Shown piece by piece: positions 1-64,000 of a DNA stretch of 64,000 nt. The translations under genes were made by a program, and so were the position numbers. The notes below the pieces were generated by a model that was not told the origin of the DNA, did no database searches, and was given only the letters and a program-made list of their open reading frames with translations. The stretch is from Tamlana sp. 2_MG-2023 (GTDB taxonomy: Bacteria; Bacteroidota; Bacteroidia; Flavobacteriales; Flavobacteriaceae): NCBI RefSeq assembly GCF_030548465.1, contig NZ_JAUOSF010000006.1, forward strand, positions 124,001-188,000. The letters are read 5' to 3'. Each line of letters begins with the position of its first letter. Positions within the stretch are counted from its first letter, which is position 1.

Positions 1-336
1 ATAAATTCTGAAGCCGAAGTCATTACAGCCTTTGAGATTTTTGAACACCTGCTCTCCCCATTCACCGTTCTTAAAGCCATTAAATCAGATAAATTGGTGG
101 CGAGTATTCCGCTGAAACTTTGGTTTTCATCTGCCTACAGAAGTAAAACCGATATGTTGGACCGTCATTATCACGAATTTGAAGATTGGCAGTTTGACTG
201 GCTCTTAGAAAAAGCAGGCTGGAAGATTATAGACCGCCAAAAATGGACCAACCCGACTAAAAAAATTGGCATTCGCCCTATTTTACGTTGGTTTACCCCT
301 AGATATTATATTGTTTATGCCGAACGCATTAAATAG
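1..336 (+). CDS. Class I SAM-dependent methyltransferase, C-terminal part
   Basis: The reading frame is open from base 1, so the 5' end lies outside the window; 111 codons remain before TAG. The first visible residues, INSEAEVITAFEIFEHLLSP, match the motif IV region of class I methyltransferases (an acidic turn followed by FEIFEH). Later come a His-rich segment (DRHYHEF) and an AGWKI-type strand typical of the C-terminal half of the fold. The SAM-binding glycine loop is not visible, so the substrate cannot be named. The next gene is a glycosyltransferase 21 bases downstream on the same strand, which suggests a shared role in polysaccharide or lipid modification. An ATG-like start at base 94 would be internal and is not the real start. 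Confidence 0.75.
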   Translation: MNSEAEVITAFEIFEHLLSPFTVLKAIKSDKLVASIPLKLWFSSAYRSKTDMLDRHYHEFEDWQFDWLLEKAGWKIIDRQKWTNPTKKIGIRPILRWFTPRYYIVYAERIK

Positions 337-357
337 CACCCTATAAAAAATTCTATT

Positions 358-1206
358 TTGAATTTCTACATTGTCATTCCTGCACATAACGAAGAAACCT
401 CGATTGGGCTCACTTTAGAGTCTTTGGTCAATCAAACCTTGTTGCCCAAACGTGTGGTTGTGGTAAATGATAATTCAACAGATAAAACGCAATCTATTGT
501 AAACGCTTTCGCGGAAAAGCATCCGTTTATTTCATTGGTAAATTCAAAATCATCAAACAAGCATTTACCGGGTTCAAAAATCATCAATGCTTTTTATAAG
601 GGTTTTGAAACCTTAGACGAAACCTACGATGTCATTTGTAAATTTGATGCCGATCTTATTTTTCCGAAGCATTATTTAGAACAATTAGCAACTCATTTTA
701 AAGCCAACCCGAAACTAGGTATGGCCGCTGGCTTCTGTTATATTGAAAAAAACAACGATTGGGTTTTAGAAAACCTCACCAACAAAGACCATATTCGAGG
801 TGCCTTAAAAGCCTATAGAAAGGCTTGTTTTGAAGAAATCGGACAACTTAAACCTTCCATGGGCTGGGACACCGTTGATGAACTACTGGCTAAATATTAC
901 GGTTGGGCGCTCATCACCGACGAATCCTTACACGTAAAACATTTAAAACCAACAGGCATCAGCTACAACAAAGCTTCTAAGTACTTACAAGGCGAGGCCA
1001 TGTATAAAATGCGCTATGGTTTTACAATCACCCTAATTTCAGCAGCAAAATTGGCCTTTAAAAAGAAAAGTTTCGCATTGTTTAAGGACTACTTAGCGGG
1101 TTATTTTAAAGCCAAAAAGAACCAAATTGATTTTCTAGTTTCCGAAGAGGAAGGGAAATTCATTAGAAACCTCCGTTGGAAAGGCATGCTCGCCAAGTTT
1201 AGTTAA
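358..1206 (+). CDS. Family 2 glycosyltransferase
   Basis: This 282-residue cytosolic GT-A transferase is expected to move a nucleotide-activated sugar onto a lipid or polysaccharide acceptor. The N-terminus has FYIVIPAHNEETSIG (residues 3-17), then VVVVNDNSTDKT, the nucleotide-binding Asp region, then a DADL metal-binding DxD-type motif near residue 97. The only start consistent with the conserved N-terminus is TTG at 358. No membrane span is obvious. It follows the methyltransferase by 21 bases and its last 8 bases overlap the convergent nuclease gene. Sugar donor and acceptor cannot be told from sequence. Confidence 0.85.
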   Translation: MNFYIVIPAHNEETSIGLTLESLVNQTLLPKRVVVVNDNSTDKTQSIVNAFAEKHPFISLVNSKSSNKHLPGSKIINAFYKGFETLDETYDVICKFDADLIFPKHYLEQLATHFKANPKLGMAAGFCYIEKNNDWVLENLTNKDHIRGALKAYRKACFEEIGQLKPSMGWDTVDELLAKYYGWALITDESLHVKHLKPTGISYNKASKYLQGEAMYKMRYGFTITLISAAKLAFKKKSFALFKDYLAGYFKAKKNQIDFLVSEEEGKFIRNLRWKGMLAKFS

Positions 1207-2008
1207 ACATCCAATTTTTATACTGCGCTGAAGCTTCTAATTGATCTTCTAAATCATCTTCCAACTCAGGAAAAAAATCAATACCAGTAAGCCCTTCAAT
1301 TTGATCCACAGGTACTACAAAATCATAAAGTGGCTTATTGGAGTTTTTATGAGGCATTAAAAACCCAATCATTTTAGGAGTTCCACCATTATAATCTACC
1401 AATACTTTATAAAAATAATTAGGAACAGCCACATCTTCATCACCTATAACATCCATATCGCCTTTTAAAACACCGCCAGTCACGACAAAAACACCATCAT
1501 ATTTGGCCGCCCAATAGCGTACTTTTTGCTCTAAGGTGTTCCAAATACCTGCGTTAAATTGATGTTCTTGCGGACTAATATTACTAGTCAAAAAAGTTTC
1601 ATCATAGGCAGCTTTACTTGAACGCCTGTCTCCTGCAGGGCATAGATGTCCGCGATCATAGCCTGAATTCTTATAATTACGCCAATGGGCTGCGCCGGTC
1701 TTTACTGCAGGATCAATTTCAAAATATGGCCGCTTAAAATTGTGATTTGATAGATCAGATTTTTTCAATTCATAAGCCACCCATTCTGGTTGTTCATGAG
1801 CTTCACTATAAGACAAAGAATAGCCTTTGTGATGTATCACCTGCCCGGTGGTACTGGTAGGCAAGAAGAAAGTGTTCGTGGTTGTTTTCGGTGTACTACC
1901 TGCTTCAACAACAACTTGCTGCTCTTCTACTTTTAAATAATGTTCATAACCATACACACCTACCATGATAAGTGCGGCTACAATAGCATACAAACTCCGT
2001 TTACTCAT
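1199..2008 (-). CDS. DNA/RNA non-specific endonuclease, membrane-anchored or secreted
   Basis: A 269-residue NUC-family (beta-beta-alpha metal) nuclease. Residues 118-121 are DRGH within SGYDRGHLCPAGDRRSS, the family active site with His121 as general base; a downstream Asn-rich stretch (NISPQEHQFNAGIWN) fits the metal-binding Asn region. Residues 6-20 are hydrophobic, so the protein is exported or anchored, acting in the periplasm or outside for nucleic acid degradation. Its ATG directly abuts the stop codon of the upstream phosphatase gene, so the two are probably cotranscribed; together they could release phosphate from extracellular DNA and nucleotides. That joint role is inference. Confidence 0.88.
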   Translation of the reverse strand: MSKRSLYAIVAALIMVGVYGYEHYLKVEEQQVVVEAGSTPKTTTNTFFLPTSTTGQVIHHKGYSLSYSEAHEQPEWVAYELKKSDLSNHNFKRPYFEIDPAVKTGAAHWRNYKNSGYDRGHLCPAGDRRSSKAAYDETFLTSNISPQEHQFNAGIWNTLEQKVRYWAAKYDGVFVVTGGVLKGDMDVIGDEDVAVPNYFYKVLVDYNGGTPKMIGFLMPHKNSNKPLYDFVVPVDQIEGLTGIDFFPELEDDLEDQLEASAQYKNWMFN

Positions 2009-3661
2009 TTATTTTAATACGTAACCTAAAGGTTTTCCTGTTGCAGCATTTGGAAAACTAATACCTAATAAAGTTGAAATGGTTGGTGCAATATCCGTAA
2101 TGCTTGTGCGTTCTGAGGTTTCACCGTGAGCTACACCTTCACCAAAAATCAAGAAAGGCACGTGTGTATCATAATTCAACCCACTACCATGAGTAGAACC
2201 GGTTTTTCCGTATGAAATGTAGGCCGGATCATTCACCAAAACAACATCTCCAGAACGTTTTTGATTGAATCCTCTTTTAATCATCCCCTCAATACCTTGA
2301 GTGAATTCCGTAGAAACAATGGCGTCTCTAGTATAAGCTTTTGAAATATGCTTGTATGACATTTGCTCTTCCACAATAGCATTTTGTACATCAACCGACT
2401 TTAGGCCTAATTCTTTTAATTTGGCTTTATTCAAGAAAATCTGTTCGTTACTTATGTTTTCAACAACTTCTGTAGTCCCATAAGTTTTAACTAAAAAGTC
2501 GTTAAACACTTCTTTACGCCCTTTGTTATCTAGATATCCAGAAGGAATATTGTGCGCGTGTAAATAAGCAGGCACATCAACAGCACCATGATCGGCCGTT
2601 AGAAAAACTACATATTGGCCTTTCCCAACTTCTTTATCTAAAACATTGAAAAAACGTTCTAAGTCTTTATCCAAACGGATATAAGTATCTTCTACTTCCT
2701 TTGAATTTACACCAAAATTATGTCCTACATAATCAGTACAAGAATAACTAAGTGTAAGTACATCGGTAATATCATCTTGACCTAAATCTTCACCTTCAAT
2801 AGCTGCGATGGCAAAATCTGTGGTTAAACTATTCCCGAATGGGGTCGCTTTTAAAATACTATAATTACCATTTTCATCTTTTAACTTTTTCAAGTTATAA
2901 GGAAATGTAGCCGTTTCTTTCCCTTTAAATCCACCTTCATAATCGTTTAAATCGGCTCCACTAGCAGTATAGGTGTCCATATCATAAAAAGTATCCCACT
3001 TTTTCAAATAAGAATCCGCTTGTTTACTAGAGTTAAACTTGTTTACCCATTTTGGAAGTGCTTCCATATAAAAAGAACTTGAAATAAAAACGCCTTCATC
3101 ATCACCATGGAACCAATAGGCAGCATCAGCAGTATGACCTGCAGGTAAAATAGCACCACGATCTTTCACCGAAATACCAATGGTTTTACCCTTCATTTGA
3201 GTAAACAATTTGTTTTCATCAGCAAAGGTTGTCGTCAACATTCGGCTAGGTGACATCTTACCGGCCTTATCTGTTGTTCCTATTGATTGCACACTTTCAT
3301 CTCCAGCACAGTATACCTCTTCTTTTATTTCTTTATCATACCAATAGTTTGAAATGATCCCATTGTATTTTGGAGTTGTTCCTGTAAAAACCGCAGCGTG
3401 ACCAGGTGCCGTTTTTGTGGGCACATAATTGAAATGATTGTTTTTACAATTGAACCCTTCATTAATCATACGCTTAAAACCACCTTCTCCATATCTTGAA
3501 TCAAAACGCGTCAAATAATCATAACGCATTTGATCCACTACGATACCTACTACCAACTTGGGTTTAACTGGTGATTTTGAACTATTAGAAACAGATTGCC
3601 CTTGTACTTTAGCAGAAAAACTAAATACAATGGTAAAAGCGATGTAAAATATATATTTCAT
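2009..3661 (-). CDS. pafA: PafA-like alkaline phosphatase (phosphate monoesterase)
   Basis: This 550-residue protein of the alkaline phosphatase superfamily has a signal peptide (about residues 1-21), so it is periplasmic or exported. Asp43 in VVDQMR is a metal ligand. Thr84 in PTKTAPGH is the likely nucleophile, with Asn105 and the K166-x-R168 pair downstream. Their spacing matches Thr79, Asn100, Lys162 and Arg164 of Elizabethkingia PafA almost exactly, which favours a calcium-independent, broad phosphate monoesterase over a diesterase. Metal motifs DHGAVD and the final GSTHGSG are also present. It is the first gene of a two-gene unit with the nuclease. A TATTTTTG promoter element lies at 3683-3690. 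Confidence 0.87.
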   Translation of the reverse strand: MKYIFYIAFTIVFSFSAKVQGQSVSNSSKSPVKPKLVVGIVVDQMRYDYLTRFDSRYGEGGFKRMINEGFNCKNNHFNYVPTKTAPGHAAVFTGTTPKYNGIISNYWYDKEIKEEVYCAGDESVQSIGTTDKAGKMSPSRMLTTTFADENKLFTQMKGKTIGISVKDRGAILPAGHTADAAYWFHGDDEGVFISSSFYMEALPKWVNKFNSSKQADSYLKKWDTFYDMDTYTASGADLNDYEGGFKGKETATFPYNLKKLKDENGNYSILKATPFGNSLTTDFAIAAIEGEDLGQDDITDVLTLSYSCTDYVGHNFGVNSKEVEDTYIRLDKDLERFFNVLDKEVGKGQYVVFLTADHGAVDVPAYLHAHNIPSGYLDNKGRKEVFNDFLVKTYGTTEVVENISNEQIFLNKAKLKELGLKSVDVQNAIVEEQMSYKHISKAYTRDAIVSTEFTQGIEGMIKRGFNQKRSGDVVLVNDPAYISYGKTGSTHGSGLNYDTHVPFLIFGEGVAHGETSERTSITDIAPTISTLLGISFPNAATGKPLGYVLK

Positions 3662-3682
3662 TATAATTTAAATTTGGAAAGC

Positions 3683-3690
3683 CAAAAATA
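3683..3690 (-). promoter_or_regulatory. Candidate -7 promoter element for the PafA-like gene
   Basis: On the minus strand this reads TATTTTTG, a perfect match to the Bacteroidota -7 consensus TAnnTTTG, 22 bases upstream of the ATG. No TTG is found at the expected -33 distance, so the call is moderate. Confidence 0.45.
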
Positions 3691-3704
3691 CATATTTAAT
3701 ACTG

Positions 3705-3723
3705 CCTTAATTTAAAATTAAGG
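3705..3723. promoter_or_regulatory. 19-bp palindrome between divergent genes
   Basis: CCTTAATTTAAAATTAAGG is a perfect inverted repeat around one central base. It lies in the 109-bp gap between the minus-strand phosphatase gene and the plus-strand mlaE gene, so it could be an operator or a divergent-promoter element. There is no T-tract, so a terminator is unlikely. Confidence 0.35.
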
Positions 3724-3770
3724 TTAAATACCCCTAAGTTTTTTTTACTTTAGCAGCTACAAAACTGCAT

Positions 3771-4508
3771 ATGAAATACCTGCATAATATAGGAACCTAT
3801 TTTTTAATGATCGGTGAAATGTTTCACAAACCCACCAAGTGGAGCGTCTTAAAAAAACTTATTTTAAAAGATATCGATGACCTAATCATCAACTCTTTAG
3901 GCATTGTTGCTTTTATTTCTTTTTTCGTTGGTGGTGTAGTTACCATTCAAACTGCATTGAATATAGACAATCCCTTAATACCCCAATCTCTAATTGGATT
4001 CGCTACTAGACAGTCCATTTTATTAGAGTTTGCTCCTACATTTGTCTCCATTGTAATGGCTGGTAAAGTGGGTTCATTTATAACATCTAGTATAGGGACC
4101 ATGCGTGTTACCGAACAAATAGATGCCCTTGAAGTTATGGGTATTAACGCTGTAAACTATTTGGTTTTTCCTAAATTCATCGCTTTACTGCTTTACCCTT
4201 TTCTAATATGTATTGGTATGTTTTTAGGTATTCTTGGTGGATTAGTGGCATGTATGTATGGCGGTTTTAGTTCTCCTGAAGCATATATTACTGGTGTACA
4301 AATGGATTTTGATCCTTTTCATATCACCTACGCCTTTATAAAAACATGTGTTTTTGGTTTCTTACTAGCAACCATTCCTTCTTATCATGGCTTTTATATG
4401 AAAGGTGGTGCGTTAGAAGTTGGAAAAGCAAGTACGACCTCATTCGTTTGGACTAGTGTTTTTATCATTCTTTTAAACTATTTATTAACCCAAATGTTAT
4501 TAAGCTAA
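3771..4508 (+). CDS. MlaE-family ABC transporter permease
   Basis: A 245-residue inner-membrane permease of the MlaE/YrbE family, which with its ATPase moves phospholipids between inner and outer membranes. Sequence shows the family's amphipathic N-terminus, several hydrophobic helices, and conserved FVGGVVTIQTA and FAPTFVSIVMAGKVGSFITSS-type stretches, with the EQIDALEVMGIN cytosolic loop near residue 120. Length is typical. Its TAA overlaps the ATG of the ATPase gene by one base (TAATG), so translation is probably coupled. No MCE-domain (MlaD) gene lies next to it in this window. Confidence 0.9.
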   Translation: MKYLHNIGTYFLMIGEMFHKPTKWSVLKKLILKDIDDLIINSLGIVAFISFFVGGVVTIQTALNIDNPLIPQSLIGFATRQSILLEFAPTFVSIVMAGKVGSFITSSIGTMRVTEQIDALEVMGINAVNYLVFPKFIALLLYPFLICIGMFLGILGGLVACMYGGFSSPEAYITGVQMDFDPFHITYAFIKTCVFGFLLATIPSYHGFYMKGGALEVGKASTTSFVWTSVFIILLNYLLTQMLLS

Positions 4509-5275
4509 TGATTGAAGTTAAAGATTTACGTAAATCGTTTGGTGATACTGAAATATTAAAAGGAATAACCACAACTTTTGAAAAAGGCAAAACCAGTTTA
4601 ATTATTGGTCAGAGTGGTGCTGGTAAAACGGTATTCTTAAAATGTTTATTGGGTATTTTTGATTACGAAGGTGGCTCGATTGCTTATGACGGCAATGTAT
4701 TGTCAAATTTAGATGAAGACGAGAAAAGGAATATCCGCGCACAAATTGGCATGGTTTTTCAAGGCAGTGCTTTATTCGACTCTATGACCATTGCTGAAAA
4801 CGTCATGTTTCCTTTACGCATGTTTACCAAACAAAGTAAGAGCGAAATGCAAGACCGTGTTGACTTCGTATTAAATAGAGTGAACTTAGAAAATGCACAT
4901 AACAAAATGCCAAGTGAAGCTTCTGGTGGTATGCAAAAACGTGTGGCTATTGCCCGTGCTATTGTGAATAAACCAAAGTATCTCTTTTGTGATGAACCGA
5001 ATTCTGGATTAGATCCAAAAACGGCTATTGTTATTGATAACTTGATTCAAGAGATTACAGATGAATACCAAATCACGACGGTTATCAACTCGCATGATAT
5101 GAATTCGGTGATGGAAATTGGCGAGAAAATCGTGTTTTTAAAAGATGGATTAAAAGCATGGGAAGGCTCTCATGAAAATATTTTTAGAACAGACAATGAA
5201 GTGGTTACGGACTTTGTTTATTCCTCAAACTTATTTAAAAAAGTACGTAAAATGTACTTAGAGGAAAATAGTTAA
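4508..5275 (+). CDS. MlaF-like ABC transporter ATP-binding protein
   Basis: A 255-residue ATPase that powers the adjacent MlaE-type permease. Walker A is GQSGAGKT (residues 34-41), the Q-loop is MVFQGSALFDSMT, the ABC signature is ASGGMQKR (138-145), and Walker B is YLFCDEP (158-164) followed by NSGLDP and the H-loop INSHDM. SGGMQKR is the form usual in MlaF/Ttg2A. The one-base overlap with the permease indicates an operon. The C-terminal 30 residues carry the short regulatory extension seen in MlaF. Confidence 0.92.
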   Translation: MIEVKDLRKSFGDTEILKGITTTFEKGKTSLIIGQSGAGKTVFLKCLLGIFDYEGGSIAYDGNVLSNLDEDEKRNIRAQIGMVFQGSALFDSMTIAENVMFPLRMFTKQSKSEMQDRVDFVLNRVNLENAHNKMPSEASGGMQKRVAIARAIVNKPKYLFCDEPNSGLDPKTAIVIDNLIQEITDEYQITTVINSHDMNSVMEIGEKIVFLKDGLKAWEGSHENIFRTDNEVVTDFVYSSNLFKKVRKMYLEENS

Positions 5276-5304
5276 CAACCTTCAAACGAGATAATTTCGA
5301 GTAT

Positions 5305-5380
5305 ATTTAGGGTAAATACAAGCTTATATATTCATACTTCACATTCGTACCTTGCAGGATTTTCAATTAAAACCCTAAAT
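5305..5380 (+). promoter_or_regulatory. Inverted repeat in the sulfatase leader
   Basis: ATTTAGGGT at 5305-5313 is perfectly complementary to ACCCTAAAT at 5372-5380, whose last base is one base before the sulfatase ATG. A transcript including both arms could sequester the start region. TATATTTA at 5302-5309 overlaps the left arm and resembles a -7 promoter element; if that promoter is used, the left arm may not be transcribed and the repeat would instead be a protein site. Confidence 0.3.
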
Positions 5381-5381
5381 A

Positions 5382-7133
5382 ATGGTACCTAAAAAATTAC
5401 TTTTATGCTTATGCTTCATAAGCTTTAATTATTTCACTACCCTTTGCCAATCACCTAATATCATTTTTATTCTAACCGATGATATGGGGTACTCAGATGT
5501 TGGCTTTAATAACGGAGCTACAGATATAGCGACGCCGAATCTAGATAATTTAGCTAATAATGGCACCGTTTTTTCATCGGCCTATGCAGTACATCCTTTT
5601 TGCGGACCAAGTCGTGCAGGATTATTAACTGGTCGTTATCCACATGAATTTGGTGCTCAATTTAACTTAAACGACAACGAGTATGTCTTAGGTGTTGATG
5701 CCAATGAAACTTTCTTTAGTAAAATTTTACAAAATGCTAATTATAACACAGGCTTAATTGGCAAATGGCATTTAGGTCAATCTTCCGTACATAACCCCAA
5801 TGCCCGTGGTTTTGATTACTTCTACGGAATGCTTACCGGTGGTCATAACTATTGGACAAACTCAACTGCTGGTGGTGGATACGGCGGCGCATATAACCGA
5901 CCTTTAATAAAAAACAATGGTCCTGCTAATGAACCTAGTAACGTATATTTAACAGATTTATTTACAGATGAAGGGGTAGCCTTTATTGAAAATGCAGAAG
6001 CCAATGATAATGACCCATTTTTCTTATTCATGTCGTATAACGCACCACATACACCACTTACTGCATTAGATTCCGATAAGACAGCATTAACTAGCTCACC
6101 TTATAATTATAGCTATACAGATGATAGTCGACATAATTATGCTGCTATGGTATATTCAGTAGATAGAGGTGTTAAAAAACTGGTAGACGCTTTAAATACT
6201 AATGGCGAAATAAACAATACACTAATTGTATTTATGAGTGATAACGGCGGACGATCAGACCAAGGAGCGAACAACTCGCCACTACGAGGGAATAAAGGAG
6301 ACACTTATGAAGGTGGTTTTCGTGTACCAATGTTTATGTACTGGCCTGGTAATGTACCTGCAGGAGCTACATATAGCTACCCAGTATCTGCTTTGGATTT
6401 ATATCCAACTTTTGTTGATCTTGCTGGAGCTTCAGTTCCTAATGGAAAACAAATTGATGGTAAAAACATAATGCCACATGTGATTGCTGGTACAAACCCA
6501 CGATCAGGAGAGTCTATTTATTCAATTAGACACAGAACAATTAACAATGTTGGCATTAGAAGGGATAATTTAAAAGCATTTACTTCTGGAAATGGAAGAT
6601 GGTACCTCTTTGACCTGGACACCAATATTAGTGAAAACAACGCACAAGATTTAAGTAACAACCCGGCTTATCAAGATATTTTAGAAGAAATGATTAACGA
6701 TGCCTACCAATGGTCTCTTACACATACCGAACCTGAGTTCTTTGATAGCCCAGGAGCTGAAACTACCTGGTATGATAATAACAGTAGTAACAACCCATCT
6801 AACACCACTCCTTGGCAAGATGTAACCTTTGATGGCTATACGACATTATCTATAGAAGGTATCCATATTAACACTTCTAATCACGGCTATATATACCCTA
6901 ACCCAGTACAAAACTCTGAGTTATCGGTTAAGTTCACGTCGCCAATATCTGGAGACATTTCAATTATTGTTTATGATACTCAAGGTAGACCAATTCAAAT
7001 AAACTCTAATCTTTCTCATAACTCTACTGACAAATTAAAGATAAGCTTAAACTCAAATATTTCTCCAGGACAATATTTCTTACGAGTAAGATCATCCGAA
7101 GGCATGTTTAGCAAAGGGTTTATCGTGAATTAA
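5382..7133 (+). CDS. Arylsulfatase (S1 family) with T9SS sorting domain
   Basis: A 583-residue secreted type I sulfatase that removes sulfate esters, probably from algal or other marine polysaccharides. Signal peptide residues 1-22 are followed by NIIFILTDDMG, which supplies metal-binding Asp. Cys74 in CGPSRAGLLTGRYP is the C-x-P-S-R site that must be oxidised to formylglycine. The KWHLGQ and MSDNGG motifs are present. The last 80 residues, starting near YPNPVQNSELSVKF and ending KGFIVN, form a type A T9SS C-terminal domain, so the enzyme should cross the outer membrane through the PorU/PorV-type system. No matching formylglycine-generating enzyme is visible here; GldJ shares only the fold. 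Confidence 0.92.
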   Translation: MVPKKLLLCLCFISFNYFTTLCQSPNIIFILTDDMGYSDVGFNNGATDIATPNLDNLANNGTVFSSAYAVHPFCGPSRAGLLTGRYPHEFGAQFNLNDNEYVLGVDANETFFSKILQNANYNTGLIGKWHLGQSSVHNPNARGFDYFYGMLTGGHNYWTNSTAGGGYGGAYNRPLIKNNGPANEPSNVYLTDLFTDEGVAFIENAEANDNDPFFLFMSYNAPHTPLTALDSDKTALTSSPYNYSYTDDSRHNYAAMVYSVDRGVKKLVDALNTNGEINNTLIVFMSDNGGRSDQGANNSPLRGNKGDTYEGGFRVPMFMYWPGNVPAGATYSYPVSALDLYPTFVDLAGASVPNGKQIDGKNIMPHVIAGTNPRSGESIYSIRHRTINNVGIRRDNLKAFTSGNGRWYLFDLDTNISENNAQDLSNNPAYQDILEEMINDAYQWSLTHTEPEFFDSPGAETTWYDNNSSNNPSNTTPWQDVTFDGYTTLSIEGIHINTSNHGYIYPNPVQNSELSVKFTSPISGDISIIVYDTQGRPIQINSNLSHNSTDKLKISLNSNISPGQYFLRVRSSEGMFSKGFIVN

Positions 7134-7174
7134 TAAACTCTTCATAGTTTAAAAAAACTTAAAATTATTATATA

Positions 7175-7216
7175 AAAAAAACCAAGATTTGAAAATTAAT
7201 CAAGTCTTGGTTTTTA
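7175..7216. terminator. Bidirectional terminator between sulfatase and DUF389 genes
   Basis: An A-tract and the arm AAAACCAAGATTTGA (7178-7192) pair with TCAAGTCTTGGTTTT (7200-7214), with one mismatch and a short A/T loop. It carries T-tracts on both strands and sits between convergent genes. Confidence 0.85.
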
Positions 7217-7233
7217 CTTTTTTACTTGGAATT

Positions 7234-8742
7234 CTAATTCAATCGTCTAACCACTAAAGTATCTAATTTAAGTTTCAGCTTCAGCCATTTTTCCAACTTA
7301 GCTTTATCATTTTCGCGCTGTTTATCCTTGTAATCATCCTTCCACTTTACGGAAAACACAGAAATGGTGTCTTTCTTTTTAAAGTCTGTATTAATCACAT
7401 TAGAATATGAAAACTTATCTATGTTTTCATAATTAATTTTAAGCTCCTCAGTTAAACCATCAAAAGCCATATAAGTACTTTCAAGTTTCGAAAAACGCCT
7501 TAAACGATCTTCTAAATACTTAATTTTGTCAGATTGCGACAAAAGATCTAAAGAATCACGGGTACGTAACTCCTCCATATATTTGAAGTTATCTAAATTC
7601 TTAGAACGATTCTGATTGATGTTTAACTTTGTGTTTGCCAACGCGCTATAGTCCTTCATACTATTACGTAATAAAGTAATAGTGGTTTCAGAAATTTCAT
7701 CTAAACCAAATGTATTCAAATCAATAGATGTGTTTTCATCATCTATAAAAGTATAAGAAGCGTTATTTTTTATGTATTCTCCATGCGGTAAATCGGTTAG
7801 TTCTTCCCTAATAAAATTACTGGCATCACGTTTAAAATTACTTTCTTCTAATACATTTAAGAACGTCCAAACTGCTGGAACCATCACCACGATAGCCAAT
7901 AACATGGCTGCTCTAGAAATGAATTGACGCCGCTTAGAATTCGCATATTTTAGCATTGGAAACCTTAAAAGTTTCAACACTAAAAAGGTTGCTAATGCAA
8001 TAAAAATAGTATTAATGGTGAACAAATACATGGCACCACCAAAGTAAACCCAGTTTCCTTTTGCTAATCCGTAACCAGCTGTACAAAGTGGCGGCATTAA
8101 GGCTGTAGCAATCGCTACACCAAAAATTACCGAAGCTATAGTTCCTCTTTTAGTTCGAGCAATAATCAGAGCTAAACCACCAAAAAAGGCAATTAAAACA
8201 TCACGAATATCTGGTCGCACACGTCCTAAGAGCTCAGAAGTATCTTCACTCAATGGAAATAGCCAGAAAAACAGAAAAGCCGTTAATAAACTTAAAACAA
8301 TCATGGTTGCTAAGTTTATCAAAGACTTCTTTAAGGTATCAATATCATTTATAGCAATAGATAAGCCTATACCTAAAATAGGCCCCATAAGCGGAGAAAT
8401 TAACATGGCTCCAATAACCACTGCTGTTGAATTAGCATTTAAACCAATAGATGCCACGAAAATGGAACATACCAAAATCCATGCGGTTGCACCTTTAAAC
8501 GGAATATCAGCCACAATGGCTTTGGTTGTGGCTTCCCTATCGGTATCATCTCTAAAATCTAATAATTCTCTTAGAAAAATCTTGATACTATCCAAAAGTC
8601 CTTGGGCGTCCTTTTTAACGGCGTCCTTTGACTCTTTTACGTTTTTGTCCTTTTCGGCGTCCTGTGCTTCTTGCGTTTCTTGCTCTGCTTTAGCCTCTTT
8701 AGCTTCTTCTTCCGAAAAATTGAATTTACTTTCTTCGCTCAT
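7234..8742 (-). CDS. DUF389 (TIGR00341-type) integral membrane protein
   Basis: A 502-residue protein. Residues 1-50 are highly charged (Glu/Lys/Asp-rich, likely a coiled coil). The central part, about residues 75-290, has some six or seven hydrophobic helices with the conserved STAVVIGAMLISPLMGPILG and ATALMPPLCTAGYGLA segments of DUF389. The last 200 residues are soluble and charged. Function of the family is not established; it is seen as a multi-pass inner-membrane protein. It is the third gene of a unit with sprT-like and mannose-1-phosphate guanylyltransferase genes, six bases downstream of the latter. Confidence 0.85.
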   Translation of the reverse strand: MSEESKFNFSEEEAKEAKAEQETQEAQDAEKDKNVKESKDAVKKDAQGLLDSIKIFLRELLDFRDDTDREATTKAIVADIPFKGATAWILVCSIFVASIGLNANSTAVVIGAMLISPLMGPILGIGLSIAINDIDTLKKSLINLATMIVLSLLTAFLFFWLFPLSEDTSELLGRVRPDIRDVLIAFFGGLALIIARTKRGTIASVIFGVAIATALMPPLCTAGYGLAKGNWVYFGGAMYLFTINTIFIALATFLVLKLLRFPMLKYANSKRRQFISRAAMLLAIVVMVPAVWTFLNVLEESNFKRDASNFIREELTDLPHGEYIKNNASYTFIDDENTSIDLNTFGLDEISETTITLLRNSMKDYSALANTKLNINQNRSKNLDNFKYMEELRTRDSLDLLSQSDKIKYLEDRLRRFSKLESTYMAFDGLTEELKINYENIDKFSYSNVINTDFKKKDTISVFSVKWKDDYKDKQRENDKAKLEKWLKLKLKLDTLVVRRLN

Positions 8743-8748
8743 TTATGA

Positions 8749-9828
8749 TTATCCGTATTGCTCTCCAAAAGTGTTTTTTACATTTTGAAGTACTTTTTTA
8801 ATATCTTGTTCTTTTGACTTAGGAAAGATAAGTAAAACTTCCTCTTTATCAACAATAATATAATCGTTCAAGCCGTCTACAACTACGATTTTATCTTTTT
8901 TAGTACGAATCATGTTCCCCGAAGCGTCTTCTGGCAACACTCTAGCATTCACAACAGCATTACCGTTCTCGGTTTTATCTAGCTTGTCGTATAAGCTTCC
9001 CCAGGTTCCTAAATCGTTCCAATCGAATTCTGCAGCGATAACAAAAACGTTTTTAGACTTTTCCATGATGGCATAATCGACGGAAATATTTTCTGCCTTC
9101 GGATAATTTTCTGAAATAAAATCTGCTTCAGCATCTGTATTATATACTGTTAATCCTTTTTCAAATAATTCGAATAATCCCGGTTGGTTTTTCTTAAAAG
9201 TGTCAACCACTGTTTGCACACTCCACATAAAGATCCCAGCATTCCACAAGAAATTTCCTTGCGCAATGAAATCTTTGGCGGTTTCATAATCTGGCTTTTC
9301 TCTAAACTGGTTTACAGATTTTATCGCTTCCGCGGAAGACTTATCGTATTCAATATAACCATATCCTGTATTAGGGAAAGTTGGCTGAATACCTAAGGTC
9401 ATTAGCGCATCATTTTCTGAACAATATTCAAATGCTTGCTCTACATTTTTAGAAAAAGTGTTTTCATCTTCAATCCAATGGTCACTAGGTGCCACAATCA
9501 TGACAGCATCTGGATTTTCCTTTTGAATTTTTAAAGAAGCATATAAGATACAAGGTGCCGTATTACGCATGGCAGGTTCTAAAACGACTTGACGTTGGGT
9601 TACCTCAGGAAGTTGCTCTAAAACCAAATCGTTATAACGCTCATTAGTTAAAATAAAAATATTTTCTTTCGGAATAAGCTTTGCTAACCTGTGAAATGTT
9701 TTCTGAATCAGGGTATCACCTGTGCCTAACATATCATGAAATTGTTTTGGAAATTCCTCAGTACTCACAGGCCAAAATCGAGATCCTACCCCTCCGGCCA
9801 TTAAAATGGCATAATAATTCTTATTCAT
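8749..9828 (-). CDS. manC: Mannose-1-phosphate guanylyltransferase
   Basis: This enzyme makes GDP-mannose from mannose-1-phosphate and GTP in the cytosol. The N-terminal signature AGGVGSRFWPVSTEEFPKQF (11-30) is the nucleotidyltransferase motif, with FREKPD and NWNAGIF-type family segments (here GNFLWNAGIFMWS) further on and WNDLGTWGSLYD near residue 266. At 359 residues it is the short form without the fused phosphomannose isomerase domain. It lies five bases after the sprT-like gene. GDP-mannose would feed the glycosyltransferases found elsewhere in the window, an inference from pathway logic only. Confidence 0.92.
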   Translation of the reverse strand: MNKNYYAILMAGGVGSRFWPVSTEEFPKQFHDMLGTGDTLIQKTFHRLAKLIPKENIFILTNERYNDLVLEQLPEVTQRQVVLEPAMRNTAPCILYASLKIQKENPDAVMIVAPSDHWIEDENTFSKNVEQAFEYCSENDALMTLGIQPTFPNTGYGYIEYDKSSAEAIKSVNQFREKPDYETAKDFIAQGNFLWNAGIFMWSVQTVVDTFKKNQPGLFELFEKGLTVYNTDAEADFISENYPKAENISVDYAIMEKSKNVFVIAAEFDWNDLGTWGSLYDKLDKTENGNAVVNARVLPEDASGNMIRTKKDKIVVVDGLNDYIIVDKEEVLLIFPKSKEQDIKKVLQNVKNTFGEQYG

Positions 9829-9833
9829 AGTTT

Positions 9834-10433
9834 TTATTTTATCAGTTCGACTTCTGCATTGGGGTTAAACAAATACATACGACCTGTTTTTACCTCCATG
9901 CACTCGTATCGTTTTACGCGCTTGGTACCCATTTGAAATATTTTACCGTTATAAATCTTAAAAACACTTCCTTGTGGGACTTCAAAAATATAGGTTTTAT
10001 CGTTAGGTTCATCATATTGTTTTAAAGCCAACGATAAATTGGCATCCGTATCACTACTTGCTTTCGGGTTTCTAAAATGTTTTGCCAATAAAGGAAGTAA
10101 CTCCATAGGGAAGATTTCAGGATTTAAAAATGGTAACATTAAATGCTGAAACGTATATTTCCACTCTTTTCCGTGTGGTTTTATAGTCTTTCCGTAAGTT
10201 TTAAATGCTTCTAAATGTGCAACTTCATGAATCAAAGTTATTAAAAAGCGATAGGAATTCAAATTGGAGTTAATGGTTATTTCATGCTTCCCATTTGGCA
10301 AGCGTCTATAATCTCCGTGACGCGTTTTACGTTCCTTCTTTATTTTAACAACCAAATTCTCGTGTTGTAAAAGCTCTGAAATTGACGATAGAGCATTTGG
10401 TGGAATATATTTTTGAAGTAGGTTCTGCATCAT
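9834..10433 (-). CDS. SprT-like zinc metallopeptidase-domain protein
   Basis: A 199-residue cytosolic protein. HEVAH (residues 69-73) is an HEXXH zinc site, and PHGKEW, with a further His, follows near residue 87, as in the SprT/Spartan-like domain. The C-terminal part has no recognised catalytic motif and contains a YECMEVKTGRMY segment that resembles the small C-terminal domain seen in flavobacterial homologues. Substrate is unknown; eukaryotic Spartan proteins cut DNA-protein crosslinks, but this is not evidence for the same job here. The start could be either of two consecutive ATG codons. Confidence 0.75.
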   Translation of the reverse strand: MMQNLLQKYIPPNALSSISELLQHENLVVKIKKERKTRHGDYRRLPNGKHEITINSNLNSYRFLITLIHEVAHLEAFKTYGKTIKPHGKEWKYTFQHLMLPFLNPEIFPMELLPLLAKHFRNPKASSDTDANLSLALKQYDEPNDKTYIFEVPQGSVFKIYNGKIFQMGTKRVKRYECMEVKTGRMYLFNPNAEVELIK

Positions 10434-10493
10434 AACAAAAATAACAGAATTCTTTTGAAGTCCTTTTTAAATCTGAAGAGATATTGACAAATA

Positions 10494-11144
10494 TCAAGCT
10501 GTTTCGTTATTAATAAGCCCTAATAAATCACTCATTTTAGAAAAAGTTTTAGTGGACAAAACTTCTAATTCGTTTTTATAATCGTGTTCTGTATAGCCGT
10601 AAACATCAAAGCCACCGTTTTTCGCACCTAATACGCCTGAAACACTATCTTCTATAACTAGGCATTCACTAGCCTTAAACCCCATAGTTTTTGCAGCCCA
10701 CAGATAAACATCTGGTTCTGGCTTCCATTTTTGAATGGTATAACAACTAAAAATCTTCCCTTCAAAAGAAGGCAATAAGCCCGTGACTTCAAGATTTAAC
10801 CTAATTTTATTTTCTGGTCCACTAGACGCCACACAAAATGGGATTTTCAAGTTCTTAATAACCTCTTTAATCCCTTTAATAGGCTGTATATTTTCTTTGA
10901 AAGCTTTAAAGGTATTGACTCTGTATTCTGACTCGAAATCTTCAGGCAATAACTTATTTATTCGATTGGAAATTAAATTAAGGCAATGGTTAAAAGATTT
11001 CCCTTTGAGATCTATAATAGATTGGGATTTATCCATATTAGCACCTAATAAATTAGCCATTTCAACTAGAGTACCGATAGCAATAGTCTCACTATCAATT
11101 AATACACCGTCACAATCAAAAATAATACATTTATATTTACTCAT
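10494..11144 (-). CDS. HAD-superfamily phosphatase (beta-phosphoglucomutase-like subclass)
   Basis: A 216-residue HAD hydrolase. Motif I is FDCDGVLIDSE with Asp10 (nucleophile) and Asp12 (acid/base), motif II is CVASSG, motif III includes the KPEPD lysine, and motif IV is VIEDSVSG. An alpha-helical cap follows motif I, as in the beta-PGM/GS1 group. It likely dephosphorylates a small phosphometabolite; substrate cannot be assigned. It starts three bases after the SDR gene ends, as the last member of an M28-SDR-HAD unit. Confidence 0.85.
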   Translation of the reverse strand: MSKYKCIIFDCDGVLIDSETIAIGTLVEMANLLGANMDKSQSIIDLKGKSFNHCLNLISNRINKLLPEDFESEYRVNTFKAFKENIQPIKGIKEVIKNLKIPFCVASSGPENKIRLNLEVTGLLPSFEGKIFSCYTIQKWKPEPDVYLWAAKTMGFKASECLVIEDSVSGVLGAKNGGFDVYGYTEHDYKNELEVLSTKTFSKMSDLLGLINNETA

Positions 11145-11147
11145 AAA

Positions 11148-11831
11148 TTAGGGTGTTGAATTGGAAACCTGTAACATTTTACCGTTATAATATTTGTTTC
11201 CGTTAAGAGAAAAATCAAAAATATATTCCGCCATTTCTAAGGCACTTGTTGGAGCTTGATAACCAGGAAATGCTTCTTCCAGCATTTCGGTTTGTACAGC
11301 ACCCAAAGCCAAAACATTAAATGAAACACCTGATTCTTTATATTCTTCGGCTAATAACTCTGTTAAGGTAATTACAGCGGCTTTACTAGAACTATAAGCT
11401 GCCAACCCAGGAAACTTCATAGAACCTTGCACGCCACCCATAGAACTAATGGTTACCACATGACTTTTGGCGTTCATAAAGGGTAAAACGATGCGTGTTA
11501 ATTCGGCAACACCATAAACATTGGTTTTATACACGCTTTCAAAATCAGCCATTGATAACTCTGAAAAGGGCTTGTTAACTAAAGCACCCGCATTATTAAT
11601 CAATACATCTACTTGCTTCCAGTTTTCATTAATGAAGTCTTCAACTTTTTTATAAGCATCGCCATCAGATAAATCGAATGAGAAGGCGGTTACATTTTTA
11701 AGATTTAAGTCGAAAATGGGCTTTTCATTCCGCGAAAGCGCTAACACTTGATGCCCAGCCTTAGAGAACAACTTGACCAATTCAAAACCAATGCCGCGAC
11801 TTGTTCCTGTAATTATAATATTTTTACTCAT
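11148..11831 (-). CDS. Short-chain dehydrogenase/reductase
   Basis: A 227-residue classical SDR, NAD(P)-dependent. GTSRGIGFELV (residues 9-19) is the cofactor-binding TGxxxGIG variant, NNAG is at 79-82, the catalytic Ser lies in ISSMGG near 130, and Tyr146-x-x-x-Lys150 completes the active site. The ATG at 11831 (MSKNIIITG) is chosen because an upstream in-frame ATG would put nine extra residues inside the peptidase gene. With this start the overlap with the peptidase gene is eight bases. Substrate unknown. Confidence 0.88.
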   Translation of the reverse strand: MSKNIIITGTSRGIGFELVKLFSKAGHQVLALSRNEKPIFDLNLKNVTAFSFDLSDGDAYKKVEDFINENWKQVDVLINNAGALVNKPFSELSMADFESVYKTNVYGVAELTRIVLPFMNAKSHVVTISSMGGVQGSMKFPGLAAYSSSKAAVITLTELLAEEYKESGVSFNVLALGAVQTEMLEEAFPGYQAPTSALEMAEYIFDFSLNGNKYYNGKMLQVSNSTP

Positions 11832-12771
11832 GTAGTTTAATTTCTTTAGTTGGTGCATTTATCATACCCTCTAACGCAGGAATCATTTTATTAATAAAAT
11901 TTATCATATGCTGAAAATCCATGAATTCAACTTCATCATCTACATGATGATAATATTCAAAATTGGTAAAATCGAAAGTCGAAATGGCTTGCGCAGGCAC
12001 TTTAAAGGCCTTATAAAACGGATAATTATCTGATCGCTTAAAAAGCCCGTAAGCTTTGGCTTGAGCTAAAAAGCCAATCAGTTCTTCTTTAGCGTAACTG
12101 TTTAGTTTCTCGGCCATATTAGATTCTTTATACCCCGTGACATAGGCCATGATTTCACCTTCAGCCCTTGGCACCCCAATCATTTCAAAATTGATCATGG
12201 TATACAAATCAATTTTCATTTCCTTTAACCGTTTTGCCAAATGCTCTGACCCTTTTAAGCCCATTTCTTCAGCATCGTAAAGTGTGAATAAAATACTGCG
12301 CTTATTAGATTTTGCCTTGGCAAAATGTTTGGCCCATTCCATGACAGCAACTGTTCCTGAGGCATCATCATTAGCCCCATTGGCAACTGTGTCGCCGTTT
12401 ACTTCTTTTGCAGAACCAATATGGTCGTAATGCCCACCAAGTACCACAAATTCATTTTTCAATTTAGGATCATGACCTTCAATATACCCTACGATGTTGT
12501 AACCAACAAGGTCTTGAATATTAAAACTATCTCTATAAGTTTCAAAAAATGGTTTTATGTTGTTACTTTTAAAAAAGGTCTCGATATAAACGGCTGCTTT
12601 TTCTAAACCTTCGGTTCCTGTTTTTCGTCCTTCCAAAGCATCAGAAGCTAGGTAATTCATGCTTTTTTCAACACTTTCTTTTAAAATAGACTGTTCTGAT
12701 TGCTTCTGCACTTCCTGAGCACCAGAATTTAAAATAGGTAGTAAAAAGAATAAATAGTATATGTTTTTCAT
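11824..12771 (-). CDS. M28-family zinc peptidase, exported
   Basis: A 315-residue metallopeptidase of the M28 (aminopeptidase) family. A signal peptide covers about residues 1-18 (MKNIYYLFFLLPILNSGA). Zinc-binding motifs are LGGHYDHIG, GANDDASGT and YDAEEMGLKGS, the last with the catalytic Glu pair; a C-terminal EYYHHVDDE gives the final His. It probably trims peptides in the periplasm for nutrition. First gene of an M28-SDR-HAD unit that overlaps the SDR gene by eight bases. A terminator upstream separates it from pdhC. Confidence 0.9.
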   Translation of the reverse strand: MKNIYYLFFLLPILNSGAQEVQKQSEQSILKESVEKSMNYLASDALEGRKTGTEGLEKAAVYIETFFKSNNIKPFFETYRDSFNIQDLVGYNIVGYIEGHDPKLKNEFVVLGGHYDHIGSAKEVNGDTVANGANDDASGTVAVMEWAKHFAKAKSNKRSILFTLYDAEEMGLKGSEHLAKRLKEMKIDLYTMINFEMIGVPRAEGEIMAYVTGYKESNMAEKLNSYAKEELIGFLAQAKAYGLFKRSDNYPFYKAFKVPAQAISTFDFTNFEYYHHVDDEVEFMDFQHMINFINKMIPALEGMINAPTKEIKLHE

Positions 12772-12782
12772 AGTTTAAAGAT

Positions 12783-12819
12783 AAAAAAAACCTGTTTCAA
12801 AAAAGATGAAACAGGTTTT
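12783..12819 (-). terminator. Terminator after the pyruvate dehydrogenase genes
   Basis: CCTGTTTCA (12791-12799) pairs with TGAAACAGG (12807-12815) around a seven-base loop. A run of A on the left becomes a T-tract on the minus strand, just downstream of the E2 gene; the right T-run makes it potentially bidirectional. Confidence 0.88.
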
Positions 12820-12860
12820 AAAATTATTGAGACTTCCTTCAATAGAGGAAGAAAAATTAA

Positions 12861-14513
12861 TTACACTAACATCGTTACTGGATTTTCGATAAATCCTTTT
12901 AATGTTTGTAAGAACTGTGCTCCAGTTGCACCATCAATCGTTCTGTGGTCACAAGCTAAAGATAATTTCATGGTGTGTCCAACTACAATCTTACCATCTT
13001 TTACTACTGGTTTTTCAACAATATTACCAACAGAAAGAATTGCTGAGTTAGGTTGGTTGATAATTGATGTAAATGTATCAATACCAAACATACCTAAGTT
13101 AGAAACTGTAAACGTACTACCCTGCATATCGTCTGGAGTCAGTTTTTTGTTTCTCGCTTTTCCTGCTAGTTCTTTAACAGCTGCACCAATTTGAGGTAAA
13201 GTTTGCTCGTTTGCGAACTTAACAACAGGAACAACTAAACCATCAGGTACAGCTACTGCAACCCCAACATGCACGTGGTTATTTAAACGCATTTTATCTG
13301 CGAACCATTGTGAATTTACTTGAGGATGTTGTTTTAATGCTAAAGCACAAGCTTTAACAACCATATCATTATAAGATATTTTAGTATCTGGAATTGAGTT
13401 GAATTGTGCACGGAATGCCATAGCATTTTCCATGTCAAACTCTACATTTAAGTAATAGTGAGGCGCAGAGAATTTAGAATTCGTTAGTGCCTTAGCAATC
13501 GCTTTACGCATTTGCGAGTTATCAACTTCATCATAATCTTCTTGACCAGCAGGAACAAATTTACCAGCTGAAGCTGCAGAAGCTGCAGGTTCATAATTCT
13601 CGATATCGCGTTTAACGATACGACCATTTTCACCAGAACCTTGAACTTTAGTCAAGTTAATCCCTTTGTCTTCTGCTAATTTCTTAGCTAATGGCGACAC
13701 ATACACACGTCCGTTTTCTGTAACAGGCGTTGGTGCAGGTGCTGCTGCTTTTTTAGGAGCTGAAGCCGTTTTTGCAGCCGGTGCTGATTTAGACGCTTCT
13801 TTTTTAGGAGCAGCTGCTTTCGGAGCTTCTTCCTTAGCTGGTGCTGAACCGGCAGAAAAATTATCTGCAACTCCAGAAACATCAGTTCCTGCAGGGCCTA
13901 TAATGGCTAATAAAGAATCTACTTTTGCAGACTCGCCTTCTTTTAATCCTATTTCTAATAAAGTACCAGACTGGAATGATTCAAATTCCATAGTTGCTTT
14001 ATCTGTTTCGATTTCAGCTAAAATATCACCTTCCTCTACAGAATCACCAACTTTTTTCAACCAAGTGGCTACGGTACCTTCTTCCATGGTATCACTTAAA
14101 CGCGGCATAGTGACCACGATAACACCTTCTGGTAATTCAGCAGCAGCTGGAGCAGCCTCTTCAGCAGGAGCTTCTTCAGTTTCAGTTGAAGCAGCTTCCG
14201 CTGTTTCTTCTTTAGCTTCTTCAGCAGCTGGAGCTTCGCTTCCACCTCCGTTTAATATTTCAGAAATATCTTCACCTTCATCACCAATAATAGCTAAAAG
14301 CTCATCTACTTTTGTAGTTTCACCTTCTTGAACACCAATATGAAGTAAGGTTCCTTCGTTAAAAGACTCAAATTCCATAGTTGCCTTATCGGTTTCGATT
14401 TCAGCTAGAATATCACCTTCTTCAATTTTGTCTCCTACTTTTTTTAACCAAGCCGCTACCGTACCCTCTTCCATGGTATCGCTTAAACGCGGCATATTTA
14501 CTACTATTGCCAT
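12861..14513 (-). CDS. Dihydrolipoamide acetyltransferase, pyruvate dehydrogenase E2
   Basis: The 550-residue core of the pyruvate dehydrogenase complex, transferring acetyl groups to CoA. Two lipoyl domains (about 1-80 and 133-210) each carry ETDKATMEFESF with lipoylated Lys43 and Lys172. Ala/Pro/Lys/Glu-rich linkers follow each. The peripheral-subunit-binding domain spans roughly 271-307 (VSPLAKKLAEDKGI). The catalytic domain ends with HRTIDG, His523 and Asp527. The two lipoyl domains are nearly identical over 50 residues, suggesting recent duplication or conversion. It lies three bases after E1-alpha; E1-beta and E3 are not in this window. Confidence 0.95.
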   Translation of the reverse strand: MAIVVNMPRLSDTMEEGTVAAWLKKVGDKIEEGDILAEIETDKATMEFESFNEGTLLHIGVQEGETTKVDELLAIIGDEGEDISEILNGGGSEAPAAEEAKEETAEAASTETEEAPAEEAAPAAAELPEGVIVVTMPRLSDTMEEGTVATWLKKVGDSVEEGDILAEIETDKATMEFESFQSGTLLEIGLKEGESAKVDSLLAIIGPAGTDVSGVADNFSAGSAPAKEEAPKAAAPKKEASKSAPAAKTASAPKKAAAPAPTPVTENGRVYVSPLAKKLAEDKGINLTKVQGSGENGRIVKRDIENYEPAASAASAGKFVPAGQEDYDEVDNSQMRKAIAKALTNSKFSAPHYYLNVEFDMENAMAFRAQFNSIPDTKISYNDMVVKACALALKQHPQVNSQWFADKMRLNNHVHVGVAVAVPDGLVVPVVKFANEQTLPQIGAAVKELAGKARNKKLTPDDMQGSTFTVSNLGMFGIDTFTSIINQPNSAILSVGNIVEKPVVKDGKIVVGHTMKLSLACDHRTIDGATGAQFLQTLKGFIENPVTMLV

Positions 14514-14516
14514 AGT

Positions 14517-15515
14517 CTATATTTTATGTTGAATGAATGGATAATCTTCTTGTTCGTAAACCATATCGTAAAGCTGTTGCTTTTCTGGGTATGGAGACTC
14601 GTCTGCAAACTTCTCACATTCTAAAACGCGTTCTTTAACACGTTTATCAATTTCTTTAATATCATCTTCCGTTGCGTATTTCTTTTCAAGAATAACATCT
14701 TTCACTTGCGTGATTGGGTCAATTTTCTTGTATTCTGCAACTTCGTCTTTCGTTCTATAATGTTGAGCATCACTCATGGAGTGTCCTCTATAACGGTACG
14801 TTTTTAATTCTAAGAAAGTTGGTCCATCTCCACGACGTCCTCTTTGGATAGCTTCATCAAAAGCTTCAGCAACTTTAATTGGGTTCATACCATCTACAGG
14901 TGCACAAGGCATATCGTATCCTAAACCTAACTTCCAAATATCGGTATGGTTTGCTGTACGTTCTACTGAAGTTCCCATCGCGTATCCGTTATTCTCACAA
15001 ACAAACACAACAGGTAGTTTCCATAACATGGCCAAGTTAAAAGCCTCATGAAGCGACCCTTGTCTTGCAGCACCGTCACCGAAACAACATAATGTAACCG
15101 CATCACTACCGTGATACTTATCTCCAAAAGCGATACCAGCACCTAAAGGAATTTGTCCCCCTACAATACCGTGACCACCATAAAATCTAAATTCTTTAGA
15201 AAAGATATGCATAGAACCACCCATTCCTTTAGATGTTCCTGTAACTTTTCCGTATAATTCTGCCATAACACGTTTAGGATCTACCCCCATACCAATTGGT
15301 TGCACGTGATTACGGTAAGCGGTAATCATTTTATCCTTACTTAAGTCCATAGCGTGTAAAGCTCCAGCTAACACAGCTTCTTGACCATTATATAAGTGAA
15401 GAAATCCTCTTACTTTCTGTTGAATGTATACTGCAGCTAGTTTGTCTTCAAACTTTCTCCAGAACAACATGTCTTCGTACCATTTGAGGTAAACCTCTTT
15501 TGTGATTTTTTGCAT
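14517..15515 (-). CDS. pdhA: Pyruvate dehydrogenase E1 component, alpha subunit
   Basis: A 332-residue thiamine-diphosphate subunit that decarboxylates pyruvate with E1-beta. The GHGIVGGQIPLGAGIAFG segment and the ThDP/Mg motif GDGAARQG ... ENN (about residues 147-177) are intact. The regulatory loop region YRYRGHSMSDAQHYR, in which eukaryotic E1 is phosphorylated, is also conserved. It is the first gene of a two-gene unit with E2. A strong promoter with both -33 TTG and -7 TACTTTTG lies at 15548-15576. Confidence 0.95.
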   Translation of the reverse strand: MQKITKEVYLKWYEDMLFWRKFEDKLAAVYIQQKVRGFLHLYNGQEAVLAGALHAMDLSKDKMITAYRNHVQPIGMGVDPKRVMAELYGKVTGTSKGMGGSMHIFSKEFRFYGGHGIVGGQIPLGAGIAFGDKYHGSDAVTLCCFGDGAARQGSLHEAFNLAMLWKLPVVFVCENNGYAMGTSVERTANHTDIWKLGLGYDMPCAPVDGMNPIKVAEAFDEAIQRGRRGDGPTFLELKTYRYRGHSMSDAQHYRTKDEVAEYKKIDPITQVKDVILEKKYATEDDIKEIDKRVKERVLECEKFADESPYPEKQQLYDMVYEQEDYPFIQHKI

Positions 15516-15547
15516 GGAATAATTTTATGATAATTTATAAGCGACTA

Positions 15548-15576
15548 CAAAAGTAACACATTGTGCTGTAATGCAA
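15548..15576 (-). promoter_or_regulatory. Promoter of pdhA
   Basis: Minus strand: TTG (15574-15576), 18 bases, then TACTTTTG (15548-15555). This matches the Bacteroidota primary sigma consensus TTG-N17-23-TAnnTTTG exactly and is 33 bases upstream of the ATG. Confidence 0.75.
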
Positions 15577-15718
15577 AAACGCAATTTCACTAAAGTGTGA
15601 AAAAAATTGAAATATATAGCCATAATTCGCTCCTTTGATTATTTGATAATTTTTTGACTGTATTATCTCTTTATTTTAAATTTGAGAGTGATTTCACGCC
15701 CAGAAAGCGCTCAAATAG

Positions 15719-16204
15719 TTAAAAAAGAACAGATTTATCAAACACAAATGGCAGTAAGTCTGACACTGAATTAGACTTTGCAACAGCGCCTATCTTCCCC
15801 ATAAAGTATATCGCAATAGGGGCGTGTTGTTTAATTTCATATTCAACCATTGCTTGCCTACAAGCGCCGCAAGGCGGAATGGGTTCTTTCGTCGGATTGT
15901 CTTTCGCGGTTGCCGTAATAGCCATATATAGCACTTTAGCATTTGGGTATTGGGAGCCCGCATAATAAATAGCCGTACGTTCAGCGCAAAGCCCAGAAGG
16001 ATATGAAGCATTCTCTTGGTTGTTTCCTGTAATAATCTCACCATTATCAAGCAATAGCGCTGCTCCGACTTGAAAGTTAGAATATGGTGCATAAGCGCGA
16101 CTTCTAGCCTTTATAGCTTTTCCCATTAAACCAGCAATATCACGAGGCAATTCTTCTAGGTTATCAAAAACGAATAACTTCGATTCTATTTTTACTTCTT
16201 TCAT
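15719..16204 (-). CDS. cdd: Cytidine deaminase
   Basis: A 161-residue zinc enzyme of pyrimidine salvage that turns cytidine and deoxycytidine into uridine forms. Cys73 and catalytic Glu75 lie in SGLCAERTA, and Cys112 and Cys115 in PPCGACRQAM, giving the three-Cys zinc site of the small tetrameric class. It is a single-gene unit between the porV terminator and the pdhA promoter region. Confidence 0.93.
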   Translation of the reverse strand: MKEVKIESKLFVFDNLEELPRDIAGLMGKAIKARSRAYAPYSNFQVGAALLLDNGEIITGNNQENASYPSGLCAERTAIYYAGSQYPNAKVLYMAITATAKDNPTKEPIPPCGACRQAMVEYEIKQHAPIAIYFMGKIGAVAKSNSVSDLLPFVFDKSVLF

Positions 16205-16264
16205 AAGACGGCAATTATTAAGTTACTCTCATTTTTTATGACAAGTTAGGAAACTCTTAGAAAC

Positions 16265-16295
16265 AAAAAAACTATTGCTTTCACAATAGTTTTTT
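16265..16295 (-). terminator. Terminator after porV
   Basis: AAAAAACTATTG (16266-16277) pairs with CAATAGTTTTTT (16284-16295) around CTTTCA. The left A-tract is a T-tract on the minus strand. It lies 24 bases past the porV stop and separates porV from cdd. Confidence 0.85.
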
Positions 16296-16318
16296 GATGA
16301 ATGAACCATAATTCATTT

Positions 16319-17557
16319 TTAGTATTCTGCATACGTTCCTGCTCCAATATTAAATGTTAAAGAGAAACGTAAAGTTCCTTCTAAAGGACTTTGTACTTGC
16401 GAAGTTGAGAATAAATACGACAAATCGATATTTACAACACTTGCCTTAAATCCAGCCCCTAAAGCCATGAATTGTCTAGCTCCTTTTTCTTCAGCTTCAT
16501 GAAAATATCCTGCTCTGAAAGCAAAAGCATCTTGATACGTATATTCTGCTCCTAATGCCCATGTAATCTCTTTCATTTCTTCTCTAAACCCTCCTGGCGC
16601 ATCACCAAATGACTGGAACATGCCTTGTAAAAAACCAACATCATCAGATTTACCTTTGTAAATGACATCTGCATTTTCTAAATCACCTAAAGTATCGACT
16701 CCTTCATCATATTGACCATTATTATTTACGTCATCATACAAGTACTCATCACCTAAAATTGGAGGTGTTGGCACTAATAATTTTGTAAACTCTGTAGTAA
16801 CTGCGATTTTATTATAATCATCAAAGATGAAATCAAATCCACCACCTAACCTCAAGTTAGTTGGTTGAAAGTTTTCTTGACCACCTTCATCGTATTTAAA
16901 TTTCGGACCAATATTTTGAATGGCAAATCCACCACGCCATCTACCATTGAAATCAGCGTAAGCCACTTCTTCACTTTGGTAATATCCAGAAATATCAACT
17001 CCAAAAGTACTGGCAGGAGTTGTATCACTCGTACCATCATTTAACTTTAGATCTGAACGCAAATAACGCATAGCTACCCCCATTGCAAAACGATCATCTA
17101 AACGCAAGGAATAAGATGCATCTAAAGCAAACTCATTTGGACGTTGCGTATATGGTGTTGCAAATTCATTATCTGTAAACTCAATATCTCCTAATGAAAA
17201 ATATCTTAAACTCCCTGCAAAAGCACTACGTTCATCTATTCTATTATAATAAGTTAAGCTTCCTAAAAAAATATCATTTACTAACTTACCTAAATATGGT
17301 GTATAACTCACGCCAACACCAGATTTGGTTTCCGCGAAAGCGTATTTTGAAGTATTCCATTGCTGAGAAAAAGCATCTACAGAGGTTGCAACCCCCATAT
17401 CTCCCATACCTGCAGAACGGGCATCGGATGCAATTAGTAAAAATGGCATTCCTGTTGTAATCACTCTAGAGTCGTTATCGTTAGGTACGATAGTAGTTTG
17501 GGCCTCTAATTTAAAAATGAAAGCAAAAGCTATTAATAGCAATAATCTATTCTTCAT
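16319..17557 (-). CDS. porV: T9SS outer-membrane protein PorV (LptO)
   Basis: A 412-residue FadL-like outer-membrane beta-barrel of type IX secretion. In known systems PorV shuttles cargo with C-terminal sorting domains from the SprA translocon to the PorU sortase. A signal peptide (MKNRLLLLIAFAFIFKLEAQ) is followed by a SDARSAGMGDMGVAT segment diagnostic of PorV/PorQ-type barrels and many alternating hydrophobic strands to the terminal TFNIGAGTYAEY. ATG at 17557 is chosen because it gives the clean signal peptide; the ATG seven codons upstream adds MLTKPYF. It lies 34 bases after porU and ends at a strong terminator. Confidence 0.9.
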   Translation of the reverse strand: MKNRLLLLIAFAFIFKLEAQTTIVPNDNDSRVITTGMPFLLIASDARSAGMGDMGVATSVDAFSQQWNTSKYAFAETKSGVGVSYTPYLGKLVNDIFLGSLTYYNRIDERSAFAGSLRYFSLGDIEFTDNEFATPYTQRPNEFALDASYSLRLDDRFAMGVAMRYLRSDLKLNDGTSDTTPASTFGVDISGYYQSEEVAYADFNGRWRGGFAIQNIGPKFKYDEGGQENFQPTNLRLGGGFDFIFDDYNKIAVTTEFTKLLVPTPPILGDEYLYDDVNNNGQYDEGVDTLGDLENADVIYKGKSDDVGFLQGMFQSFGDAPGGFREEMKEITWALGAEYTYQDAFAFRAGYFHEAEEKGARQFMALGAGFKASVVNIDLSYLFSTSQVQSPLEGTLRFSLTFNIGAGTYAEY

Positions 17558-17591
17558 GAAATATGGTTTAGTTAGCAAATATAATTTTTTC

Positions 17592-20500
17592 TTACAGTAT
17601 TACAAGTTTCTCTATTTTTTCGACAGTTTTATTCAATAAATCGGAATGTACTTTTAATTTATACACATAAACGCCTTTTCCTATTTTACCACCAAAATCA
17701 TCTCTACCATCCCAAACAATATCTCGAGACAACGAACTATTAACTACTGCGCCCCCAGAGGTTTTCCCGTTTAAAGTTCTTACCAGTTTCCCAGACACGG
17801 TAAAGATCTGTATAGAAACGCTTAAAGACTCCGAACTATTGTGGTTAAACCAAAATTCTGTATAATCTACAAAAGGATTTGGGTAATTAAGCACATTATT
17901 TATAACCAATTCTTGATCTTCATCAAAGACCATAAATTGAATTTCTGAAACTGAAGAATTGTTATAAACATCCCAAGCCTTAAGGGTTAAGGTGTGTAAT
18001 CCTGGTTCTAAATCTCTTAACGGAAAACTCACAACGCCGCGCGTATAATCATCAATTTCAGTTTGATAATAATCATTAAGAATTATTGGATTTTTTTCAT
18101 CACCATCAAGTATGGCTACAATATCATGTCCAACACCGCTAGATGTATTTACCCCATTAGCATCTTCTAATTTAACCAATAATGTAGGCGACTCATTAGT
18201 AATACCTCCAGATACAAAGTTTTCATCATTCATGTACAGATTAATTACCGGACCAATATTGTCTTCAGCTGCATTTTCATTTAAACCACCAATTTTAATG
18301 GTATTAACACTCGCCCCAGCTTGATCAAGTGTTACATCTTCATTTTCCGAATAAAAACTTACTTTTCCATAACCTACTGGAATACCTATATCTTTTGGCA
18401 CTACAAAATCAAACTCAAACTGCCCGTTTTTTACAGAAGCTTGTCCTCTAAATATAATCTCACCAAGGGTTTTAAAATCTAAAATTACCAGCTGTCCGTT
18501 TAGTTGTGTGCGGTCATTCCCTAAAGTACTTCGGTCAATATACTTATCGTAAATGGTAGTTGAAAGAACCCCAGTGTAATCAGTTAATACTTTTCCTGAA
18601 ACATCGGTAACTTCTCCTGCTAATTTCACTTTGCTTAATGCTTTTATAGTGTCGGTAGACTGTGCTAATGGCACATCATTAATTTTAGTCAACCTAATAC
18701 TTGGCTTTGGAAAATTTAATTTCATTGCAGGGTCTCCTATAAAAAAGACCAACCTACGCTGACTGTTGTTTGATACCGCAGGATCTGCCTTAGCTAACCT
18801 TAAAGCTTCAGCCATTGAAGGATATTCATTGTCATCATACCCGTCAGTGTTACTATATGAAAACAAATATTGTCCTAATATATTATTGAAATTAATTGCA
18901 AAACTCACATATATCTGCCTTGTCGTAGTAATCAAACCTATAGCACCCGCTTGCTTATTCCAAAATGTAAATTCTCCAGCGGTTTCACGATATGGATTAT
19001 CAAATCGTGTAAACTCACAAGTAACCGTTACAAAACAATTAAGCTTATTATAATTTCTAAAATTTTCAATATCTGGCTTCGTTAAAATACGCTCTTGCGC
19101 TAAACCATCTTCACCGCCATGTCCAAAATAATTAACAACTAAAGCACCGTTATCAACTGCATTTGAAATCGCAGTATTTACCGCAGGATATCTATTCCCT
19201 CCAGCTGAAGTTTCTTGCACGTAAGAATCGGAGTGAATTTTAACTACATTGATAAATGGTTTTTTTTCTGTGACTAAATTCCCAATGCTATCAGTAGTCT
19301 TTTGCAATATGCCTTCCCAATCAGCATCAACATCGTCTGAAATCACTACAAAATTATTACGCCAGCTCCCAAAAGATTCTTTTTGATAGTAATAAGAGAC
19401 TTTATCAACCAATTCTTTTGCTCGTTCTTGGGAATCAGCAATAATTCTACCCACAGCTATATCTAACATTTCCGAACTCCCCATAGCACCTTCGTTATCA
19501 TCCATCATTCCATAAAAATCATCAGAAACAAACGAACTAGCCAAACTAAAGCTGTTATACGAATACCATGAAGGCACCATATTTGTATTGTTTGGAATTC
19601 GATCTTTATAATCAAAAGAACCATCACCAAATAAGCATAAGTATTTTATTCTTTTATCTGGAGCACTCGCATTATCATAAACATATTTTACAACATTCCT
19701 AATCGCACCTACATCTTGATTCCCTGTACTGAATTCAGCATAGATCTCATCCAAACCTAAAACCTTAACATTTAAACCATATTGATTACGGTTAATATCT
19801 GCTAAACGTTCGGCTTGATTAATCATATTATTTGGAGATACAATAATATAATCGATGTCTTGAAAATTGCCCTGCTCATTTTTAAAAATGGTTCCTTTTA
19901 TATCTTGATTGACTACATCGGTTTTAGAATCCAACTTAGGCTCAAAATAATCGGTTGGCGTTATGGCCACGTAAGTTTTTAAACTCCCTAGTTGAGATCT
20001 AAAACTTAAAGTAGAATTCCCCTGGGTATTCTCTACATTCGAAATATTATACAAATCGGTAACATCCCAAACTTCGGAAACATTTGAAGCATTTGTTAGG
20101 TTATACTGTCCTACACCAGACACTGATGTCACCACACTATTTTTAAACTGAAATTGTTTACCTGAGAAACTTAAAGCACTCATAGCTTCAATAGAAATAT
20201 AATCTAAATAGGCTTCAATACTCGGATTCCCTAAATTATTAAAATTAAGCCCTACGGAAACTTTAGATCCGTTTACATTAACATCTCTATATAACGCACC
20301 ACCAGAAGCTAAATTTGGACTAGAAACACCACGTAAACTAATACTCGAAACAGCAGAACCATTAACACTAACATCGAACGAACAATTTGTCCCATTAACC
20401 GCACCTACCAAAACACTAAGTTTGATAGGCTCTGTAGTGATCAGGTTAGGGAAATCAAATTCAAAGGTTTTATTGTTTTGAACATCAAATTTATCACCAA

Positions 20501-21476
20501 ACCAACGCCTTCCTAAGGCTATTAAATTATAGTCATCAATTTCATGAAATTGATAAGACTCATAACTATCAATCATCAAATCTACTGAACCAGTTGGTTG
20601 CGCAAAAGATTGAATACGTTTACCGTCCCCACTAGTACCAACATTGATATAATAATAAGTCTTATCAGTATAACAATTTATATGTGTCGCACTCTCAACA
20701 TCAAATCCTTTTGGTCCGCGACCATAAAACAAAATATAATCCTGATCATTAAACACGCCATCTTCTCCTCCAACAAACTTTATGGAATTTTCAGGCACAT
20801 CATATGGATAAGGCTCTACATTCGAATAAGGAATCATTTGTCCGCCATGACCATATAATTTAATACGATTAGGATTTACCGAATTCACATCAACCCCTAA
20901 ACGCTGTAAAAAGTTTTTGGACAATTTAAATACCCCAGTAGTATCAATATAAAACTTATACCATTTACCTGAACTCAAAGCAGAACTCGATAAGCTTTTC
21001 GATGACACATACCCCTTATTTGAAACAGCCCTTTTAGTTGTAAACCCGTGCTTATAACTTAAATGAAATGAAGTGATTTTTTTAAAACGACCATTACTAT
21101 CTTTTATAATGGGGTTTAACTGAAAGGAGAGGTAGCGTTTATTTCTAGAGATAGCATTTTTAAGCTGAAACTCTAATTTGCTAGGTATCTTACTAACATC
21201 TAAGTCTTTTAATTCTGAAGCCGCCATATTTTGATAAACGACCCCTGTAAGATTAGCTGAAGCTTCATCAATCTGAGTTTGACTCTCCCACTGATCTACA
21301 AAGCGAAGACCTTCATCGGTATAGGTAAAATGCTCGTCATTAAACGCAGGCAACTCTATTGAAAAACCAGCCCCTGAAAGCTTCTTAGTACCCTCCCAAG
21401 AAATACTATATTTTTTCTGTTGCGCTAATAAGGCTACTGAGGTTAACAGTAGTAAAAAGAAAATATTATTTTTCAT
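17592..21476 (-). CDS. porU: T9SS sortase PorU
   Basis: A 1294-residue C25-family (gingipain-like) cysteine peptidase-fold protein that removes type IX sorting domains at the cell surface and attaches cargo. A signal peptide (residues 1-18) precedes a long N-terminal beta-rich region. In the C25 domain, His786 in NYFGHGGEDG and Cys820 in TVTCEFTRF form the dyad, 34 residues apart as in gingipains. A C-terminal FlgD/T9SS-like beta domain starts near YPNPFVDYTEFWF and ends KIEKLVIL. Gene order porV-porU divergent from gldJ is the one known from Flavobacterium johnsoniae. It should process the sulfatase encoded in this window. Confidence 0.93.
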   Translation of the reverse strand: MKNNIFFLLLLTSVALLAQQKKYSISWEGTKKLSGAGFSIELPAFNDEHFTYTDEGLRFVDQWESQTQIDEASANLTGVVYQNMAASELKDLDVSKIPSKLEFQLKNAISRNKRYLSFQLNPIIKDSNGRFKKITSFHLSYKHGFTTKRAVSNKGYVSSKSLSSSALSSGKWYKFYIDTTGVFKLSKNFLQRLGVDVNSVNPNRIKLYGHGGQMIPYSNVEPYPYDVPENSIKFVGGEDGVFNDQDYILFYGRGPKGFDVESATHINCYTDKTYYYINVGTSGDGKRIQSFAQPTGSVDLMIDSYESYQFHEIDDYNLIALGRRWFGDKFDVQNNKTFEFDFPNLITTEPIKLSVLVGAVNGTNCSFDVSVNGSAVSSISLRGVSSPNLASGGALYRDVNVNGSKVSVGLNFNNLGNPSIEAYLDYISIEAMSALSFSGKQFQFKNSVVTSVSGVGQYNLTNASNVSEVWDVTDLYNISNVENTQGNSTLSFRSQLGSLKTYVAITPTDYFEPKLDSKTDVVNQDIKGTIFKNEQGNFQDIDYIIVSPNNMINQAERLADINRNQYGLNVKVLGLDEIYAEFSTGNQDVGAIRNVVKYVYDNASAPDKRIKYLCLFGDGSFDYKDRIPNNTNMVPSWYSYNSFSLASSFVSDDFYGMMDDNEGAMGSSEMLDIAVGRIIADSQERAKELVDKVSYYYQKESFGSWRNNFVVISDDVDADWEGILQKTTDSIGNLVTEKKPFINVVKIHSDSYVQETSAGGNRYPAVNTAISNAVDNGALVVNYFGHGGEDGLAQERILTKPDIENFRNYNKLNCFVTVTCEFTRFDNPYRETAGEFTFWNKQAGAIGLITTTRQIYVSFAINFNNILGQYLFSYSNTDGYDDNEYPSMAEALRLAKADPAVSNNSQRRLVFFIGDPAMKLNFPKPSIRLTKINDVPLAQSTDTIKALSKVKLAGEVTDVSGKVLTDYTGVLSTTIYDKYIDRSTLGNDRTQLNGQLVILDFKTLGEIIFRGQASVKNGQFEFDFVVPKDIGIPVGYGKVSFYSENEDVTLDQAGASVNTIKIGGLNENAAEDNIGPVINLYMNDENFVSGGITNESPTLLVKLEDANGVNTSSGVGHDIVAILDGDEKNPIILNDYYQTEIDDYTRGVVSFPLRDLEPGLHTLTLKAWDVYNNSSVSEIQFMVFDEDQELVINNVLNYPNPFVDYTEFWFNHNSSESLSVSIQIFTVSGKLVRTLNGKTSGGAVVNSSLSRDIVWDGRDDFGGKIGKGVYVYKLKVHSDLLNKTVEKIEKLVIL

Positions 21477-21541
21477 TGATAAAATAACGTCATTAATAAT
21501 ATGTTATTATTAAAAGAAATAACATTTTTAAAAAAGTACTT

Positions 21542-21549
21542 CAAAAATA
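21542..21549 (-). promoter_or_regulatory. Candidate -7 promoter element for porU-porV
   Basis: Reads TATTTTTG on the minus strand, a perfect TAnnTTTG, 65 bases upstream of the porU ATG. No clear TTG at -33. Confidence 0.45.
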
Positions 21550-21678
21550 CAATAATAAATTTGTTAAACCTTCGTTAACATAGACGAAAACACACTGAAA
21601 AACGGACAAAATCATCGTTGTAAGGCCTAAAAAACAGGACGAAATACACGATTTTTTAGTCAAAATGTAATTATTAGC

Positions 21679-21707
21679 TTGCGATATTCGGTTTAATTCT
21701 TATATTG
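21679..21707 (+). promoter_or_regulatory. Candidate promoter of gldJ
   Basis: TTG (21679-21681), 19 bases, then TATATTG (21701-21707), one base short of TAnnTTTG. It lies 34 bases upstream of the first in-frame ATG. Confidence 0.45.
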
Positions 21708-21741
21708 CAGCACCAAAACATTATTTAGCTTACTTAAAAGT

Positions 21742-23430
21742 ATGGATATGAAAAAAGTAGTCGTATGCAAAGTTTTAGCTGTATTAGCACTTGCTATAGC
21801 TTCAACTAGTTGTTCAAAATCTTCGAGTTCAAAAAACAGCTCGCGAGCGACTGGATGGCAATTAAACTCTAGAGAGGGTGGCTTCCAGTACAATACAAAT
21901 TTTAGAGAACAAGAAACTGCTCCTGGATTGGTTTTTGTTGAAGGAGGAACATTTACAAAAGGACGTGTTCAAGACGACGTAATGCACGACTGGAATAATA
22001 GCCCTAGTCAACAACACGTGCAATCTTTTTACATGGACGAAACAGAGGTTACCAATATGATGTACATGGAGTACTTAGATTGGTTAAAACGTGTATACCC
22101 ACCATCGGAAGGAAACTTTAGAGCAATTTACAATGGTGCTTTACCTGATACATTAGTTTGGAGAAACCGTTTAGGTTTTAATGAAGTAATGACTAACAAC
22201 TACTTACGTCACCCAGGATATGGTGAATACCCTGTAGTTGGTGTAAGTTGGATTCAAGCGGTAGAATTTGCTAATTGGAGATCTGATCGTGTTAATGAGA
22301 AGAATCTTGAAGAAGCAGGTTACTTGCAACGTGACTCAAAAACTACTGAAGTTACTGCAGATCAAACCTTCAGTACAGATACTTACATAAATTCACCTTC
22401 AAGAACCTATGGCGGAAATGAAGAAATTCATGATGGCCGAGCTAGAAGTAGAAATGCTAGAGTTGATGAAGAAGGTAACGAAACTGGAGTATACGCCACT
22501 CGTGAAACAGGAATTCTTTCTCCGAAATACAGACTACCAACTGAAACAGAATGGGAGTATGCAGCTTTAGGTTTAAGTGAAATTAGAGATTATAACTTAT
22601 ACCGTGGACGTAAAAAATACCCATGGGATGGACAATATACACGTTCAGGAAAACGTAAAATACGTGGTGACCAATTGGCTAACTTTAAACAAGGTAAAGG
22701 TGATTACGGTGGAATTGCAGGATGGTCTGATGACGGTGCCGATATTACAAATGCTGTAAAATCTTATGACCCTAATGATTTTGGATTATACGATATGGCA
22801 GGGAATGTTGCTGAATGGGTATCTGATGTTTACCGTCCTATTATTGATGATGAATTTAATGATTTTAACTACTACCGTGGAAACGTTTACACGAAAAACG
22901 CTATAAACGAAGATGGTACTGTAAAAATCGTGACACCTGGTAACATTGTTTATGACACCCTTTCTAACGGAAGAGTTATTGCTAGAGATTTACCTGGAGA
23001 GATTTCACAAGTTCCTGTTGATGAAAATGAAACATACTTAAGAACTAACTTTGATAGAAGTAACCATATTAACTACCGTGATGGTGACAAACGTTCATCT
23101 CGTTATTTCGAAAGCTTTAATGATGATGATTTAGGAAAAAACCCTGAGGCAGAAACAAGACAAATGTACAACTCGCCTAAACACACAATCTCTAGAGATT
23201 CTTCAGGGAACATTATTAGAGAATTTGATAAAGCATCAAACAGAACCTCTTTAATTAATGATGAAGTTCGTGTATACAAAGGAGGGTCTTGGAAAGACAG
23301 AGAGTACTGGTTAGACCCAGCTACAAGACGTTACTTCCCACAAGATATGGCAACAGATTACATCGGATTTAGATGTGCGATGTCTAGAGTTGGATCAAAA
23401 AGTAAATCGAAAGCTAAAACTAAAAATTAA
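21742..23430 (+). CDS. gldJ: Gliding motility lipoprotein GldJ
   Basis: A 562-residue lipoprotein needed in Flavobacterium for gliding and for stability of the motor protein GldK and the T9SS. The hydrophobic signal runs to a lipobox ending at Cys24 (AIASTSC). The rest is an FGE-sulfatase-type fold with RLPTETEWEYAALG, YDMAGNVAEWVSD, YKGGSWKDREYW and IGFRCAMSR. FGE active-site Cys function is not expected; GldJ/GldK-type proteins use the fold structurally. The start may be the second Met at 21748 (MKKVVV). Divergent from porU, with a terminator before murF. Confidence 0.93.
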   Translation: MDMKKVVVCKVLAVLALAIASTSCSKSSSSKNSSRATGWQLNSREGGFQYNTNFREQETAPGLVFVEGGTFTKGRVQDDVMHDWNNSPSQQHVQSFYMDETEVTNMMYMEYLDWLKRVYPPSEGNFRAIYNGALPDTLVWRNRLGFNEVMTNNYLRHPGYGEYPVVGVSWIQAVEFANWRSDRVNEKNLEEAGYLQRDSKTTEVTADQTFSTDTYINSPSRTYGGNEEIHDGRARSRNARVDEEGNETGVYATRETGILSPKYRLPTETEWEYAALGLSEIRDYNLYRGRKKYPWDGQYTRSGKRKIRGDQLANFKQGKGDYGGIAGWSDDGADITNAVKSYDPNDFGLYDMAGNVAEWVSDVYRPIIDDEFNDFNYYRGNVYTKNAINEDGTVKIVTPGNIVYDTLSNGRVIARDLPGEISQVPVDENETYLRTNFDRSNHINYRDGDKRSSRYFESFNDDDLGKNPEAETRQMYNSPKHTISRDSSGNIIREFDKASNRTSLINDEVRVYKGGSWKDREYWLDPATRRYFPQDMATDYIGFRCAMSRVGSKSKSKAKTKN

Positions 23431-23452
23431 GCTTACTTTTAACAGATAAACT

Positions 23453-23487
23453 AAAGTCCTAACACCAGTTGTTAGGACTTTTTTTAT
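23453..23487 (+). terminator. Terminator after gldJ
   Basis: AAAGTCCTAACA (23453-23464) pairs perfectly with TGTTAGGACTTT (23470-23481) around CCAGT and is followed by a T-tract. Confidence 0.92.
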
Positions 23488-23511
23488 ACATTTATTTAAA
23501 ATTTATTTCAC

Positions 23512-24792
23512 TTGAAAACATCAAAACTTCACAGCTTATTTTTAACTTGTCATTCAGCCTGTACAGACACTAGAAGCATGCACCCAAACGCTATGTTTTT
23601 TGCTTTAAAAGGCGACAACTTTAACGGCAACACTTATGCTAAAAAAGCTTTAGAAGCTGGAGCAAAATATGCCATAGTAGATGAAGAATCTGCCAACACT
23701 TCAGACAATACTATTCTAGTTCATGATGTTTTAACAACACTACAAGAGTTAGCCTCTTTTCACCGCAGTTATTTAAATACACCTATAATCGCTCTAACAG
23801 GAAGTAACGGCAAAACCACAACAAAAGAACTGATCAACGCTGTATTATCAAAAAAATATAATACTACCGCAACCATAGGTAACTTAAACAACCATATTGG
23901 AGTTCCTGTAACCCTACTTTCAATGACTAAGAATACTGAAATAGGTATTGTAGAAATGGGCGCAAATCATCTAAAAGAAATAGAATTTTTATGTAGTATC
24001 GCTAAACCAGATTTTGGATACATTACTAATTTTGGAAAAGCACATTTAGAAGGTTTTGGAGGCGTCGAAGGTGTTATTAAAGGTAAAAGTGAGATGTATG
24101 CCTATTTAATAAAAAACAATAAGACCATTTTTATAAATACCACCGATAAAATTCAAGTCGATAAAACAATAGAGGCCAACACCTATACTTTCGGAAATTC
24201 TTCTGATAACAACGATGTTAACATAAACTTTATTAAAGCACAACCTTTCGTAATAAGCCAATATAATGACATGAAAGTTGAAAGCTGCCTTATAGGTGAT
24301 TACAACTTTAATAATATTGCGGCAGCCATAACTATTGGAAATTATTTTAAAGTCGATGATGACGCTATTAAAACAGCTATAGAACACTACACCCCTACCA
24401 ATAATCGTTCACAAATTATCACTAAGGGCACCAATAAAATCATTTTAGATGCCTACAATGCCAACCCTACAAGTATGCAAGCAGCTTTACTTAATTTTGA
24501 AAAACAAAAAGGCTTTAAAATTGCTATTTTAGGTGATATGTTTGAACTTGGAGAAGATGCCAAAACAGAACACCAAAACATCGTAAATTTAGTAGAAACC
24601 CTTGATATTGATAGCGTCTACTTTTTAGGAGAAAATTTTCATAGTACCCATATCCTATCTGAAAAAGCAATATCCTACTCTACTTTTTCCGATTTTGAAT
24701 CTGAAGGTAAAATAAACACACCTAAGGGCTCTAATCTTTTAATAAAAGGCTCTAGAGGCATGGCTTTGGAACGCGTACTAGAACTGCTTTAA
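23512..24792 (+). CDS. murF: UDP-MurNAc-tripeptide--D-Ala-D-Ala ligase
   Basis: A 426-residue Mur ligase that adds D-Ala-D-Ala to the peptidoglycan precursor in the cytosol. The N-terminal UDP-MurNAc domain has DTRSMHPNAMFFALKG; the ATP loop is TGSNGKTTTKE (96-106); GNLNNHIGVPVTLL, the EMGANHLKEI motif and DAYNANPTSM are MurF hallmarks. The start is TTG at 23512 (MKTSKLHSLF); no in-frame ATG lies upstream of the conserved N-terminus. It lies just after a strong terminator, so it needs its own promoter in the short gap or read-through. Confidence 0.95.
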   Translation: MKTSKLHSLFLTCHSACTDTRSMHPNAMFFALKGDNFNGNTYAKKALEAGAKYAIVDEESANTSDNTILVHDVLTTLQELASFHRSYLNTPIIALTGSNGKTTTKELINAVLSKKYNTTATIGNLNNHIGVPVTLLSMTKNTEIGIVEMGANHLKEIEFLCSIAKPDFGYITNFGKAHLEGFGGVEGVIKGKSEMYAYLIKNNKTIFINTTDKIQVDKTIEANTYTFGNSSDNNDVNINFIKAQPFVISQYNDMKVESCLIGDYNFNNIAAAITIGNYFKVDDDAIKTAIEHYTPTNNRSQIITKGTNKIILDAYNANPTSMQAALLNFEKQKGFKIAILGDMFELGEDAKTEHQNIVNLVETLDIDSVYFLGENFHSTHILSEKAISYSTFSDFESEGKINTPKGSNLLIKGSRGMALERVLELL

Positions 24793-24879
24793 AAATTAAT
24801 AATACAAAAAAATGCCTGCCTTATAAACAATATATAAGACAGACATCAATAAATAATTCTCCCTAAGAACTAATTAATA

Positions 24880-24931
24880 GCAACTCAAAGTTGCAATTAT
24901 ATTAGCTTTAAGCCAATACTCAATTTGAGTA
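24880..24931. repeat. Two small inverted repeats in the murF-regulator gap
   Basis: GCAACT-CAA-AGTTGC (24880-24894) and TACTCAA-T-TTGAGTA (24917-24931) are perfect short hairpins in the 387-base gap between convergent genes (24793-25179). No T-tract follows either. The rest of the gap is A/T-rich sequence with an imperfect hairpin at about 24812-24846, plus the MITE-like repeat listed next. Confidence 0.45.
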
Positions 24932-25013
24932 ATTATTTAAATTTCGATTAACGACCGTTTATTAGGGTAATCTGAACATTTTTAAGTCAAACTTTTCTTG
25001 TTTCCCGAAGAAA

Positions 25014-25178
25014 TAATACCAACTTAACCGTATAATGTCGTATTTTTAATTTGAATTATTTTTGTTCAGATGAAATAGAAAATTCAAGCATAGCATTAGC
25101 TACGGTTTTATTTTATATTGAAATATGGGCGAAAAAGAAACAACTTATGTGCGACATTATATGGTTAAATTGGTATGA
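25014..25178. mobile_element. MITE-like element, copy A (long form)
   Basis: A 165-bp non-coding unit with terminal inverted repeats: TACCAACTTAACCGTATAAT near the left end pairs with the reverse complement of ATTATATGGTTAAATTGGTA near the right end. Over 27 bases, 24 match. The unit has no open reading frame. An inverted, internally deleted relative lies at 32051-32173. Its right end is one base from the stop codon of the LuxR-type gene. No clear long target duplication is seen; TA dinucleotides lie near both ends. Confidence 0.75.
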
Positions 25179-25179
25179 C

Positions 25180-25950
25180 CTATATCAAATTGGTATTCAT
25201 TTTAATCATACCAACAAGTTCACCTGTTGAGGATACATTCAGCTTTTTTAAAATATTTCTGCGATGTGTATCTACAGTGTTCGGACTAATATTTAGCTTT
25301 TCAGCAATAGCCTTACTAGATTGATTCAAAACTAAAAGACGAATCACATCACGTTCCCGATTACTAATTCCGTTGGAAAGTAATTTTTGAGAAAAATTAT
25401 TATAGTAAACCGTTTCATATTCATTATTCCCATTTAGTAACTTCGCAGAGGCACATATTTGCATATTTATCTCTGGAACCAACACCGTGTAATGAGCTAG
25501 ACCAATAATGGGTTTATTACCACTATCAAATTCCAACGGTGTCGTATTTTGAACGATATTAACGTAGTTACCATAATTATTCATCAAACGATAATTCCAG
25601 GTATAGGTCATTTTACTACGCTCTTCTACACTAATTTTATTCAACGTAAACTTCATAAGGTCACTTAATGCATGTAACCATAAATCTAAGTCTTCTGGGT
25701 GCATTCTACTCCAAAAATAACGCATCCCTTTAGTCTTTACATCTGCCCCATCTAAACCTAAGCAAGCATGGATATTTTTGCTTACATATTCGAACGTTAA
25801 GTCCTGGGTATTTGTAATGCAAAAAAAAGTAGAGCTATATGGAAGAAAAACATCAAGCTCAATTAATTTCTCAATATGTTTCTCTAAAGTTGGATGGTCG
25901 TGCGAACTAAATATCTCTCTGTAAGTATCTCTAATACTATCACCTTTCAT
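25180..25950 (-). CDS. PAS-domain LuxR-family transcription regulator
   Basis: A 256-residue cytosolic regulator. Residues about 20-150 look like a PAS fold (FFCITNTQDLTFEYVSKNIH, FWSRMHPEDLDLW), which usually binds a small ligand or mediates dimerisation. The last 60 residues form a LuxR helix-turn-helix with NRERDVIRLLVLNQSSKAIA and ISPNTVDTHRRNILKKLNV. ATG at 25950 is preferred over 25974 because the promoter -7 element ends at 25983, which would leave almost no leader for the longer form. No sensor kinase or receiver domain is adjacent, and the regulated genes are unknown. Confidence 0.82.
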   Translation of the reverse strand: MKGDSIRDTYREIFSSHDHPTLEKHIEKLIELDVFLPYSSTFFCITNTQDLTFEYVSKNIHACLGLDGADVKTKGMRYFWSRMHPEDLDLWLHALSDLMKFTLNKISVEERSKMTYTWNYRLMNNYGNYVNIVQNTTPLEFDSGNKPIIGLAHYTVLVPEINMQICASAKLLNGNNEYETVYYNNFSQKLLSNGISNRERDVIRLLVLNQSSKAIAEKLNISPNTVDTHRRNILKKLNVSSTGELVGMIKMNTNLI

Positions 25951-25982
25951 ATGGATATATTTTTCTAAAAACAATAATGCTT

Positions 25983-26010
25983 CAAATTACAATATTATTT
26001 TGAAATACAA
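25983..26010 (-). promoter_or_regulatory. Candidate promoter of the PAS-LuxR gene
   Basis: Minus strand: TTG (26008-26010), 18 bases, then TAATTTG (25983-25989), a near match to TAnnTTTG. It supports the shorter protein start at 25950. Confidence 0.5.
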
Positions 26011-26024
26011 ATCCCTATAAAAAC

Positions 26025-26057
26025 AAAAAACCTGATGAAAATCATCAGGTTTTTTTA
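26025..26057 (-). terminator. Terminator after tRNA-Val
   Basis: CCTGATGA (26031-26038) pairs with TCATCAGG (26042-26049) around AAA, flanked by an A-run on the left and a T-run on the right, so it can stop transcription from either strand. It lies just past the 3' end of the minus-strand tRNA. Confidence 0.88.
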
Positions 26058-26064
26058 ATTTCTG

Positions 26065-26139
26065 TGGGCGCGAAGGGATTCGAACCCCTGACCCCTTGGG
26101 TGTAAACCAAGTGCTCTGAACCAACTGAGCTACGCGCCC
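26065..26139 (-). tRNA. tRNA-Val (UAC anticodon)
   Basis: On the minus strand, acceptor arm GGGCGCG pairs with CGCGCCC and is followed by discriminator A. The D arm is GCTCAGTTGGTTCAGAGC, the anticodon arm CTTGG-TTTACAC-CCAAG with anticodon TAC, and the T arm CAGGGGTTCGAATCCCTTC-type. CCA is not encoded. Length 75 bases. Confidence 0.96.
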
Positions 26140-26155
26140 TAATTATTAGGAGCTG

Positions 26156-26184
26156 CAAATATACAACCCTTTTTCACTTTACAA
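26156..26184 (-). promoter_or_regulatory. Promoter of tRNA-Val
   Basis: Minus strand: TTG (26182-26184), exactly 18 bases, TATATTTG (26156-26163). Perfect Bacteroidota consensus, 17 bases upstream of the mature tRNA. Confidence 0.78.
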
Positions 26185-26204
26185 AAACTTTTTTGAAAAA
26201 ATTT

Positions 26205-27422
26205 TCAAATTATTTCTGCAACGACAAAAGTGCTTCCTCCAACATAAATAAAATCACTTGGTTTCGCGTTTTTTAAAGCTTTTTTATAAGCTTCATTTAC
26301 AGACGAATACGCCATTCCTACTAGCCCGAAAGCCGATAAAGCCTCCTTTAAGAGGCTTGCATCCATACCTCGAGGAATTTCTGGTTTGCAAAAATAATAT
26401 TTTGCGTTTTTAGGTAACAAATGTGCAATCGACCCTAAATCTTTATCATTTACTACTCCAAAAACAATGTGTAAGGCGTCAAAATCTTCTTTTGACAGTT
26501 GATTCATGACATCTTTTAGACCACTTTCGTTATGTCCGGTATCACAAACCACCTTCGGATTTTCATTTAAAATTTGCCATCTTCCCAAAAGTCCGGTGTT
26601 TTTAACCACATGAAGCAAACCTGTTTTTAATTCGTCTTCAGAAATAACAAAACCTTTTTCACGAAGCTCTTTAATGGCCTGTATAACAGTTTTAATATTT
26701 TTGGACTGGTAGCTTCCAATTAAATCTGATTTATAGTCCGTTTTTACCACCTGATCGGCAAATACGATTTTAGACTGATGCTCTTCCGCTAGCGTTTCGA
26801 AAACCGTTTGGGTTTCGCTTTGCGTCTCCCCTATTACCACGGGAACATGATTTTTAATGATTCCGCCTTTTTCGGAAGCAATCGCTTCCAAGGTATTTCC
26901 TAAAAACTGTGTATGATCTAGTCCAATGTTAGTAATCACTGAAACTTCAGGCGTAATGATATTGGTAGAATCTAATCGCCCTCCCATTCCGACTTCAACA
27001 ACGGCAATATCTACTTTTTCTTCTGAAAAGTATTCAAAAGCCATACCTACGGTCATTTCAAAGAAAGACAGAGATTCTGATTCAAAAAACGACTTATTAC
27101 GTGCTATAAAATCGATAACAAAAGTTTCAGAAACTTCTTTACCATTAATTTTAATACGTTCTCTAAAATCTTTTAAATGCGGTGAAGTATAAAGTCCTAC
27201 TTTATATCCAGCCTCTTGTAAAATAGAAGCGAGCATATGACTTGTAGAACCTTTCCCATTGGTTCCAGCCACATGAATGGATTTGAAATTATTTTCTGGA
27301 AAATTTAAATGCTTGGCAAGCTTAAGGGTATTGCTTAAGTCTTTTTTAAACGCCGTACTACCTTGATTTTGATACATGGGAAGTTGAGAAAACATCCACT
27401 CTAGCGTATCGTTATAAGTCAT
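26205..27422 (-). CDS. folC: Folylpolyglutamate synthase / dihydrofolate synthase
   Basis: A 405-residue Mur-ligase-family enzyme that makes dihydrofolate and adds glutamates to folates in the cytosol. The ATP loop is HVAGTNGKGSTSHML, with YTSPHLKDFRERI downstream and EVGMGGRLDSTN as the metal-site motif; VCDTGHNESGL is the C-domain signature (usually D-G-A-H-N; here TGHN). It lies three bases after the TonB gene, so it is probably the last member of an exbB-exbD-tonB-folC unit. Confidence 0.93.
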   Translation of the reverse strand: MTYNDTLEWMFSQLPMYQNQGSTAFKKDLSNTLKLAKHLNFPENNFKSIHVAGTNGKGSTSHMLASILQEAGYKVGLYTSPHLKDFRERIKINGKEVSETFVIDFIARNKSFFESESLSFFEMTVGMAFEYFSEEKVDIAVVEVGMGGRLDSTNIITPEVSVITNIGLDHTQFLGNTLEAIASEKGGIIKNHVPVVIGETQSETQTVFETLAEEHQSKIVFADQVVKTDYKSDLIGSYQSKNIKTVIQAIKELREKGFVISEDELKTGLLHVVKNTGLLGRWQILNENPKVVCDTGHNESGLKDVMNQLSKEDFDALHIVFGVVNDKDLGSIAHLLPKNAKYYFCKPEIPRGMDASLLKEALSAFGLVGMAYSSVNEAYKKALKNAKPSDFIYVGGSTFVVAEII

Positions 27423-27425
27423 TTG

Positions 27426-28304
27426 TTATTCACTTATTTTGAAGTTCACACTCACGAATCCTATTTGACGCGTCGGTGCTTTAGAATCTGCTGGCCACTT
27501 GTGCGATAAAGCAATCTTTTTAGCAGGATCTAAAAGACATCCAGCTGTATTGGTAGTACCTTTAACCCCTGGAGTCGCTTCAATAACATTTCCACTTTGA
27601 TTCACGACTATCCTAACAACAACCATTCCCGATTCGTTACAGTCTTGTGTCAACCTTTTAAATGAAGCAGTACCACGACCATTTAAACCGTATCCTACAC
27701 CGCCACTTCCTGAACCTTGTCCGCCAAAATAACTAGTAGCATAAGGATCGCCATCTAATTGGCCTTTATCCCCAGACTTATTATCATTACCCTCACCTCC
27801 TACTTCAGAGCCTTCAGATTTTTTAACACCTCCAATTAAGGCATCTAATTTTTTCTTCTTTTCGTCCTGTTCGCGTTTTTCTTTGGCTGCTTCTTCCACC
27901 TTTCTTTTGGCTTCGGCTTCCGCCTCTGCTTTTGCCTTGGCCTCTGCGTCCGCTTTGGCTTTAGCTTCGGCTTCTTTTTGTTTCTTAATAGCTATCGCTT
28001 CAGAGTTATCTTCGGTAAGTACTTCTTCCTGAGCTTCAGCAGGCGCTGCTGCTTCTGGTTCGGGTTCAGAAACTTCGGGCTCCACAGGTTCAACCACCTC
28101 TTGAGGTTCCGATTTTACCGGTTTCAATGGCTGTACATCACCTTTTCCAACACTAGAATTACCAAAATTTACGGCAACACCATATTCTTCAGGTGGGTCC
28201 ATATACTTGGTGCCAACCACAAATAAAAGCAACAAAATAATGAGACTAATTAAAGCCGTTAATTTTGCTGAATTCCGTTCGTGTTTGGTTCTTAAGTATT
28301 TCAT
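27426..28304 (-). CDS. TonB-like energy transducer
   Basis: A 292-residue periplasm-spanning protein that couples proton-motive force from ExbB/ExbD to outer-membrane transporters. Residues 14-30 are one membrane helix (ALISLIILLLLFVVGT). A Pro/Glu/Val-rich stretch and a long Lys/Ala/Glu repeat helix (about 105-150) bridge the periplasm. A Gly/Asp/Asn-rich segment follows, then a C-terminal domain with MVVVRIVVNQSGNVIEATPG. Similar to TolA in its charged helix, so a TolA-like role in outer-membrane upkeep is the alternative. Two bases separate it from exbD. Confidence 0.85.
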   Translation of the reverse strand: MKYLRTKHERNSAKLTALISLIILLLLFVVGTKYMDPPEEYGVAVNFGNSSVGKGDVQPLKPVKSEPQEVVEPVEPEVSEPEPEAAAPAEAQEEVLTEDNSEAIAIKKQKEAEAKAKADAEAKAKAEAEAEAKRKVEEAAKEKREQDEKKKKLDALIGGVKKSEGSEVGGEGNDNKSGDKGQLDGDPYATSYFGGQGSGSGGVGYGLNGRGTASFKRLTQDCNESGMVVVRIVVNQSGNVIEATPGVKGTTNTAGCLLDPAKKIALSHKWPADSKAPTRQIGFVSVNFKISE

Positions 28305-28306
28305 TA

Positions 28307-28699
28307 TTAATTCGGTTGTACCGCAAGAATGACTTTAAATTTATTTCTATTGGCTATATCCATAACCTTAACCACATTATCTACAGGCACCGATTTTTCG
28401 GCACGTAATATAATGGTTGGTTTGTCTGCGGCTGATAATTCTGCAAGTAATTCGTTTTCTAGAACACTTACGCCAACTCGTTTCTGATCGATATAATACG
28501 TTAAATCTTTTTTAATACTAACTGCAACAGACTTCTTATTTTCTGTTTTACCACTTGCTTTTGGCAATAAAATATCAATAGCATTAGTGGTTACCAAAGT
28601 AGATGCAATCATAAAAAAGATAAGTAGTAAGAATACAATATCGGTCATAGACGACATATTGAATTCTGGTGTTACTTTATTTCTTCCTCTAAGATTCAT
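28307..28699 (-). CDS. exbD: ExbD/TolR-family biopolymer transport protein
   Basis: A 130-residue protein with one membrane helix near residues 18-38 (SMTDIVFLLLIFFMIASTLV), including the proton-conducting Asp of MTDIVF, then a periplasmic ExbD domain with TIILRAEKSVPVDNVVKVMDIA. Located between the ExbB and TonB genes with spacings of one or two bases, so they form one complex and operon. Confidence 0.92.
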   Translation of the reverse strand: MNLRGRNKVTPEFNMSSMTDIVFLLLIFFMIASTLVTTNAIDILLPKASGKTENKKSVAVSIKKDLTYYIDQKRVGVSVLENELLAELSAADKPTIILRAEKSVPVDNVVKVMDIANRNKFKVILAVQPN

Positions 28700-28700
28700 A

Positions 28701-29402
28701 CTAAGTTGGTTCGTTTAAGTGATCTAAAAATTCTAAAGAGTGCGCTTCCATTTGGTAAACAACCTTATCGGTTTTTACTACCAAGTGATTGTATGCCATA
28801 TAAGCAACAATACCCACAATTAAACCAGCAACTGTGGTTGTCATCGCTGTATATAAACCACTTGCTAAAACATCCATTTGAATGCTTCCTCCAGCATTAG
28901 CCAATTCGAAAATGGCTAAAATCATCCCTACCACAGTTCCTAAGAAACCAATCATGGGCGCCGCTCCAGAAATAGTCGCTAAAACACTTACGTTTTTCTC
29001 AAGACCATAAATCTCTAGACGTCCTGCATTTTCAATAGCCGTATTAATATCAGCCAAAGGTTTTCCAATTCTTGATATTCCTTTTCCGATTAATCGTGAT
29101 ACCGGTGAATTCATCTGAGCACATAATTGCTGTGCCGATTCAATCTTACCATTGCTAACATGATCTTTAATTTGATTCATAAAATTAGCATCAATAGTCG
29201 AAGCTGCTTTTATAGCGAAAATACGTTCGAAATAAATATAAATAGCACCTACAAGCAGTAGAAACAATATGGCTATAATAACCTGTCCCGCTGCTCCCCC
29301 GCTAGCTATTAACTCAATAATTGAAAGTGTTTTTTCAACCGATTCTCCTTCCGGAAGTACATCGACTCCCTCTTGTGCTTCTTGTATTAAAATATTCACC
29401 AT
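28701..29402 (-). CDS. exbB: MotA/TolQ/ExbB proton channel protein
   Basis: A 233-residue inner-membrane channel subunit. One hydrophobic helix lies near residues 35-58 and two more near 140-165 and 180-205, with the conserved ISGAAPMIGFLGTVVGMI and AMTTTVAGLIVGIVAYMAYN family segments. First gene of the exbB-exbD-tonB-folC unit. A TATATTTG on the minus strand at 29590-29597 could be a distant promoter. The 232-base gap upstream also holds a perfect 14-bp palindrome, AACGTTATAACGTT (29422-29435), of unknown meaning. Confidence 0.92.
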   Translation of the reverse strand: MVNILIQEAQEGVDVLPEGESVEKTLSIIELIASGGAAGQVIIAILFLLLVGAIYIYFERIFAIKAASTIDANFMNQIKDHVSNGKIESAQQLCAQMNSPVSRLIGKGISRIGKPLADINTAIENAGRLEIYGLEKNVSVLATISGAAPMIGFLGTVVGMILAIFELANAGGSIQMDVLASGLYTAMTTTVAGLIVGIVAYMAYNHLVVKTDKVVYQMEAHSLEFLDHLNEPT

Positions 29403-29421
29403 AAATTCTGTTATTTATTGC

Positions 29422-29435
29422 AACGTTATAACGTT
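29422..29435. promoter_or_regulatory. 14-bp palindrome upstream of exbB
   Basis: AACGTTATAACGTT is self-complementary and sits 20 bases upstream of the exbB ATG, where an operator could act. No regulator can be assigned. Confidence 0.3.
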
Positions 29436-29634
29436 ACTTTCTTGGTTAAAGTATAAACCGTATACAAAAGCTTTTCTCTTTTATATAAGTGTTCATGTGG
29501 TTGTTCAACAATATGATTTGGTTCGTTAAAGTTTCAAATTAACTAGTTACAAAACGTTTAAATACGCCTGGTTAATTTTGGAAACCGAACAAATATAAAA
29601 AACTAAACTATTTAGACTTCATTTTTTGAAGATT

Positions 29635-30699
29635 TTAGGCCAGAAATATTTCTCCTGAACTGTGATTTTTTGAAGCTCCTGTAACACTTTGTAGGCAATT
29701 CACTTCATTTCTAAGTTTCAATACGCCTAAAAAACCAAAAATCAAGGCTTCTTTAAATTCCACAAGGCGCTTTGAAGGGATGATAATTTCAAGAGAAGTA
29801 TGTCCTTTTAGAGCATTCACTAAATAGATATTGTATGCCCCGCCACCGGTAACCAGCACCTTACCAGTTTCCTTAATTTTAAATTGCGTTGCGATTTGAA
29901 AGGCAATATGCTCCACAAAGGTTTTAAGAATATCTGCAACCTCTAAATGATAAGAATCAATTAGCGGCAACACCTGTTCTTTAACCCACTCTAAACCTAA
30001 AGATTTGGGAAAAGCTGCTTTATAAAAAGAAAGGGCATTTAACTCATCAAGAAGTTTCATATTCAAAACACCTTTAGAAGCTATTTTTCCGCCATCATCA
30101 TAATCAAAACCTAAACGGTTCACATAATGATTCAATACAATGTTCACGGGACAAATATCATAAGCAATGCGCACACCGTTAATATCTGAAGACACATTAG
30201 CAAAGCCTCCTAAATTTAGGCAGAAGTCATAATTAGAAAACAAAAACTGATCACCAATAGGTACCAGAGGAGCTCCTTGTCCGCCAAACAGAACATCTTG
30301 AACTCTAAAATCACAAACTACCTTTTCTCCTATTAATTTTGAAATCTCAGGCAGGTTTCCAATTTGTAAAGTCATGCCTTTTTCCGGCTGATGCAAAGCT
30401 GTATGCCCATGCGAACAAACTGCATCGATATCCTTTAAATTATGTTTTTGAATGAAGGTTTTTATGACTTCAGCAAGATAAACCGTATAATCGGCATCAA
30501 TACGTTTTAATTTTTCTTCGGAATAAGAAACTAATGCGCTCAACTGTGTTTTCCAAAATGACGGATACGAGACCGTTTCAGCTTTCAAAATTTCAAACTG
30601 CCATTCTCCTTTAAACTGAAAATTTATTTCAACGAGGTCAATCCCATCTAATGAGGTTCCAGACATCACTCCAATAACATGATACTTATCTTCTAACAT
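29635..30699 (-). CDS. anmK: Anhydro-N-acetylmuramic acid kinase
   Basis: A 354-residue sugar kinase of the ASKHA fold that phosphorylates and opens 1,6-anhydro-MurNAc to MurNAc-6-phosphate, recycling the cell wall. GVMSGTSLDGIDL (residues 5-17) is the AnmK signature; SHGHTALHQP, GGQGAPLVP, LNLGGFANVS and VTGGGAYN follow in the expected order. Divergent from the acyl-CoA dehydrogenase gene. Confidence 0.94.
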   Translation of the reverse strand: MLEDKYHVIGVMSGTSLDGIDLVEINFQFKGEWQFEILKAETVSYPSFWKTQLSALVSYSEEKLKRIDADYTVYLAEVIKTFIQKHNLKDIDAVCSHGHTALHQPEKGMTLQIGNLPEISKLIGEKVVCDFRVQDVLFGGQGAPLVPIGDQFLFSNYDFCLNLGGFANVSSDINGVRIAYDICPVNIVLNHYVNRLGFDYDDGGKIASKGVLNMKLLDELNALSFYKAAFPKSLGLEWVKEQVLPLIDSYHLEVADILKTFVEHIAFQIATQFKIKETGKVLVTGGGAYNIYLVNALKGHTSLEIIIPSKRLVEFKEALIFGFLGVLKLRNEVNCLQSVTGASKNHSSGEIFLA

Positions 30700-30746
30700 A
30701 GCTGGTAAAAATAAGAAAGACGATTAAATAATTCACATGAAAAAGC

Positions 30747-30754
30747 TATATTTG
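30747..30754 (+). promoter_or_regulatory. Candidate -7 element of the acyl-CoA dehydrogenase gene
   Basis: TATATTTG, a perfect TAnnTTTG, 39 bases before the ATG. No TTG at the -33 position. Confidence 0.5.
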
Positions 30755-30793
30755 ATAAAATATATCACCAAATAAACTAAATTATTACGAATT

Positions 30794-31936
30794 ATGGATT
30801 TTAAGCTCTCTGAAGAACATATCATGATTCGCGATGCCGCTCGCGATTTTGCTCAAACTGAATTACTCCCAGGCGTGATTGAACGTGACACGAACCAACA
30901 CTTCCCCGATGAACTCGTAAAAAAAATGGGAGCCCTTGGTTTTTTAGGTGTTATGGTAGACCCCAAATACGGCGGTAGTGGCATGGACGCCATTTCTTAT
31001 GTGATTATTATGGAAGAGCTTTCTAAAATTGACGCTTCGGCTTCGGTGATTGTTTCTGTTAATAATTCGTTAGTTTGCTTTGGCTTGGAATGTTACGGTA
31101 CCGAAGCGCAAAAACAAAAATACCTTACAAAATTAGCTACTGGTGAATTTATTGGCGCCTTCTGCTTAAGCGAGCCGGAAGCCGGAAGTGATGCCACATC
31201 ACAAAAAACAACAGCCATTGATATAGGGGACCATTACATTATTAACGGTACCAAAAACTGGATTACAAGTGGCGGACGTGCCGATGTTTACTTAGTCATC
31301 GCACAAACCGATAAAGAAAAAGGCTCACACGGCATTAATGTTTTTATTGTTGAAAAAGGTACTGAAGGTTTTCATGTTGGACCTAAAGAAGACAAGCTAG
31401 GCATCCGCGGAAGCGACACACACACCCTTCAATTTAACGACGTTAAAGTTCCGAAGGAAAATAGAATTGGCGTTAATGGTTCTGGGTTTCGATTTGCTAT
31501 GAAAACACTTTCTGGTGGCCGTATAGGCATTGCCGCTCAGGCATTAGGCATTGCTTCGGGCGCCTACGAATTGGCTTTAAAATATTCAAAAACTCGTAAA
31601 ACTTTTGGGGTTGAAATTTGCAACCACCAAGCCATTGCTTTTAAATTAGCAGATATGGCCACTGATATTGAAGCCGCCAGACACTTAGTGATGAAAGCCG
31701 CTTGGGAAAAAGACCAAGGTTTAAACTACGATTTATCGAGTGCCATGGCGAAATTATTCGCTTCTAAAGTTGCTATGGAACACACGGTAGAAGCCGTTCA
31801 AATTCACGGAGGCAACGGTTTTGTAAAAGAATATCATGTAGAACGTTTAATGCGCGACGCCAAAATAACGCAGATTTACGAAGGCACTTCTGAAATTCAA
31901 AAAATCATTATCTCCAGAAGTATTACTAGAGATTAA
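30794..31936 (+). CDS. Acyl-CoA dehydrogenase
   Basis: A 380-residue FAD enzyme that oxidises acyl-CoA to enoyl-CoA in fatty-acid or branched amino-acid breakdown. FCLSEPEAGSDA binds flavin, NGTKNWITSGG is conserved, the catalytic Glu lies in IYEGTSEIQK near the C-terminus, and QIHGGNGFVKEYHVERLMRDAKI is the family signature. Length and motifs fit short-chain (butyryl-type) enzymes. It stands alone on its strand. Confidence 0.93.
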   Translation: MDFKLSEEHIMIRDAARDFAQTELLPGVIERDTNQHFPDELVKKMGALGFLGVMVDPKYGGSGMDAISYVIIMEELSKIDASASVIVSVNNSLVCFGLECYGTEAQKQKYLTKLATGEFIGAFCLSEPEAGSDATSQKTTAIDIGDHYIINGTKNWITSGGRADVYLVIAQTDKEKGSHGINVFIVEKGTEGFHVGPKEDKLGIRGSDTHTLQFNDVKVPKENRIGVNGSGFRFAMKTLSGGRIGIAAQALGIASGAYELALKYSKTRKTFGVEICNHQAIAFKLADMATDIEAARHLVMKAAWEKDQGLNYDLSSAMAKLFASKVAMEHTVEAVQIHGGNGFVKEYHVERLMRDAKITQIYEGTSEIQKIIISRSITRD

Positions 31937-32050
31937 CTATTAGGATTATTCATAAACTTTTGAATCCGTTGTAAACTATTTTTAAAATATTACAACGGAT
32001 TTTGTTATGTTGATTTAAACTTATCGACTTAAAATTTTAGATTTACAGAC

Positions 32051-32173
32051 TAACACCATTTCAACCCTATAATATCGCATATAATTTGTTTCTTTTTCAC
32101 TTGAGTTTTATATTTCATCTGAACAAAAAATAATTCAAATTAAAAATACGACATTATACAATTAAATTGGTAT
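32051..32173. mobile_element. MITE-like element, copy B (short, inverted)
   Basis: A 123-bp unit whose reverse complement aligns with copy A at 25014-25178. The half nearest the CMD gene (ATTTCATCTGAACAAAAAATA onward in shortened form to TTAAATTGGTATAA) is almost identical to copy A. About 40 central bases present in A are missing here. TIRs are more diverged than in A. It ends 16 bases before the ATG of the first arsenosugar gene, so it may supply or alter that promoter. Confidence 0.72.
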
Positions 32174-32189
32174 AACATAAAAACACATC

Positions 32190-32525
32190 ATGCAAAAAAC
32201 ATATTACGACCCTGCCGACTTAAAGAAATTTGGAAAAATTAGCGAATGGAACCCTGAATTGGGTGAGAAATTTTTCGATTACTACGGCAAAGTTTTTGAA
32301 GAAGGCGCCCTTACGGCTCGTGAAAAAGCACTTATCGCCTTAGCTGTTTCTCATACTGAACAGTGTCCGTATTGCATTGACGCTTACACCAAAGACAACT
32401 TGCAACGCGGTGTCACCAAAGAGGAAATGATGGAAGCCATTCATGTTGGCGCAGCCATTAAAAGTGGTGCGACGTTGGTTCATGGTGTTCAAATGATGAA
32501 TAAAGTGAATAAACTGGACATGTAA
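32190..32525 (+). CDS. Arsenosugar-associated CMD/AhpD-like protein
   Basis: A 111-residue carboxymuconolactone-decarboxylase-fold protein. CPYCIDAYTKDNLQRG (about residues 64-79) has the CxxC and downstream acidic/His region used by AhpD-type peroxidases. Small proteins of this type are regularly linked to arsS in arsenosugar clusters and annotated as peroxidase-like; their reaction is not settled. First gene of the cluster on the plus strand, 66 bases before arsS. Confidence 0.82.
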   Translation: MQKTYYDPADLKKFGKISEWNPELGEKFFDYYGKVFEEGALTAREKALIALAVSHTEQCPYCIDAYTKDNLQRGVTKEEMMEAIHVGAAIKSGATLVHGVQMMNKVNKLDM

Positions 32526-32591
32526 CCTGCTTCAAAAAATAAATGATCACACCCATTTCAAATCGATTTCTATAAAACTTAAAACAGATTA

Positions 32592-33647
32592 ATGGCTATA
32601 AAGTCCTTAAATAAGCGTGAAAGCGCACTAGCAAAAAGCGAAAAGCAACTAAAAATTTTATCAAATGGTATTTTCCAAAATGGGGATTTACCAACTTTTA
32701 AAACTAAAATTTCAGAAACGCATCAATTTCCGCTGAAAGCGAAAAAACTAGAGATTTTGCAAATTAATTTGGGCTATATGTGCAATCAGGTTTGTACCCA
32801 TTGCCATGTTGATGCAGGTCCAGACCGTAAAGAAATCATGACACGAGACACCATGCAACAGTGTTTGAATGTGATAAAAACAACCGGCGCGCACACATTA
32901 GATTTAACCGGCGGCGCTCCAGAGATGAACCCTGATTTTAGATGGTTTGTTGAAGAAGCTGCCAAAGCAGGGATTAAAGATTTCATTGTGCGCTCCAATT
33001 TAACTATCATTAGAGCAAACAAAAAATATTACGACCTTCCTGAATTTTTTAAAAAGCACAAAGTTCACGTAGTCAGCTCTATGCCACACTGGACCCGTGG
33101 AAAAACAGACAAGCAACGTGGTAATGGTGTTTTTGATAAGTCGATTAAAGCATTGAACGACCTCAACGCCATTGGATACGGTATGCCAGATAGCGACTTA
33201 AAGCTTGATTTGGTTTACAACCCTTCTGGTGCATTTTTACCTGGCGACCAGGCCTCCATGGAAAAAGAATTTAAAAAAGCATTGAAAGAAGATTTCAATA
33301 TTGATTTTCATAATCTTTTTGCCATTACCAATTTACCTATTTCTCGTTTCTTAGATTACTTGATAGCTTCTGAAAACTATGAAGATTATATGTATGCCTT
33401 GGTAGAAGCCTATAATCCAGAAGCTGTAAAAAATGTAATGTGTACCAATACCCTATCAATTAGTTGGGACGGCTATTTATACGATTGCGATTTTAATCAA
33501 ATGCTTGAACTTCCGATAAATAGTAAAGCAAAACATATTTCAGAGTATAACGCATCACTTTTAGAAGGTAGAAATATCGCTATCTCACAACATTGTTACG
33601 GCTGTACTGCTGGTGCTGGAAGCAGTTGCCAGGGTGTTGTTGCTTAA
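32592..33647 (+). CDS. arsS: Arsenosugar biosynthesis radical SAM protein ArsS
   Basis: A 351-residue radical SAM enzyme. Cys64, Cys68 and Cys71 in GYMCNQVCTHCHVDAGPDRK hold the 4Fe-4S cluster that cleaves SAM; TGGAPEMNPDF follows as the GGEP-like motif. The C-terminus, CYGCTAGAGSSCQG, is a second Cys-rich region of the family. In current models ArsS makes the 5'-deoxyadenosyl-arsenic product from dimethylated arsenic, the precursor of dimethylarsinoyl ribosides. Its stop codon runs straight into a hairpin repeat at 33647-33669. Confidence 0.93.
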   Translation: MAIKSLNKRESALAKSEKQLKILSNGIFQNGDLPTFKTKISETHQFPLKAKKLEILQINLGYMCNQVCTHCHVDAGPDRKEIMTRDTMQQCLNVIKTTGAHTLDLTGGAPEMNPDFRWFVEEAAKAGIKDFIVRSNLTIIRANKKYYDLPEFFKKHKVHVVSSMPHWTRGKTDKQRGNGVFDKSIKALNDLNAIGYGMPDSDLKLDLVYNPSGAFLPGDQASMEKEFKKALKEDFNIDFHNLFAITNLPISRFLDYLIASENYEDYMYALVEAYNPEAVKNVMCTNTLSISWDGYLYDCDFNQMLELPINSKAKHISEYNASLLEGRNIAISQHCYGCTAGAGSSCQGVVA

Positions 33648-33669
33648 TTCCTGAGAAAGCAGGAATCTC
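33647..33669. repeat. REP-like hairpin, copy 1
   Basis: ATTCCTG-AGAAAG-CAGGAAT followed by CTC, starting on the last base of the arsS stop codon. Same family as copies at 35834-35856 (inverted) and 36832-36854. Confidence 0.8.
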
Positions 33670-33675
33670 ATAACC

Positions 33676-34170
33676 ATGAAGAACTTAATTTTATTCATAC
33701 TTTTTTTAAGCGTTACAGCAGGTTTTGCACAAAAATCACTGGACAAACTGCTCAAAAAACATAATAACGATGCTGTTCCTTACATCACTGTTTCAGAATT
33801 ACAAAACACATCTTCAGAAGTTATCTATTTAGATGCCAGAGAATCCAATGAGTACGCGGTAAGTCATCTTAAAAACGCTATTTTAGTAGGTTACGATTTT
33901 TTCAGTATAGATTCTTTAAATGAAATAATTCATGAAAAAACATCAAGCATCGTCATCTATTGCAGCTTAGGAATGCGCTCGGAAACTATTGGCGAAAAAT
34001 TAAAACAAAACGGCTACACCAACGTAAAAAACCTATACGGTGGAATTTTTGAATGGAAAAACAACCATTTACCAGTTTACAACTCGCAAGATAAGGCCAC
34101 GGATAGCATCCATACCTATTCAAAATCTTGGAGTAAATGGTTAAAAAACGGCATTAAAGTATATGAATAA
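33676..34170 (+). CDS. Exported rhodanese-like protein
   Basis: A 164-residue protein with a signal peptide (about 1-19, ending in FAQ) and one rhodanese domain. The active-site loop is IVIYCSLGMRSE, with Cys near residue 96, then NVKNLYGGIFEWKN. It should act in the periplasm on sulfane sulfur or thiol arsenic species; thio-arsenosugars exist, so a link is possible but unproven. Its last eight bases overlap the next gene. Confidence 0.85.
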   Translation: MKNLILFILFLSVTAGFAQKSLDKLLKKHNNDAVPYITVSELQNTSSEVIYLDARESNEYAVSHLKNAILVGYDFFSIDSLNEIIHEKTSSIVIYCSLGMRSETIGEKLKQNGYTNVKNLYGGIFEWKNNHLPVYNSQDKATDSIHTYSKSWSKWLKNGIKVYE

Positions 34171-34786
34171 AGAACTCGTTATTGTATTTGTAAAAAACAT
34201 ACAACTTGGTAAAGTAAAAACACGATTGGCTAAAACCATAGGTGATGATAATGCCTTAAAGGTTTACAAAGCCTTATTAGAAATCACTGAAAATGTGACC
34301 AAAAACCTCGATACCGATGTTTGTATTCACTTTTCTGAAACCATAGACGATACCCTTTGGAAAAACACGAATAAAACCATCCAGCAAGGAAAAAACTTAG
34401 GGGACCGCATGAAAAACGCCTTTAAAACCAGTTTTGAAAAAGGTTATGAACGCATTGTTTTAATAGGGTCTGATTTGCCAAGTTTAACCACTGAGCACCT
34501 CAACACGGCTTTAGATAAATTACAACATAATGACGTTGTTTTTGGTCCTGCTGAAGATGGCGGTTACTATCTCGTTGGGCTAAGTAAAAAACATGATATT
34601 ATTTTCGAAAATAAGCCGTGGAGTGAAACTAATTTACTAGAAACCACGTTAAATGAACTGGATAAAAGAAAAGTAACTTATGCGCTTTTAGAATCCTTAA
34701 ACGATATTGATACTATCGAAGATCTTGAGGCTAATCCTCAACTTATGAAACTTGCTTTAAACAGCTCAAATCATAATAACCTTTAA
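34163..34786 (+). CDS. TIGR04282-type glycosyltransferase/nucleotidyltransferase of arsenosugar synthesis
   Basis: A 207-residue cytosolic protein of the DUF2064 family. It begins VIVFVKNIQLGKVKTRLAKT, a nucleotide-binding GxxKTRL pattern; GDRMKNAFKTSF and IGSDLPSLTTEHL with a metal-binding D follow, then FGPAEDGGYYLVGL. The family co-occurs with arsS and is named as an arsenosugar glycosyltransferase on that basis; its donor sugar is unknown. Overlaps the rhodanese gene by eight bases; 48 bases before PNP. Confidence 0.85.
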   Translation: MNKELVIVFVKNIQLGKVKTRLAKTIGDDNALKVYKALLEITENVTKNLDTDVCIHFSETIDDTLWKNTNKTIQQGKNLGDRMKNAFKTSFEKGYERIVLIGSDLPSLTTEHLNTALDKLQHNDVVFGPAEDGGYYLVGLSKKHDIIFENKPWSETNLLETTLNELDKRKVTYALLESLNDIDTIEDLEANPQLMKLALNSSNHNNL

Positions 34787-34834
34787 TATCAAAACTCAAA
34801 ATCTTTGCTTATTAAGTTTACAAAATAGATACTT

Positions 34835-35647
34835 ATGATAAATCAAATAGAAAAAACAACAACATATTTAATAGATAAAGGCTTCGACAAGCCTGAAATC
34901 GGTATTATTCTGGGCACGGGCTTAGGGCAGCTTATTGATGAAATAGAGATTATTAAGGAAATTAGTTATAATCATATTCCCTATTTCCCAACGGCAACCG
35001 TAGAATTCCATAAAGGAAAATTAATTTTTGGCTTGTTAGAAGGAAAAAAAGTTGTGATTATGCAGGGGCGCTTTCATTTGTATGAAGGTTACACACTACA
35101 GGATGTTACCTACCCGGTTCGCATTATGGAAAAACTAGGCATTCACACTTTATTAGTTTCTAATGCTGCAGGTGCTATTAATTTAGATTTCAAAAAAGGA
35201 GAGATTATGCTTATTGAAGACCATATTAATTTGCAAGGGGGCTCTCCCCTAGCCTTTAATGGTGTTGAAAAAATGGGTGAGCGTTTTGTGGATATGAGCG
35301 CACCTTATGATGCAGAAATCAATGAAAAATTTAAAAATATCGCCAAAGCCCATAACATTAATTTACACAACGGCGTGTACGCTAGTGTGGTAGGTCCACA
35401 ACTGGAAACCCGCGCTGAATACCGCATGCTTAAAATCATAGGTGCCGATGCCGTAGGGATGAGTACCGTTCCAGAGATTATCGTAGCCAACCATTTAAAA
35501 TTAAAAGTGGCTGCTGTGTCAGTTTTAACAGATGAATGCGACCCAGACAATCTGGAACCTGTAAATATTGAAGAGATTATTGCCATGGCTCACAAAGCTG
35601 AACCGGTGATGATTACTTTGTTTAAGGAACTTATAAAAAGTTTATAG
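34835..35647 (+). CDS. Purine nucleoside phosphorylase
   Basis: A 270-residue trimeric PNP-type enzyme that splits purine nucleosides with phosphate. IILGTGLGQLIDE, the phosphate-binding MQGRFHLYEGY, SNAAGAINLDFKKGE and GPQLETRAEYRML...ADAVGMSTVPE are all present. In an arsenosugar cluster it is placed to remove adenine from the adenosyl-arsenic intermediate made by ArsS, leaving the arsenical ribose. That role is inferred from context; general purine salvage is the alternative. Confidence 0.92.
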   Translation: MINQIEKTTTYLIDKGFDKPEIGIILGTGLGQLIDEIEIIKEISYNHIPYFPTATVEFHKGKLIFGLLEGKKVVIMQGRFHLYEGYTLQDVTYPVRIMEKLGIHTLLVSNAAGAINLDFKKGEIMLIEDHINLQGGSPLAFNGVEKMGERFVDMSAPYDAEINEKFKNIAKAHNINLHNGVYASVVGPQLETRAEYRMLKIIGADAVGMSTVPEIIVANHLKLKVAAVSVLTDECDPDNLEPVNIEEIIAMAHKAEPVMITLFKELIKSL

Positions 35648-35674
35648 AATACGATATCATAAAACTTTCACTGC

Positions 35675-35703
35675 GTCATGTCGAACTTGATTCGGCATCT
35701 CAT
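35675..35703. repeat. Dispersed GTCATGTCGAACTTG-type repeat
   Basis: The unit begins GTCATGTCGAACTTGATTCG and ends CATCTCAT. A relative, GTCACGCCGAATTCATTTCA then GCATCTC, lies at 56503-56529, with an opposite-strand partner just before it. The 216-base gap here (35648-35863) holds this unit, an A/T-rich stretch and a REP-like hairpin. Confidence 0.6.
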
Positions 35704-35833
35704 TAATTTTGAAAGCAAAAAACTTATGATTAAGCCTCTGAAATCTAAAATTCAACACAACTCTCTAGATTTGAGGTGAACATATTCTATTATGTTTTTT
35801 TACAGAAATTTGAAATAATCAACTTAAAACCAA

Positions 35834-35856
35834 GAGATTCCCACTTTCATGGGAAT
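35834..35856. repeat. REP-like hairpin, copy 2 (inverted, covariant)
   Basis: GAG then ATTCCCA-CTTTCA-TGGGAAT. It is the reverse orientation of copies 1 and 3 with paired changes in both arms (TG to CA and CA to TG), so pairing is kept. It lies eight bases before the arsM ATG. Confidence 0.72.
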
Positions 35857-35863
35857 GTAAATT

Positions 35864-36832
35864 ATGAGCTACCTAGAAACCACACACGATGTTTATAAAG
35901 AAGCCGCACTAACGCCAGACGTTGGCTTGTGCTGCACTACGAATCCGATTTGGGAATTACCGGGATTAAAAATTCCGAAAATCATGCAAGAGATGAATTA
36001 CGGCTGTGGCACCACGGTACATGCCCGCGATTTAACCAATAATCCAAAAATGCTTTACGTTGGTGTAGGCGGCGGTATGGAACTCTTACAGTTCTCGTAT
36101 TTCAATCGTCAAAAACATGGCGTTATTGGTATTGATGTCGTTGATGAAATGCTTGAAGCTTCAAGAAAAAACTTCATTGAGGCTGAAGCCCAAAACCCTT
36201 GGTTTAAAAGTGAATTCGTTGACCTTAAAAAAGGTGATGCCATGAATCTTCCGGTGGAAGACAACAGCATTGATGTGGCGGCACAAAACTGCCTTTTTAA
36301 TATTTTTAAAGCTGAAGATTTAAAGAAAGCCATTGCTGAAATGTACCGCGTTTTAAAACCTCACGGTAAATTAGTTATGAGCGACCCGACTTGCGAACAA
36401 CCGATGAATGATGCCTTACGCAATGACGAACGCTTACGTGCTTTATGCCTTAGCGGAAGCTTACCAATTGCCGAATACGTTAAAGCACTTACCGATGCTG
36501 GTTTTGGCACTATTGAAATTCGCGCTAGAAAACCTTATAGAATTTTAGATCCTAAAAATTATCCTACGGAAGAATTAATTTACATCGAATCGATTGAAGT
36601 TGCTGCCATTAAAGACCCCATGCCAGAAGATGGCCCATGTGTTTTTACTGGAAAAGCTGCTATTTATTATGGTGAAGACGATTATTTTGATGATAAAAAA
36701 GGACATGTTTTATTGAAAAATCAGCCCTTAGCTATTTGTGATAAAACCGCTGGAGCTTTAGCCGATTTAGATCGTGATGATATTTATATTAGTAAATCGA
36801 CTTACCACTATGATGGAGGTGGTTGTTGCTAA
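35864..36832 (+). CDS. arsM: Arsenite methyltransferase ArsM (arsenosugar type)
   Basis: A 322-residue SAM methyltransferase that methylates trivalent arsenic. GLCCTTNP (Cys23, Cys24) and NYGCGTT (Cys48) supply thiols that could bind As(III); the SAM loop is VGVGGGMELLQFS, followed by GIDVVDEML and NCLFNIFKAEDL. The protein ends GGGCC, a further Cys pair. It provides the methylated substrate for ArsS. Its stop codon runs into a third REP-like hairpin. It is separated from the next cluster gene by an inserted RAYT transposase. Confidence 0.93.
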   Translation: MSYLETTHDVYKEAALTPDVGLCCTTNPIWELPGLKIPKIMQEMNYGCGTTVHARDLTNNPKMLYVGVGGGMELLQFSYFNRQKHGVIGIDVVDEMLEASRKNFIEAEAQNPWFKSEFVDLKKGDAMNLPVEDNSIDVAAQNCLFNIFKAEDLKKAIAEMYRVLKPHGKLVMSDPTCEQPMNDALRNDERLRALCLSGSLPIAEYVKALTDAGFGTIEIRARKPYRILDPKNYPTEELIYIESIEVAAIKDPMPEDGPCVFTGKAAIYYGEDDYFDDKKGHVLLKNQPLAICDKTAGALADLDRDDIYISKSTYHYDGGGCC

Positions 36833-36854
36833 TTCCTGCGAAAGCAGGAATCTC
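36832..36854. repeat. REP-like hairpin, copy 3
   Basis: ATTCCTG-CGAAAG-CAGGAAT then CTC, starting on the last base of the arsM stop codon. The bases before it (GTTGTTGC) also match those before copy 1. Confidence 0.8.
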
Positions 36855-36940
36855 GTGAATTAGACCTAAAAGGTTAATTCAAGTGATATGAAAAACTATA
36901 GTTCTTAACCGATTTTAGTTTGAATTTTAGATATTTACTA

Positions 36941-36973
36941 AGACCCTTCAGGTTTTTAAAACCTGAAGGGTCT
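36941..36973. repeat. Left flanking hairpin of the RAYT unit
   Basis: AGACCCTTCAGGTTT-TTA-AAACCTGAAGGGTCT, a perfect 15-bp stem with a three-base loop. The arms are identical to those of the hairpin at 37595-37627. Confidence 0.92.
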
Positions 36974-37009
36974 ACCAACCAAAAAAACATAATATTTATT
37001 ATAGAAAAT

Positions 37010-37573
37010 ATGCAAACAGAAAAGTTAGTAGCAGGACATTATTATCATATTTACAATCGTGGAAATAACGGCCAAAATATTTTCATAGAAGCTATTAACT
37101 ACTCCTATTTTCTAGATTTAATCAAAAGACACTTACTTCCGGACTTCAAAATTTTAAGCTTTTGTCTTTTACCTAATCATTTTCATCTGTTATTAAAAAT
37201 TAATGAAGACTGCCCTAATCCTTCTCAAAATTTATCAAACCTATTTAATGCGTATACAAAAGGGATTAATAAGAAATATGACAGAACTGGAAGCCTTTTA
37301 GAAAAGCCCTTTAAAAGAATTTGTATTTTAAATGAAGCATATCTTAGAACTTTGATTTTATATATTCACTTGAATCCCGAGCATCACCAAATTCACAACA
37401 ATTTTAGCACATATAAATATTCATCGTACCAATCTATAATATCACAAGCCAAAACAAACCTTCAAAGAGAAGAGGTCATCAATCTATTTGATGATATAAA
37501 TAACTTTAAAGAAACACATCTTCAAAAAAAAGTAATTATTAATATTGAAAACGAAAATTTAATTCTGGAGTAA
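37010..37573 (+). CDS. REP-associated tyrosine transposase (RAYT)
   Basis: A 187-residue Y1-transposase-family protein of the RAYT (TnpA-REP) group, which acts on hairpin REP sequences as single-stranded DNA. GHYYHIYNRGNNGQNIF is the family N-terminus; LPNHFHLLLKI has the HUH metal pair (His57, His59); Tyr140 in YSSYQS is the likely nucleophile. ATG at 37010 is used; an upstream in-frame start would run through the left hairpin. Identical hairpins lie 36 bases upstream and 21 bases downstream. It appears intact and sits inside the arsenosugar cluster. Confidence 0.9.
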   Translation: MQTEKLVAGHYYHIYNRGNNGQNIFIEAINYSYFLDLIKRHLLPDFKILSFCLLPNHFHLLLKINEDCPNPSQNLSNLFNAYTKGINKKYDRTGSLLEKPFKRICILNEAYLRTLILYIHLNPEHHQIHNNFSTYKYSSYQSIISQAKTNLQREEVINLFDDINNFKETHLQKKVIINIENENLILE

Positions 37574-37594
37574 AAACTTCTAGTTTAGAAATTA

Positions 37595-37627
37595 AGACCC
37601 TTCAGGTTTTAGAAACCTGAAGGGTCT
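37595..37627. repeat. Right flanking hairpin of the RAYT unit
   Basis: AGACCCTTCAGGTTT-TAG-AAACCTGAAGGGTCT, the same 15-bp arms as the left copy and only the loop changed, in direct orientation. It ends 13 bases before the next gene. Confidence 0.92.
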
Positions 37628-37640
37628 GCGGGAATAAGGA

Positions 37641-38537
37641 ATGGAAAAATATTTAGACCTCATAAAAAAAGCCTATTCGGGTTACTGGAATTACCTCAAA
37701 CATGAGGTGCAATTCCCTAGTAATTGGGATAACTATTTTTATGGTTTAATCATTATTTCCCTACTTGTTTGGGGGCTAGAAATTATATTTCCTTGGCGGA
37801 AAAACCAATCGATTTTTAGGAAAGACTTTTGGCTAGATACCTTCTACATGTTCTTTAATTTCTTTCTTCTGAACCTTATCATATTAATCGCACTTTCAAA
37901 CACCGCCGCTGAAATTTTGAACGATGCCTTAAACGTTTTTGGTTTATCACTTTCTAGTTTTCAGCTTTTTGATGTGAACCAATTACCTACATGGTTGGGC
38001 TTATTGGTCTTTTTCTTGGTTTCAGATTTTGTACAATGGAACACGCATCGACTTTTGCACCGCGTGCCCTGGCTGTGGAATTTCCATAAAGTCCACCACT
38101 CGGTTAAAGAAATGGGCTTTGCAGCACACTTACGCTACCACTGGATGGAACCCATTGTTTACAAATCCTTACTTTATATTCCGCTAGCCATTATTGGCAA
38201 CTACAGTTCTAAAGACGTGGCTTTTGTTTACTTTTTCAGTATTGTTATTGGGCATTTAAACCATGCCAATTTAGGTTGGGATTACGGTGTGCTAAAATAT
38301 ATTTTCAACAACCCGAAAATGCACATTTGGCACCATGCAAAAGCCTTACCAAAACATCTGAAATACGGCATGAACTACGGACTCACATTCAGCTTTTGGG
38401 ATTATATTTTCAAAACAGATTATATTCCGCATAGCGGAAAAGACATTGAGCTGGGTTTTGACGGCGATGAAAACTTTCCGCAAGATTTTTTCAAACAGGA
38501 AATGTACCCCGCAGGTACTAAAACCTCAAAAGATTAA
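37641..38537 (+). CDS. Sterol desaturase / fatty acid hydroxylase family membrane protein
   Basis: A 298-residue integral membrane di-iron oxygenase family protein. Three to five hydrophobic helices precede His clusters HRLLH, HKVHH, HLNHAN and HIWHH...KHLKYG that would bind two irons. Substrate of this branch is unknown; members act on sterols, fatty acids or carotenoids. Its place between arsM and DUF547/TIGR04283 suggests a hydroxylation in arsenolipid or arsenosugar-lipid formation, which is speculative. Six bases before the DUF547 gene. Confidence 0.85.
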   Translation: MEKYLDLIKKAYSGYWNYLKHEVQFPSNWDNYFYGLIIISLLVWGLEIIFPWRKNQSIFRKDFWLDTFYMFFNFFLLNLIILIALSNTAAEILNDALNVFGLSLSSFQLFDVNQLPTWLGLLVFFLVSDFVQWNTHRLLHRVPWLWNFHKVHHSVKEMGFAAHLRYHWMEPIVYKSLLYIPLAIIGNYSSKDVAFVYFFSIVIGHLNHANLGWDYGVLKYIFNNPKMHIWHHAKALPKHLKYGMNYGLTFSFWDYIFKTDYIPHSGKDIELGFDGDENFPQDFFKQEMYPAGTKTSKD

Positions 38538-38542
38538 CCATT

Positions 38543-39316
38543 ATGAAAAGCCTTTTATTCTTAATTATTAGTTTTTTGCTACTTGGCACATTTCAGCTTC
38601 GCGCCTACAATGTCATAATAGAGATGAACACAAACATTACGACTGCAGATTCAATTTCAACAAAAACACAAGAACCGTTTAACCATCAATTGTGGGATGA
38701 CTTACTTCAAAAACACGTTTCTAACGACGGAAAAGTAAATTACAAAGGCTTTTTAGCCGATAAAAAACGACTTAATCAATACATTTCAAAATTATCTAAA
38801 AACACACCAAAATCCACTTGGAGCAAAGCAGAAAAACTCGCTTACTGGATTAATGCTTACAACGCCTTAACAGTTGATTTAATTGTTAGAAACTATCCCA
38901 TAAGGAGTATAAAAGACATCAAAAATCCTTGGAAACAGAGACTTTGGACACTCGGCGACACCACATATGATCTTCACGATATTGAACATGAAATTTTAAG
39001 AAAAATGAATGAACCTCGCATCCATTTTGCGATTGTTTGCGCTGCTGTTTCTTGTCCGATTCTACAAAACAAAGCTTTTACCGCATCAAATTTAGAGCTT
39101 CAGTTAGACCAAGCTGCTAGAACTTTTATAAATGATTCCGCAAAAAATAGCATCTCAAAAGAGCAGTTAGAACTATCTAAAATCTTTCAATGGTTTACTA
39201 AAGATTTTAAACACGGTAGTTCTTTAATTGATTATCTCAACCAATTTTCGAACGTACACATTTCCGCGAAAGCGAAAACCCATTATAAAGATTATATTTG
39301 GGACCTCAATGAGTAG
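38543..39316 (+). CDS. DUF547 domain protein, exported
   Basis: A 257-residue protein with an N-terminal hydrophobic signal (about 1-21). DUF547 segments include LAYWINAYNALTVDLIVRNYP, then DIEHEILR and HFAIVCAAVSCPIL, with a conserved Cys-Pro. The domain's activity is not established. It overlaps the TIGR04283 glycosyltransferase gene by eight bases, a pairing that supports joint function. One copy of the recurrent GC-rich 14-mer lies in its 3' end. Confidence 0.85.
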   Translation: MKSLLFLIISFLLLGTFQLRAYNVIIEMNTNITTADSISTKTQEPFNHQLWDDLLQKHVSNDGKVNYKGFLADKKRLNQYISKLSKNTPKSTWSKAEKLAYWINAYNALTVDLIVRNYPIRSIKDIKNPWKQRLWTLGDTTYDLHDIEHEILRKMNEPRIHFAIVCAAVSCPILQNKAFTASNLELQLDQAARTFINDSAKNSISKEQLELSKIFQWFTKDFKHGSSLIDYLNQFSNVHISAKAKTHYKDYIWDLNE

Positions 39317-40013
39317 TCAAATTTCCATAATCATCCCGGTTTTAAACGAAGCACCTTTTATTAGAAAGCTATTAGAGCATCTTTTAGATAACGCTTCCGC
39401 GGAAAATATTACTGAAATTTTAGTTGTTGATGGTGGAAGCACCGATGAAACACCACAAATTGTTCAAGCTTTTTCTGAAGGTCCTATCACGTATTTACAC
39501 TCGGAAAAAGGACGTGCCAAACAAATGAATTTTGGCGCTAAACAAGCCAATGGAGACATCCTCTATTTTCTTCACGCCGATTCCTTCCCGCCGAAATATT
39601 TTGATACATTCATTTTAGCTGAAGTACAAAAAGGCCATGAGGCTGGCTGTTTCAGAATGCAATTTGACAGCCAACATTGGTGGTTAAAATTAGCAAGTTG
39701 GCTTACGCAATTTTCATGGCGCGCCTGTCGAGGTGGCGACCAAAGTCAGTTTATAACCAAATCACTATTCCGCGACATTGGAGGTTTTGACGAACGCTAT
39801 ATTATCTATGAAGATAACATGTTAATTAACGCACTCTACGCCCGAAAGCAATTTGTTGTAATTAATAAAAAACTGCAAACATCGGCCCGATGTTATGAAG
39901 AACATGGCGTTTGGAAAATACAGTACATCTACTGGAGTGTTTACGTAAAAAAATGGTTTGGCGCTTCGGCCGAAGAACTTCACCAGTTTTATTTAAGTCG
40001 TGTTGCTAGGTAA
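39309..40013 (+). CDS. TIGR04283-type family 2 glycosyltransferase of arsenosugar synthesis
   Basis: A 234-residue GT-A transferase. SIIIPVLNEAPFIRKLLEHL opens the fold, VVDGGSTDET is the nucleotide site, ILYFLHADSFPP the DxD-type motif, and RACRGGDQSQFITKSLF a family hallmark. ATG at 39309 (MSSQISIIIP) is chosen; the longer form would add 27 residues that are translated from the DUF547 end in another frame. Family membership follows co-occurrence with arsS; donor and acceptor unknown. Confidence 0.87.
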   Translation: MSSQISIIIPVLNEAPFIRKLLEHLLDNASAENITEILVVDGGSTDETPQIVQAFSEGPITYLHSEKGRAKQMNFGAKQANGDILYFLHADSFPPKYFDTFILAEVQKGHEAGCFRMQFDSQHWWLKLASWLTQFSWRACRGGDQSQFITKSLFRDIGGFDERYIIYEDNMLINALYARKQFVVINKKLQTSARCYEEHGVWKIQYIYWSVYVKKWFGASAEELHQFYLSRVAR

Positions 40014-40195
40014 TTCGCAATAGAAACTTCTTATTTATTACAACATTTCTTGTTAGCTCATCAACTTGATTCATCATCAGCAAGGAGTCTGAAATGTTAA
40101 AAAACCTACAAAAGAGCCTTAACAAAACACTAAATGTTACAAATGTGTTTGTTAATCGTTATACATTTAGAGCATCAAACATCCAACAGAACCAC

Positions 40196-41710
40196 ATGAA
40201 AAAATTTTTACTCGTTTTTATTTTTAGTTCATTATGCATTCAAGCTCAAGAATCTATTCAAGCTAAATTATTAGATTCTATTTCAAAAGAACCCATTCCT
40301 TACGCCACTATATCTATAAACGAAAATTCGGGCGTGATTAGTAATGAAAATGGCGATTTCTCAATATACTTAACCGAGAAGACATCAAAAACCGATTCGC
40401 TAAAAATTAGATCTTTAGGCTATGAAACCAAACAGTTTTTAATTGAAGCCTTTCAAGATTCTATAGTGTTTCTAAATCAAACCTCTATCGAACTTGATGA
40501 AGTTATGGTTTCAAATAAAAATTATTCTACTGAAGAAATTATTGAAAAAATAAACGAAAATTTAGAAGAAAACTACAACCGTACGCCCATTAAAAGCCGC
40601 CTTTTTTATCGATCATCTAACTTTAACCGTGTCACAAAAAGTGATGTTGACATCAAAAAAACGAGTATTCCAGAACTTAATCAGCAGTTTATTGATAGCG
40701 TCGTTACAGCCATGCCAAAAGAAGCCGATGATCACACTGAAATATTAGCTGATATCTACGGCAAATCTGGCCTAGAAGATTCGCAAAAGTTAGATATCAT
40801 TAAAGCTTCTCATTTATATGATAAAAGCAATGAAGTTACTTTCGAGTTTTACGAAGAAAAGTTTAATAACATAATTAAAAAACACGTCAAAAGAGATTCC
40901 TATTTCAAAATAAAATCAGGCTTTTTCGGAACAAAACAAGATATAGATTCGACATTTTTCAATGAGCTCGATAACGATAAAGGTAGCCAAACAGAAGCCA
41001 TGCTTGAAGCAGAAAAGAAAAAAGAAAAAGAACGAAAAGCTGATTTTTTAAAGTACCGAAAATCGGCCATATCTGACATTCAAAATAACAGTTTTGTTTT
41101 TGAAGATAGCGACTTCAATTTTCTCGAAAAATCTAACCGCTACGAATTTAAACTCGAAGACTATAGTTTCTTAAACGATGAATTTGTTTATAAAATCAGC
41201 TTTAAACCCAAGCGTAGTGAAGATTACAAAGGCGTTATTTATGTAAGCACCGATGACTTTGCCATAATAAGGTTAGATTATGAAAACGTAAACCCCTTAA
41301 AAAAATTCAGCATGTTCGGGGTGTCTTATAAACATTACCATAAAAAAGGCACGATTATATATGCTAAAAACAGCCTTGGCACTTACGATTTAAGATATGC
41401 CGATGTAGAAAATGGTACGATATTCGAAATTGAGCGTCCCTTAAAAATCATAGAAAAAAATAAAAACACTAGAGGTAGAAGAAAGCAAAACGAATTATCT
41501 TCTGACATTCATTTTAAAGTTGGAAACACTGAAAAAAACGAATTAATCGTGTTTGAAAACGAAGTCATTTCAGAAGCTGAATTTGATGCATTCACCGAAA
41601 AACCTGATGTAAAACCAGTTTACCTCCCTAAATACGACCCCGAATTCTGGAAAGGTTACAATGTTATAGAACCCAACCAAGCTATAAAAGATTTTAAAAG
41701 TCTCGAATAA
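40196..41710 (+). CDS. Carboxypeptidase-regulatory-like domain protein, exported
   Basis: A 504-residue protein with a signal peptide (MKKFLLVFIFSSLCIQAQ). Residues about 20-110 form a CarboxypepD_reg-like beta-sandwich (DSISKEPIPYATISINENSG), common at the start of Bacteroidota surface proteins. The rest is charged, with a Lys/Glu helix near 270-290, and has no transmembrane barrel plug or recognised enzyme motif. ATG at 40196 gives the clean signal; an upstream in-frame start adds 34 unlikely residues. Role unknown; the 182-base gap before it holds no strong signal. Confidence 0.75.
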   Translation: MKKFLLVFIFSSLCIQAQESIQAKLLDSISKEPIPYATISINENSGVISNENGDFSIYLTEKTSKTDSLKIRSLGYETKQFLIEAFQDSIVFLNQTSIELDEVMVSNKNYSTEEIIEKINENLEENYNRTPIKSRLFYRSSNFNRVTKSDVDIKKTSIPELNQQFIDSVVTAMPKEADDHTEILADIYGKSGLEDSQKLDIIKASHLYDKSNEVTFEFYEEKFNNIIKKHVKRDSYFKIKSGFFGTKQDIDSTFFNELDNDKGSQTEAMLEAEKKKEKERKADFLKYRKSAISDIQNNSFVFEDSDFNFLEKSNRYEFKLEDYSFLNDEFVYKISFKPKRSEDYKGVIYVSTDDFAIIRLDYENVNPLKKFSMFGVSYKHYHKKGTIIYAKNSLGTYDLRYADVENGTIFEIERPLKIIEKNKNTRGRRKQNELSSDIHFKVGNTEKNELIVFENEVISEAEFDAFTEKPDVKPVYLPKYDPEFWKGYNVIEPNQAIKDFKSLE

Positions 41711-41715
41711 GAGAT

Positions 41716-42447
41716 TTAGCTTTTATTTCTGCCGGTTTCGTTAGGGTATAAGTCTGGCAAATTATCACTTTGCACAAACTCCTTAGTATCGACGTTCATA
41801 GCGGTTACACGACCTTTAAAAGCTGCACCGGTATCAATATTCCAAATATTCATGGCATTCATAGGTACTTCAACACCAAAATTTGTGGTTGGCGTATGCC
41901 CTATGTAAACTTCTTTGTAAAACTTTAAACGTTTCGGGTAAATGACATCATTTTCATCAATATCAGTTTTCATCGTTAAAGCCATTTCCCATAAGGTACG
42001 GTCTAAATAAAAATAACGCTGATCAAGCTCATGCTCAATACCTTTCACTGACGTAAACCCAGCATGCAAAAACAAACGGTTTTCATCATCTAAATGATAC
42101 AACGGCATACTTTCAAAAAAGGCTAAATGTGCTTTTTTATCTTCTTCAGAAAACCCACTATAACTTTCCATAGTTTCCTTGCCGCCGTGCATGTACCAGG
42201 TTTGGTTCACTTCACCAGAACGTAACCATTCTTCAGTCCAAACATCATGATTTCCTTTAATGCACACGCAATTCACTTTTTGAGAAAGCTCAATTAAAAG
42301 TTGAACAACTTGAGCTGCTTCACTCCATCCGTCAACATAATCGCCAACAAAAATAAGTTTGTCTTCGTCTTTAACTTCAACTTTATTCAGGACTTGAGTT
42401 AGTGCTCTTAAGCCACCATGAATGTCTCCAATTGCAATTGTGCGCAT
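41716..42447 (-). CDS. Calcineurin-like metallophosphoesterase (Ser/Thr phosphatase type)
   Basis: A 243-residue cytosolic phosphatase of the PPP/ApaH-like group. GDIHGG, GDYVDG, GNHDVW and HAGF are the metal-binding motifs in order, with GHTP near residue 195. It probably removes phosphate from Ser/Thr or acts on dinucleotide polyphosphates. The start at 42447 (MRTIAIGD) matches the family; an ATG seven codons upstream is possible. It is the only minus-strand gene between 30.8 and 49.4 kb. Confidence 0.88.
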   Translation of the reverse strand: MRTIAIGDIHGGLRALTQVLNKVEVKDEDKLIFVGDYVDGWSEAAQVVQLLIELSQKVNCVCIKGNHDVWTEEWLRSGEVNQTWYMHGGKETMESYSGFSEEDKKAHLAFFESMPLYHLDDENRLFLHAGFTSVKGIEHELDQRYFYLDRTLWEMALTMKTDIDENDVIYPKRLKFYKEVYIGHTPTTNFGVEVPMNAMNIWNIDTGAAFKGRVTAMNVDTKEFVQSDNLPDLYPNETGRNKS

Positions 42448-42610
42448 CATAAAATCTATTTTCAGCAAAACTAAAGGTTTCTGATAAGAATATTAAATGG
42501 GTTAGTTAAGTAATTATTATTATTTATAAGAAAAGTTCAACTAAATGACATTCTGCTGTTAAGTTATTATCTTTAACTACGACCCAATACAACATAATCT
42601 AAAAAAATCC

Positions 42611-43918
42611 ATGGAAGAACATATTGTTATTATAGGAAATGGGATATCCGGCGTTACGGCGGCTAGGCATATTCGAAAATTATCCGATAAAAAAATTACA
42701 ATTGTTTCTGCGGAAACCGATTATTTTTTCTCCAGAACAGCCCTTATGTATATTTACATGGGGCACATGACATTTGAGCACACCCAACCTTATGAAAACT
42801 GGTTTTGGGAGAAAAACAGAATCGAATTAAAAAAAGGTTATGTCAAAACGGTTGATAGTGACTCTAAAACTCTTCATTTTGAAGGTGGCGAATCTTTAAA
42901 TTACGACAAGCTCATCATTGCTACAGGTAGTAAACCGAACAAGTTTGGTTGGCCGGGACAGGATTTAAAAGGTGTTATGGGGCTGTATCACAAGCAGGAT
43001 TTAGACAGTTTAGAGAAACATGCTCCAGACAATAAAACCTGTAAACACGCTGTGATTGTTGGTGGCGGTTTAATAGGCATCGAGCTAGCCGAAATGTTGA
43101 ATTCACGCAATATTCCGGTGACTTTTCTAGTTCGAGAAAAAAGTTTCTGGAACGGCGTTTTACCACAAGGTGAAAGTGAAATGATTAACCGCCATATTAA
43201 AAATCATCATATCGATTTACGTTTAAACACGAATTTAAAAGAAATTGTTTCCGATGAAAATGGTCAGGTGAAATCTGTTATTATCGAAGAGACTGGTGAA
43301 GAAATTCCTTGTACGGTTGTCGGACTTACCGCTGGCGTTTCTCCAAGTATCGATTTCCTTAAAAACTCAAAAATTGAAACCAATAAAGGCGTTAAAGTGA
43401 ATCGTTTTTTAGAAACCAATATCCCCGATGTTTTTGCTATTGGTGATTGTGCCGAACAAGAGGAAGCTATAGACCAGCGTCCACCTATTGAAGCCGTTTG
43501 GTACACAGGCCGCATGATGGGTGAAGTCTTGGCGCAAACCATTTGTGGCAATCGCATGGCCTACAACCCCGGCCATTGGTTTAACTCGGCAAAATTCTTA
43601 GACATCGAATATCAAACTTATGGTTGGGTACACGGTTTAAAAGGAAGACCAGGTTATGAAAATCATTTTCATTGGAAACATGACGATGACACCAAATGCA
43701 TTACCATCGCTTTTCATGAAAATACGAATCAGTTTTTAGGTATTAACACTTTTGGAATTCGGATGAAACACGAAACTTTTGACGGCTGGCTCACTGAAAA
43801 GCGAGACATTGATTATGTTGTTCAGCATTTAGCTGAAGCCAATTTTGACCCTGAATTCTATAAAACATACGAAAAGGATATTCTTGAATCGTATAAAAAC
43901 CAATTTCAACCAGCATAA
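42611..43918 (+). CDS. NAD(P)/FAD-dependent pyridine nucleotide-disulfide oxidoreductase
   Basis: A 435-residue flavoprotein. IIGNGISGVTAARHI (7-21) binds FAD, VIVGGGLIGIELAEML binds NAD(P), and VFAIGDCAEQ contacts FAD. No redox Cys pair of the disulfide reductases is seen, so it resembles nitrite-reductase or rubredoxin-reductase subunits that pass electrons to another protein. The Fe-S protein gene starts 12 bases later and is the obvious partner. Substrate unknown. Confidence 0.87.
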   Translation: MEEHIVIIGNGISGVTAARHIRKLSDKKITIVSAETDYFFSRTALMYIYMGHMTFEHTQPYENWFWEKNRIELKKGYVKTVDSDSKTLHFEGGESLNYDKLIIATGSKPNKFGWPGQDLKGVMGLYHKQDLDSLEKHAPDNKTCKHAVIVGGGLIGIELAEMLNSRNIPVTFLVREKSFWNGVLPQGESEMINRHIKNHHIDLRLNTNLKEIVSDENGQVKSVIIEETGEEIPCTVVGLTAGVSPSIDFLKNSKIETNKGVKVNRFLETNIPDVFAIGDCAEQEEAIDQRPPIEAVWYTGRMMGEVLAQTICGNRMAYNPGHWFNSAKFLDIEYQTYGWVHGLKGRPGYENHFHWKHDDDTKCITIAFHENTNQFLGINTFGIRMKHETFDGWLTEKRDIDYVVQHLAEANFDPEFYKTYEKDILESYKNQFQPA

Positions 43919-43930
43919 TTAAAACCACAT

Positions 43931-45532
43931 ATGAGCGATAAACAAAACCATAGCATGTCTTTAACAACACCTGACACGAATGCGCTTTCAGGAAAGCAAA
44001 AAGCAGCGGTTTTCCTTGGTGTCTCAGGGCTTTTCATTTTAGCACTAGCCGTGTTCAACACCAACTTCCCTAATAAAACTCTATTCTTAATTTTAGCCTT
44101 AGGACTCATAACTGCAGGCACCATTCTTTTGTCAAACAGTTTATACCTCGACAAATTAGAGGGTATAAAAAATGACGGAATTTGGTTTAAATCCCTCACC
44201 TCTAGAGGTGTTTTGGCCTGGATTATCGGAATTGTTTTAACTGGATTTTACATTGTGCTTTACTTTTTTCCGCAATACTTAGGGCAAGGTAGTAATGGCG
44301 AAGCGAATAGCGGACTCATAACTCTTTTCGATCCGCTAAGTTTCCTTTTAAGCGGAAGACCTGCAAGTCAATGGTTCGTTTACGGTACACTTTATACGCT
44401 GGCCATTTTAATTTTCGGCTATAAATACATTTTAAAATACCGCCACAACCGCTACCAACAGTTACGAACGGTTTCGGTCATGTTTTTTCAATTAGCATTC
44501 GCTTTCCTTATTCCCGAATTTATGGCGCGATTAAATGAAAGTCCTGATTATAATTTACCATACTACGACATAAAAAGCATGTGGCCTTTAAACTATTATT
44601 TATTTGATGGCTGGTCTATAAACGGCTTTCTTTCTTCAGGGTATTTAGGTCTAGGTCTTTTAATTTTTGGTGTACTTTCCATATTTGTGGTTTCACCCAT
44701 TTTAACCTACAAGTACGGAAAACGTTGGTATTGCTCTTGGGTTTGTGGTTGTGGTGGTTTGGCCGAAACTGCTGGTGATTCCTTTCGCCAATTAAGTAGC
44801 AAAAAATTATCTGCATGGAAACTCGAACGCTGGCTCATTCATACGGTTTTAGTATTTTCAGTTATCATGACGACAGCTGTTGTCTACTCCTATCTTGGTG
44901 ATGATTCCTCTAAATATTGGCTCACTCGCTCCACTTTTTTAATTGGTGTTGGTGTTTTATTAACCTTAGTCTTCGCCCTAACTTTTATTTTTAAACGTCA
45001 TGCCTTGGCTAAGGACGCCAAATATGGTGCTATTGGCTTTTTTATCATCATCGCAGCCTTGTTTATCATGTATTTTACAGGCAACAGCGACAAATTATTT
45101 TTTATAAAATCGAGCAGCCTACGTTCCGCTTATGGTTTATATATTGGCTCAATATTTTCAGGTGTGGTTGGTACTGGTTTCTATCCGATTTTAGGGAATC
45201 GCGTATGGTGCCGATTTGGATGCCCAATGGCTGCTATTTTAGGTTTTCAGCAACGTTTATTTTCGAAATTCAGAATTACTACCAATGGCGGACAATGTAT
45301 TTCATGTGGAAATTGTTCTACCTACTGCGAAATGGGTATCGATGTGCGCGCCTATGCTCAAAAAGGTGAAAATATTGTACGATCAAGCTGTGTTGGTTGC
45401 GGCGTTTGTTCTGCTGTTTGCCCAAGAGGCGTTTTAAAATTGGAAAACGACACTATGAAAGGACGCATCAACTCTAATGATGTGCTTTTAGGTAATGATG
45501 TAGATTTAATGGATTTAGTAAACCAGAAATAG
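43931..45532 (+). CDS. Membrane 4Fe-4S protein (NapH/CcoG-like)
   Basis: A 533-residue integral membrane electron carrier. About nine hydrophobic helices are broken by two NapH-type loops, WYCSWVCGCGG (near 266) and VWCRFGCPMAA (near 427), followed by two 4Fe-4S motifs, CISCGNCSTYCEM (near 456) and CVGCGVCSAVCPR (near 487). The first loop is CxxxCxC instead of the common CxxxCP. It should take electrons from the flavoprotein encoded 12 bases upstream and deliver them across or at the membrane. Partner enzyme unknown. Confidence 0.87.
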   Translation: MSDKQNHSMSLTTPDTNALSGKQKAAVFLGVSGLFILALAVFNTNFPNKTLFLILALGLITAGTILLSNSLYLDKLEGIKNDGIWFKSLTSRGVLAWIIGIVLTGFYIVLYFFPQYLGQGSNGEANSGLITLFDPLSFLLSGRPASQWFVYGTLYTLAILIFGYKYILKYRHNRYQQLRTVSVMFFQLAFAFLIPEFMARLNESPDYNLPYYDIKSMWPLNYYLFDGWSINGFLSSGYLGLGLLIFGVLSIFVVSPILTYKYGKRWYCSWVCGCGGLAETAGDSFRQLSSKKLSAWKLERWLIHTVLVFSVIMTTAVVYSYLGDDSSKYWLTRSTFLIGVGVLLTLVFALTFIFKRHALAKDAKYGAIGFFIIIAALFIMYFTGNSDKLFFIKSSSLRSAYGLYIGSIFSGVVGTGFYPILGNRVWCRFGCPMAAILGFQQRLFSKFRITTNGGQCISCGNCSTYCEMGIDVRAYAQKGENIVRSSCVGCGVCSAVCPRGVLKLENDTMKGRINSNDVLLGNDVDLMDLVNQK

Positions 45533-45637
45533 AAATAAAACAACGCTAAAAAAAACACAGGCACACAAAATAATAGTAAAACTGAGATAAGCCACTGTTA
45601 AAATGTTAGCTATTTCTGTGAAACACCAAAAATATGT

Positions 45638-45645
45638 TACATTTG
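45638..45645 (+). promoter_or_regulatory. Candidate -7 element for the glycosyltransferase operon
   Basis: TACATTTG, perfect TAnnTTTG, 36 bases before the ATG. CTG lies at the -33 position with 19-base spacing. Confidence 0.55.
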
Positions 45646-45681
45646 CGGCAACCTTAACCCAAATACTAACCCAACCCTGCA

Positions 45682-46374
45682 ATGACTCTAATAAAAGTCA
45701 TTATTCCTGCCTATAACGAAGCTGATTCTATCGGCCTTGTTGTTAAAGCAATTCCTGAATTGGTTGATGAGATTATTGTGGTGAGTAACAACTCAACAGA
45801 TAATACTGAAATCAATGCAAAAAAAGCCGGCGCCACCGTGTTATCTGAAACCAATAAAGGCTACGGATATGCTTGCCTAAAAGGCATGCAGCACATTGCC
45901 AACCAACCTACAAAACCTGATATCGTTGTTTTTCTTGATGGCGATTACAGTGATTTCCCCGAAGAGTTAACCAAAATCGTCGCTCCAATCATTGATGATG
46001 ACATCGATTTTGTTATTGGTGCACGTGTGGAAAAACTCCGCGAATCAGGTTCTATGACAACACCTCAAATTTTTGGTAATTGGCTCGCCACATCACTAAT
46101 GGCCTTGTTTTTCAAATCTACATTTACCGATCTCGGTCCGTTTAGGGCAATTAAATACGTTAAACTTCTCGAACTTAACATGGAGGACAAGACTTATGGG
46201 TGGACTGTAGAGATGCAATTAAAGGCTTTAAAGAGAGAATTTTCATACACGGAAGTCCCTGTAAATTATAGAAATAGAATTGGCGTCTCAAAAGTGTCAG
46301 GTACAATAAAAGGTGCTATATTTGCAGGCGCAAAAATTCTTGGTTGGATTTTTAAATACAGTATAAAAAAATGA
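45682..46374 (+). CDS. Family 2 glycosyltransferase (dolichol-phosphate-mannose-synthase-like)
   Basis: A 230-residue GT-A transferase. KVIIPAYNEADSIGLVVKAI opens the fold, VVSNNSTDNTE is the nucleotide site, and FLDGDYSDFPEEL is a DxD motif of the DPM1/GtrB type. No membrane domain follows, so it likely makes a polyprenyl-phosphate sugar as a soluble enzyme. Its stop overlaps the next gene's ATG by four bases, linking it to the processive transferase. Confidence 0.87.
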   Translation: MTLIKVIIPAYNEADSIGLVVKAIPELVDEIIVVSNNSTDNTEINAKKAGATVLSETNKGYGYACLKGMQHIANQPTKPDIVVFLDGDYSDFPEELTKIVAPIIDDDIDFVIGARVEKLRESGSMTTPQIFGNWLATSLMALFFKSTFTDLGPFRAIKYVKLLELNMEDKTYGWTVEMQLKALKREFSYTEVPVNYRNRIGVSKVSGTIKGAIFAGAKILGWIFKYSIKK

Positions 46375-47858
46375 TTCTAGAAACCACAATAATAGTTATT
46401 TACAGCATTTCATTAATGCTGATATTCATGTATGCTTTGGCTCAGCTGAACTTACTTTTTAACTATCTATCGTCAAAAAAGAAAGAGGACCATTCGCCAC
46501 AGCTTGATTTATCAAACCCTGACGAAGTGCCTTTTATCACTATTCAGCTTCCTGTTTACAACGAAATGTATGTGATGGAACGTCTACTGGATAATATTGT
46601 TGAACTGGAATACCCGAAACACAAACTTGAAATTCAGGTTTTAGATGATTCTACCGATGAAACTGTTGAAAGCACAAGAAAACAAATTGAAAGACTTCAC
46701 GCTACAGGAATAGATATCACGCACATTACAAGAACCGACAGAAAAGGATTTAAAGCCGGTGCACTAAAAGAAGGTTTAGAAATTGCAAAAGGTGAGATTA
46801 TTGCCATTTTCGATTCTGATTTCCTTCCTAAAAAAGATTGGTTGAAACGTACCGTTCCTTATTTTAAGGATGAAGCTATAGGTGTCGTTCAAACACGTTG
46901 GGGACATATTAACAGAAACTATTCCATCCTTACAAAAATTCAAGCCTTCGCTCTAGATGCTCATTTTACTTTAGAACAAGTTGGCAGAAACAGCAAAGGA
47001 CATTTTATCAACTTTAATGGTACCGCTGGATTATGGCGTAAAACCTGTATTATCGATGCGGGGAACTGGGAAGGTGATACCCTTACAGAAGATTTAGATT
47101 TAAGTTACCGCGCCCAATTGAAAAACTGGAAATTCAAATATTTGGAAGATGTTGAAACACCTGCTGAACTTCCAATTGTAATTAGTGCAGCGCGTTCGCA
47201 ACAATTCAGATGGAATAAAGGTGGTGCAGAGAACTTTAGAAAAATGCTTGGCCGCGTATTAAGTTCAGATCAATCATCTAAAACAAAAGTTCACGGGTTA
47301 CTACATTTACTAAACAGCACCATGTTTTTAAACGTGCTTATTGTTGGTATTTTAAGTATTCCAATGTTATATATCAAGAATGAATATGCGCATTTAAGAC
47401 CTTACTTTTATGTGATGAGTTTCTTTGTTATGAGTACCATAATATTTTTCATTTGCTACTGGTTCATGTACAAAAACACCTACGGCAGTGGCTTTAAAAA
47501 CTTCATTAGATATATCGGTATGTTTTTCGTGTTTTTCTCCATTGCTATGGGCTTTTCTCTACACAACTCAATTGCTGTAATTGAAGGTCATGCCGGAAAA
47601 AAATCTGAATTTATTCGTACGCCGAAATTTAACATTAGTAAATATAAAGACAACTGGAAAAGCAATAAATACATGGCAAAAAACCTTTCTATCAATGTGA
47701 TTTTTGAAGGGTTATTGATGTTGTATTTTGCTTTTGGTATGTACAGTGCTTTCACTGTAGGAAATCAAGGTGGTGATTTTGGATTGTTTCCTTTTCACTT
47801 GATGCTTTTCGTAGGTTTTGGCTATGTATTCTTTAAATCTTTACGATCGAAGGTGTAG
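46371..47858 (+). CDS. Cellulose-synthase-like family 2 glycosyltransferase (CslA-like)
   Basis: A 495-residue membrane transferase with an N-terminal helix, a GT-A domain and three to four C-terminal helices. IQLPVYNEMYVMERLL, VLDDSTDET, FDSDFLPKKDW (DxD), TEDLDLSYRAQL (TED) and QQFRWNKGGAENFRK (QxxRW) make up the processive D,D,D,QxxRW set. Closest in style to glucomannan/CslA-type synthases. It likely polymerises or adds beta-linked hexose at the inner membrane. Confidence 0.88.
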   Translation: MILETTIIVIYSISLMLIFMYALAQLNLLFNYLSSKKKEDHSPQLDLSNPDEVPFITIQLPVYNEMYVMERLLDNIVELEYPKHKLEIQVLDDSTDETVESTRKQIERLHATGIDITHITRTDRKGFKAGALKEGLEIAKGEIIAIFDSDFLPKKDWLKRTVPYFKDEAIGVVQTRWGHINRNYSILTKIQAFALDAHFTLEQVGRNSKGHFINFNGTAGLWRKTCIIDAGNWEGDTLTEDLDLSYRAQLKNWKFKYLEDVETPAELPIVISAARSQQFRWNKGGAENFRKMLGRVLSSDQSSKTKVHGLLHLLNSTMFLNVLIVGILSIPMLYIKNEYAHLRPYFYVMSFFVMSTIIFFICYWFMYKNTYGSGFKNFIRYIGMFFVFFSIAMGFSLHNSIAVIEGHAGKKSEFIRTPKFNISKYKDNWKSNKYMAKNLSINVIFEGLLMLYFAFGMYSAFTVGNQGGDFGLFPFHLMLFVGFGYVFFKSLRSKV

Positions 47859-47957
47859 TTGATTGCTAGTTTTTAGTTTAAAGTTTCAAGTTTGTAGTTT
47901 CATTCTTAACTTTGAATGGCATAAAATTATTCTGGTTTTTTCATAACTTCGGTTTTT

Positions 47958-49433
47958 ATGCATCTAAACGCTTCCTTTTTAAAACTGAACAAAACACCTA
48001 TTCTTTTAGGGCTTTCTTGTTTGCTTTTTTATTGGGCATTTGCATATAACTTAGTTCGAACCGATTATATTAAGCTGATAAGTCTCTATACGGCACTTTT
48101 CTTTTTATTTTATAAGCTGGTTCAACTTTTAAAAGGAAACACAAAAGCACTCACCTATTTAGCCTTTGCCTTTCGAGCCATTTTTATATGTGCCATTCCC
48201 AACCTGTCACAAGATTTTCACCGTTTTATTTGGGATGGGCGCCTCATTTTAGAAGGTATTAACCCCTATTTAAATACGGTGAATGCGCTTATCACGGAAG
48301 GTCATGCTCCCGTTGCTCAGGCCTTAGAACTTCAAAAAGGCATGGGCAATTTAAACGCCAGTCATTTTTCAAATTACCCACCTATTAATCAGCTTTGTTT
48401 TGCTATCGCCGCGCTTATTTCAAGTAAAAGTATTCTTGGCGCCATCGTTACGATGCGATTACTTATTATTGCAGCTGATTTTGGCACCCTTTACTTCGGA
48501 AAAAAACTGCTTGAAAAACTCCAACTTCCATCCTATCTTATATTCTGGTATGTTCTAAACCCGTTTATCATCATAGAACTAACAGGGAATCTACATTTTG
48601 AAGGGGTGATGATTTTCTTTTTAATATGGAGTCTTTATTTACTGCACATAGGAAAATGGCAATGGGCAGCGGTGGTGTTTTCCTTATCCATATCGGTGAA
48701 ATTGATTCCTTTAATTTTTCTACCGCTTTTTTATCAGTGGTTTATAAAACGTTCTACTTCTGAAAGAGCGCAACATATACCTGTTACGCCTTCAGAGCCT
48801 TGTCCTAACTCTAAAATCATAAATGAGGACAATATCAACCAAGAACTAAATACATTCAAAAAAGGGCTATTTAAGCTCATCACTTTTTATGTTATTATAG
48901 GTTTTTGCACCCTTTTACTTTTTGCACCTTTTTATTCTTCAGAATTTATAAATAATTATGCCACCACCGTGGCCTTATGGTTTCAGAATTTTGAATTTAA
49001 CGGTAGCTTGTATTATATCGCTAGAGAAATTGGCTATACTTTTCGAGGTTATAATGAAATCGCTTTTATAGGCAAAGGCATTGCTATTTTAGTCGTTTTT
49101 ATCGTTCTTGGACTTACTTTTTTCAGAAAAAACAAAAACACTGTTCAGCTTATTACAGCCATGTTATTCGCTTTATCATTTTACTATTTTACCGCCACGA
49201 CCGTACACCCTTGGTACGTTGCCACGCTTTTAATTTTATCGGTATTCACTAAATACAAGTTTCCATTGGTTTGGAGCTTTGTTATCATTCTAAGCTATCT
49301 CGCTTACCTAAATAGCAATCAAGCCGATAAATCTGAAAACTTATGGGTGATTGCTCTGGAGTATGCTGTTGTTTACGCGGTGTTTATTTGGGAGGTGTTT
49401 ATAAAAAAGGCTCCCAAAACGGAAGCCTTATAG
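47958..49433 (+). CDS. GT-C-type polyprenol-dependent glycosyl (mannosyl) transferase
   Basis: A 491-residue multi-pass membrane protein with about ten helices. The first periplasmic loop, LSQDFHRFIWDGRLILEGIN, carries the Asp of GT-C enzymes and the GINPY motif seen in GT87-like mannosyltransferases. A hydrophilic insert near 275-300 splits the helices. With the upstream DPM1-like enzyme, it would use polyprenyl-phosphate sugar on the outer face of the inner membrane. Start ATG at 47958; the 99-base gap before it shows no terminator. Confidence 0.82.
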   Translation: MHLNASFLKLNKTPILLGLSCLLFYWAFAYNLVRTDYIKLISLYTALFFLFYKLVQLLKGNTKALTYLAFAFRAIFICAIPNLSQDFHRFIWDGRLILEGINPYLNTVNALITEGHAPVAQALELQKGMGNLNASHFSNYPPINQLCFAIAALISSKSILGAIVTMRLLIIAADFGTLYFGKKLLEKLQLPSYLIFWYVLNPFIIIELTGNLHFEGVMIFFLIWSLYLLHIGKWQWAAVVFSLSISVKLIPLIFLPLFYQWFIKRSTSERAQHIPVTPSEPCPNSKIINEDNINQELNTFKKGLFKLITFYVIIGFCTLLLFAPFYSSEFINNYATTVALWFQNFEFNGSLYYIAREIGYTFRGYNEIAFIGKGIAILVVFIVLGLTFFRKNKNTVQLITAMLFALSFYYFTATTVHPWYVATLLILSVFTKYKFPLVWSFVIILSYLAYLNSNQADKSENLWVIALEYAVVYAVFIWEVFIKKAPKTEAL

Positions 49434-49457
49434 AACATCGGGTGTTATTCTTTTAAC

Positions 49458-50237
49458 TTACGAAGACCATTTGATGATGAACATATCAATGACTTCAATA
49501 ACAATCAAAATGATGATAATCCATTCTAGTCGGCTACTTTCTTTGTGATCCATGATGTCCTTGAAAAGCTCTAGGTTTTCTTTAATAATTTCGATACGAT
49601 CATGAATTATACGGTAACGATCTTTTAAATCGAACGCGCGTTTTAAATCTAAATCTAGTTTATTAAGTTGTTCATTTTCCCAAGTGATTTCAGGCGCATC
49701 AAAAATGTATAGATTCTCTGAAATCTTATTTTTAATGTTCAAAATTTTACCAATAAAACGTTTCAACTTATTTCCAGAGATGTTTAATCTACCTTTTTTT
49801 TCTAAAAACGAAGTATGATTATTGGTTTCAATAATCAGCTCTTCAGTGATTTCAGAATAACGGCTTAAGGCCACAGATTGCGAAGTATTCAGCATCACCA
49901 AACGAATCATTTCTTGATCTAATTCGGGTAAAACAACATGATCAAACTGTACATTTAAAGCGCCAGGTTTGATAAAAATCTCTAAGGATTCGGAAAGTTT
50001 TTCAGAAAAATAATTATCGCAAACAGGTTTAATTTTGCTTAAGGCATCTTCTATTTCAGCTGCGGTTAGATTAAAAAAACCAACCATCCCATATTGAAAT
50101 ATATAGATAAACTTTTGATCGGAACTTTTATAGTAAAGTTCATCGCTATCTTGAAACAAGAGCTGCCACGGCAACTCCTGTTTACTAGTTTTTATATTGA
50201 TAGCACTAGCTACTTGGTAAGCAACTACAGCGTACAT
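49458..50237 (-). CDS. RMD1/DUF155-family protein
   Basis: A 259-residue protein of the RMD1/Sif2 family, whose yeast member acts in mitochondria or meiosis but whose bacterial job is unknown. The DUF155 core includes FIYIFQYGMVGFFNLTAAEI, and ENLYIFDAPEITWENEQL precedes a coiled-coil helix. The C-terminus has one membrane helix (WIIIILIVIEVIDMFII). The next gene upstream is 20 bases away. Confidence 0.82.
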   Translation of the reverse strand: MYAVVAYQVASAINIKTSKQELPWQLLFQDSDELYYKSSDQKFIYIFQYGMVGFFNLTAAEIEDALSKIKPVCDNYFSEKLSESLEIFIKPGALNVQFDHVVLPELDQEMIRLVMLNTSQSVALSRYSEITEELIIETNNHTSFLEKKGRLNISGNKLKRFIGKILNIKNKISENLYIFDAPEITWENEQLNKLDLDLKRAFDLKDRYRIIHDRIEIIKENLELFKDIMDHKESSRLEWIIIILIVIEVIDMFIIKWSS

Positions 50238-50257
50238 TTTATGTTATTTAACGACTT

Positions 50258-50479
50258 TTAAAGTGGTTTTAAACTTTCTATGCGATAGAAGATGTCATCG
50301 CCATCTTCGTCTTCCACGAAAGTGATTTTAAAGTCCTTATCAATAAGGCTTTCATCATTTTTTAAGTCGAATTGTTTCAAAACACGCGGGTGAACATCTT
50401 CAAAAGCAAGTTCTTCGCCATTTTCAAACCAAAAATTGTAATAACCGTTTTTGTAGGACTTAAAAGCGGCTGTTCTCAT
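50258..50479 (-). CDS. Small conserved-looking protein, function unknown
   Basis: A 73-residue acidic protein, no signal or membrane segment. The pattern FKSYKNGYYNFWFENGEELAFEDVHPRVLK suggests a small SH3-like beta fold, not proven. It lies between the RMD1-family gene and another small acidic gene on the same strand (20 and 37 bases), with coding-like base use. No function can be assigned. Confidence 0.65.
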   Translation of the reverse strand: MRTAAFKSYKNGYYNFWFENGEELAFEDVHPRVLKQFDLKNDESLIDKDFKITFVEDEDGDDIFYRIESLKPL

Positions 50480-50516
50480 AACACTATAGTATTAATTGTT
50501 GTTTATTGGATATTTA

Positions 50517-50831
50517 TTAATCGTCGTCTTCGTCTGTAACCTCAGGTTCTTGAACCGCTTCAGGATCGTTATTATCGAAATCTTCATAATCATCCTCATC
50601 ATAATTTTCCATAGTAATCGCAAGTTTTGTACTTACTTTCACCAAGTATTTGGTATCATGAGTTGTTACTTCTACAGCTTCGATAATTTCGTTATGCTGA
50701 TTTCTAAAAGAAATGATCTGATCTTCATCATAACCATCAGGGTAGCGCTCAACCAATAAAGCTAAGATCTCAGGTGTTAACTTTTTAAAATCAACAATGA
50801 CACGTTTTAAATTATCATTTCTATTTTTCAT
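50517..50831 (-). CDS. Small acidic protein, function unknown
   Basis: A 104-residue protein: an N-terminal domain with FKKLTPEILALLVERYPDGY and DQIISFRNQHNEIIEAVEV, then a very acidic tail rich in Asp/Glu from about residue 75 that ends DEDDD. The tail resembles those of nucleic-acid-mimic or RNA-polymerase-associated (RpoE delta-like) proteins, but no homology is visible to me. Same strand as its neighbours and 42 bases downstream of the polyamine operon. Confidence 0.65.
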   Translation of the reverse strand: MKNRNDNLKRVIVDFKKLTPEILALLVERYPDGYDEDQIISFRNQHNEIIEAVEVTTHDTKYLVKVSTKLAITMENYDEDDYEDFDNNDPEAVQEPEVTDEDDD

Positions 50832-50873
50832 TTTGTAAGGGTAAAATGTTATTTAGTTTCAAGTTTAAATATA

Positions 50874-52409
50874 CTATTTCTGATTTTTAATTCGAATAAC
50901 ATCGTAAAAATCTTTTCTTCGATCCTTTAAATTTTTAACGGCACCGAATGAATGCAGCTCTCTTAGTAAGCTTAAATCGACATCGGCAACCAAAATCATT
51001 TCGGTATTTGTGGTGGCTTCTGCCTTAATACCGTTACTAGGAAATGAAAAATCGCAAGGCGTAAACACGGCTGATTGCGCGTACTGAATGTCCATATTAT
51101 TCACATTTGGTAAATTACCAACACTTCCTGAAATGGCCACATAACACTCATTTTCCACAGCACGTGCTTGGGCACATAAACGCACACGAGAATAACCATT
51201 TTGTGTATCGGTTAAAAACGGAATGAACAAAATATCCATGCCTTCATCTGCCAATAAACGTGCTAATTCTGGAAACTCTGAATCATAACAAATTAAGATT
51301 CCAATTTTACCACAATCAGTTTCAAAGGTTTGCAGTTTATTTCCACGTTGCATACCCCAAACTTTAGCTTCATCTGGAGTGACGTGTATTTTTTCATAAC
51401 GCTCAAAACTACCATCTCTTCGGCATAAATAGCCTACGTTGTATAATTTATCATCCACAACTTCTGGCATAGATCCAGAAATGATATTGATATTATAAGA
51501 AATAGATAACTGTTTAAGCTTTTCAACAATCGTTTCTGTAAATTTCGCTAACTCCCGAATGGCATCAGGTTCATGCATGTGATTGAACTCTGCCATTAAC
51601 GGGGCATTGAAAAACTCTGGAAACACAGCAAAATCGGAACGGTAAGCCGCTACACTATCTATAAAATATTCTACCTGCTGCATCAAATCGTCTAATCCTT
51701 TATAGGGACGCATTTGCCATTGAATCAGGCCAAGTCTAACAATAGTTTTTACGGTACTCGCCTTTATATTGGGTTTTGTATAGTAAATATTATCCCATTC
51801 CATTAAAACCGCATACTCGTTAGAGGCTGTATCCCCTTCTAAGTAATTTTTTAGAACACGAACGGGATGAAAATCGTTTGAAATCTGAAAATTTAAAACA
51901 GGATCATGAATTTCTTTACGTTTTACTTTTTCAATGTATTCTTTAGGTGTTAACGTTTTATGCTTATGGTAATTAGGCATTCTTCCGCCAAAGACAATAC
52001 TTTTTAAATTTAGGTTTTCACAAACTTCCTTTCTGTAATCGTAAAGACGTCTGCCCAAACGTAAACCTCTATATTCTGGCTTGATAAACACATCGATACC
52101 ATATAAAACATCACCATTGGCATTATGATTTTTAAACGATTCACCACCTATAATATCCTCATAAGTATGTTCATCATCAATAGTATCATAATCTACAATA
52201 AGCGATAAGGCGCAACCTGCAATATCACCATCTACTTTAATAACCACCTGTCCCTCTGGGAACATGGTGGTTAAATCTTTAATATGATGTTTCTTCCAAT
52301 ACGAATTAAGCACCCCCGCATACGACTCTAAAGTTGCTGCTTTTAGCTCGGCGAAATCATCAACCGTAAGGTACTTAAGCTCTATATTTTCAATTTTATT
52401 GATATCCAT
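50874..52409 (-). CDS. GNAT acetyltransferase / carbon-nitrogen hydrolase fusion
   Basis: A 511-residue two-domain enzyme. Residues 1-200 are a GNAT domain with a YRGLRLGRRLYDYRKEV acetyl-CoA loop. Residues 220-511 are nitrilase-superfamily, with Glu in VFPEFFNAPL, Lys in EKIHVTPDE and Cys in ILICYDSEFPE as the catalytic triad. It is the last gene of the polyamine operon, three bases after the deoxyhypusine-synthase-like gene. It could acetylate a polyamine and hydrolyse an amide (such as N-carbamoylputrescine), but the operon already has agmatinase, so the reaction is open. Confidence 0.87.
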   Translation of the reverse strand: MDINKIENIELKYLTVDDFAELKAATLESYAGVLNSYWKKHHIKDLTTMFPEGQVVIKVDGDIAGCALSLIVDYDTIDDEHTYEDIIGGESFKNHNANGDVLYGIDVFIKPEYRGLRLGRRLYDYRKEVCENLNLKSIVFGGRMPNYHKHKTLTPKEYIEKVKRKEIHDPVLNFQISNDFHPVRVLKNYLEGDTASNEYAVLMEWDNIYYTKPNIKASTVKTIVRLGLIQWQMRPYKGLDDLMQQVEYFIDSVAAYRSDFAVFPEFFNAPLMAEFNHMHEPDAIRELAKFTETIVEKLKQLSISYNINIISGSMPEVVDDKLYNVGYLCRRDGSFERYEKIHVTPDEAKVWGMQRGNKLQTFETDCGKIGILICYDSEFPELARLLADEGMDILFIPFLTDTQNGYSRVRLCAQARAVENECYVAISGSVGNLPNVNNMDIQYAQSAVFTPCDFSFPSNGIKAEATTNTEMILVADVDLSLLRELHSFGAVKNLKDRRKDFYDVIRIKNQK

Positions 52410-52412
52410 TTT

Positions 52413-53387
52413 TTACTGACCTAATAAATAGGCGAAAATTAAAGGTGCCACAATTGTAGCATCACTTTCAATAATATATTTTGGTGTATCGATATCTAAT
52501 TTACCCCAAGTGATTTTCTCGTTAGGCACAGCACCTGAATACGAACCATAACTTGTTGTAGAATCACTTATTTGGCAGAAATAGCTCCAAAATGGTGTAT
52601 CAGTACGTTCCATATCTTGGTAAAGCATAGGCACCACACAAATTGGGAAATCGCCAGCAATACCACCTCCTATTTGGAAGAAACCAATACCGTTTTTAGA
52701 ATTATCTGTATACCAATCCGCTAAAAAGGTCATGTATTCGATACCCGATTTCATGGTACTTGCTTTCAATTCGCCTTTTAAAACGTAGCTTGCAAAAATA
52801 TTCCCCATCGTACTGTCTTCCCATCCTGGACATACAATAGGTAAGTTTTTTTCCGCGGCAGCGTACATCCAAGAATCTTTTAAATCGATTTCATAATATT
52901 GCTCTAAAACGCCAGACAATAACATTTTGTACATGTATTCATGTGGTAAATAGCGCTCACCTTTAGCTTCAGCTTCTTTCCAGATTTCAACAATGTGACC
53001 TTGTAAACGACGGAAAGCTTCATGCTCTGGAATACACGTATCTGTAACACGGTTTAAGCCCTTTTCTAACAAATCCCATTCTTCTTGAGGTGTTAAATCA
53101 CGGTAGTTAGGCACACGTTTGTAATGTGAATGCGCTACCAAATTCATGATATCCTCTTCTAAATTCGCACCGGTACAAGAAATAATTTGCACTTTATCTT
53201 GGCGAATCATTTCGGCAAAACTTTTACCTAACTCAGCCGTACTCATCGCACCAGCTAGAGATACTAACATCTTAGCACCAGATTCTAATTGCGCTTCGTA
53301 ACCCTTTGCGGCATCAACCAAAGCAGCAGCATTAAAATGTAAATAATGTTTTTCTATGAATTGTGAAATTGGTCCTTTAGTACTCAT
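52413..53387 (-). CDS. Deoxyhypusine-synthase-like protein (possible homospermidine synthase)
   Basis: A 324-residue protein of the deoxyhypusine synthase fold, binding NAD. SLAGAMSTAELGK and ISCTGANLEEDIMNLV are family segments, GGGIAGDFPICVVP the NAD/substrate region, and Lys296 in ITWGKLD is the equivalent of the active-site Lys in DHS. Bacteria lack the eIF5A target, and related bacterial proteins make homospermidine from putrescine, so that is the likely reaction here. ATG at 53387 (MSTKGPISQF) overlaps speB by 11 bases. One copy of the 14-mer family lies at 52850-52863. Confidence 0.88.
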   Translation of the reverse strand: MSTKGPISQFIEKHYLHFNAAALVDAAKGYEAQLESGAKMLVSLAGAMSTAELGKSFAEMIRQDKVQIISCTGANLEEDIMNLVAHSHYKRVPNYRDLTPQEEWDLLEKGLNRVTDTCIPEHEAFRRLQGHIVEIWKEAEAKGERYLPHEYMYKMLLSGVLEQYYEIDLKDSWMYAAAEKNLPIVCPGWEDSTMGNIFASYVLKGELKASTMKSGIEYMTFLADWYTDNSKNGIGFFQIGGGIAGDFPICVVPMLYQDMERTDTPFWSYFCQISDSTTSYGSYSGAVPNEKITWGKLDIDTPKYIIESDATIVAPLIFAYLLGQ

Positions 53388-54315
53388 CGTTATCGGTAAA
53401 TTTTGAAACGTTATTTTTTTGTTTTGAATTGTCGAAGGCATTATCGTAATCATCATCAACACCTTCGCCTATAAATTTATAGCTTAACATCTTGTAATAC
53501 AACTTAGCAGCTAAGAAATCTGATGATTTTTCTTTTTTATTCGGACATAACTCCACAATATCAAAGCCCACCACGTTTTTCTCTGCAAACACTTGTTTTA
53601 AGAAATCTAAAGCTTCATACCATAACAATCCTCCAGGCTCTGGAGTTCCTGTACTTGGCATGATTGACGGATCGAAAGCATCTAAATCGAATGTGATAAA
53701 TACGTTATCTGTCATTTGATCAATGGCTGAATCCATCCAAGAATCATCCATAGCCATCTCGTGTGCAAAGTAGGTTTTCTCAGGATCCATCACGGTTTTT
53801 TCCATAACATCCATAGAACGAATGCCCACTTGAATTAAATTCGTGGTTTGGCTCGCTTCATAAACGGCACAAGCGTGATTACAAGTTGTACCATCGTATT
53901 CCTTACGTAAATCGGCATGCGCATCAATGTGCAACACCGTTAAACTTGGGTACATTTCATTAAAAGCACGAATGGTTCCTATAGAAATAGAATGCTCGCC
54001 ACCAAAAATGGTTACAAATTTATTTTTCTTTATATATTTTTTAGTCGCTTTATGTACGGCCTCAACCATAGCTTCAGGCGATTCATTTTCAGTAACCGCT
54101 TTAGCTAAATATACCCCTTGTTGGTATACTTCTGTTTCCGTTTCAATATCGTAAAGCTCCATATTTTCTGAAGCATCTAAAAAGGCTTCCGGACCTTTAT
54201 CAGATCCCTTCTGCCAAGTGCTTGTACCATCGTAAGGCACAGGAATTAAAACTATTTTTGCGTTTTCTAATTTCCCGAATTCTTCTGGAATCCCCGCGTA
54301 GGTTCTATTGCTCAT
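53377..54315 (-). CDS. speB: Agmatinase-type ureohydrolase
   Basis: A 312-residue binuclear manganese hydrolase that turns agmatine into putrescine and urea. GGEHSISIG, LHIDAHADLRKEYDG and FDLDAFDPS supply the metal ligands. It lies between the decarboxylase (11-base overlap) and the DHS-like gene (11-base overlap), so the three are probably made together. Guanidinobutyrase or arginase are alternatives, but the context favours agmatine. Confidence 0.91.
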   Translation of the reverse strand: MSNRTYAGIPEEFGKLENAKIVLIPVPYDGTSTWQKGSDKGPEAFLDASENMELYDIETETEVYQQGVYLAKAVTENESPEAMVEAVHKATKKYIKKNKFVTIFGGEHSISIGTIRAFNEMYPSLTVLHIDAHADLRKEYDGTTCNHACAVYEASQTTNLIQVGIRSMDVMEKTVMDPEKTYFAHEMAMDDSWMDSAIDQMTDNVFITFDLDAFDPSIMPSTGTPEPGGLLWYEALDFLKQVFAEKNVVGFDIVELCPNKKEKSSDFLAAKLYYKMLSYKFIGEGVDDDYDNAFDNSKQKNNVSKFTDNDEY

Positions 54316-55702
54316 AACCTAAAATTTTAAGTAAGTCTTCACTTTTTTGTTGTTCACTAAATAATTTTGTTGTGATGTTTCCATCGGCATCTCTATCGAT
54401 TAACACATGCTTCGGCGACGGAATTAAACAGTGTTGTAATCCGCCAAAACCACCTATACTTTCTTGGTAAGCACCTGTGTTAAAAAAGCCAATATATAAA
54501 GGTTTTTCCTTGTTATATTTAGGCATGTAAATCGCGTTCATGTGCTGCTCGCTATTGTAATAATCATCGCTATCGCAAGTTAAACCACCCAATAAAACAC
54601 GCTCATAACTATCTTGCCAACGGTTTAATGCTAACATAATAAAACGCTTATTTATTGCCCAAGTATCTGGTAAAGTTGTAATGAATGATGAGTTAATCAT
54701 ATTCCACTTTTCACGATCATTCTGTTGTTTTTGGTACAGAACCTCGTAAATCGCACCACCACTTTCACCCACTGTAAAACTTCCAAATTCGGTAAAAATA
54801 TTTGGCACATCAACCTCTTCTTCTTCACAAGTTAATTTGATTTGATTAATGATTTCATCAACCATATATTCATAATCAAAATCAAAAACCAACGAGTTTT
54901 TAATAGGGAAACCACCACCAATATTTAAACTATCTAGCGACGGACAAATTTTCTTCAGACTGGTATAAACCTTCAAACATTTAAGAAGCTCGTTCCAGTA
55001 ATAGGCCGTATCGCGAATGCCCGTATTAATAAAAAAGTGAAGCATTTTTAGTTCGACCTTTTTATTGTTAGCAATCTGATTTTTATAAAACGGCACAATG
55101 TTTTTATATCCAATCCCTAGTCTAGAGGTGTAAAATTCAAATTTAGGCTCCTCTTCCGAAGCTATTCGAATCCCCACATTAAATTTGCCTTCAATTTCCT
55201 GAGAAAGCAAATCAATTTCCTCGTAATTATCAATAATCGGAATCGCATTTTTATGCCCGTTATTAATTAATCGTGCAATGTTCGTCACATACTGGGCACG
55301 TTTAAAACCGTTGCTAATTACAAAAGTTTCATCTGTAATTTTGCCTTCAGCTTTTAGGCTTTCCACGATATCAATATCAAAAGCCGACGAGGTTTCAATA
55401 TGAATATCATTCTTTAAAGCCGTATCTAAAACATGCTTAAAATGCGAACTTTTTGTACAATAACAATAGTTGTATCTCCCCTTGTAATCATGTTTTTCAA
55501 TCGCATCGGCAAACCATTTTTTTGCTCTACCAATGTTGTTAGAAATTTGCGGTAAGTATGTGAATTTTAACGGTGCACCGTACTCTTTTGTAAGAGCCAT
55601 TAAATCGATATCATGGAAATGCAACTGTCCTTTATCAACCTTAAATTCTTCCTGCGGAAAATCATAAGTTTGATTTATTAAATCAATATATTTAGTATTC
55701 AA
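54305..55702 (-). CDS. speA: Arginine decarboxylase (fold III, short form)
   Basis: A 465-residue PLP enzyme of the alanine-racemase-like decarboxylase fold. YNYCYCTKSSHFKHVLD has the PLP Lys, LNIGGGFPIKN binds phosphate, and CDSDDYYN has the catalytic Cys-Asp pair. It is much shorter than SpeA of enterobacteria but typical for flavobacteria. Its place before agmatinase supports arginine as substrate. First gene of a four-gene polyamine operon whose members overlap or nearly touch. Confidence 0.88.
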   Translation of the reverse strand: MNTKYIDLINQTYDFPQEEFKVDKGQLHFHDIDLMALTKEYGAPLKFTYLPQISNNIGRAKKWFADAIEKHDYKGRYNYCYCTKSSHFKHVLDTALKNDIHIETSSAFDIDIVESLKAEGKITDETFVISNGFKRAQYVTNIARLINNGHKNAIPIIDNYEEIDLLSQEIEGKFNVGIRIASEEEPKFEFYTSRLGIGYKNIVPFYKNQIANNKKVELKMLHFFINTGIRDTAYYWNELLKCLKVYTSLKKICPSLDSLNIGGGFPIKNSLVFDFDYEYMVDEIINQIKLTCEEEEVDVPNIFTEFGSFTVGESGGAIYEVLYQKQQNDREKWNMINSSFITTLPDTWAINKRFIMLALNRWQDSYERVLLGGLTCDSDDYYNSEQHMNAIYMPKYNKEKPLYIGFFNTGAYQESIGGFGGLQHCLIPSPKHVLIDRDADGNITTKLFSEQQKSEDLLKILGYEQ

Positions 55703-56052
55703 TGTAATTTATTTTAAAAAGTTAAAGATGTAATGCACAGATTAACTGTACGTTAATATAACGAAAAATAAATAATATCAAATTTGAATTTCCTTCTCGG
55801 TAGTAGGCACAAAGCCGTATTTATGCTGAATAGCATATATGGGAGACACGGAAGTTAGCTTTAAAATTCGGTCGCTTAATCTGTAAGCTGCTTTTGAATA
55901 TGACTTCCTAATTTTCAAAAGCCCGAACATAGAAACACAGTTCAATTTGTTCAGCTAAATAGAGTGCAAATGAAAAACAAAAAAATGAATTACAAACTTT
56001 TTTTTAGTTTTTTTTTGAAAATTTTATAATTCAATTCTTTTCATCGTCATTT

Positions 56053-56158
56053 GGGCGTTACCACATCCTTCGACTCCGCTCAGGACAGGTGGTCGGGCTA
56101 TCCGTTTCAATCTTTTTTGAAAATAAAAAAAGGATTTCCACTGCTATCCCTAACGCGG
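56053..56158. repeat. GGGCGTTA ... TAACGCGG repeat unit
   Basis: Inverted ends GGGCGTTA (56053-56060) and TAACGCGG (56151-56158) share GCGTTA/TAACGC. Inside are TCCTTCGACTCCGCTCAGGA and GGTCGGGCTATCC, phrases I associate with a dispersed repeat found in many Bacteroidota genomes. GC content is higher than the surroundings. Confidence 0.6.
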
Positions 56159-56462
56159 GTTTTGGTTTTTAGTTGCTTACTCTTGCGGGGTTGTAACACG
56201 GAGTTACGCTATGGTTTCACAGAGGTTCACTGAGTTTTTTAGACACGAATTGATACTTATACTGTTTATGAAAATCAACGTAAGATTAAGCCTAACAACT
56301 AGCAACCAATAATTTTAGACACAGATTTCACCGATTTTCACAAATTGTGTCATGCGTTGCAACTCTTTGCGTCTCCTGCAACTATGCGAGAGATTATTAT
56401 GCTAAGCAATGAAGATAAATTGGGCTCGGACACACCTGTAGTCCCCTCAACGGCACAAAAAA

Positions 56463-56529
56463 ATGCTGAAACAATTTCCACATGACTCACATTTCTTGTT
56501 TTGTCACGCCGAATTCATTTCAGCATCTC
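56463..56529. repeat. Long imperfect hairpin (paired dispersed repeats)
   Basis: ATGCTGAAACAATTTC (56463-56478) faces GAATTCATTTCAGCAT (56511-56526), complementary at 13 of 16 positions. The right half belongs to the GTCATGTCGAACTTG-type family also seen at 35675-35703. Confidence 0.55.
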
Positions 56530-56553
56530 TTAAATTATAACATCTATGCTTTA

Positions 56554-57411
56554 TTAAAGCATTTTAAGCGTATTAAGCTCTTGCTCGGTCAGGTGTTTCC
56601 AACTACCACGAGGAATATCTTTTTTAGTAAGATGTCCAATCGCTACACAGTCTAAGCTGATAATTTCATATTTAAAGTAATCAAAAATAGTACGGATAAT
56701 CGTATTACCTGTATTCTTGATTTTTAATCCGATTTCTTTTTTAGAAGCCCCATCAATATAACTAATCTCTTCAACTTCAATCAACTTACCTTCAGACTTA
56801 AATCCTTCTTGAATCTTTTTTAAATCTTCAAGCTTTAAGTTTTTATCTAATTCCACTTGAAATAAACGTGGTACGCCATGCTTAGAATTCGTGAATTTAG
56901 CTGTAATAGCATCATCATTAGTAAACAACAACAATCCTTTGGAATTTCTTCCTAAACGACCTATTGGTTTTATTCTAGAACTTGTAGCATTAGCTACTAA
57001 ATCCATAACAGTTCTTCCTTTACCCTCACTAGTTGTTGTCGCAAAACCTTTAGGTTTATTAAGCAATACGTAAGCTTTTTTCTCTGGATTGATACGCGCT
57101 CCATCGTAACGCACCTCATCGCCAGGCTTTACCTTATAGCCCATTTCGGTAATTATTTTACCGTTTACAGCAACTAAACCGGTTGCAATATGCACATCGG
57201 CTTCACGACGTGAGCACATCCCCGCATTGGCAACATATTTATTCAACCTAATTTCATCAGGGTTTCCTGCTTTTTTAGGTGCTGGATTTTTAGGCTCTGT
57301 ATTTGATTTTTTAATAGGTGCATTTCCTCTTGCATAACTTGTAGAACGTGTGTTTCCACTTCCGCGTCCCGATGGCTTTCCTTTTCCTTTACTCCCTTGG
57401 TGTCTGTTCAT
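56554..57411 (-). CDS. RsuA/RluB-family pseudouridine synthase homologue, altered active site
   Basis: A 285-residue protein. Residues 1-50 are a basic Gly/Ser/Lys tail. An S4 RNA-binding domain follows (IRLNKYVANAGMCSRREAD, 54-72), then the synthase domain (VLLNKPKGFATT). The family motif GRLD, whose Asp is the catalytic residue, reads GRLG here (Gly154, codon GGA at 56950-56952) in KPIGRLGRNSKGLLLFTNDD. The rest is intact, so it may bind rRNA without isomerising uridine, or use another residue. Single-gene unit. Confidence 0.85.
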   Translation of the reverse strand: MNRHQGSKGKGKPSGRGSGNTRSTSYARGNAPIKKSNTEPKNPAPKKAGNPDEIRLNKYVANAGMCSRREADVHIATGLVAVNGKIITEMGYKVKPGDEVRYDGARINPEKKAYVLLNKPKGFATTTSEGKGRTVMDLVANATSSRIKPIGRLGRNSKGLLLFTNDDAITAKFTNSKHGVPRLFQVELDKNLKLEDLKKIQEGFKSEGKLIEVEEISYIDGASKKEIGLKIKNTGNTIIRTIFDYFKYEIISLDCVAIGHLTKKDIPRGSWKHLTEQELNTLKML

Positions 57412-57427
57412 GACTTAAAATTTTATG

Positions 57428-57435
57428 CAAAGATA
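57428..57435 (-). promoter_or_regulatory. Candidate -7 element for the RsuA/RluB-like gene
   Basis: TATCTTTG on the minus strand, perfect TAnnTTTG, 16 bases upstream of the ATG. No TTG at -33. Confidence 0.38.
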
Positions 57436-57533
57436 TACTTAAAATTATGACTTCTTAATTAAGATGTATTATTTGTGTGCTAATTAGGCATTGTGAGTTA
57501 AAAATAGGCATTTTTTAAAGCGACATGACACCT

Positions 57534-58436
57534 TTAAATTCGATTCAAAATAACATGTACATCAATAAGTAGAATGCTAAAAACACCGGCAAGGATAATA
57601 AACTTCAAAATATTATGCAGTATTAAATAGTGCAGTTTCGCATTTGATTTCCAAAGAAATATTAAAAACAAAAACAATAGAAATGTACTCAGATAAAAGA
57701 ACAGATCCATGTGCCCCACATCATACTTAAAAATCAAAAAATATTCAGGTACTAGCGTTAAACCAGCTAAAATAGTCAGCATCACTTTAGACACTTTCTC
57801 ACCATAAGCCACTGGAATAGTCACATAATTTTGAGCAATATCTCCTTTAATATTTTCAAGATCCTTGGTTAATTCTCGCATCGCAATCATTAAAAACAAA
57901 AAGACGGCATGAACAAAAATGACGGTTTCATAATTTTTATAGTACATGAAAATGGCGAAAAATGGCGTAATCATGAGTACTGCAGAAGTAAAATTACCAA
58001 TAAAAGGCATTTTTTTCAACTTGTGAGAATATAACCAAATTCCGAAAATGTAAATAGAAAAGAATATAACAGCATTAAACGATACATAACTCGCCATGAC
58101 TACTGCTAGAAAATTAAGAACAAAATAAAAGGAGAGTTTTGTATTCTGACTCACCAGTTTATCTAACCGTGATTTTATAGGCCGATTGATTAAATCTTTT
58201 TCAGAATCATAGAAATTATTAATAATATACCCCCCAGCAATGGTTGCCGAAGAAGCTAAAACTAACATGAGTAAATTAAGATCTGAAACCACCTCTTTTA
58301 AAGGTTTATCATGAGCCAAAATATAAATAGCCGTTAGGTACTGGGCGATTATAACAATTAAAATATTATAACCACGAACTACAGAAAGCATACTAAAAAA
58401 CTTAAGTAGAATGTGCTTCTGTCTTCGGTTTAACAT
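57534..58436 (-). CDS. UbiA-family prenyltransferase
   Basis: A 300-residue membrane enzyme with eight to nine helices. NNFYDSEKDLINRPIKSR is the first Asp-rich motif and RELTKDLENIKGD the second; both bind Mg and prenyl diphosphate. In Bacteroidota this branch is annotated as geranylgeranylglycerol-phosphate geranylgeranyltransferase, but acceptor is not proven. It follows two mevalonate-pathway genes (51 bases after the kinase), which would provide the isoprenoid donor. Confidence 0.87.
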   Translation of the reverse strand: MLNRRQKHILLKFFSMLSVVRGYNILIVIIAQYLTAIYILAHDKPLKEVVSDLNLLMLVLASSATIAGGYIINNFYDSEKDLINRPIKSRLDKLVSQNTKLSFYFVLNFLAVVMASYVSFNAVIFFSIYIFGIWLYSHKLKKMPFIGNFTSAVLMITPFFAIFMYYKNYETVIFVHAVFLFLMIAMRELTKDLENIKGDIAQNYVTIPVAYGEKVSKVMLTILAGLTLVPEYFLIFKYDVGHMDLFFYLSTFLLFLFLIFLWKSNAKLHYLILHNILKFIILAGVFSILLIDVHVILNRI

Positions 58437-58487
58437 AAAAAAACTTTGGAATAAAACCCTTAGTTGTATTAAGGGTTGCGGAGATAT

Positions 58488-59417
58488 TTAGAAGTTATAA
58501 ACGACTTCCAGTTTATAGTCACTCAACGATTTTTTGGCTTTTTCGATATCTTCGGTAAAACCAAGAATATAGCCACCACCACCAGAACCACAAAGTTTTA
58601 AGTAGTAATCGTTTGTATTAATACCGTTTTCCCAAAGCTCATGAAACTGTTGCGGAATCATGGGTTTAAAATGACTTAAAACCACTTTAGAAAGTTGCTT
58701 TGTATTCTTGAATAATGACTTTACATTTCCTTTTAAGAAATCGTCCACACAAGCATCGGTATGCTTAATAAACTGTGTTTTAAGCATATTACGAAAGCCT
58801 TCTTGCTTCATGTTTTCCATAAACAAGCTCACCATTGGTGCTGTTTCTCCAATAATTCCACTATCAATTAAAAACACAGCGCCCTTCCCTTCACTTTGTT
58901 GGGCAGGAATTCCTGTAGCTTCAATATTATCTTTAGAATTTATTAAAATAGGAATGCTTAAATAACTGTTTAAAGGATCTAATCCAGAAGATTTTCCGTG
59001 GAAAAAAGATTCCATAGTCGAAAAAATCGATTTCAGTTTTAATAACTTCTCTCTGGTTAAATTTTCAAGAACTGTAATTTTATCAAAAGCATACTGGTCG
59101 TAAATAGCTGCAACCAACGCACCGCTACTACCTACACCATAACCTTGCGGAATTGAAGAATCAAAGTACATCCCTGAATTCACATCTTCCAACAACAAAT
59201 CATTATCAAAACGCACCAAGTCCTCATCGATATTCTGAATATATTCAGCAAAACGTTTTAAACTCGCGTTTGATTCTATGGCAGCTTCCGAAGGGTTTTC
59301 AGACTTCTTTAATGCACCATTATAAAAATTATAAGGAATGGATAGGCCTTTAGAATCTTTTATGATTCCGTACTCGCCGAAAAGTAGAATTTTAGAATAA
59401 AATAAAGGTCCTTTCAT
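58488..59417 (-). CDS. Mevalonate kinase-like GHMP kinase
   Basis: A 309-residue GHMP-fold kinase. YSKILLFGEYGII opens the fold, GYGVGSSGALVAAIYD (about 90-105) is the ATP loop, and KLCGSGGGGYILGF the third motif. Context with diphosphomevalonate decarboxylase favours mevalonate kinase; phosphomevalonate kinase is the alternative, as only one kinase is in the window. Start ATG at 59417. Confidence 0.86.
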   Translation of the reverse strand: MKGPLFYSKILLFGEYGIIKDSKGLSIPYNFYNGALKKSENPSEAAIESNASLKRFAEYIQNIDEDLVRFDNDLLLEDVNSGMYFDSSIPQGYGVGSSGALVAAIYDQYAFDKITVLENLTREKLLKLKSIFSTMESFFHGKSSGLDPLNSYLSIPILINSKDNIEATGIPAQQSEGKGAVFLIDSGIIGETAPMVSLFMENMKQEGFRNMLKTQFIKHTDACVDDFLKGNVKSLFKNTKQLSKVVLSHFKPMIPQQFHELWENGINTNDYYLKLCGSGGGGYILGFTEDIEKAKKSLSDYKLEVVYNF

Positions 59418-59778
59418 ATATTCAATTAATTATTCGTAATGAAAAATTAATAATTTTTTTTGATTCAATGTCTAATTAAACCTCTATAAAGGCTTCTACA
59501 TCAAATACGCAGCAAAGATAGTTAGAAAAATTTAAATAGGTTGTACTTTGTAATGGCACATCTATGAGTGGTTGGAAAAACGCGATTACTGGTTAGCGAA
59601 ATTTGTTTATACGTTTATTTGTTGAATCGTGTAATCGGTGACCGTACAACTTAATTGAAGTAAAGTGTTAAATTGATTATTTTTTATTGACTATTGAATA
59701 TTAAGGGGTGCGTTTATTTGAAAACGGTTTATTCGTTGAATCGAACTACTGCAACTGAGACTGAGACTAAATTTTTAA
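59418..59778. repeat. 361-base gap with a 17-bp direct repeat
   Basis: No gene is seen. GTTTATTTGTTGAATCG (59613-59629) recurs as GTTTATTCGTTGAATCG (59727-59743), one mismatch, 98 bases apart. The rest is A/T-rich, with a short GAGACTGAGACT tandem near 59758. No clear terminator. Confidence 0.5.
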
Positions 59779-60900
59779 TTATTCACTTTTAATTAATTTC
59801 GCCCCAAACCCAACTTTATCATTAATAAACTGTCCGTTTTGACAAAACTCAGCCAATTCAGTTTGAATAAATTCTAAAACGGTTGTGGCTTCTTTTTCAG
59901 GATATAAAACATGTACGTTTGCTCCAGCGTCTAAAGTGAAACACACTTTAGAACCCGTTTCAGCTCTAAACGCCCAAATTTTATTAATGATTTGAAGTGT
60001 ATTAGGTTTCATTAAAATAAAATACGGCATGCTAGTCATCATCATGGCGTGCAGGGTTAGCGCCTCACTTTCTACTAGGGCAATAAATTTATCGAGCTCG
60101 CCTTCTTGTAAAATTGTAGAAATAGCTTCTAGATTTTCATGTGCTTGTTTAAAGCGTTCTTGAGCAAACGGGTGACCATGCATCAGATTATGCCCAACTG
60201 TGCTACTCACCTGTTTTTCACCTTTATCTACAAGTAAAATCGTATCCTGGTAGTTCTTAAAAACGTCATGCACTTGATGCGGAAATTTAACTCCGAACAA
60301 ATCTGAACTGCCTTCTATAAAATCATTTTTACCCCAAACTACCAAATCGCCTTCCAAACTTCTACAGGCGCTTCCAGACCCTAAACGGGCTAAAAACGAT
60401 GCCTTTTGAATAAAATATGCATCGTCTTCTTGAGGTTTATCAACGGCGCTCGAAATGACTTGACCATTTAACAACTCCTTTTCAACACTCATTAAACATA
60501 AAGCCAAAGCACTCATTCCTGAAGCTGAAGAGGCGATACCAGAACTATGTGGAAAGGTATTTGAAGTTTCAATTTTAAAATGATACTCCTTTAAAAAAGG
60601 TAAATAGGTTTCAACACGCTTAAAAAAAGTCTCAATTTTCGGTTTAAAACCATCTTTCTTTTCACCATCTAAAAACACATCAAACGAAAACTTTTCTTTA
60701 TCTGTTTTCTTTGAAAAACTTAAAGTGGTCGTTGTTTTACAGTTGTTAAGCGTAAAACTTATTGAAGGGTTTTCTGGAATTTGATCTTTCTTCTTTCCCC
60801 AATATTTCACCAAAGCGATATTACTTGGTGACGACCAGGTGAAACTTCCGTTTTCAACTGCTTTTGTGTATGTTTTAGGTATAAATTGTGCTTCAGTCAT
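59779..60900 (-). CDS. mvaD: Diphosphomevalonate decarboxylase
   Basis: A 373-residue GHMP-family enzyme that makes isopentenyl diphosphate from diphosphomevalonate. NIALVKYWGKKKDQIPENPS is the signature for the substrate site, SSGIASSASGMSALAL the ATP loop, SGSACRSLEGD the catalytic region, and FTLDAGANVHVLYP has the conserved Asp. Most upstream of the mevalonate genes here. Confidence 0.93.
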   Translation of the reverse strand: MTEAQFIPKTYTKAVENGSFTWSSPSNIALVKYWGKKKDQIPENPSISFTLNNCKTTTTLSFSKKTDKEKFSFDVFLDGEKKDGFKPKIETFFKRVETYLPFLKEYHFKIETSNTFPHSSGIASSASGMSALALCLMSVEKELLNGQVISSAVDKPQEDDAYFIQKASFLARLGSGSACRSLEGDLVVWGKNDFIEGSSDLFGVKFPHQVHDVFKNYQDTILLVDKGEKQVSSTVGHNLMHGHPFAQERFKQAHENLEAISTILQEGELDKFIALVESEALTLHAMMMTSMPYFILMKPNTLQIINKIWAFRAETGSKVCFTLDAGANVHVLYPEKEATTVLEFIQTELAEFCQNGQFINDKVGFGAKLIKSE

Positions 60901-60922
60901 AACGGGATAAAAAAAATTTTAA

Positions 60923-60930
60923 CAAAGATA
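60923..60930 (-). promoter_or_regulatory. Candidate -7 element for mvaD
   Basis: TATCTTTG on the minus strand, perfect TAnnTTTG, 22 bases upstream of the ATG; -33 TTG not found. Confidence 0.45.
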
Positions 60931-61109
60931 CTTTTTCCTAATTAAATGTTTAGCTCTCAGTGTGATGTTCTACTACTTCTTCAACAAAACAACACTTAAT
61001 CACTTGTTTTTCATAATATTAATGTTGTGTTAAATAATTTTCTGATTTGGGAAGGCATCCGTTTTATTGTATCATTGGAAAAATAAAAATCAATAAAAAC
61101 TATTACAGC

Positions 61110-61568
61110 ATGAGATTTTCAAAAAAATTTAAAACTTTAATTATTTGTTTTTTAATGATGGGCGGCACGATGATAGCACAAAGTCCAGCCCCACAAAATG
61201 TAACCGTATCTGATGCCGAACTAGGCAAAATAGCTTCTGTTTTTCAAGGCGTACAAGCTATTAATATGAAAGCTCAAGAAGGCATGATGAAAACTGTTCA
61301 AGACAATGGCTTTGAATTAGATCGATTCAACGAAATATATGAAGCATCACAAACAGGTAAAAGCGATGCCAATGCTACTGACGAAGAAAAAGAAAAATTT
61401 GGAATAGTCATGAACGAACTACAACAACAACGTGCCGGTATTCAAAAGCAAATGGAAACAGTTATTACCGAAGAAGGGCTTACACTTAACCGCTATCAAG
61501 AGGTAGCCATGGCGCTTCAATCTGACACCGAATTACAAAAACGTTTAAAAGCTGAATTAGCGAAATAG
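61110..61568 (+). CDS. DUF4168 protein, exported
   Basis: A 152-residue secreted or periplasmic helical protein. A signal peptide (about 1-24, ending MIAQ) is followed by DUF4168, with VSDAELGKIASVFQGVQAIN and a second helical half ending LTLNRYQEVAMALQSDTELQK. Function of the domain is unknown. ATG at 61110 (MRFSKKFKTL) gives the signal; the upstream in-frame ATG adds 21 residues and no hydrophobic start. Confidence 0.82.
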   Translation: MRFSKKFKTLIICFLMMGGTMIAQSPAPQNVTVSDAELGKIASVFQGVQAINMKAQEGMMKTVQDNGFELDRFNEIYEASQTGKSDANATDEEKEKFGIVMNELQQQRAGIQKQMETVITEEGLTLNRYQEVAMALQSDTELQKRLKAELAK

Positions 61569-61591
61569 TAAGCACATATATTCCTATTCAC

Positions 61592-61619
61592 AAAAAACCT
61601 TCATTTACGAAGGTTTTTT
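61592..61619. terminator. Bidirectional terminator after the DUF4168 gene
   Basis: AAAAAACCTTC (61592-61602) pairs with GAAGGTTTTTT (61609-61619) around ATTTAC. It sits between convergent genes and touches the DUF1697 stop codon. Confidence 0.88.
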
Positions 61620-62161
61620 TATGCGCCTGTTTGTTTGCACAACTCCAATAACTTGACCATAGTTTTATAGTTTCTCGCTGTAGCCGTAATTTTCAACTTA
61701 CGTTCGAAGAAATTATTATTGCATTTAGCTCTCCCATACCCCACGGCACTGTGAAAATAAACACAGTAATCTGTTATAAAAAAGGTTTCATTAGGATAGC
61801 TAATTTCTGAAACTTCAGCAATGTTTTCTGAAGTTGGCACATCAAATAAAAGTATAAAATAACTGTTTTCTTTTTTGTCTTGAGAAAATGGACAAGCATC
61901 AAAAAGTTCCTGAAGCAATTTCGGCGTTTTTACCAACACCGGAATTTCAAATGTGAAATGATTTTTAATCGCTTGGTGAATTTTATTTTCTAAACCTTCA
62001 ATATTATCTTCGGAAGACTGGAATATAACATTGCCACTTTGAATATAGGTTTGCACCTGTTCTAATCCCGTTGAAGCAAGTACTTCACGAAGCGTTGCCA
62101 TAGGAATCTTGTTTTTCCCGCTCACATTAATGCCTCGTAAGAATGCTATGTAGGTATTCAT
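61619..62161 (-). CDS. DUF1697 family protein
   Basis: A 180-residue cytosolic protein. YIAFLRGINVSGKNKIPMATL and VQTYIQSGNVIFQS are diagnostic of DUF1697, and the C-terminal KCNNNFFERKLKITATARNY is typical too. The family's role is unknown. Downstream of the 55-residue gene by 21 bases. Confidence 0.9.
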   Translation of the reverse strand: MNTYIAFLRGINVSGKNKIPMATLREVLASTGLEQVQTYIQSGNVIFQSSEDNIEGLENKIHQAIKNHFTFEIPVLVKTPKLLQELFDACPFSQDKKENSYFILLFDVPTSENIAEVSEISYPNETFFITDYCVYFHSAVGYGRAKCNNNFFERKLKITATARNYKTMVKLLELCKQTGA

Positions 62162-62182
62162 TAAGAAGTTTTGCTTTAAAAA

Positions 62183-62350
62183 TTAACACCTACGATATTG
62201 CGCTTTAATGCCTTCCCAATCATAGGTTTTTAGTGTACCGTTTTCATCTCTTGCAATCATATCGTCCATCATAGCTTTGTAGGAGTCTGAAGGCGAGATA
62301 AAGCCGGTAGACACACGATCCAGTTCATTAATTTTCTTTGATTTACCCAT
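62183..62350 (-). CDS. Small protein of 55 residues, function unknown
   Basis: MGKSKKINELDRVSTGFISP opens the protein, and it ends DWEGIKAQYRRC. ATG at 62350 is chosen; the longer open frame runs into the neighbouring flavoprotein gene and its N-terminal part looks random. No signal or membrane helix. Asp/Lys-rich with a DSYKAMMDDMIARDENGTLK segment. It sits in the gap between the HI0933-type and DUF1697 genes on their strand. I do not recognise a family. Confidence 0.6.
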   Translation of the reverse strand: MGKSKKINELDRVSTGFISPSDSYKAMMDDMIARDENGTLKTYDWEGIKAQYRRC

Positions 62351-62409
62351 GATATATAATTTACACATAAAGGTACTCAACAAAGACTTGAATGAAAAAA
62401 ATTTTGCAA

Positions 62410-63621
62410 TTATTTCGACATATGCTGCGCAGCAATAAACGCCCCTGTCCAAGCATTCTGAAAGTTAAATCCGCCAGTAACGGCATCAACATTTAATACT
62501 TCACCAGCAAAATAAAGGTTTTCAACCCGTTTACTTTCAAAGGTTTTAAAGTTCACTTCTTTGAGGTTCACCCCGCCTGCTGTAACAAACTCTTCTTTAA
62601 AAGTACTTTTTCCATCCACATTAAATACAGCAGCTGTTAACTGACTGGCTAATTCTTCCAATTGCGTTTTATTTAAATCTGCCCAACGGGTGGTTTCGGT
62701 CATTTGTGATGCTAAAACCAGTTTATGCCACAAGCGTTTTGGTAAATCAAATTGTGTTGATTTAAACACTGTTTTTTTAGCCAAATCTTTCTTTAAACTT
62801 TTTAAAACATCTAAACAGTCATCAAAACCACGTTTTATAAAATTAATTTCAATTTGAAATTTATATTCGCGTTTGGCTAATTCTAAAGCACCGAAAGCTG
62901 ATAATTTTAAAATGGATGGTGCACTCATGCCCCAATGAGTGATTAGCAGTGGCCCTTCACTCGATAAATTCGTCCCTAAAACTTGAACCTCTACATTTAA
63001 AGCTACAACACCAGGGATATCCTGGATGCGCTCGTCTTTAATGTTAAAAGTAAATAATGATGGCACCGGTTGTGAAACAGTATGCCCTAAACTCTCTAGA
63101 AGCTTCCAAATTTTCGGATTACTTCCAGTAGCAATCATGATTTTCTTAGCAGAAAAAGTCGCTTCAGAAGTATTTATAATGAATTGTTCGGTTTGTGCAT
63201 CAATCGTTTTTACTGGATGATTATAATAGATATCTACCTGATGCTTTTCAGCTTCATTTAAAAAACAATCGATAATGGTTTGCGATGAATTTGACACTGG
63301 AAACATGCGTCCGTCATCTTCAATTTTAAGTGCTACTCCACGTTTTTCAAACCATTCGATGGTATCGCCAGTCATAAACTGGTGAAAAGGCCCCAGTAAT
63401 TCTTTTTCCCCACGGGGATAATTTTGAACCAATTCAGAAGGAACAAATTCAGCGTGCGTCACATTACAGCGTCCGCCACCCGAAACCTTAACTTTTGCTA
63501 AACCTTCTTTGGCGCGCTCTAAAATAGCGACTTTTAAATTCGGATTTTGTTCTGCAATATTTATAGCTGCAAAAAAGCCTGCAGCGCCACCACCAACAAT
63601 AATGACGTCTTTAACGATCAT
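62410..63621 (-). CDS. HI0933-family flavoprotein (BaiN-like)
   Basis: A 403-residue FAD protein. VIIVGGGAAGFFAAINIAEQ (6-25) binds FAD, KVSGGGRCNVTHAE is the family hallmark, and ITHWGMSAPSILKLSAFGA and YFAGEVLNVDAVTGGFNFQN follow. The physiological reaction of the family is mostly unknown; one member reduces bile-acid intermediates. It overlaps the glycerophosphodiesterase gene by four bases. Confidence 0.92.
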   Translation of the reverse strand: MIVKDVIIVGGGAAGFFAAINIAEQNPNLKVAILERAKEGLAKVKVSGGGRCNVTHAEFVPSELVQNYPRGEKELLGPFHQFMTGDTIEWFEKRGVALKIEDDGRMFPVSNSSQTIIDCFLNEAEKHQVDIYYNHPVKTIDAQTEQFIINTSEATFSAKKIMIATGSNPKIWKLLESLGHTVSQPVPSLFTFNIKDERIQDIPGVVALNVEVQVLGTNLSSEGPLLITHWGMSAPSILKLSAFGALELAKREYKFQIEINFIKRGFDDCLDVLKSLKKDLAKKTVFKSTQFDLPKRLWHKLVLASQMTETTRWADLNKTQLEELASQLTAAVFNVDGKSTFKEEFVTAGGVNLKEVNFKTFESKRVENLYFAGEVLNVDAVTGGFNFQNAWTGAFIAAQHMSK

Positions 63622-64000
63622 ATTCTATCTGGATAATCTGAAATGATGCCATTAACACCATATTCGATCATGCGTTCGATAGGTTTCAGGTTATTTACGG
63701 TATAGGCAATAACTTTGAAGTCTTGCTTAAGCTCCTCTACATTTTCGGGAGTAAGCATAGTATAATTTGGATGAATAGATACCGCATTAATGCTTTTAGC
63801 AAAGTTTACGGCTTCTTCCAAATTAGTATTTGTAAGCACGCCTAACGGAATGTCTTTATTGATTTTAAAAGCTTCTTCTAATAAATCAAACTGAAAACTA
63901 GACACAATAATATTACTGTAATCCCAGCCTTTTTTATCCACGAAAAAAGTAATTAACCGACAGGCTTCCTTAGCGGTGTCTTGTCCTTTTAACTCAATAT
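63618..64000 (-). CDS. Glycerophosphodiester phosphodiesterase, C-terminal part
   Basis: The frame is open to the window edge, so the N-terminus is missing; 126 whole codons remain. The first visible residues, IELKGQDTAKEACRLITFFV, include the Glu and Lys of the GDPD motif NIELKG. SSFQFDLLEEAF, SIHPNYTMLT, VIAYTVNNLKPIERM and GVNGIISDYPD are the usual later GDPD segments. It releases glycerol-3-phosphate from glycerophosphodiesters. Overlaps the flavoprotein gene by four bases. Confidence 0.9.
   Translation of the reverse strand, partial: IELKGQDTAKEACRLITFFVDKKGWDYSNIIVSSFQFDLLEEAFKINKDIPLGVLTNTNLEEAVNFAKSINAVSIHPNYTMLTPENVEELKQDFKVIAYTVNNLKPIERMIEYGVNGIISDYPDRI

Follow-up and report, generated by a model that had tools for sequence, protein, structure and literature searches.

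The window (the whole 64,000-nucleotide stretch of Tamlana sp. 2_MG-2023 DNA that was analysed) carries at positions 32190-40013 nine + strand genes that were confirmed from an open reading frame list with translations (Table 1). These are all of the genes named in the original prediction, in the order given there; it had missed one, a Y1-type transposase gene. Profile searches place seven of the nine above curated NCBIfam cut-offs, and the remaining two, the PF04116 and DUF547 proteins, were identified through Pfam above its cut-offs. The ArsS translation holds a CxxxCxxC motif (read by eye), and for T83 the ATG at 39309 is favoured over the longer TTG frame of the reading frame list. An Rfam search of 31800-40300 at E-values up to 1 gave a sole match of 29 bits (gathering score 54, E 0.31), and the Bacteroidetes promoter consensus hits 7 times in the 64-kb window versus 7.5 by chance, with no hit inside 31937-40013.

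Table 1. Genes and repeats of the locus, in window coordinates
Feature	Position	Strand	Basis
CMD/AhpD-like peroxidase-like protein, TIGR04169	32190..32525	+	194.5 bits, cut-off 120
ArsS radical SAM enzyme, TIGR04167, DUF3641 C-terminus	32592..33647	+	442 bits, cut-off 300; PF12345
Rhodanese, NF045521	33676..34170	+	205.7 bits, cut-off 145
TIGR04282/DUF2064 protein (T82)	34163..34786	+	204.2 bits, cut-off 134
Purine nucleoside phosphorylase (PNP), NF006054	34835..35647	+	346 bits, cut-off 218
ArsM, arsenosugar type, NF038099	35864..36832	+	575.9 bits, cut-off 400
REP-like palindrome, left copy	36942..36972	.	sequence
Y1-type (REP-associated-like) transposase gene	37010..37573	+	NF047646 47.2 bits, below cut-off 80
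REP-like palindrome, right copy	37596..37626	.	sequence
FA_hydroxylase/sterol-desaturase-family protein (FAH, di-iron)	37641..38537	+	PF04116 95.8 bits, cut-off 31
DUF547 protein	38543..39316	+	PF04784 99.1 bits, cut-off 27
TIGR04283 family-2 glycosyltransferase (T83)	39309..40013	+	236.9 bits, cut-off 182

ArsM family enzymes methylate arsenite to a dimethylarsenical, and ArsS family enzymes couple the dimethylarsenical to the 5'-deoxyadenosyl group of SAM; in the arsenic part of the present locus the ArsM product would thus be converted by ArsS to an adenosyl-arsenical. The NCBIfam arsenosugar set (TIGR04167, TIGR04169, NF038099, TIGR04282 and TIGR04283) lies here in one same-strand run with every member above cut-off, and since NCBIfam already labels these five genes as arsenosugar genes the core of the locus was already known; it gives no such name to the window's DUF547 or FAH. 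Sugar-type ArsM (NF038099) is above cut-off in 0/34 genomes that lack ArsS and in 32/32 cluster-bearing genomes, although the latter were picked for having the cluster, which partly accounts for the 32/32 seen for ArsM, T83 and DUF547. The ArsS-less set of 34 is a subset of those genomes in a list of 299 that have no ArsS over the cut-off and a completeness of at least 90%. The curated family matches and the distribution of the sugar-type ArsM support the original view of the locus as a predicted arsenosugar biosynthesis cluster.

Excerpts of PMC12159101 and PMC8787705 cite Cheng et al. 2021 for ArsS and Xue et al. 2017 and 2019 for ArsM and ArsS, the same enzymes making the adenosyl-arsenical, and assign no genes to the later arsenosugar steps. 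The arsinothricin cluster arsQML (excerpt of PMC8552651) resembles the window in being an arsenic biosynthesis cluster with ArsM and, according to an excerpt of PMC12159101, in its radical SAM enzyme, but the radical SAM reaction and the product differ, and the window ArsM scores just 94.6 bits against the arsinothricin ArsM model (cut-off 500).

Is the arrangement conserved? Gene neighbourhoods were compared in 80 arsS loci from named organisms (the best 80 of 588 matches, which lean to close relatives) and a second 80 drawn from the upper part of the 299-genome list; removal of identical ArsS reduced the 160 to 155, and 139 Flavobacteriaceae loci had enough flank for adjacency counts. The CMD-like gene is the labelled gene preceding arsS in 137 of the 139 and PNP is the next labelled gene after T82 in 112; PNP-ArsM (84) and DUF547-T83 (73) pairs are also frequent. 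This recurrence of the gene order among the sampled relatives argues that the arrangement is not due to chance. DUF547 lies within the arsS stretch at 84/139 loci and T83 at 72/139, so the predicted recurrent linkage of these two genes to arsS was found. A further set from outside the Flavobacteriaceae comprised 47 stretches, of which two contained no ArsS by profile (L265, and L238, a second stretch of the record of L235); among the remaining 45 loci, T82 (at least 100 bits) is near ArsS in 21, T83 in 19 plus 3 fusions (below) and DUF547 in 12. The linkage is nevertheless partial, as in loci of Muricauda, Maribacter and other genomes arsS is separated from the later genes. A search of 16 such genomes found a close DUF547 in 12, eleven of them away from arsS and one in the same long cluster, and arsM shares the DUF547 stretch in 9 of these 12 cases (between PNP and DUF547 in 8). 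Each stretch reaches 9-10 kb from ArsS, so that clusters interrupted by an insert of 7-8 kb are under-represented in the counts.

How might the adenine of the adenosyl-arsenical be removed? PNP would split this compound with phosphate to give adenine and 5-deoxy-5-dimethylarsinoyl-ribose-1-phosphate. The window PNP is above the cut-off of TIGR01700 (297.8 versus 293.35) as well as NF006054, and below that of the MTA phosphorylase model TIGR01694 (94.5 bits versus 274.85). An MTA phosphorylase occupies the ArsS stretch of three proteobacterial plasmids (Acinetobacter, Burkholderia glumae and Cupriavidus; TIGR01694 above cut-off in 3/3), each of which also carries T83 and DUF547 there, and this replacement of PNP supports phosphorolysis of the adenosyl-arsenical. 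The original proposal for adenine removal is thus supported in the form that a phosphorylase would carry it out, PNP here and MTA phosphorylase in the three proteobacterial loci. PNP was found in 61 of 66 genomes, with a single match in each, so the enzyme is probably used in general purine metabolism too. The cluster PNPs have Asp at the site of human PNP Asn243, and human PNP engineered to carry both Glu201Gln and Asn243Asp cleaves adenosine analogues (excerpt of PMC2799393); this pocket Asp is compatible with adenine release and no more. As a marker of arsenosugar clusters it was rejected, being equally frequent in PNPs outside such clusters (17/17 PNPs read from ArsS-less genomes, 6 of these outside any such module).

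The rhodanese has a signal-peptide-like N-terminus (by eye) and a CX4R loop with C96 and R101 conserved. The Acr2 arsenate reductase loop is CX5R, and an Acr2-kind reductase was set aside for this protein, whose C-S-L-G-M-R loop is CX4R as in sulfurtransferases.

NCBIfam calls TIGR04282 a glycosyltransferase, whereas the fold of T82 points to a nucleotidyltransferase. The CofC family also has a K-T/S-R loop, which in T82 is the conserved GxxKTRL. T82 is like the CofC/FbiD guanylyltransferases in this loop and in fold, and matches PF01983 (CofC) with 44.8 bits (cut-off 22); it is unlike them in falling far below the cut-off of the CofC equivalog TIGR03552 (54.7 versus 105 bits). The top structural match of the T82 model is 3cgx (putative). 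The guanylyltransferase-type structures that the model matches, with 185-191 residues aligned, are 3-phosphoglycerate guanylyltransferase 7p97 (Z 19.7, rmsd 2.5, 185 aligned), CofC-like 2i5e (Z 18.2) and FbiD 6bwh (Z 16.6), and the glycosyltransferase mannosylglycerate synthase is lower (Z 13.3). The predicted model thus suggests that the T82 fold is closest to phosphate-ester nucleotidyltransferases, although a shared fold shows no function. The GT-A-like fold is common to nucleotidyltransferases and glycosyltransferases, which counts against a firm assignment of T82. The name "arsenosugar biosynthesis gene fbiD (TIGR04282)" is already in use in an excerpt of PMC8801600.

In three distant arsS loci (L249, L250 and L273) T83 and T82 are fused in a single protein, T83 first. 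These fusions and the nucleotidyltransferase fold suggest the route arsenoribose-1-phosphate to NDP-arsenoribose to beta-riboside, in which T82, as a CofC/FbiD-like nucleotidyltransferase and not a glycosyltransferase, would activate the sugar phosphate to an NDP-sugar and T83 (GT2) would move the activated arsenosugar onto an acceptor. With inversion at both PNP and the GT2 enzyme the product would be a beta-riboside; natural arsenosugars have this configuration, which the title of PMC6656958 names. Taking the curated matches, the gene adjacencies, the MTA phosphorylase swap, the T82 fold and the T83-T82 fusions together, we think it probable that the locus is a two-part arsenosugar operon, with an arsenic part (ArsM and ArsS) and a sugar part (PNP, T82 and T83, with DUF547 and FAH) whose steps after ArsS would be those given above. 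Among the PMC open-licence papers listed, which for DUF547 were 15 of 21, titles and abstract openings mention no tested arsenosugar function for DUF547, TIGR04282 or TIGR04283. The sugar half after ArsS lacks tested enzymes in that part of the literature, and the order phosphorylase, nucleotidyltransferase, glycosyltransferase is testable in vitro with three proteins.

The DUF547 protein has a signal-peptide-like N-terminus (by eye) and conserved residues N104, N107, H161, C166 and D221. Its predicted structure is confident (pLDDT 91.1) and gave no convincing match in the PDB (Foldseek best E 0.9, VIA best Z 4.9), from which neither a new fold nor a mechanism can be read. The sequence search returned a weak coat-protein match alone (E 0.049), and no NCBIfam family matched at E 0.001. 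DUF547 is probably located outside the cytoplasm, and both it and the membrane-bound di-iron protein would work on the product or on the lipid or glycerol that accepts the sugar.

FAH is a member of the FA_hydroxylase superfamily by its PF04116 score and its conserved His boxes (His 136, 140, 149, 152, 153, 228, 231 and 232, kept in 97% or more of 50 sequences). It lies in the arsS stretch at 49/139 Flavobacteriaceae loci (about a third), two of them with FAH 7-8 kb upstream, and where it is absent from the stretch it is encoded elsewhere in the genome (66 genomes checked). The operon exists both with and without it (35 ArsM-FAH and 39 ArsM-DUF547 adjacencies in the 139 loci); in 14 of the 32 cluster genomes one copy (316-396 bits) is encoded away from the operon, in two cases 7-8 kb upstream of arsS, and in no cluster genome do two copies exceed 290 bits. 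These observations would fit a passenger gene that certain branches of the Flavobacteriaceae took into the operon and whose own function in lipids has nothing to do with it. We hold this to be a real possibility, though on balance doubtful: FAH and DUF547 are closely packed in the window, with 5 bases between the genes, and among the 34 ArsS-less genomes FAH (at least 290 bits) is present in 11/11 with T83 and in 1/23 without, a tight co-occurrence from a count that ignores kinship.

Does FAH, then, help to build a lipid? The original prediction was that the locus may make arsenolipids, with FAH, DUF547 and T83 carrying the sugar into a glycoside or lipid. The best NCBIfam model for FAH, and the sole one that it matched, is an ornithine-lipid hydroxylase (OlsE, NF052566), with a score of 80.9 bits far below the cut-off of 475, and arsenolipids have been reported from a cyanobacterium (a reference title in PMC12159101). 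Four distant arsS loci also have an FA_hydroxylase-family protein nearby (a fifth match, L246, of 64 bits and 9.6 kb off, was excluded), but these are not orthologous to the window FAH, being 25-31% identical to it over part of its length and closer to each other, and 4/45 loci versus 0.9 expected is a weak excess (P about 0.01). Linkage of the di-iron protein to arsS is partly supported by these counts. An arsenolipid product gained no direct support, and with FAH in the stretch at about a third of the loci and outside the operon in 14 of the 32 cluster genomes we consider that reading improbable.

The two-part operon we favour must also be set beside genomes that lack its arsenic half. Rhodanese, T82 and PNP are kept in order in 11 of the 34 genomes that have neither ArsS nor the sugar-type ArsM, with T83 directly beside them in 10 of the 11 and DUF547 between PNP and T83 in 6; in one (L192) there is a 4-base overlap between T82 and PNP. 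Beside the arsenic-free module lie, among others, genes for an ADP-ribosylglycohydrolase and an APH-fold kinase in L195 and for a nucleoside hydrolase in L197. The retention of most of the module in these genomes speaks against an exclusive dedication of the later genes to arsenic. The original reading is partly supported: in the cluster, the phosphorylase and the DUF547/T83 linkage, to some extent in the di-iron protein, and not in the arsenolipid. The same retention, the single PNP match per genome with its unspecific pocket Asp, the fold shared by nucleotidyltransferases and glycosyltransferases and the T82 score far below the CofC cut-off weigh against the two-part operon.

Could the sugar part be a general pathway? 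Rhodanese, T82, PNP, DUF547 and T83, with FAH, might convert a nucleoside through an activated pentose to a riboside or ribosyl lipid, with ArsM and ArsS supplying it with an arsenical nucleoside in just a subset of lineages. The arsenic-free modules, the T82/PNP overlap, the nucleoside-related neighbours and the co-occurrence of FAH with T83 are what such a pathway would leave. On a T83 tree, moreover, the 12 rows from the 11 ArsS-less genomes need 9 label changes, at least 4 of them forced by starred branches; against this, the rows are somewhat clustered (shuffled mean 11.4 changes versus 9). T82 and T83 are also often near ArsS outside the Flavobacteriaceae (above), NCBIfam names tie both families to arsenosugars, and genomes that had recently lost ArsS and ArsM and still kept the remaining genes for a time would look identical. 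We judge a general sugar pathway rather unlikely, and slightly more unlikely still its fuller form, in which rhodanese, TIGR04282, PNP, DUF547 and TIGR04283, with FAH, are a free-standing nucleoside to NDP-pentose to riboside or ribosyl-lipid pathway and arsenic chemistry was plugged in and out several times. If it were true, there would be a bacterial riboside that has yet to be described, and arsenosugars would be its arsenic-containing versions; should the arsenic-free module make a product of its own, a new bacterial glycoside or lipid awaits discovery. What the gene comparisons newly suggest is the proposed order of sugar activation and attachment, and the occurrence of the attachment half without the arsenic genes.

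The transposase gene between arsM and FAH is also below the cut-off in Pfam (PF01797, 21.6 bits versus 23). Copies of a 31-base palindrome flank it, and this palindrome occurs 13 times in the genome (a control pattern, 0 times). The distance between the ArsM and FAH matches is 811 bases in the window versus 231 and 280 in two genomes of the same genus (G084 and G291). Judged from these features, the Y1/REP-associated-like tyrosine transposase gene is an insertion in the operon.

The arsenosugar locus of the window consists of ten genes on one strand, listed in the table in their order: CMD (CMD/AhpD-like, peroxidase-like TIGR04169 protein), ArsS (radical SAM enzyme TIGR04167), T82 (TIGR04282 protein), PNP (purine nucleoside phosphorylase), FAH (di-iron protein of the FA_hydroxylase/sterol-desaturase family), D547 (DUF547 protein) and T83 (TIGR04283 glycosyltransferase), with rhodanese, ArsM and transposase genes. 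Nine of these were correctly recognized in the original prediction, but the Y1-type transposase gene was overlooked. The core of the cluster is already known, since the NCBIfam names of five of the ten genes contain the word "arsenosugar"; named relatives among the best 80 of 588 ArsS matches are up to 90% identical and mostly from Flavobacteriaceae.

Positions of the locus and of related features in compared loci (L) and genomes (G)
Feature	Source	Position	Strand
CMD, ArsS, rhodanese, T82, PNP, ArsM, Y1-type transposase, FAH, D547, T83	window	32190-40013	+
Transposase gene flanked by REP-like palindromes	window	36942-37626	
Gene after T83	window	40094-41710	
T83-T82 fusions near arsS, 427-464 residues	L249	7089-8372	
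	L250	7010-8404	
	L273	12679-14034	
SusC/SusD-type insert	L121	11124-18737	
	L161	2018-9948	
Genes near rhodanese, module without ArsS	L195	12501-14785	
	L197	4884-5822	
Second T83-like/DUF547-like pair	G236:C1	142930-144525	

The ArsM and FAH matches lie 811 bases apart in the window, whereas in two congeneric genomes the distances are 231 and 280 bases, and the extra DNA holds the transposase gene flanked by two copies of a REP-like palindrome that has 13 copies genome-wide (a reversed control gave 0 hits). The palindromes in the operon could form hairpins and lower the expression of FAH, D547 and T83. Loci L032 and L033, also from this genus, carry between T82 and PNP an insert of ~8 kb with four other genes, which is absent from the window. 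By eye, the gene after T83 resembles a CarboxypepD_reg-domain protein downstream in 12 other loci.

ArsS scored over its cut-off in 215 of 299 sampled Flavobacteriaceae genomes, and linkage was counted in the 139 of 155 distinct arsS loci that had enough flank. CMD shares the ArsS stretch in 137 of these, T82 and PNP in 112 each, rhodanese in 95 and ArsM in 92. The predicted linkage of the later genes to arsS was found for D547 in 84 loci, for T83 in 72 and for FAH in 49 (including two at 7-8 kb upstream), but it is not constant: in other loci, including named Muricauda and Maribacter, arsS is accompanied only by CMD and, in many cases, a divergent T82-like gene. Sixteen genomes were searched for D547 because arsS stood apart, although in G072 the genes turned out to form a single long cluster. 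A close D547 (at least 200 bits) was present in 12 and only weaker relatives (108-130 bits) in the remaining four, and the 12 D547 stretches contain T83 in 11 cases and ArsM in nine, so ArsM tends to go with the sugar part (rhodanese, T82, PNP, D547 and T83, with FAH) when the cluster is split; in the exceptions L038, L058 and L096 it stays adjacent to ArsS.

The sugar part also occurs in genomes that lack ArsS. In a set of 66 genomes, 32 picked for bearing the cluster and 34 without ArsS, the latter had sugar-type ArsM (NF038099) over cut-off in none, T83 over cut-off in 11 and D547 of at least 200 bits in eight. All 11 T83 genomes have rhodanese, T82 and PNP in order, and in 10 of them T83 lies beyond PNP (with D547 between the two in six), while in the eleventh, G289, D547 and T83 are on a separate contig. 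The stretches of these 11 contain no match to ArsS or ArsM above 100 bits. Their 12 rows in a 98-row T83 tree (one, L209, being a distant second copy) need nine label changes versus 11.4 for shuffled labels, at least four of the nine being forced by starred branches, with the bootstrap unsettled. Given these changes and the module in 11 genomes without ArsS, ArsS was apparently gained or lost repeatedly with the module remaining in place. The evidence is against an exclusive arsenic use of the sugar part, which may be a pathway in its own right. Near rhodanese, two loci with the module but no ArsS carry further genes: an ADP-ribosylglycohydrolase and an APH-fold kinase in L195, and a nucleoside hydrolase in L197.

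FAH copies of at least 290 bits are present in 44 of the 66 genomes, namely all 32 with ArsS (inside the operon in 18 and outside in 14, including two with the gene 7-8 kb upstream of arsS) and 12 of the 34 without. FAH tracks the sugar part and not the arsenic part (ArsM and ArsS), because among ArsS-less genomes it is found in 11 of 11 with T83 versus one of 23 without (P 4e-8, uncorrected for kinship).

Across the phylum, ArsS scored over its cut-off in 80 of 198 sampled genomes. We compared 40 loci from its other families together with plasmid loci, of which 45 bear ArsS (39 from the phylum, six from plasmids). D547 is near ArsS in 12 of the 45 (11 at 100 bits or more) versus 0.77 expected, a value that assumes a density of three copies in 3.5 Mb; relatives among the loci are not independent. 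At 100 bits or more, T82 is near ArsS in 21 and T83 in 19; in three more loci T83 is fused to T82 in a single protein already within the T82 count. FAH-type proteins occur in four versus 0.9 expected, and none of the four is an orthologue of the window FAH. An Acinetobacter portensis plasmid carries ArsS, D547, T83, T82, a methyltransferase and a phosphate transporter, with MTA phosphorylase and a sterol desaturase on the opposite strand; a Burkholderia glumae plasmid has ArsS, D547, T82, T83 and MTA phosphorylase; a Cupriavidus plasmid, whose record carries no annotation at the locus, has ArsS, T83, MTA phosphorylase and D547; and a Thiodictyon plasmid encodes a T83-like protein, whose 162.4 bits fall short of the cut-off (182), alongside a sterol desaturase, ArsS and T82. 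A Hymenobacter plasmid combines D547, T83, an epimerase-like protein, an SDR protein and ArsS. On a Pseudanabaena plasmid, ArsM and ArsS occur with no T82, T83, DUF547 or desaturase annotated within 8 kb, and on a Gloeothece plasmid that carries T83 the annotation shows no ArsS within 8 kb.

How might these enzymes act in sequence? MTA phosphorylase converts a 5'-modified 5'-deoxyadenosine to adenine and a sugar-1-phosphate. It takes the place of the Flavobacteriaceae PNP in three arsS loci (two from Burkholderiaceae), which supports an identical reaction with the ArsS product as substrate and with it the earlier proposal that PNP removes adenine; PNP would release adenine and a sugar-1-phosphate by phosphorolysis. 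PNP probably also acts in general purine metabolism, since it has a single match in each of 61 of the 66 genomes (no match in five). The main lines of the pathway first proposed for the locus hold, with more precision possible at the T82 step; its arsenolipid end is hypothetical. The predicted structure of T82 (pLDDT 92.2) is closest to the putative NDP-sugar transferase 3cgx (Z 26.8), followed by 3-phosphoglycerate guanylyltransferase (19.7), the CofC-like 2i5e (18.2) and FbiD (16.6), with Z of 12-14 for IspD, TarI and GlmU and 13.3 for the glycosyltransferase mannosylglycerate synthase. Its GxxKTRL loop is invariant in 30 sequences, and KTR is present in 120 of 128 T82 proteins versus three of 43 divergent T82-like ones. 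T82 may thus be a nucleotidyltransferase that activates the sugar-1-phosphate before its use by a GT2 enzyme, putatively T83, which would transfer the activated sugar; the T83-T82 fusions fit consecutive steps. PNP inverts, giving an alpha-1-phosphate from a beta-nucleoside, and GT2 enzymes are also inverting; a beta-riboside would result. The title of PMC6656958 names a natural arsenosugar as beta. Away from the cluster, G236 and six other genomes have a second T83-like/DUF547-like pair, some of whose T83-like genes score below the T83 cut-off; T83 and D547 seem to travel as a pair.

In about 20 loci T82-like, SusC, SusD, sodium-symporter-like and metallophosphoesterase genes are inserted as a set between ArsS and rhodanese or before ArsS, which connects the arsenic part with transport across the outer membrane; in a Maribacter (L161) the metallophosphoesterase is fused to a CMD domain. 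A Pit-type phosphate transporter gene is present in 11 loci and recurs in the plasmid loci of Acinetobacter and Cupriavidus.
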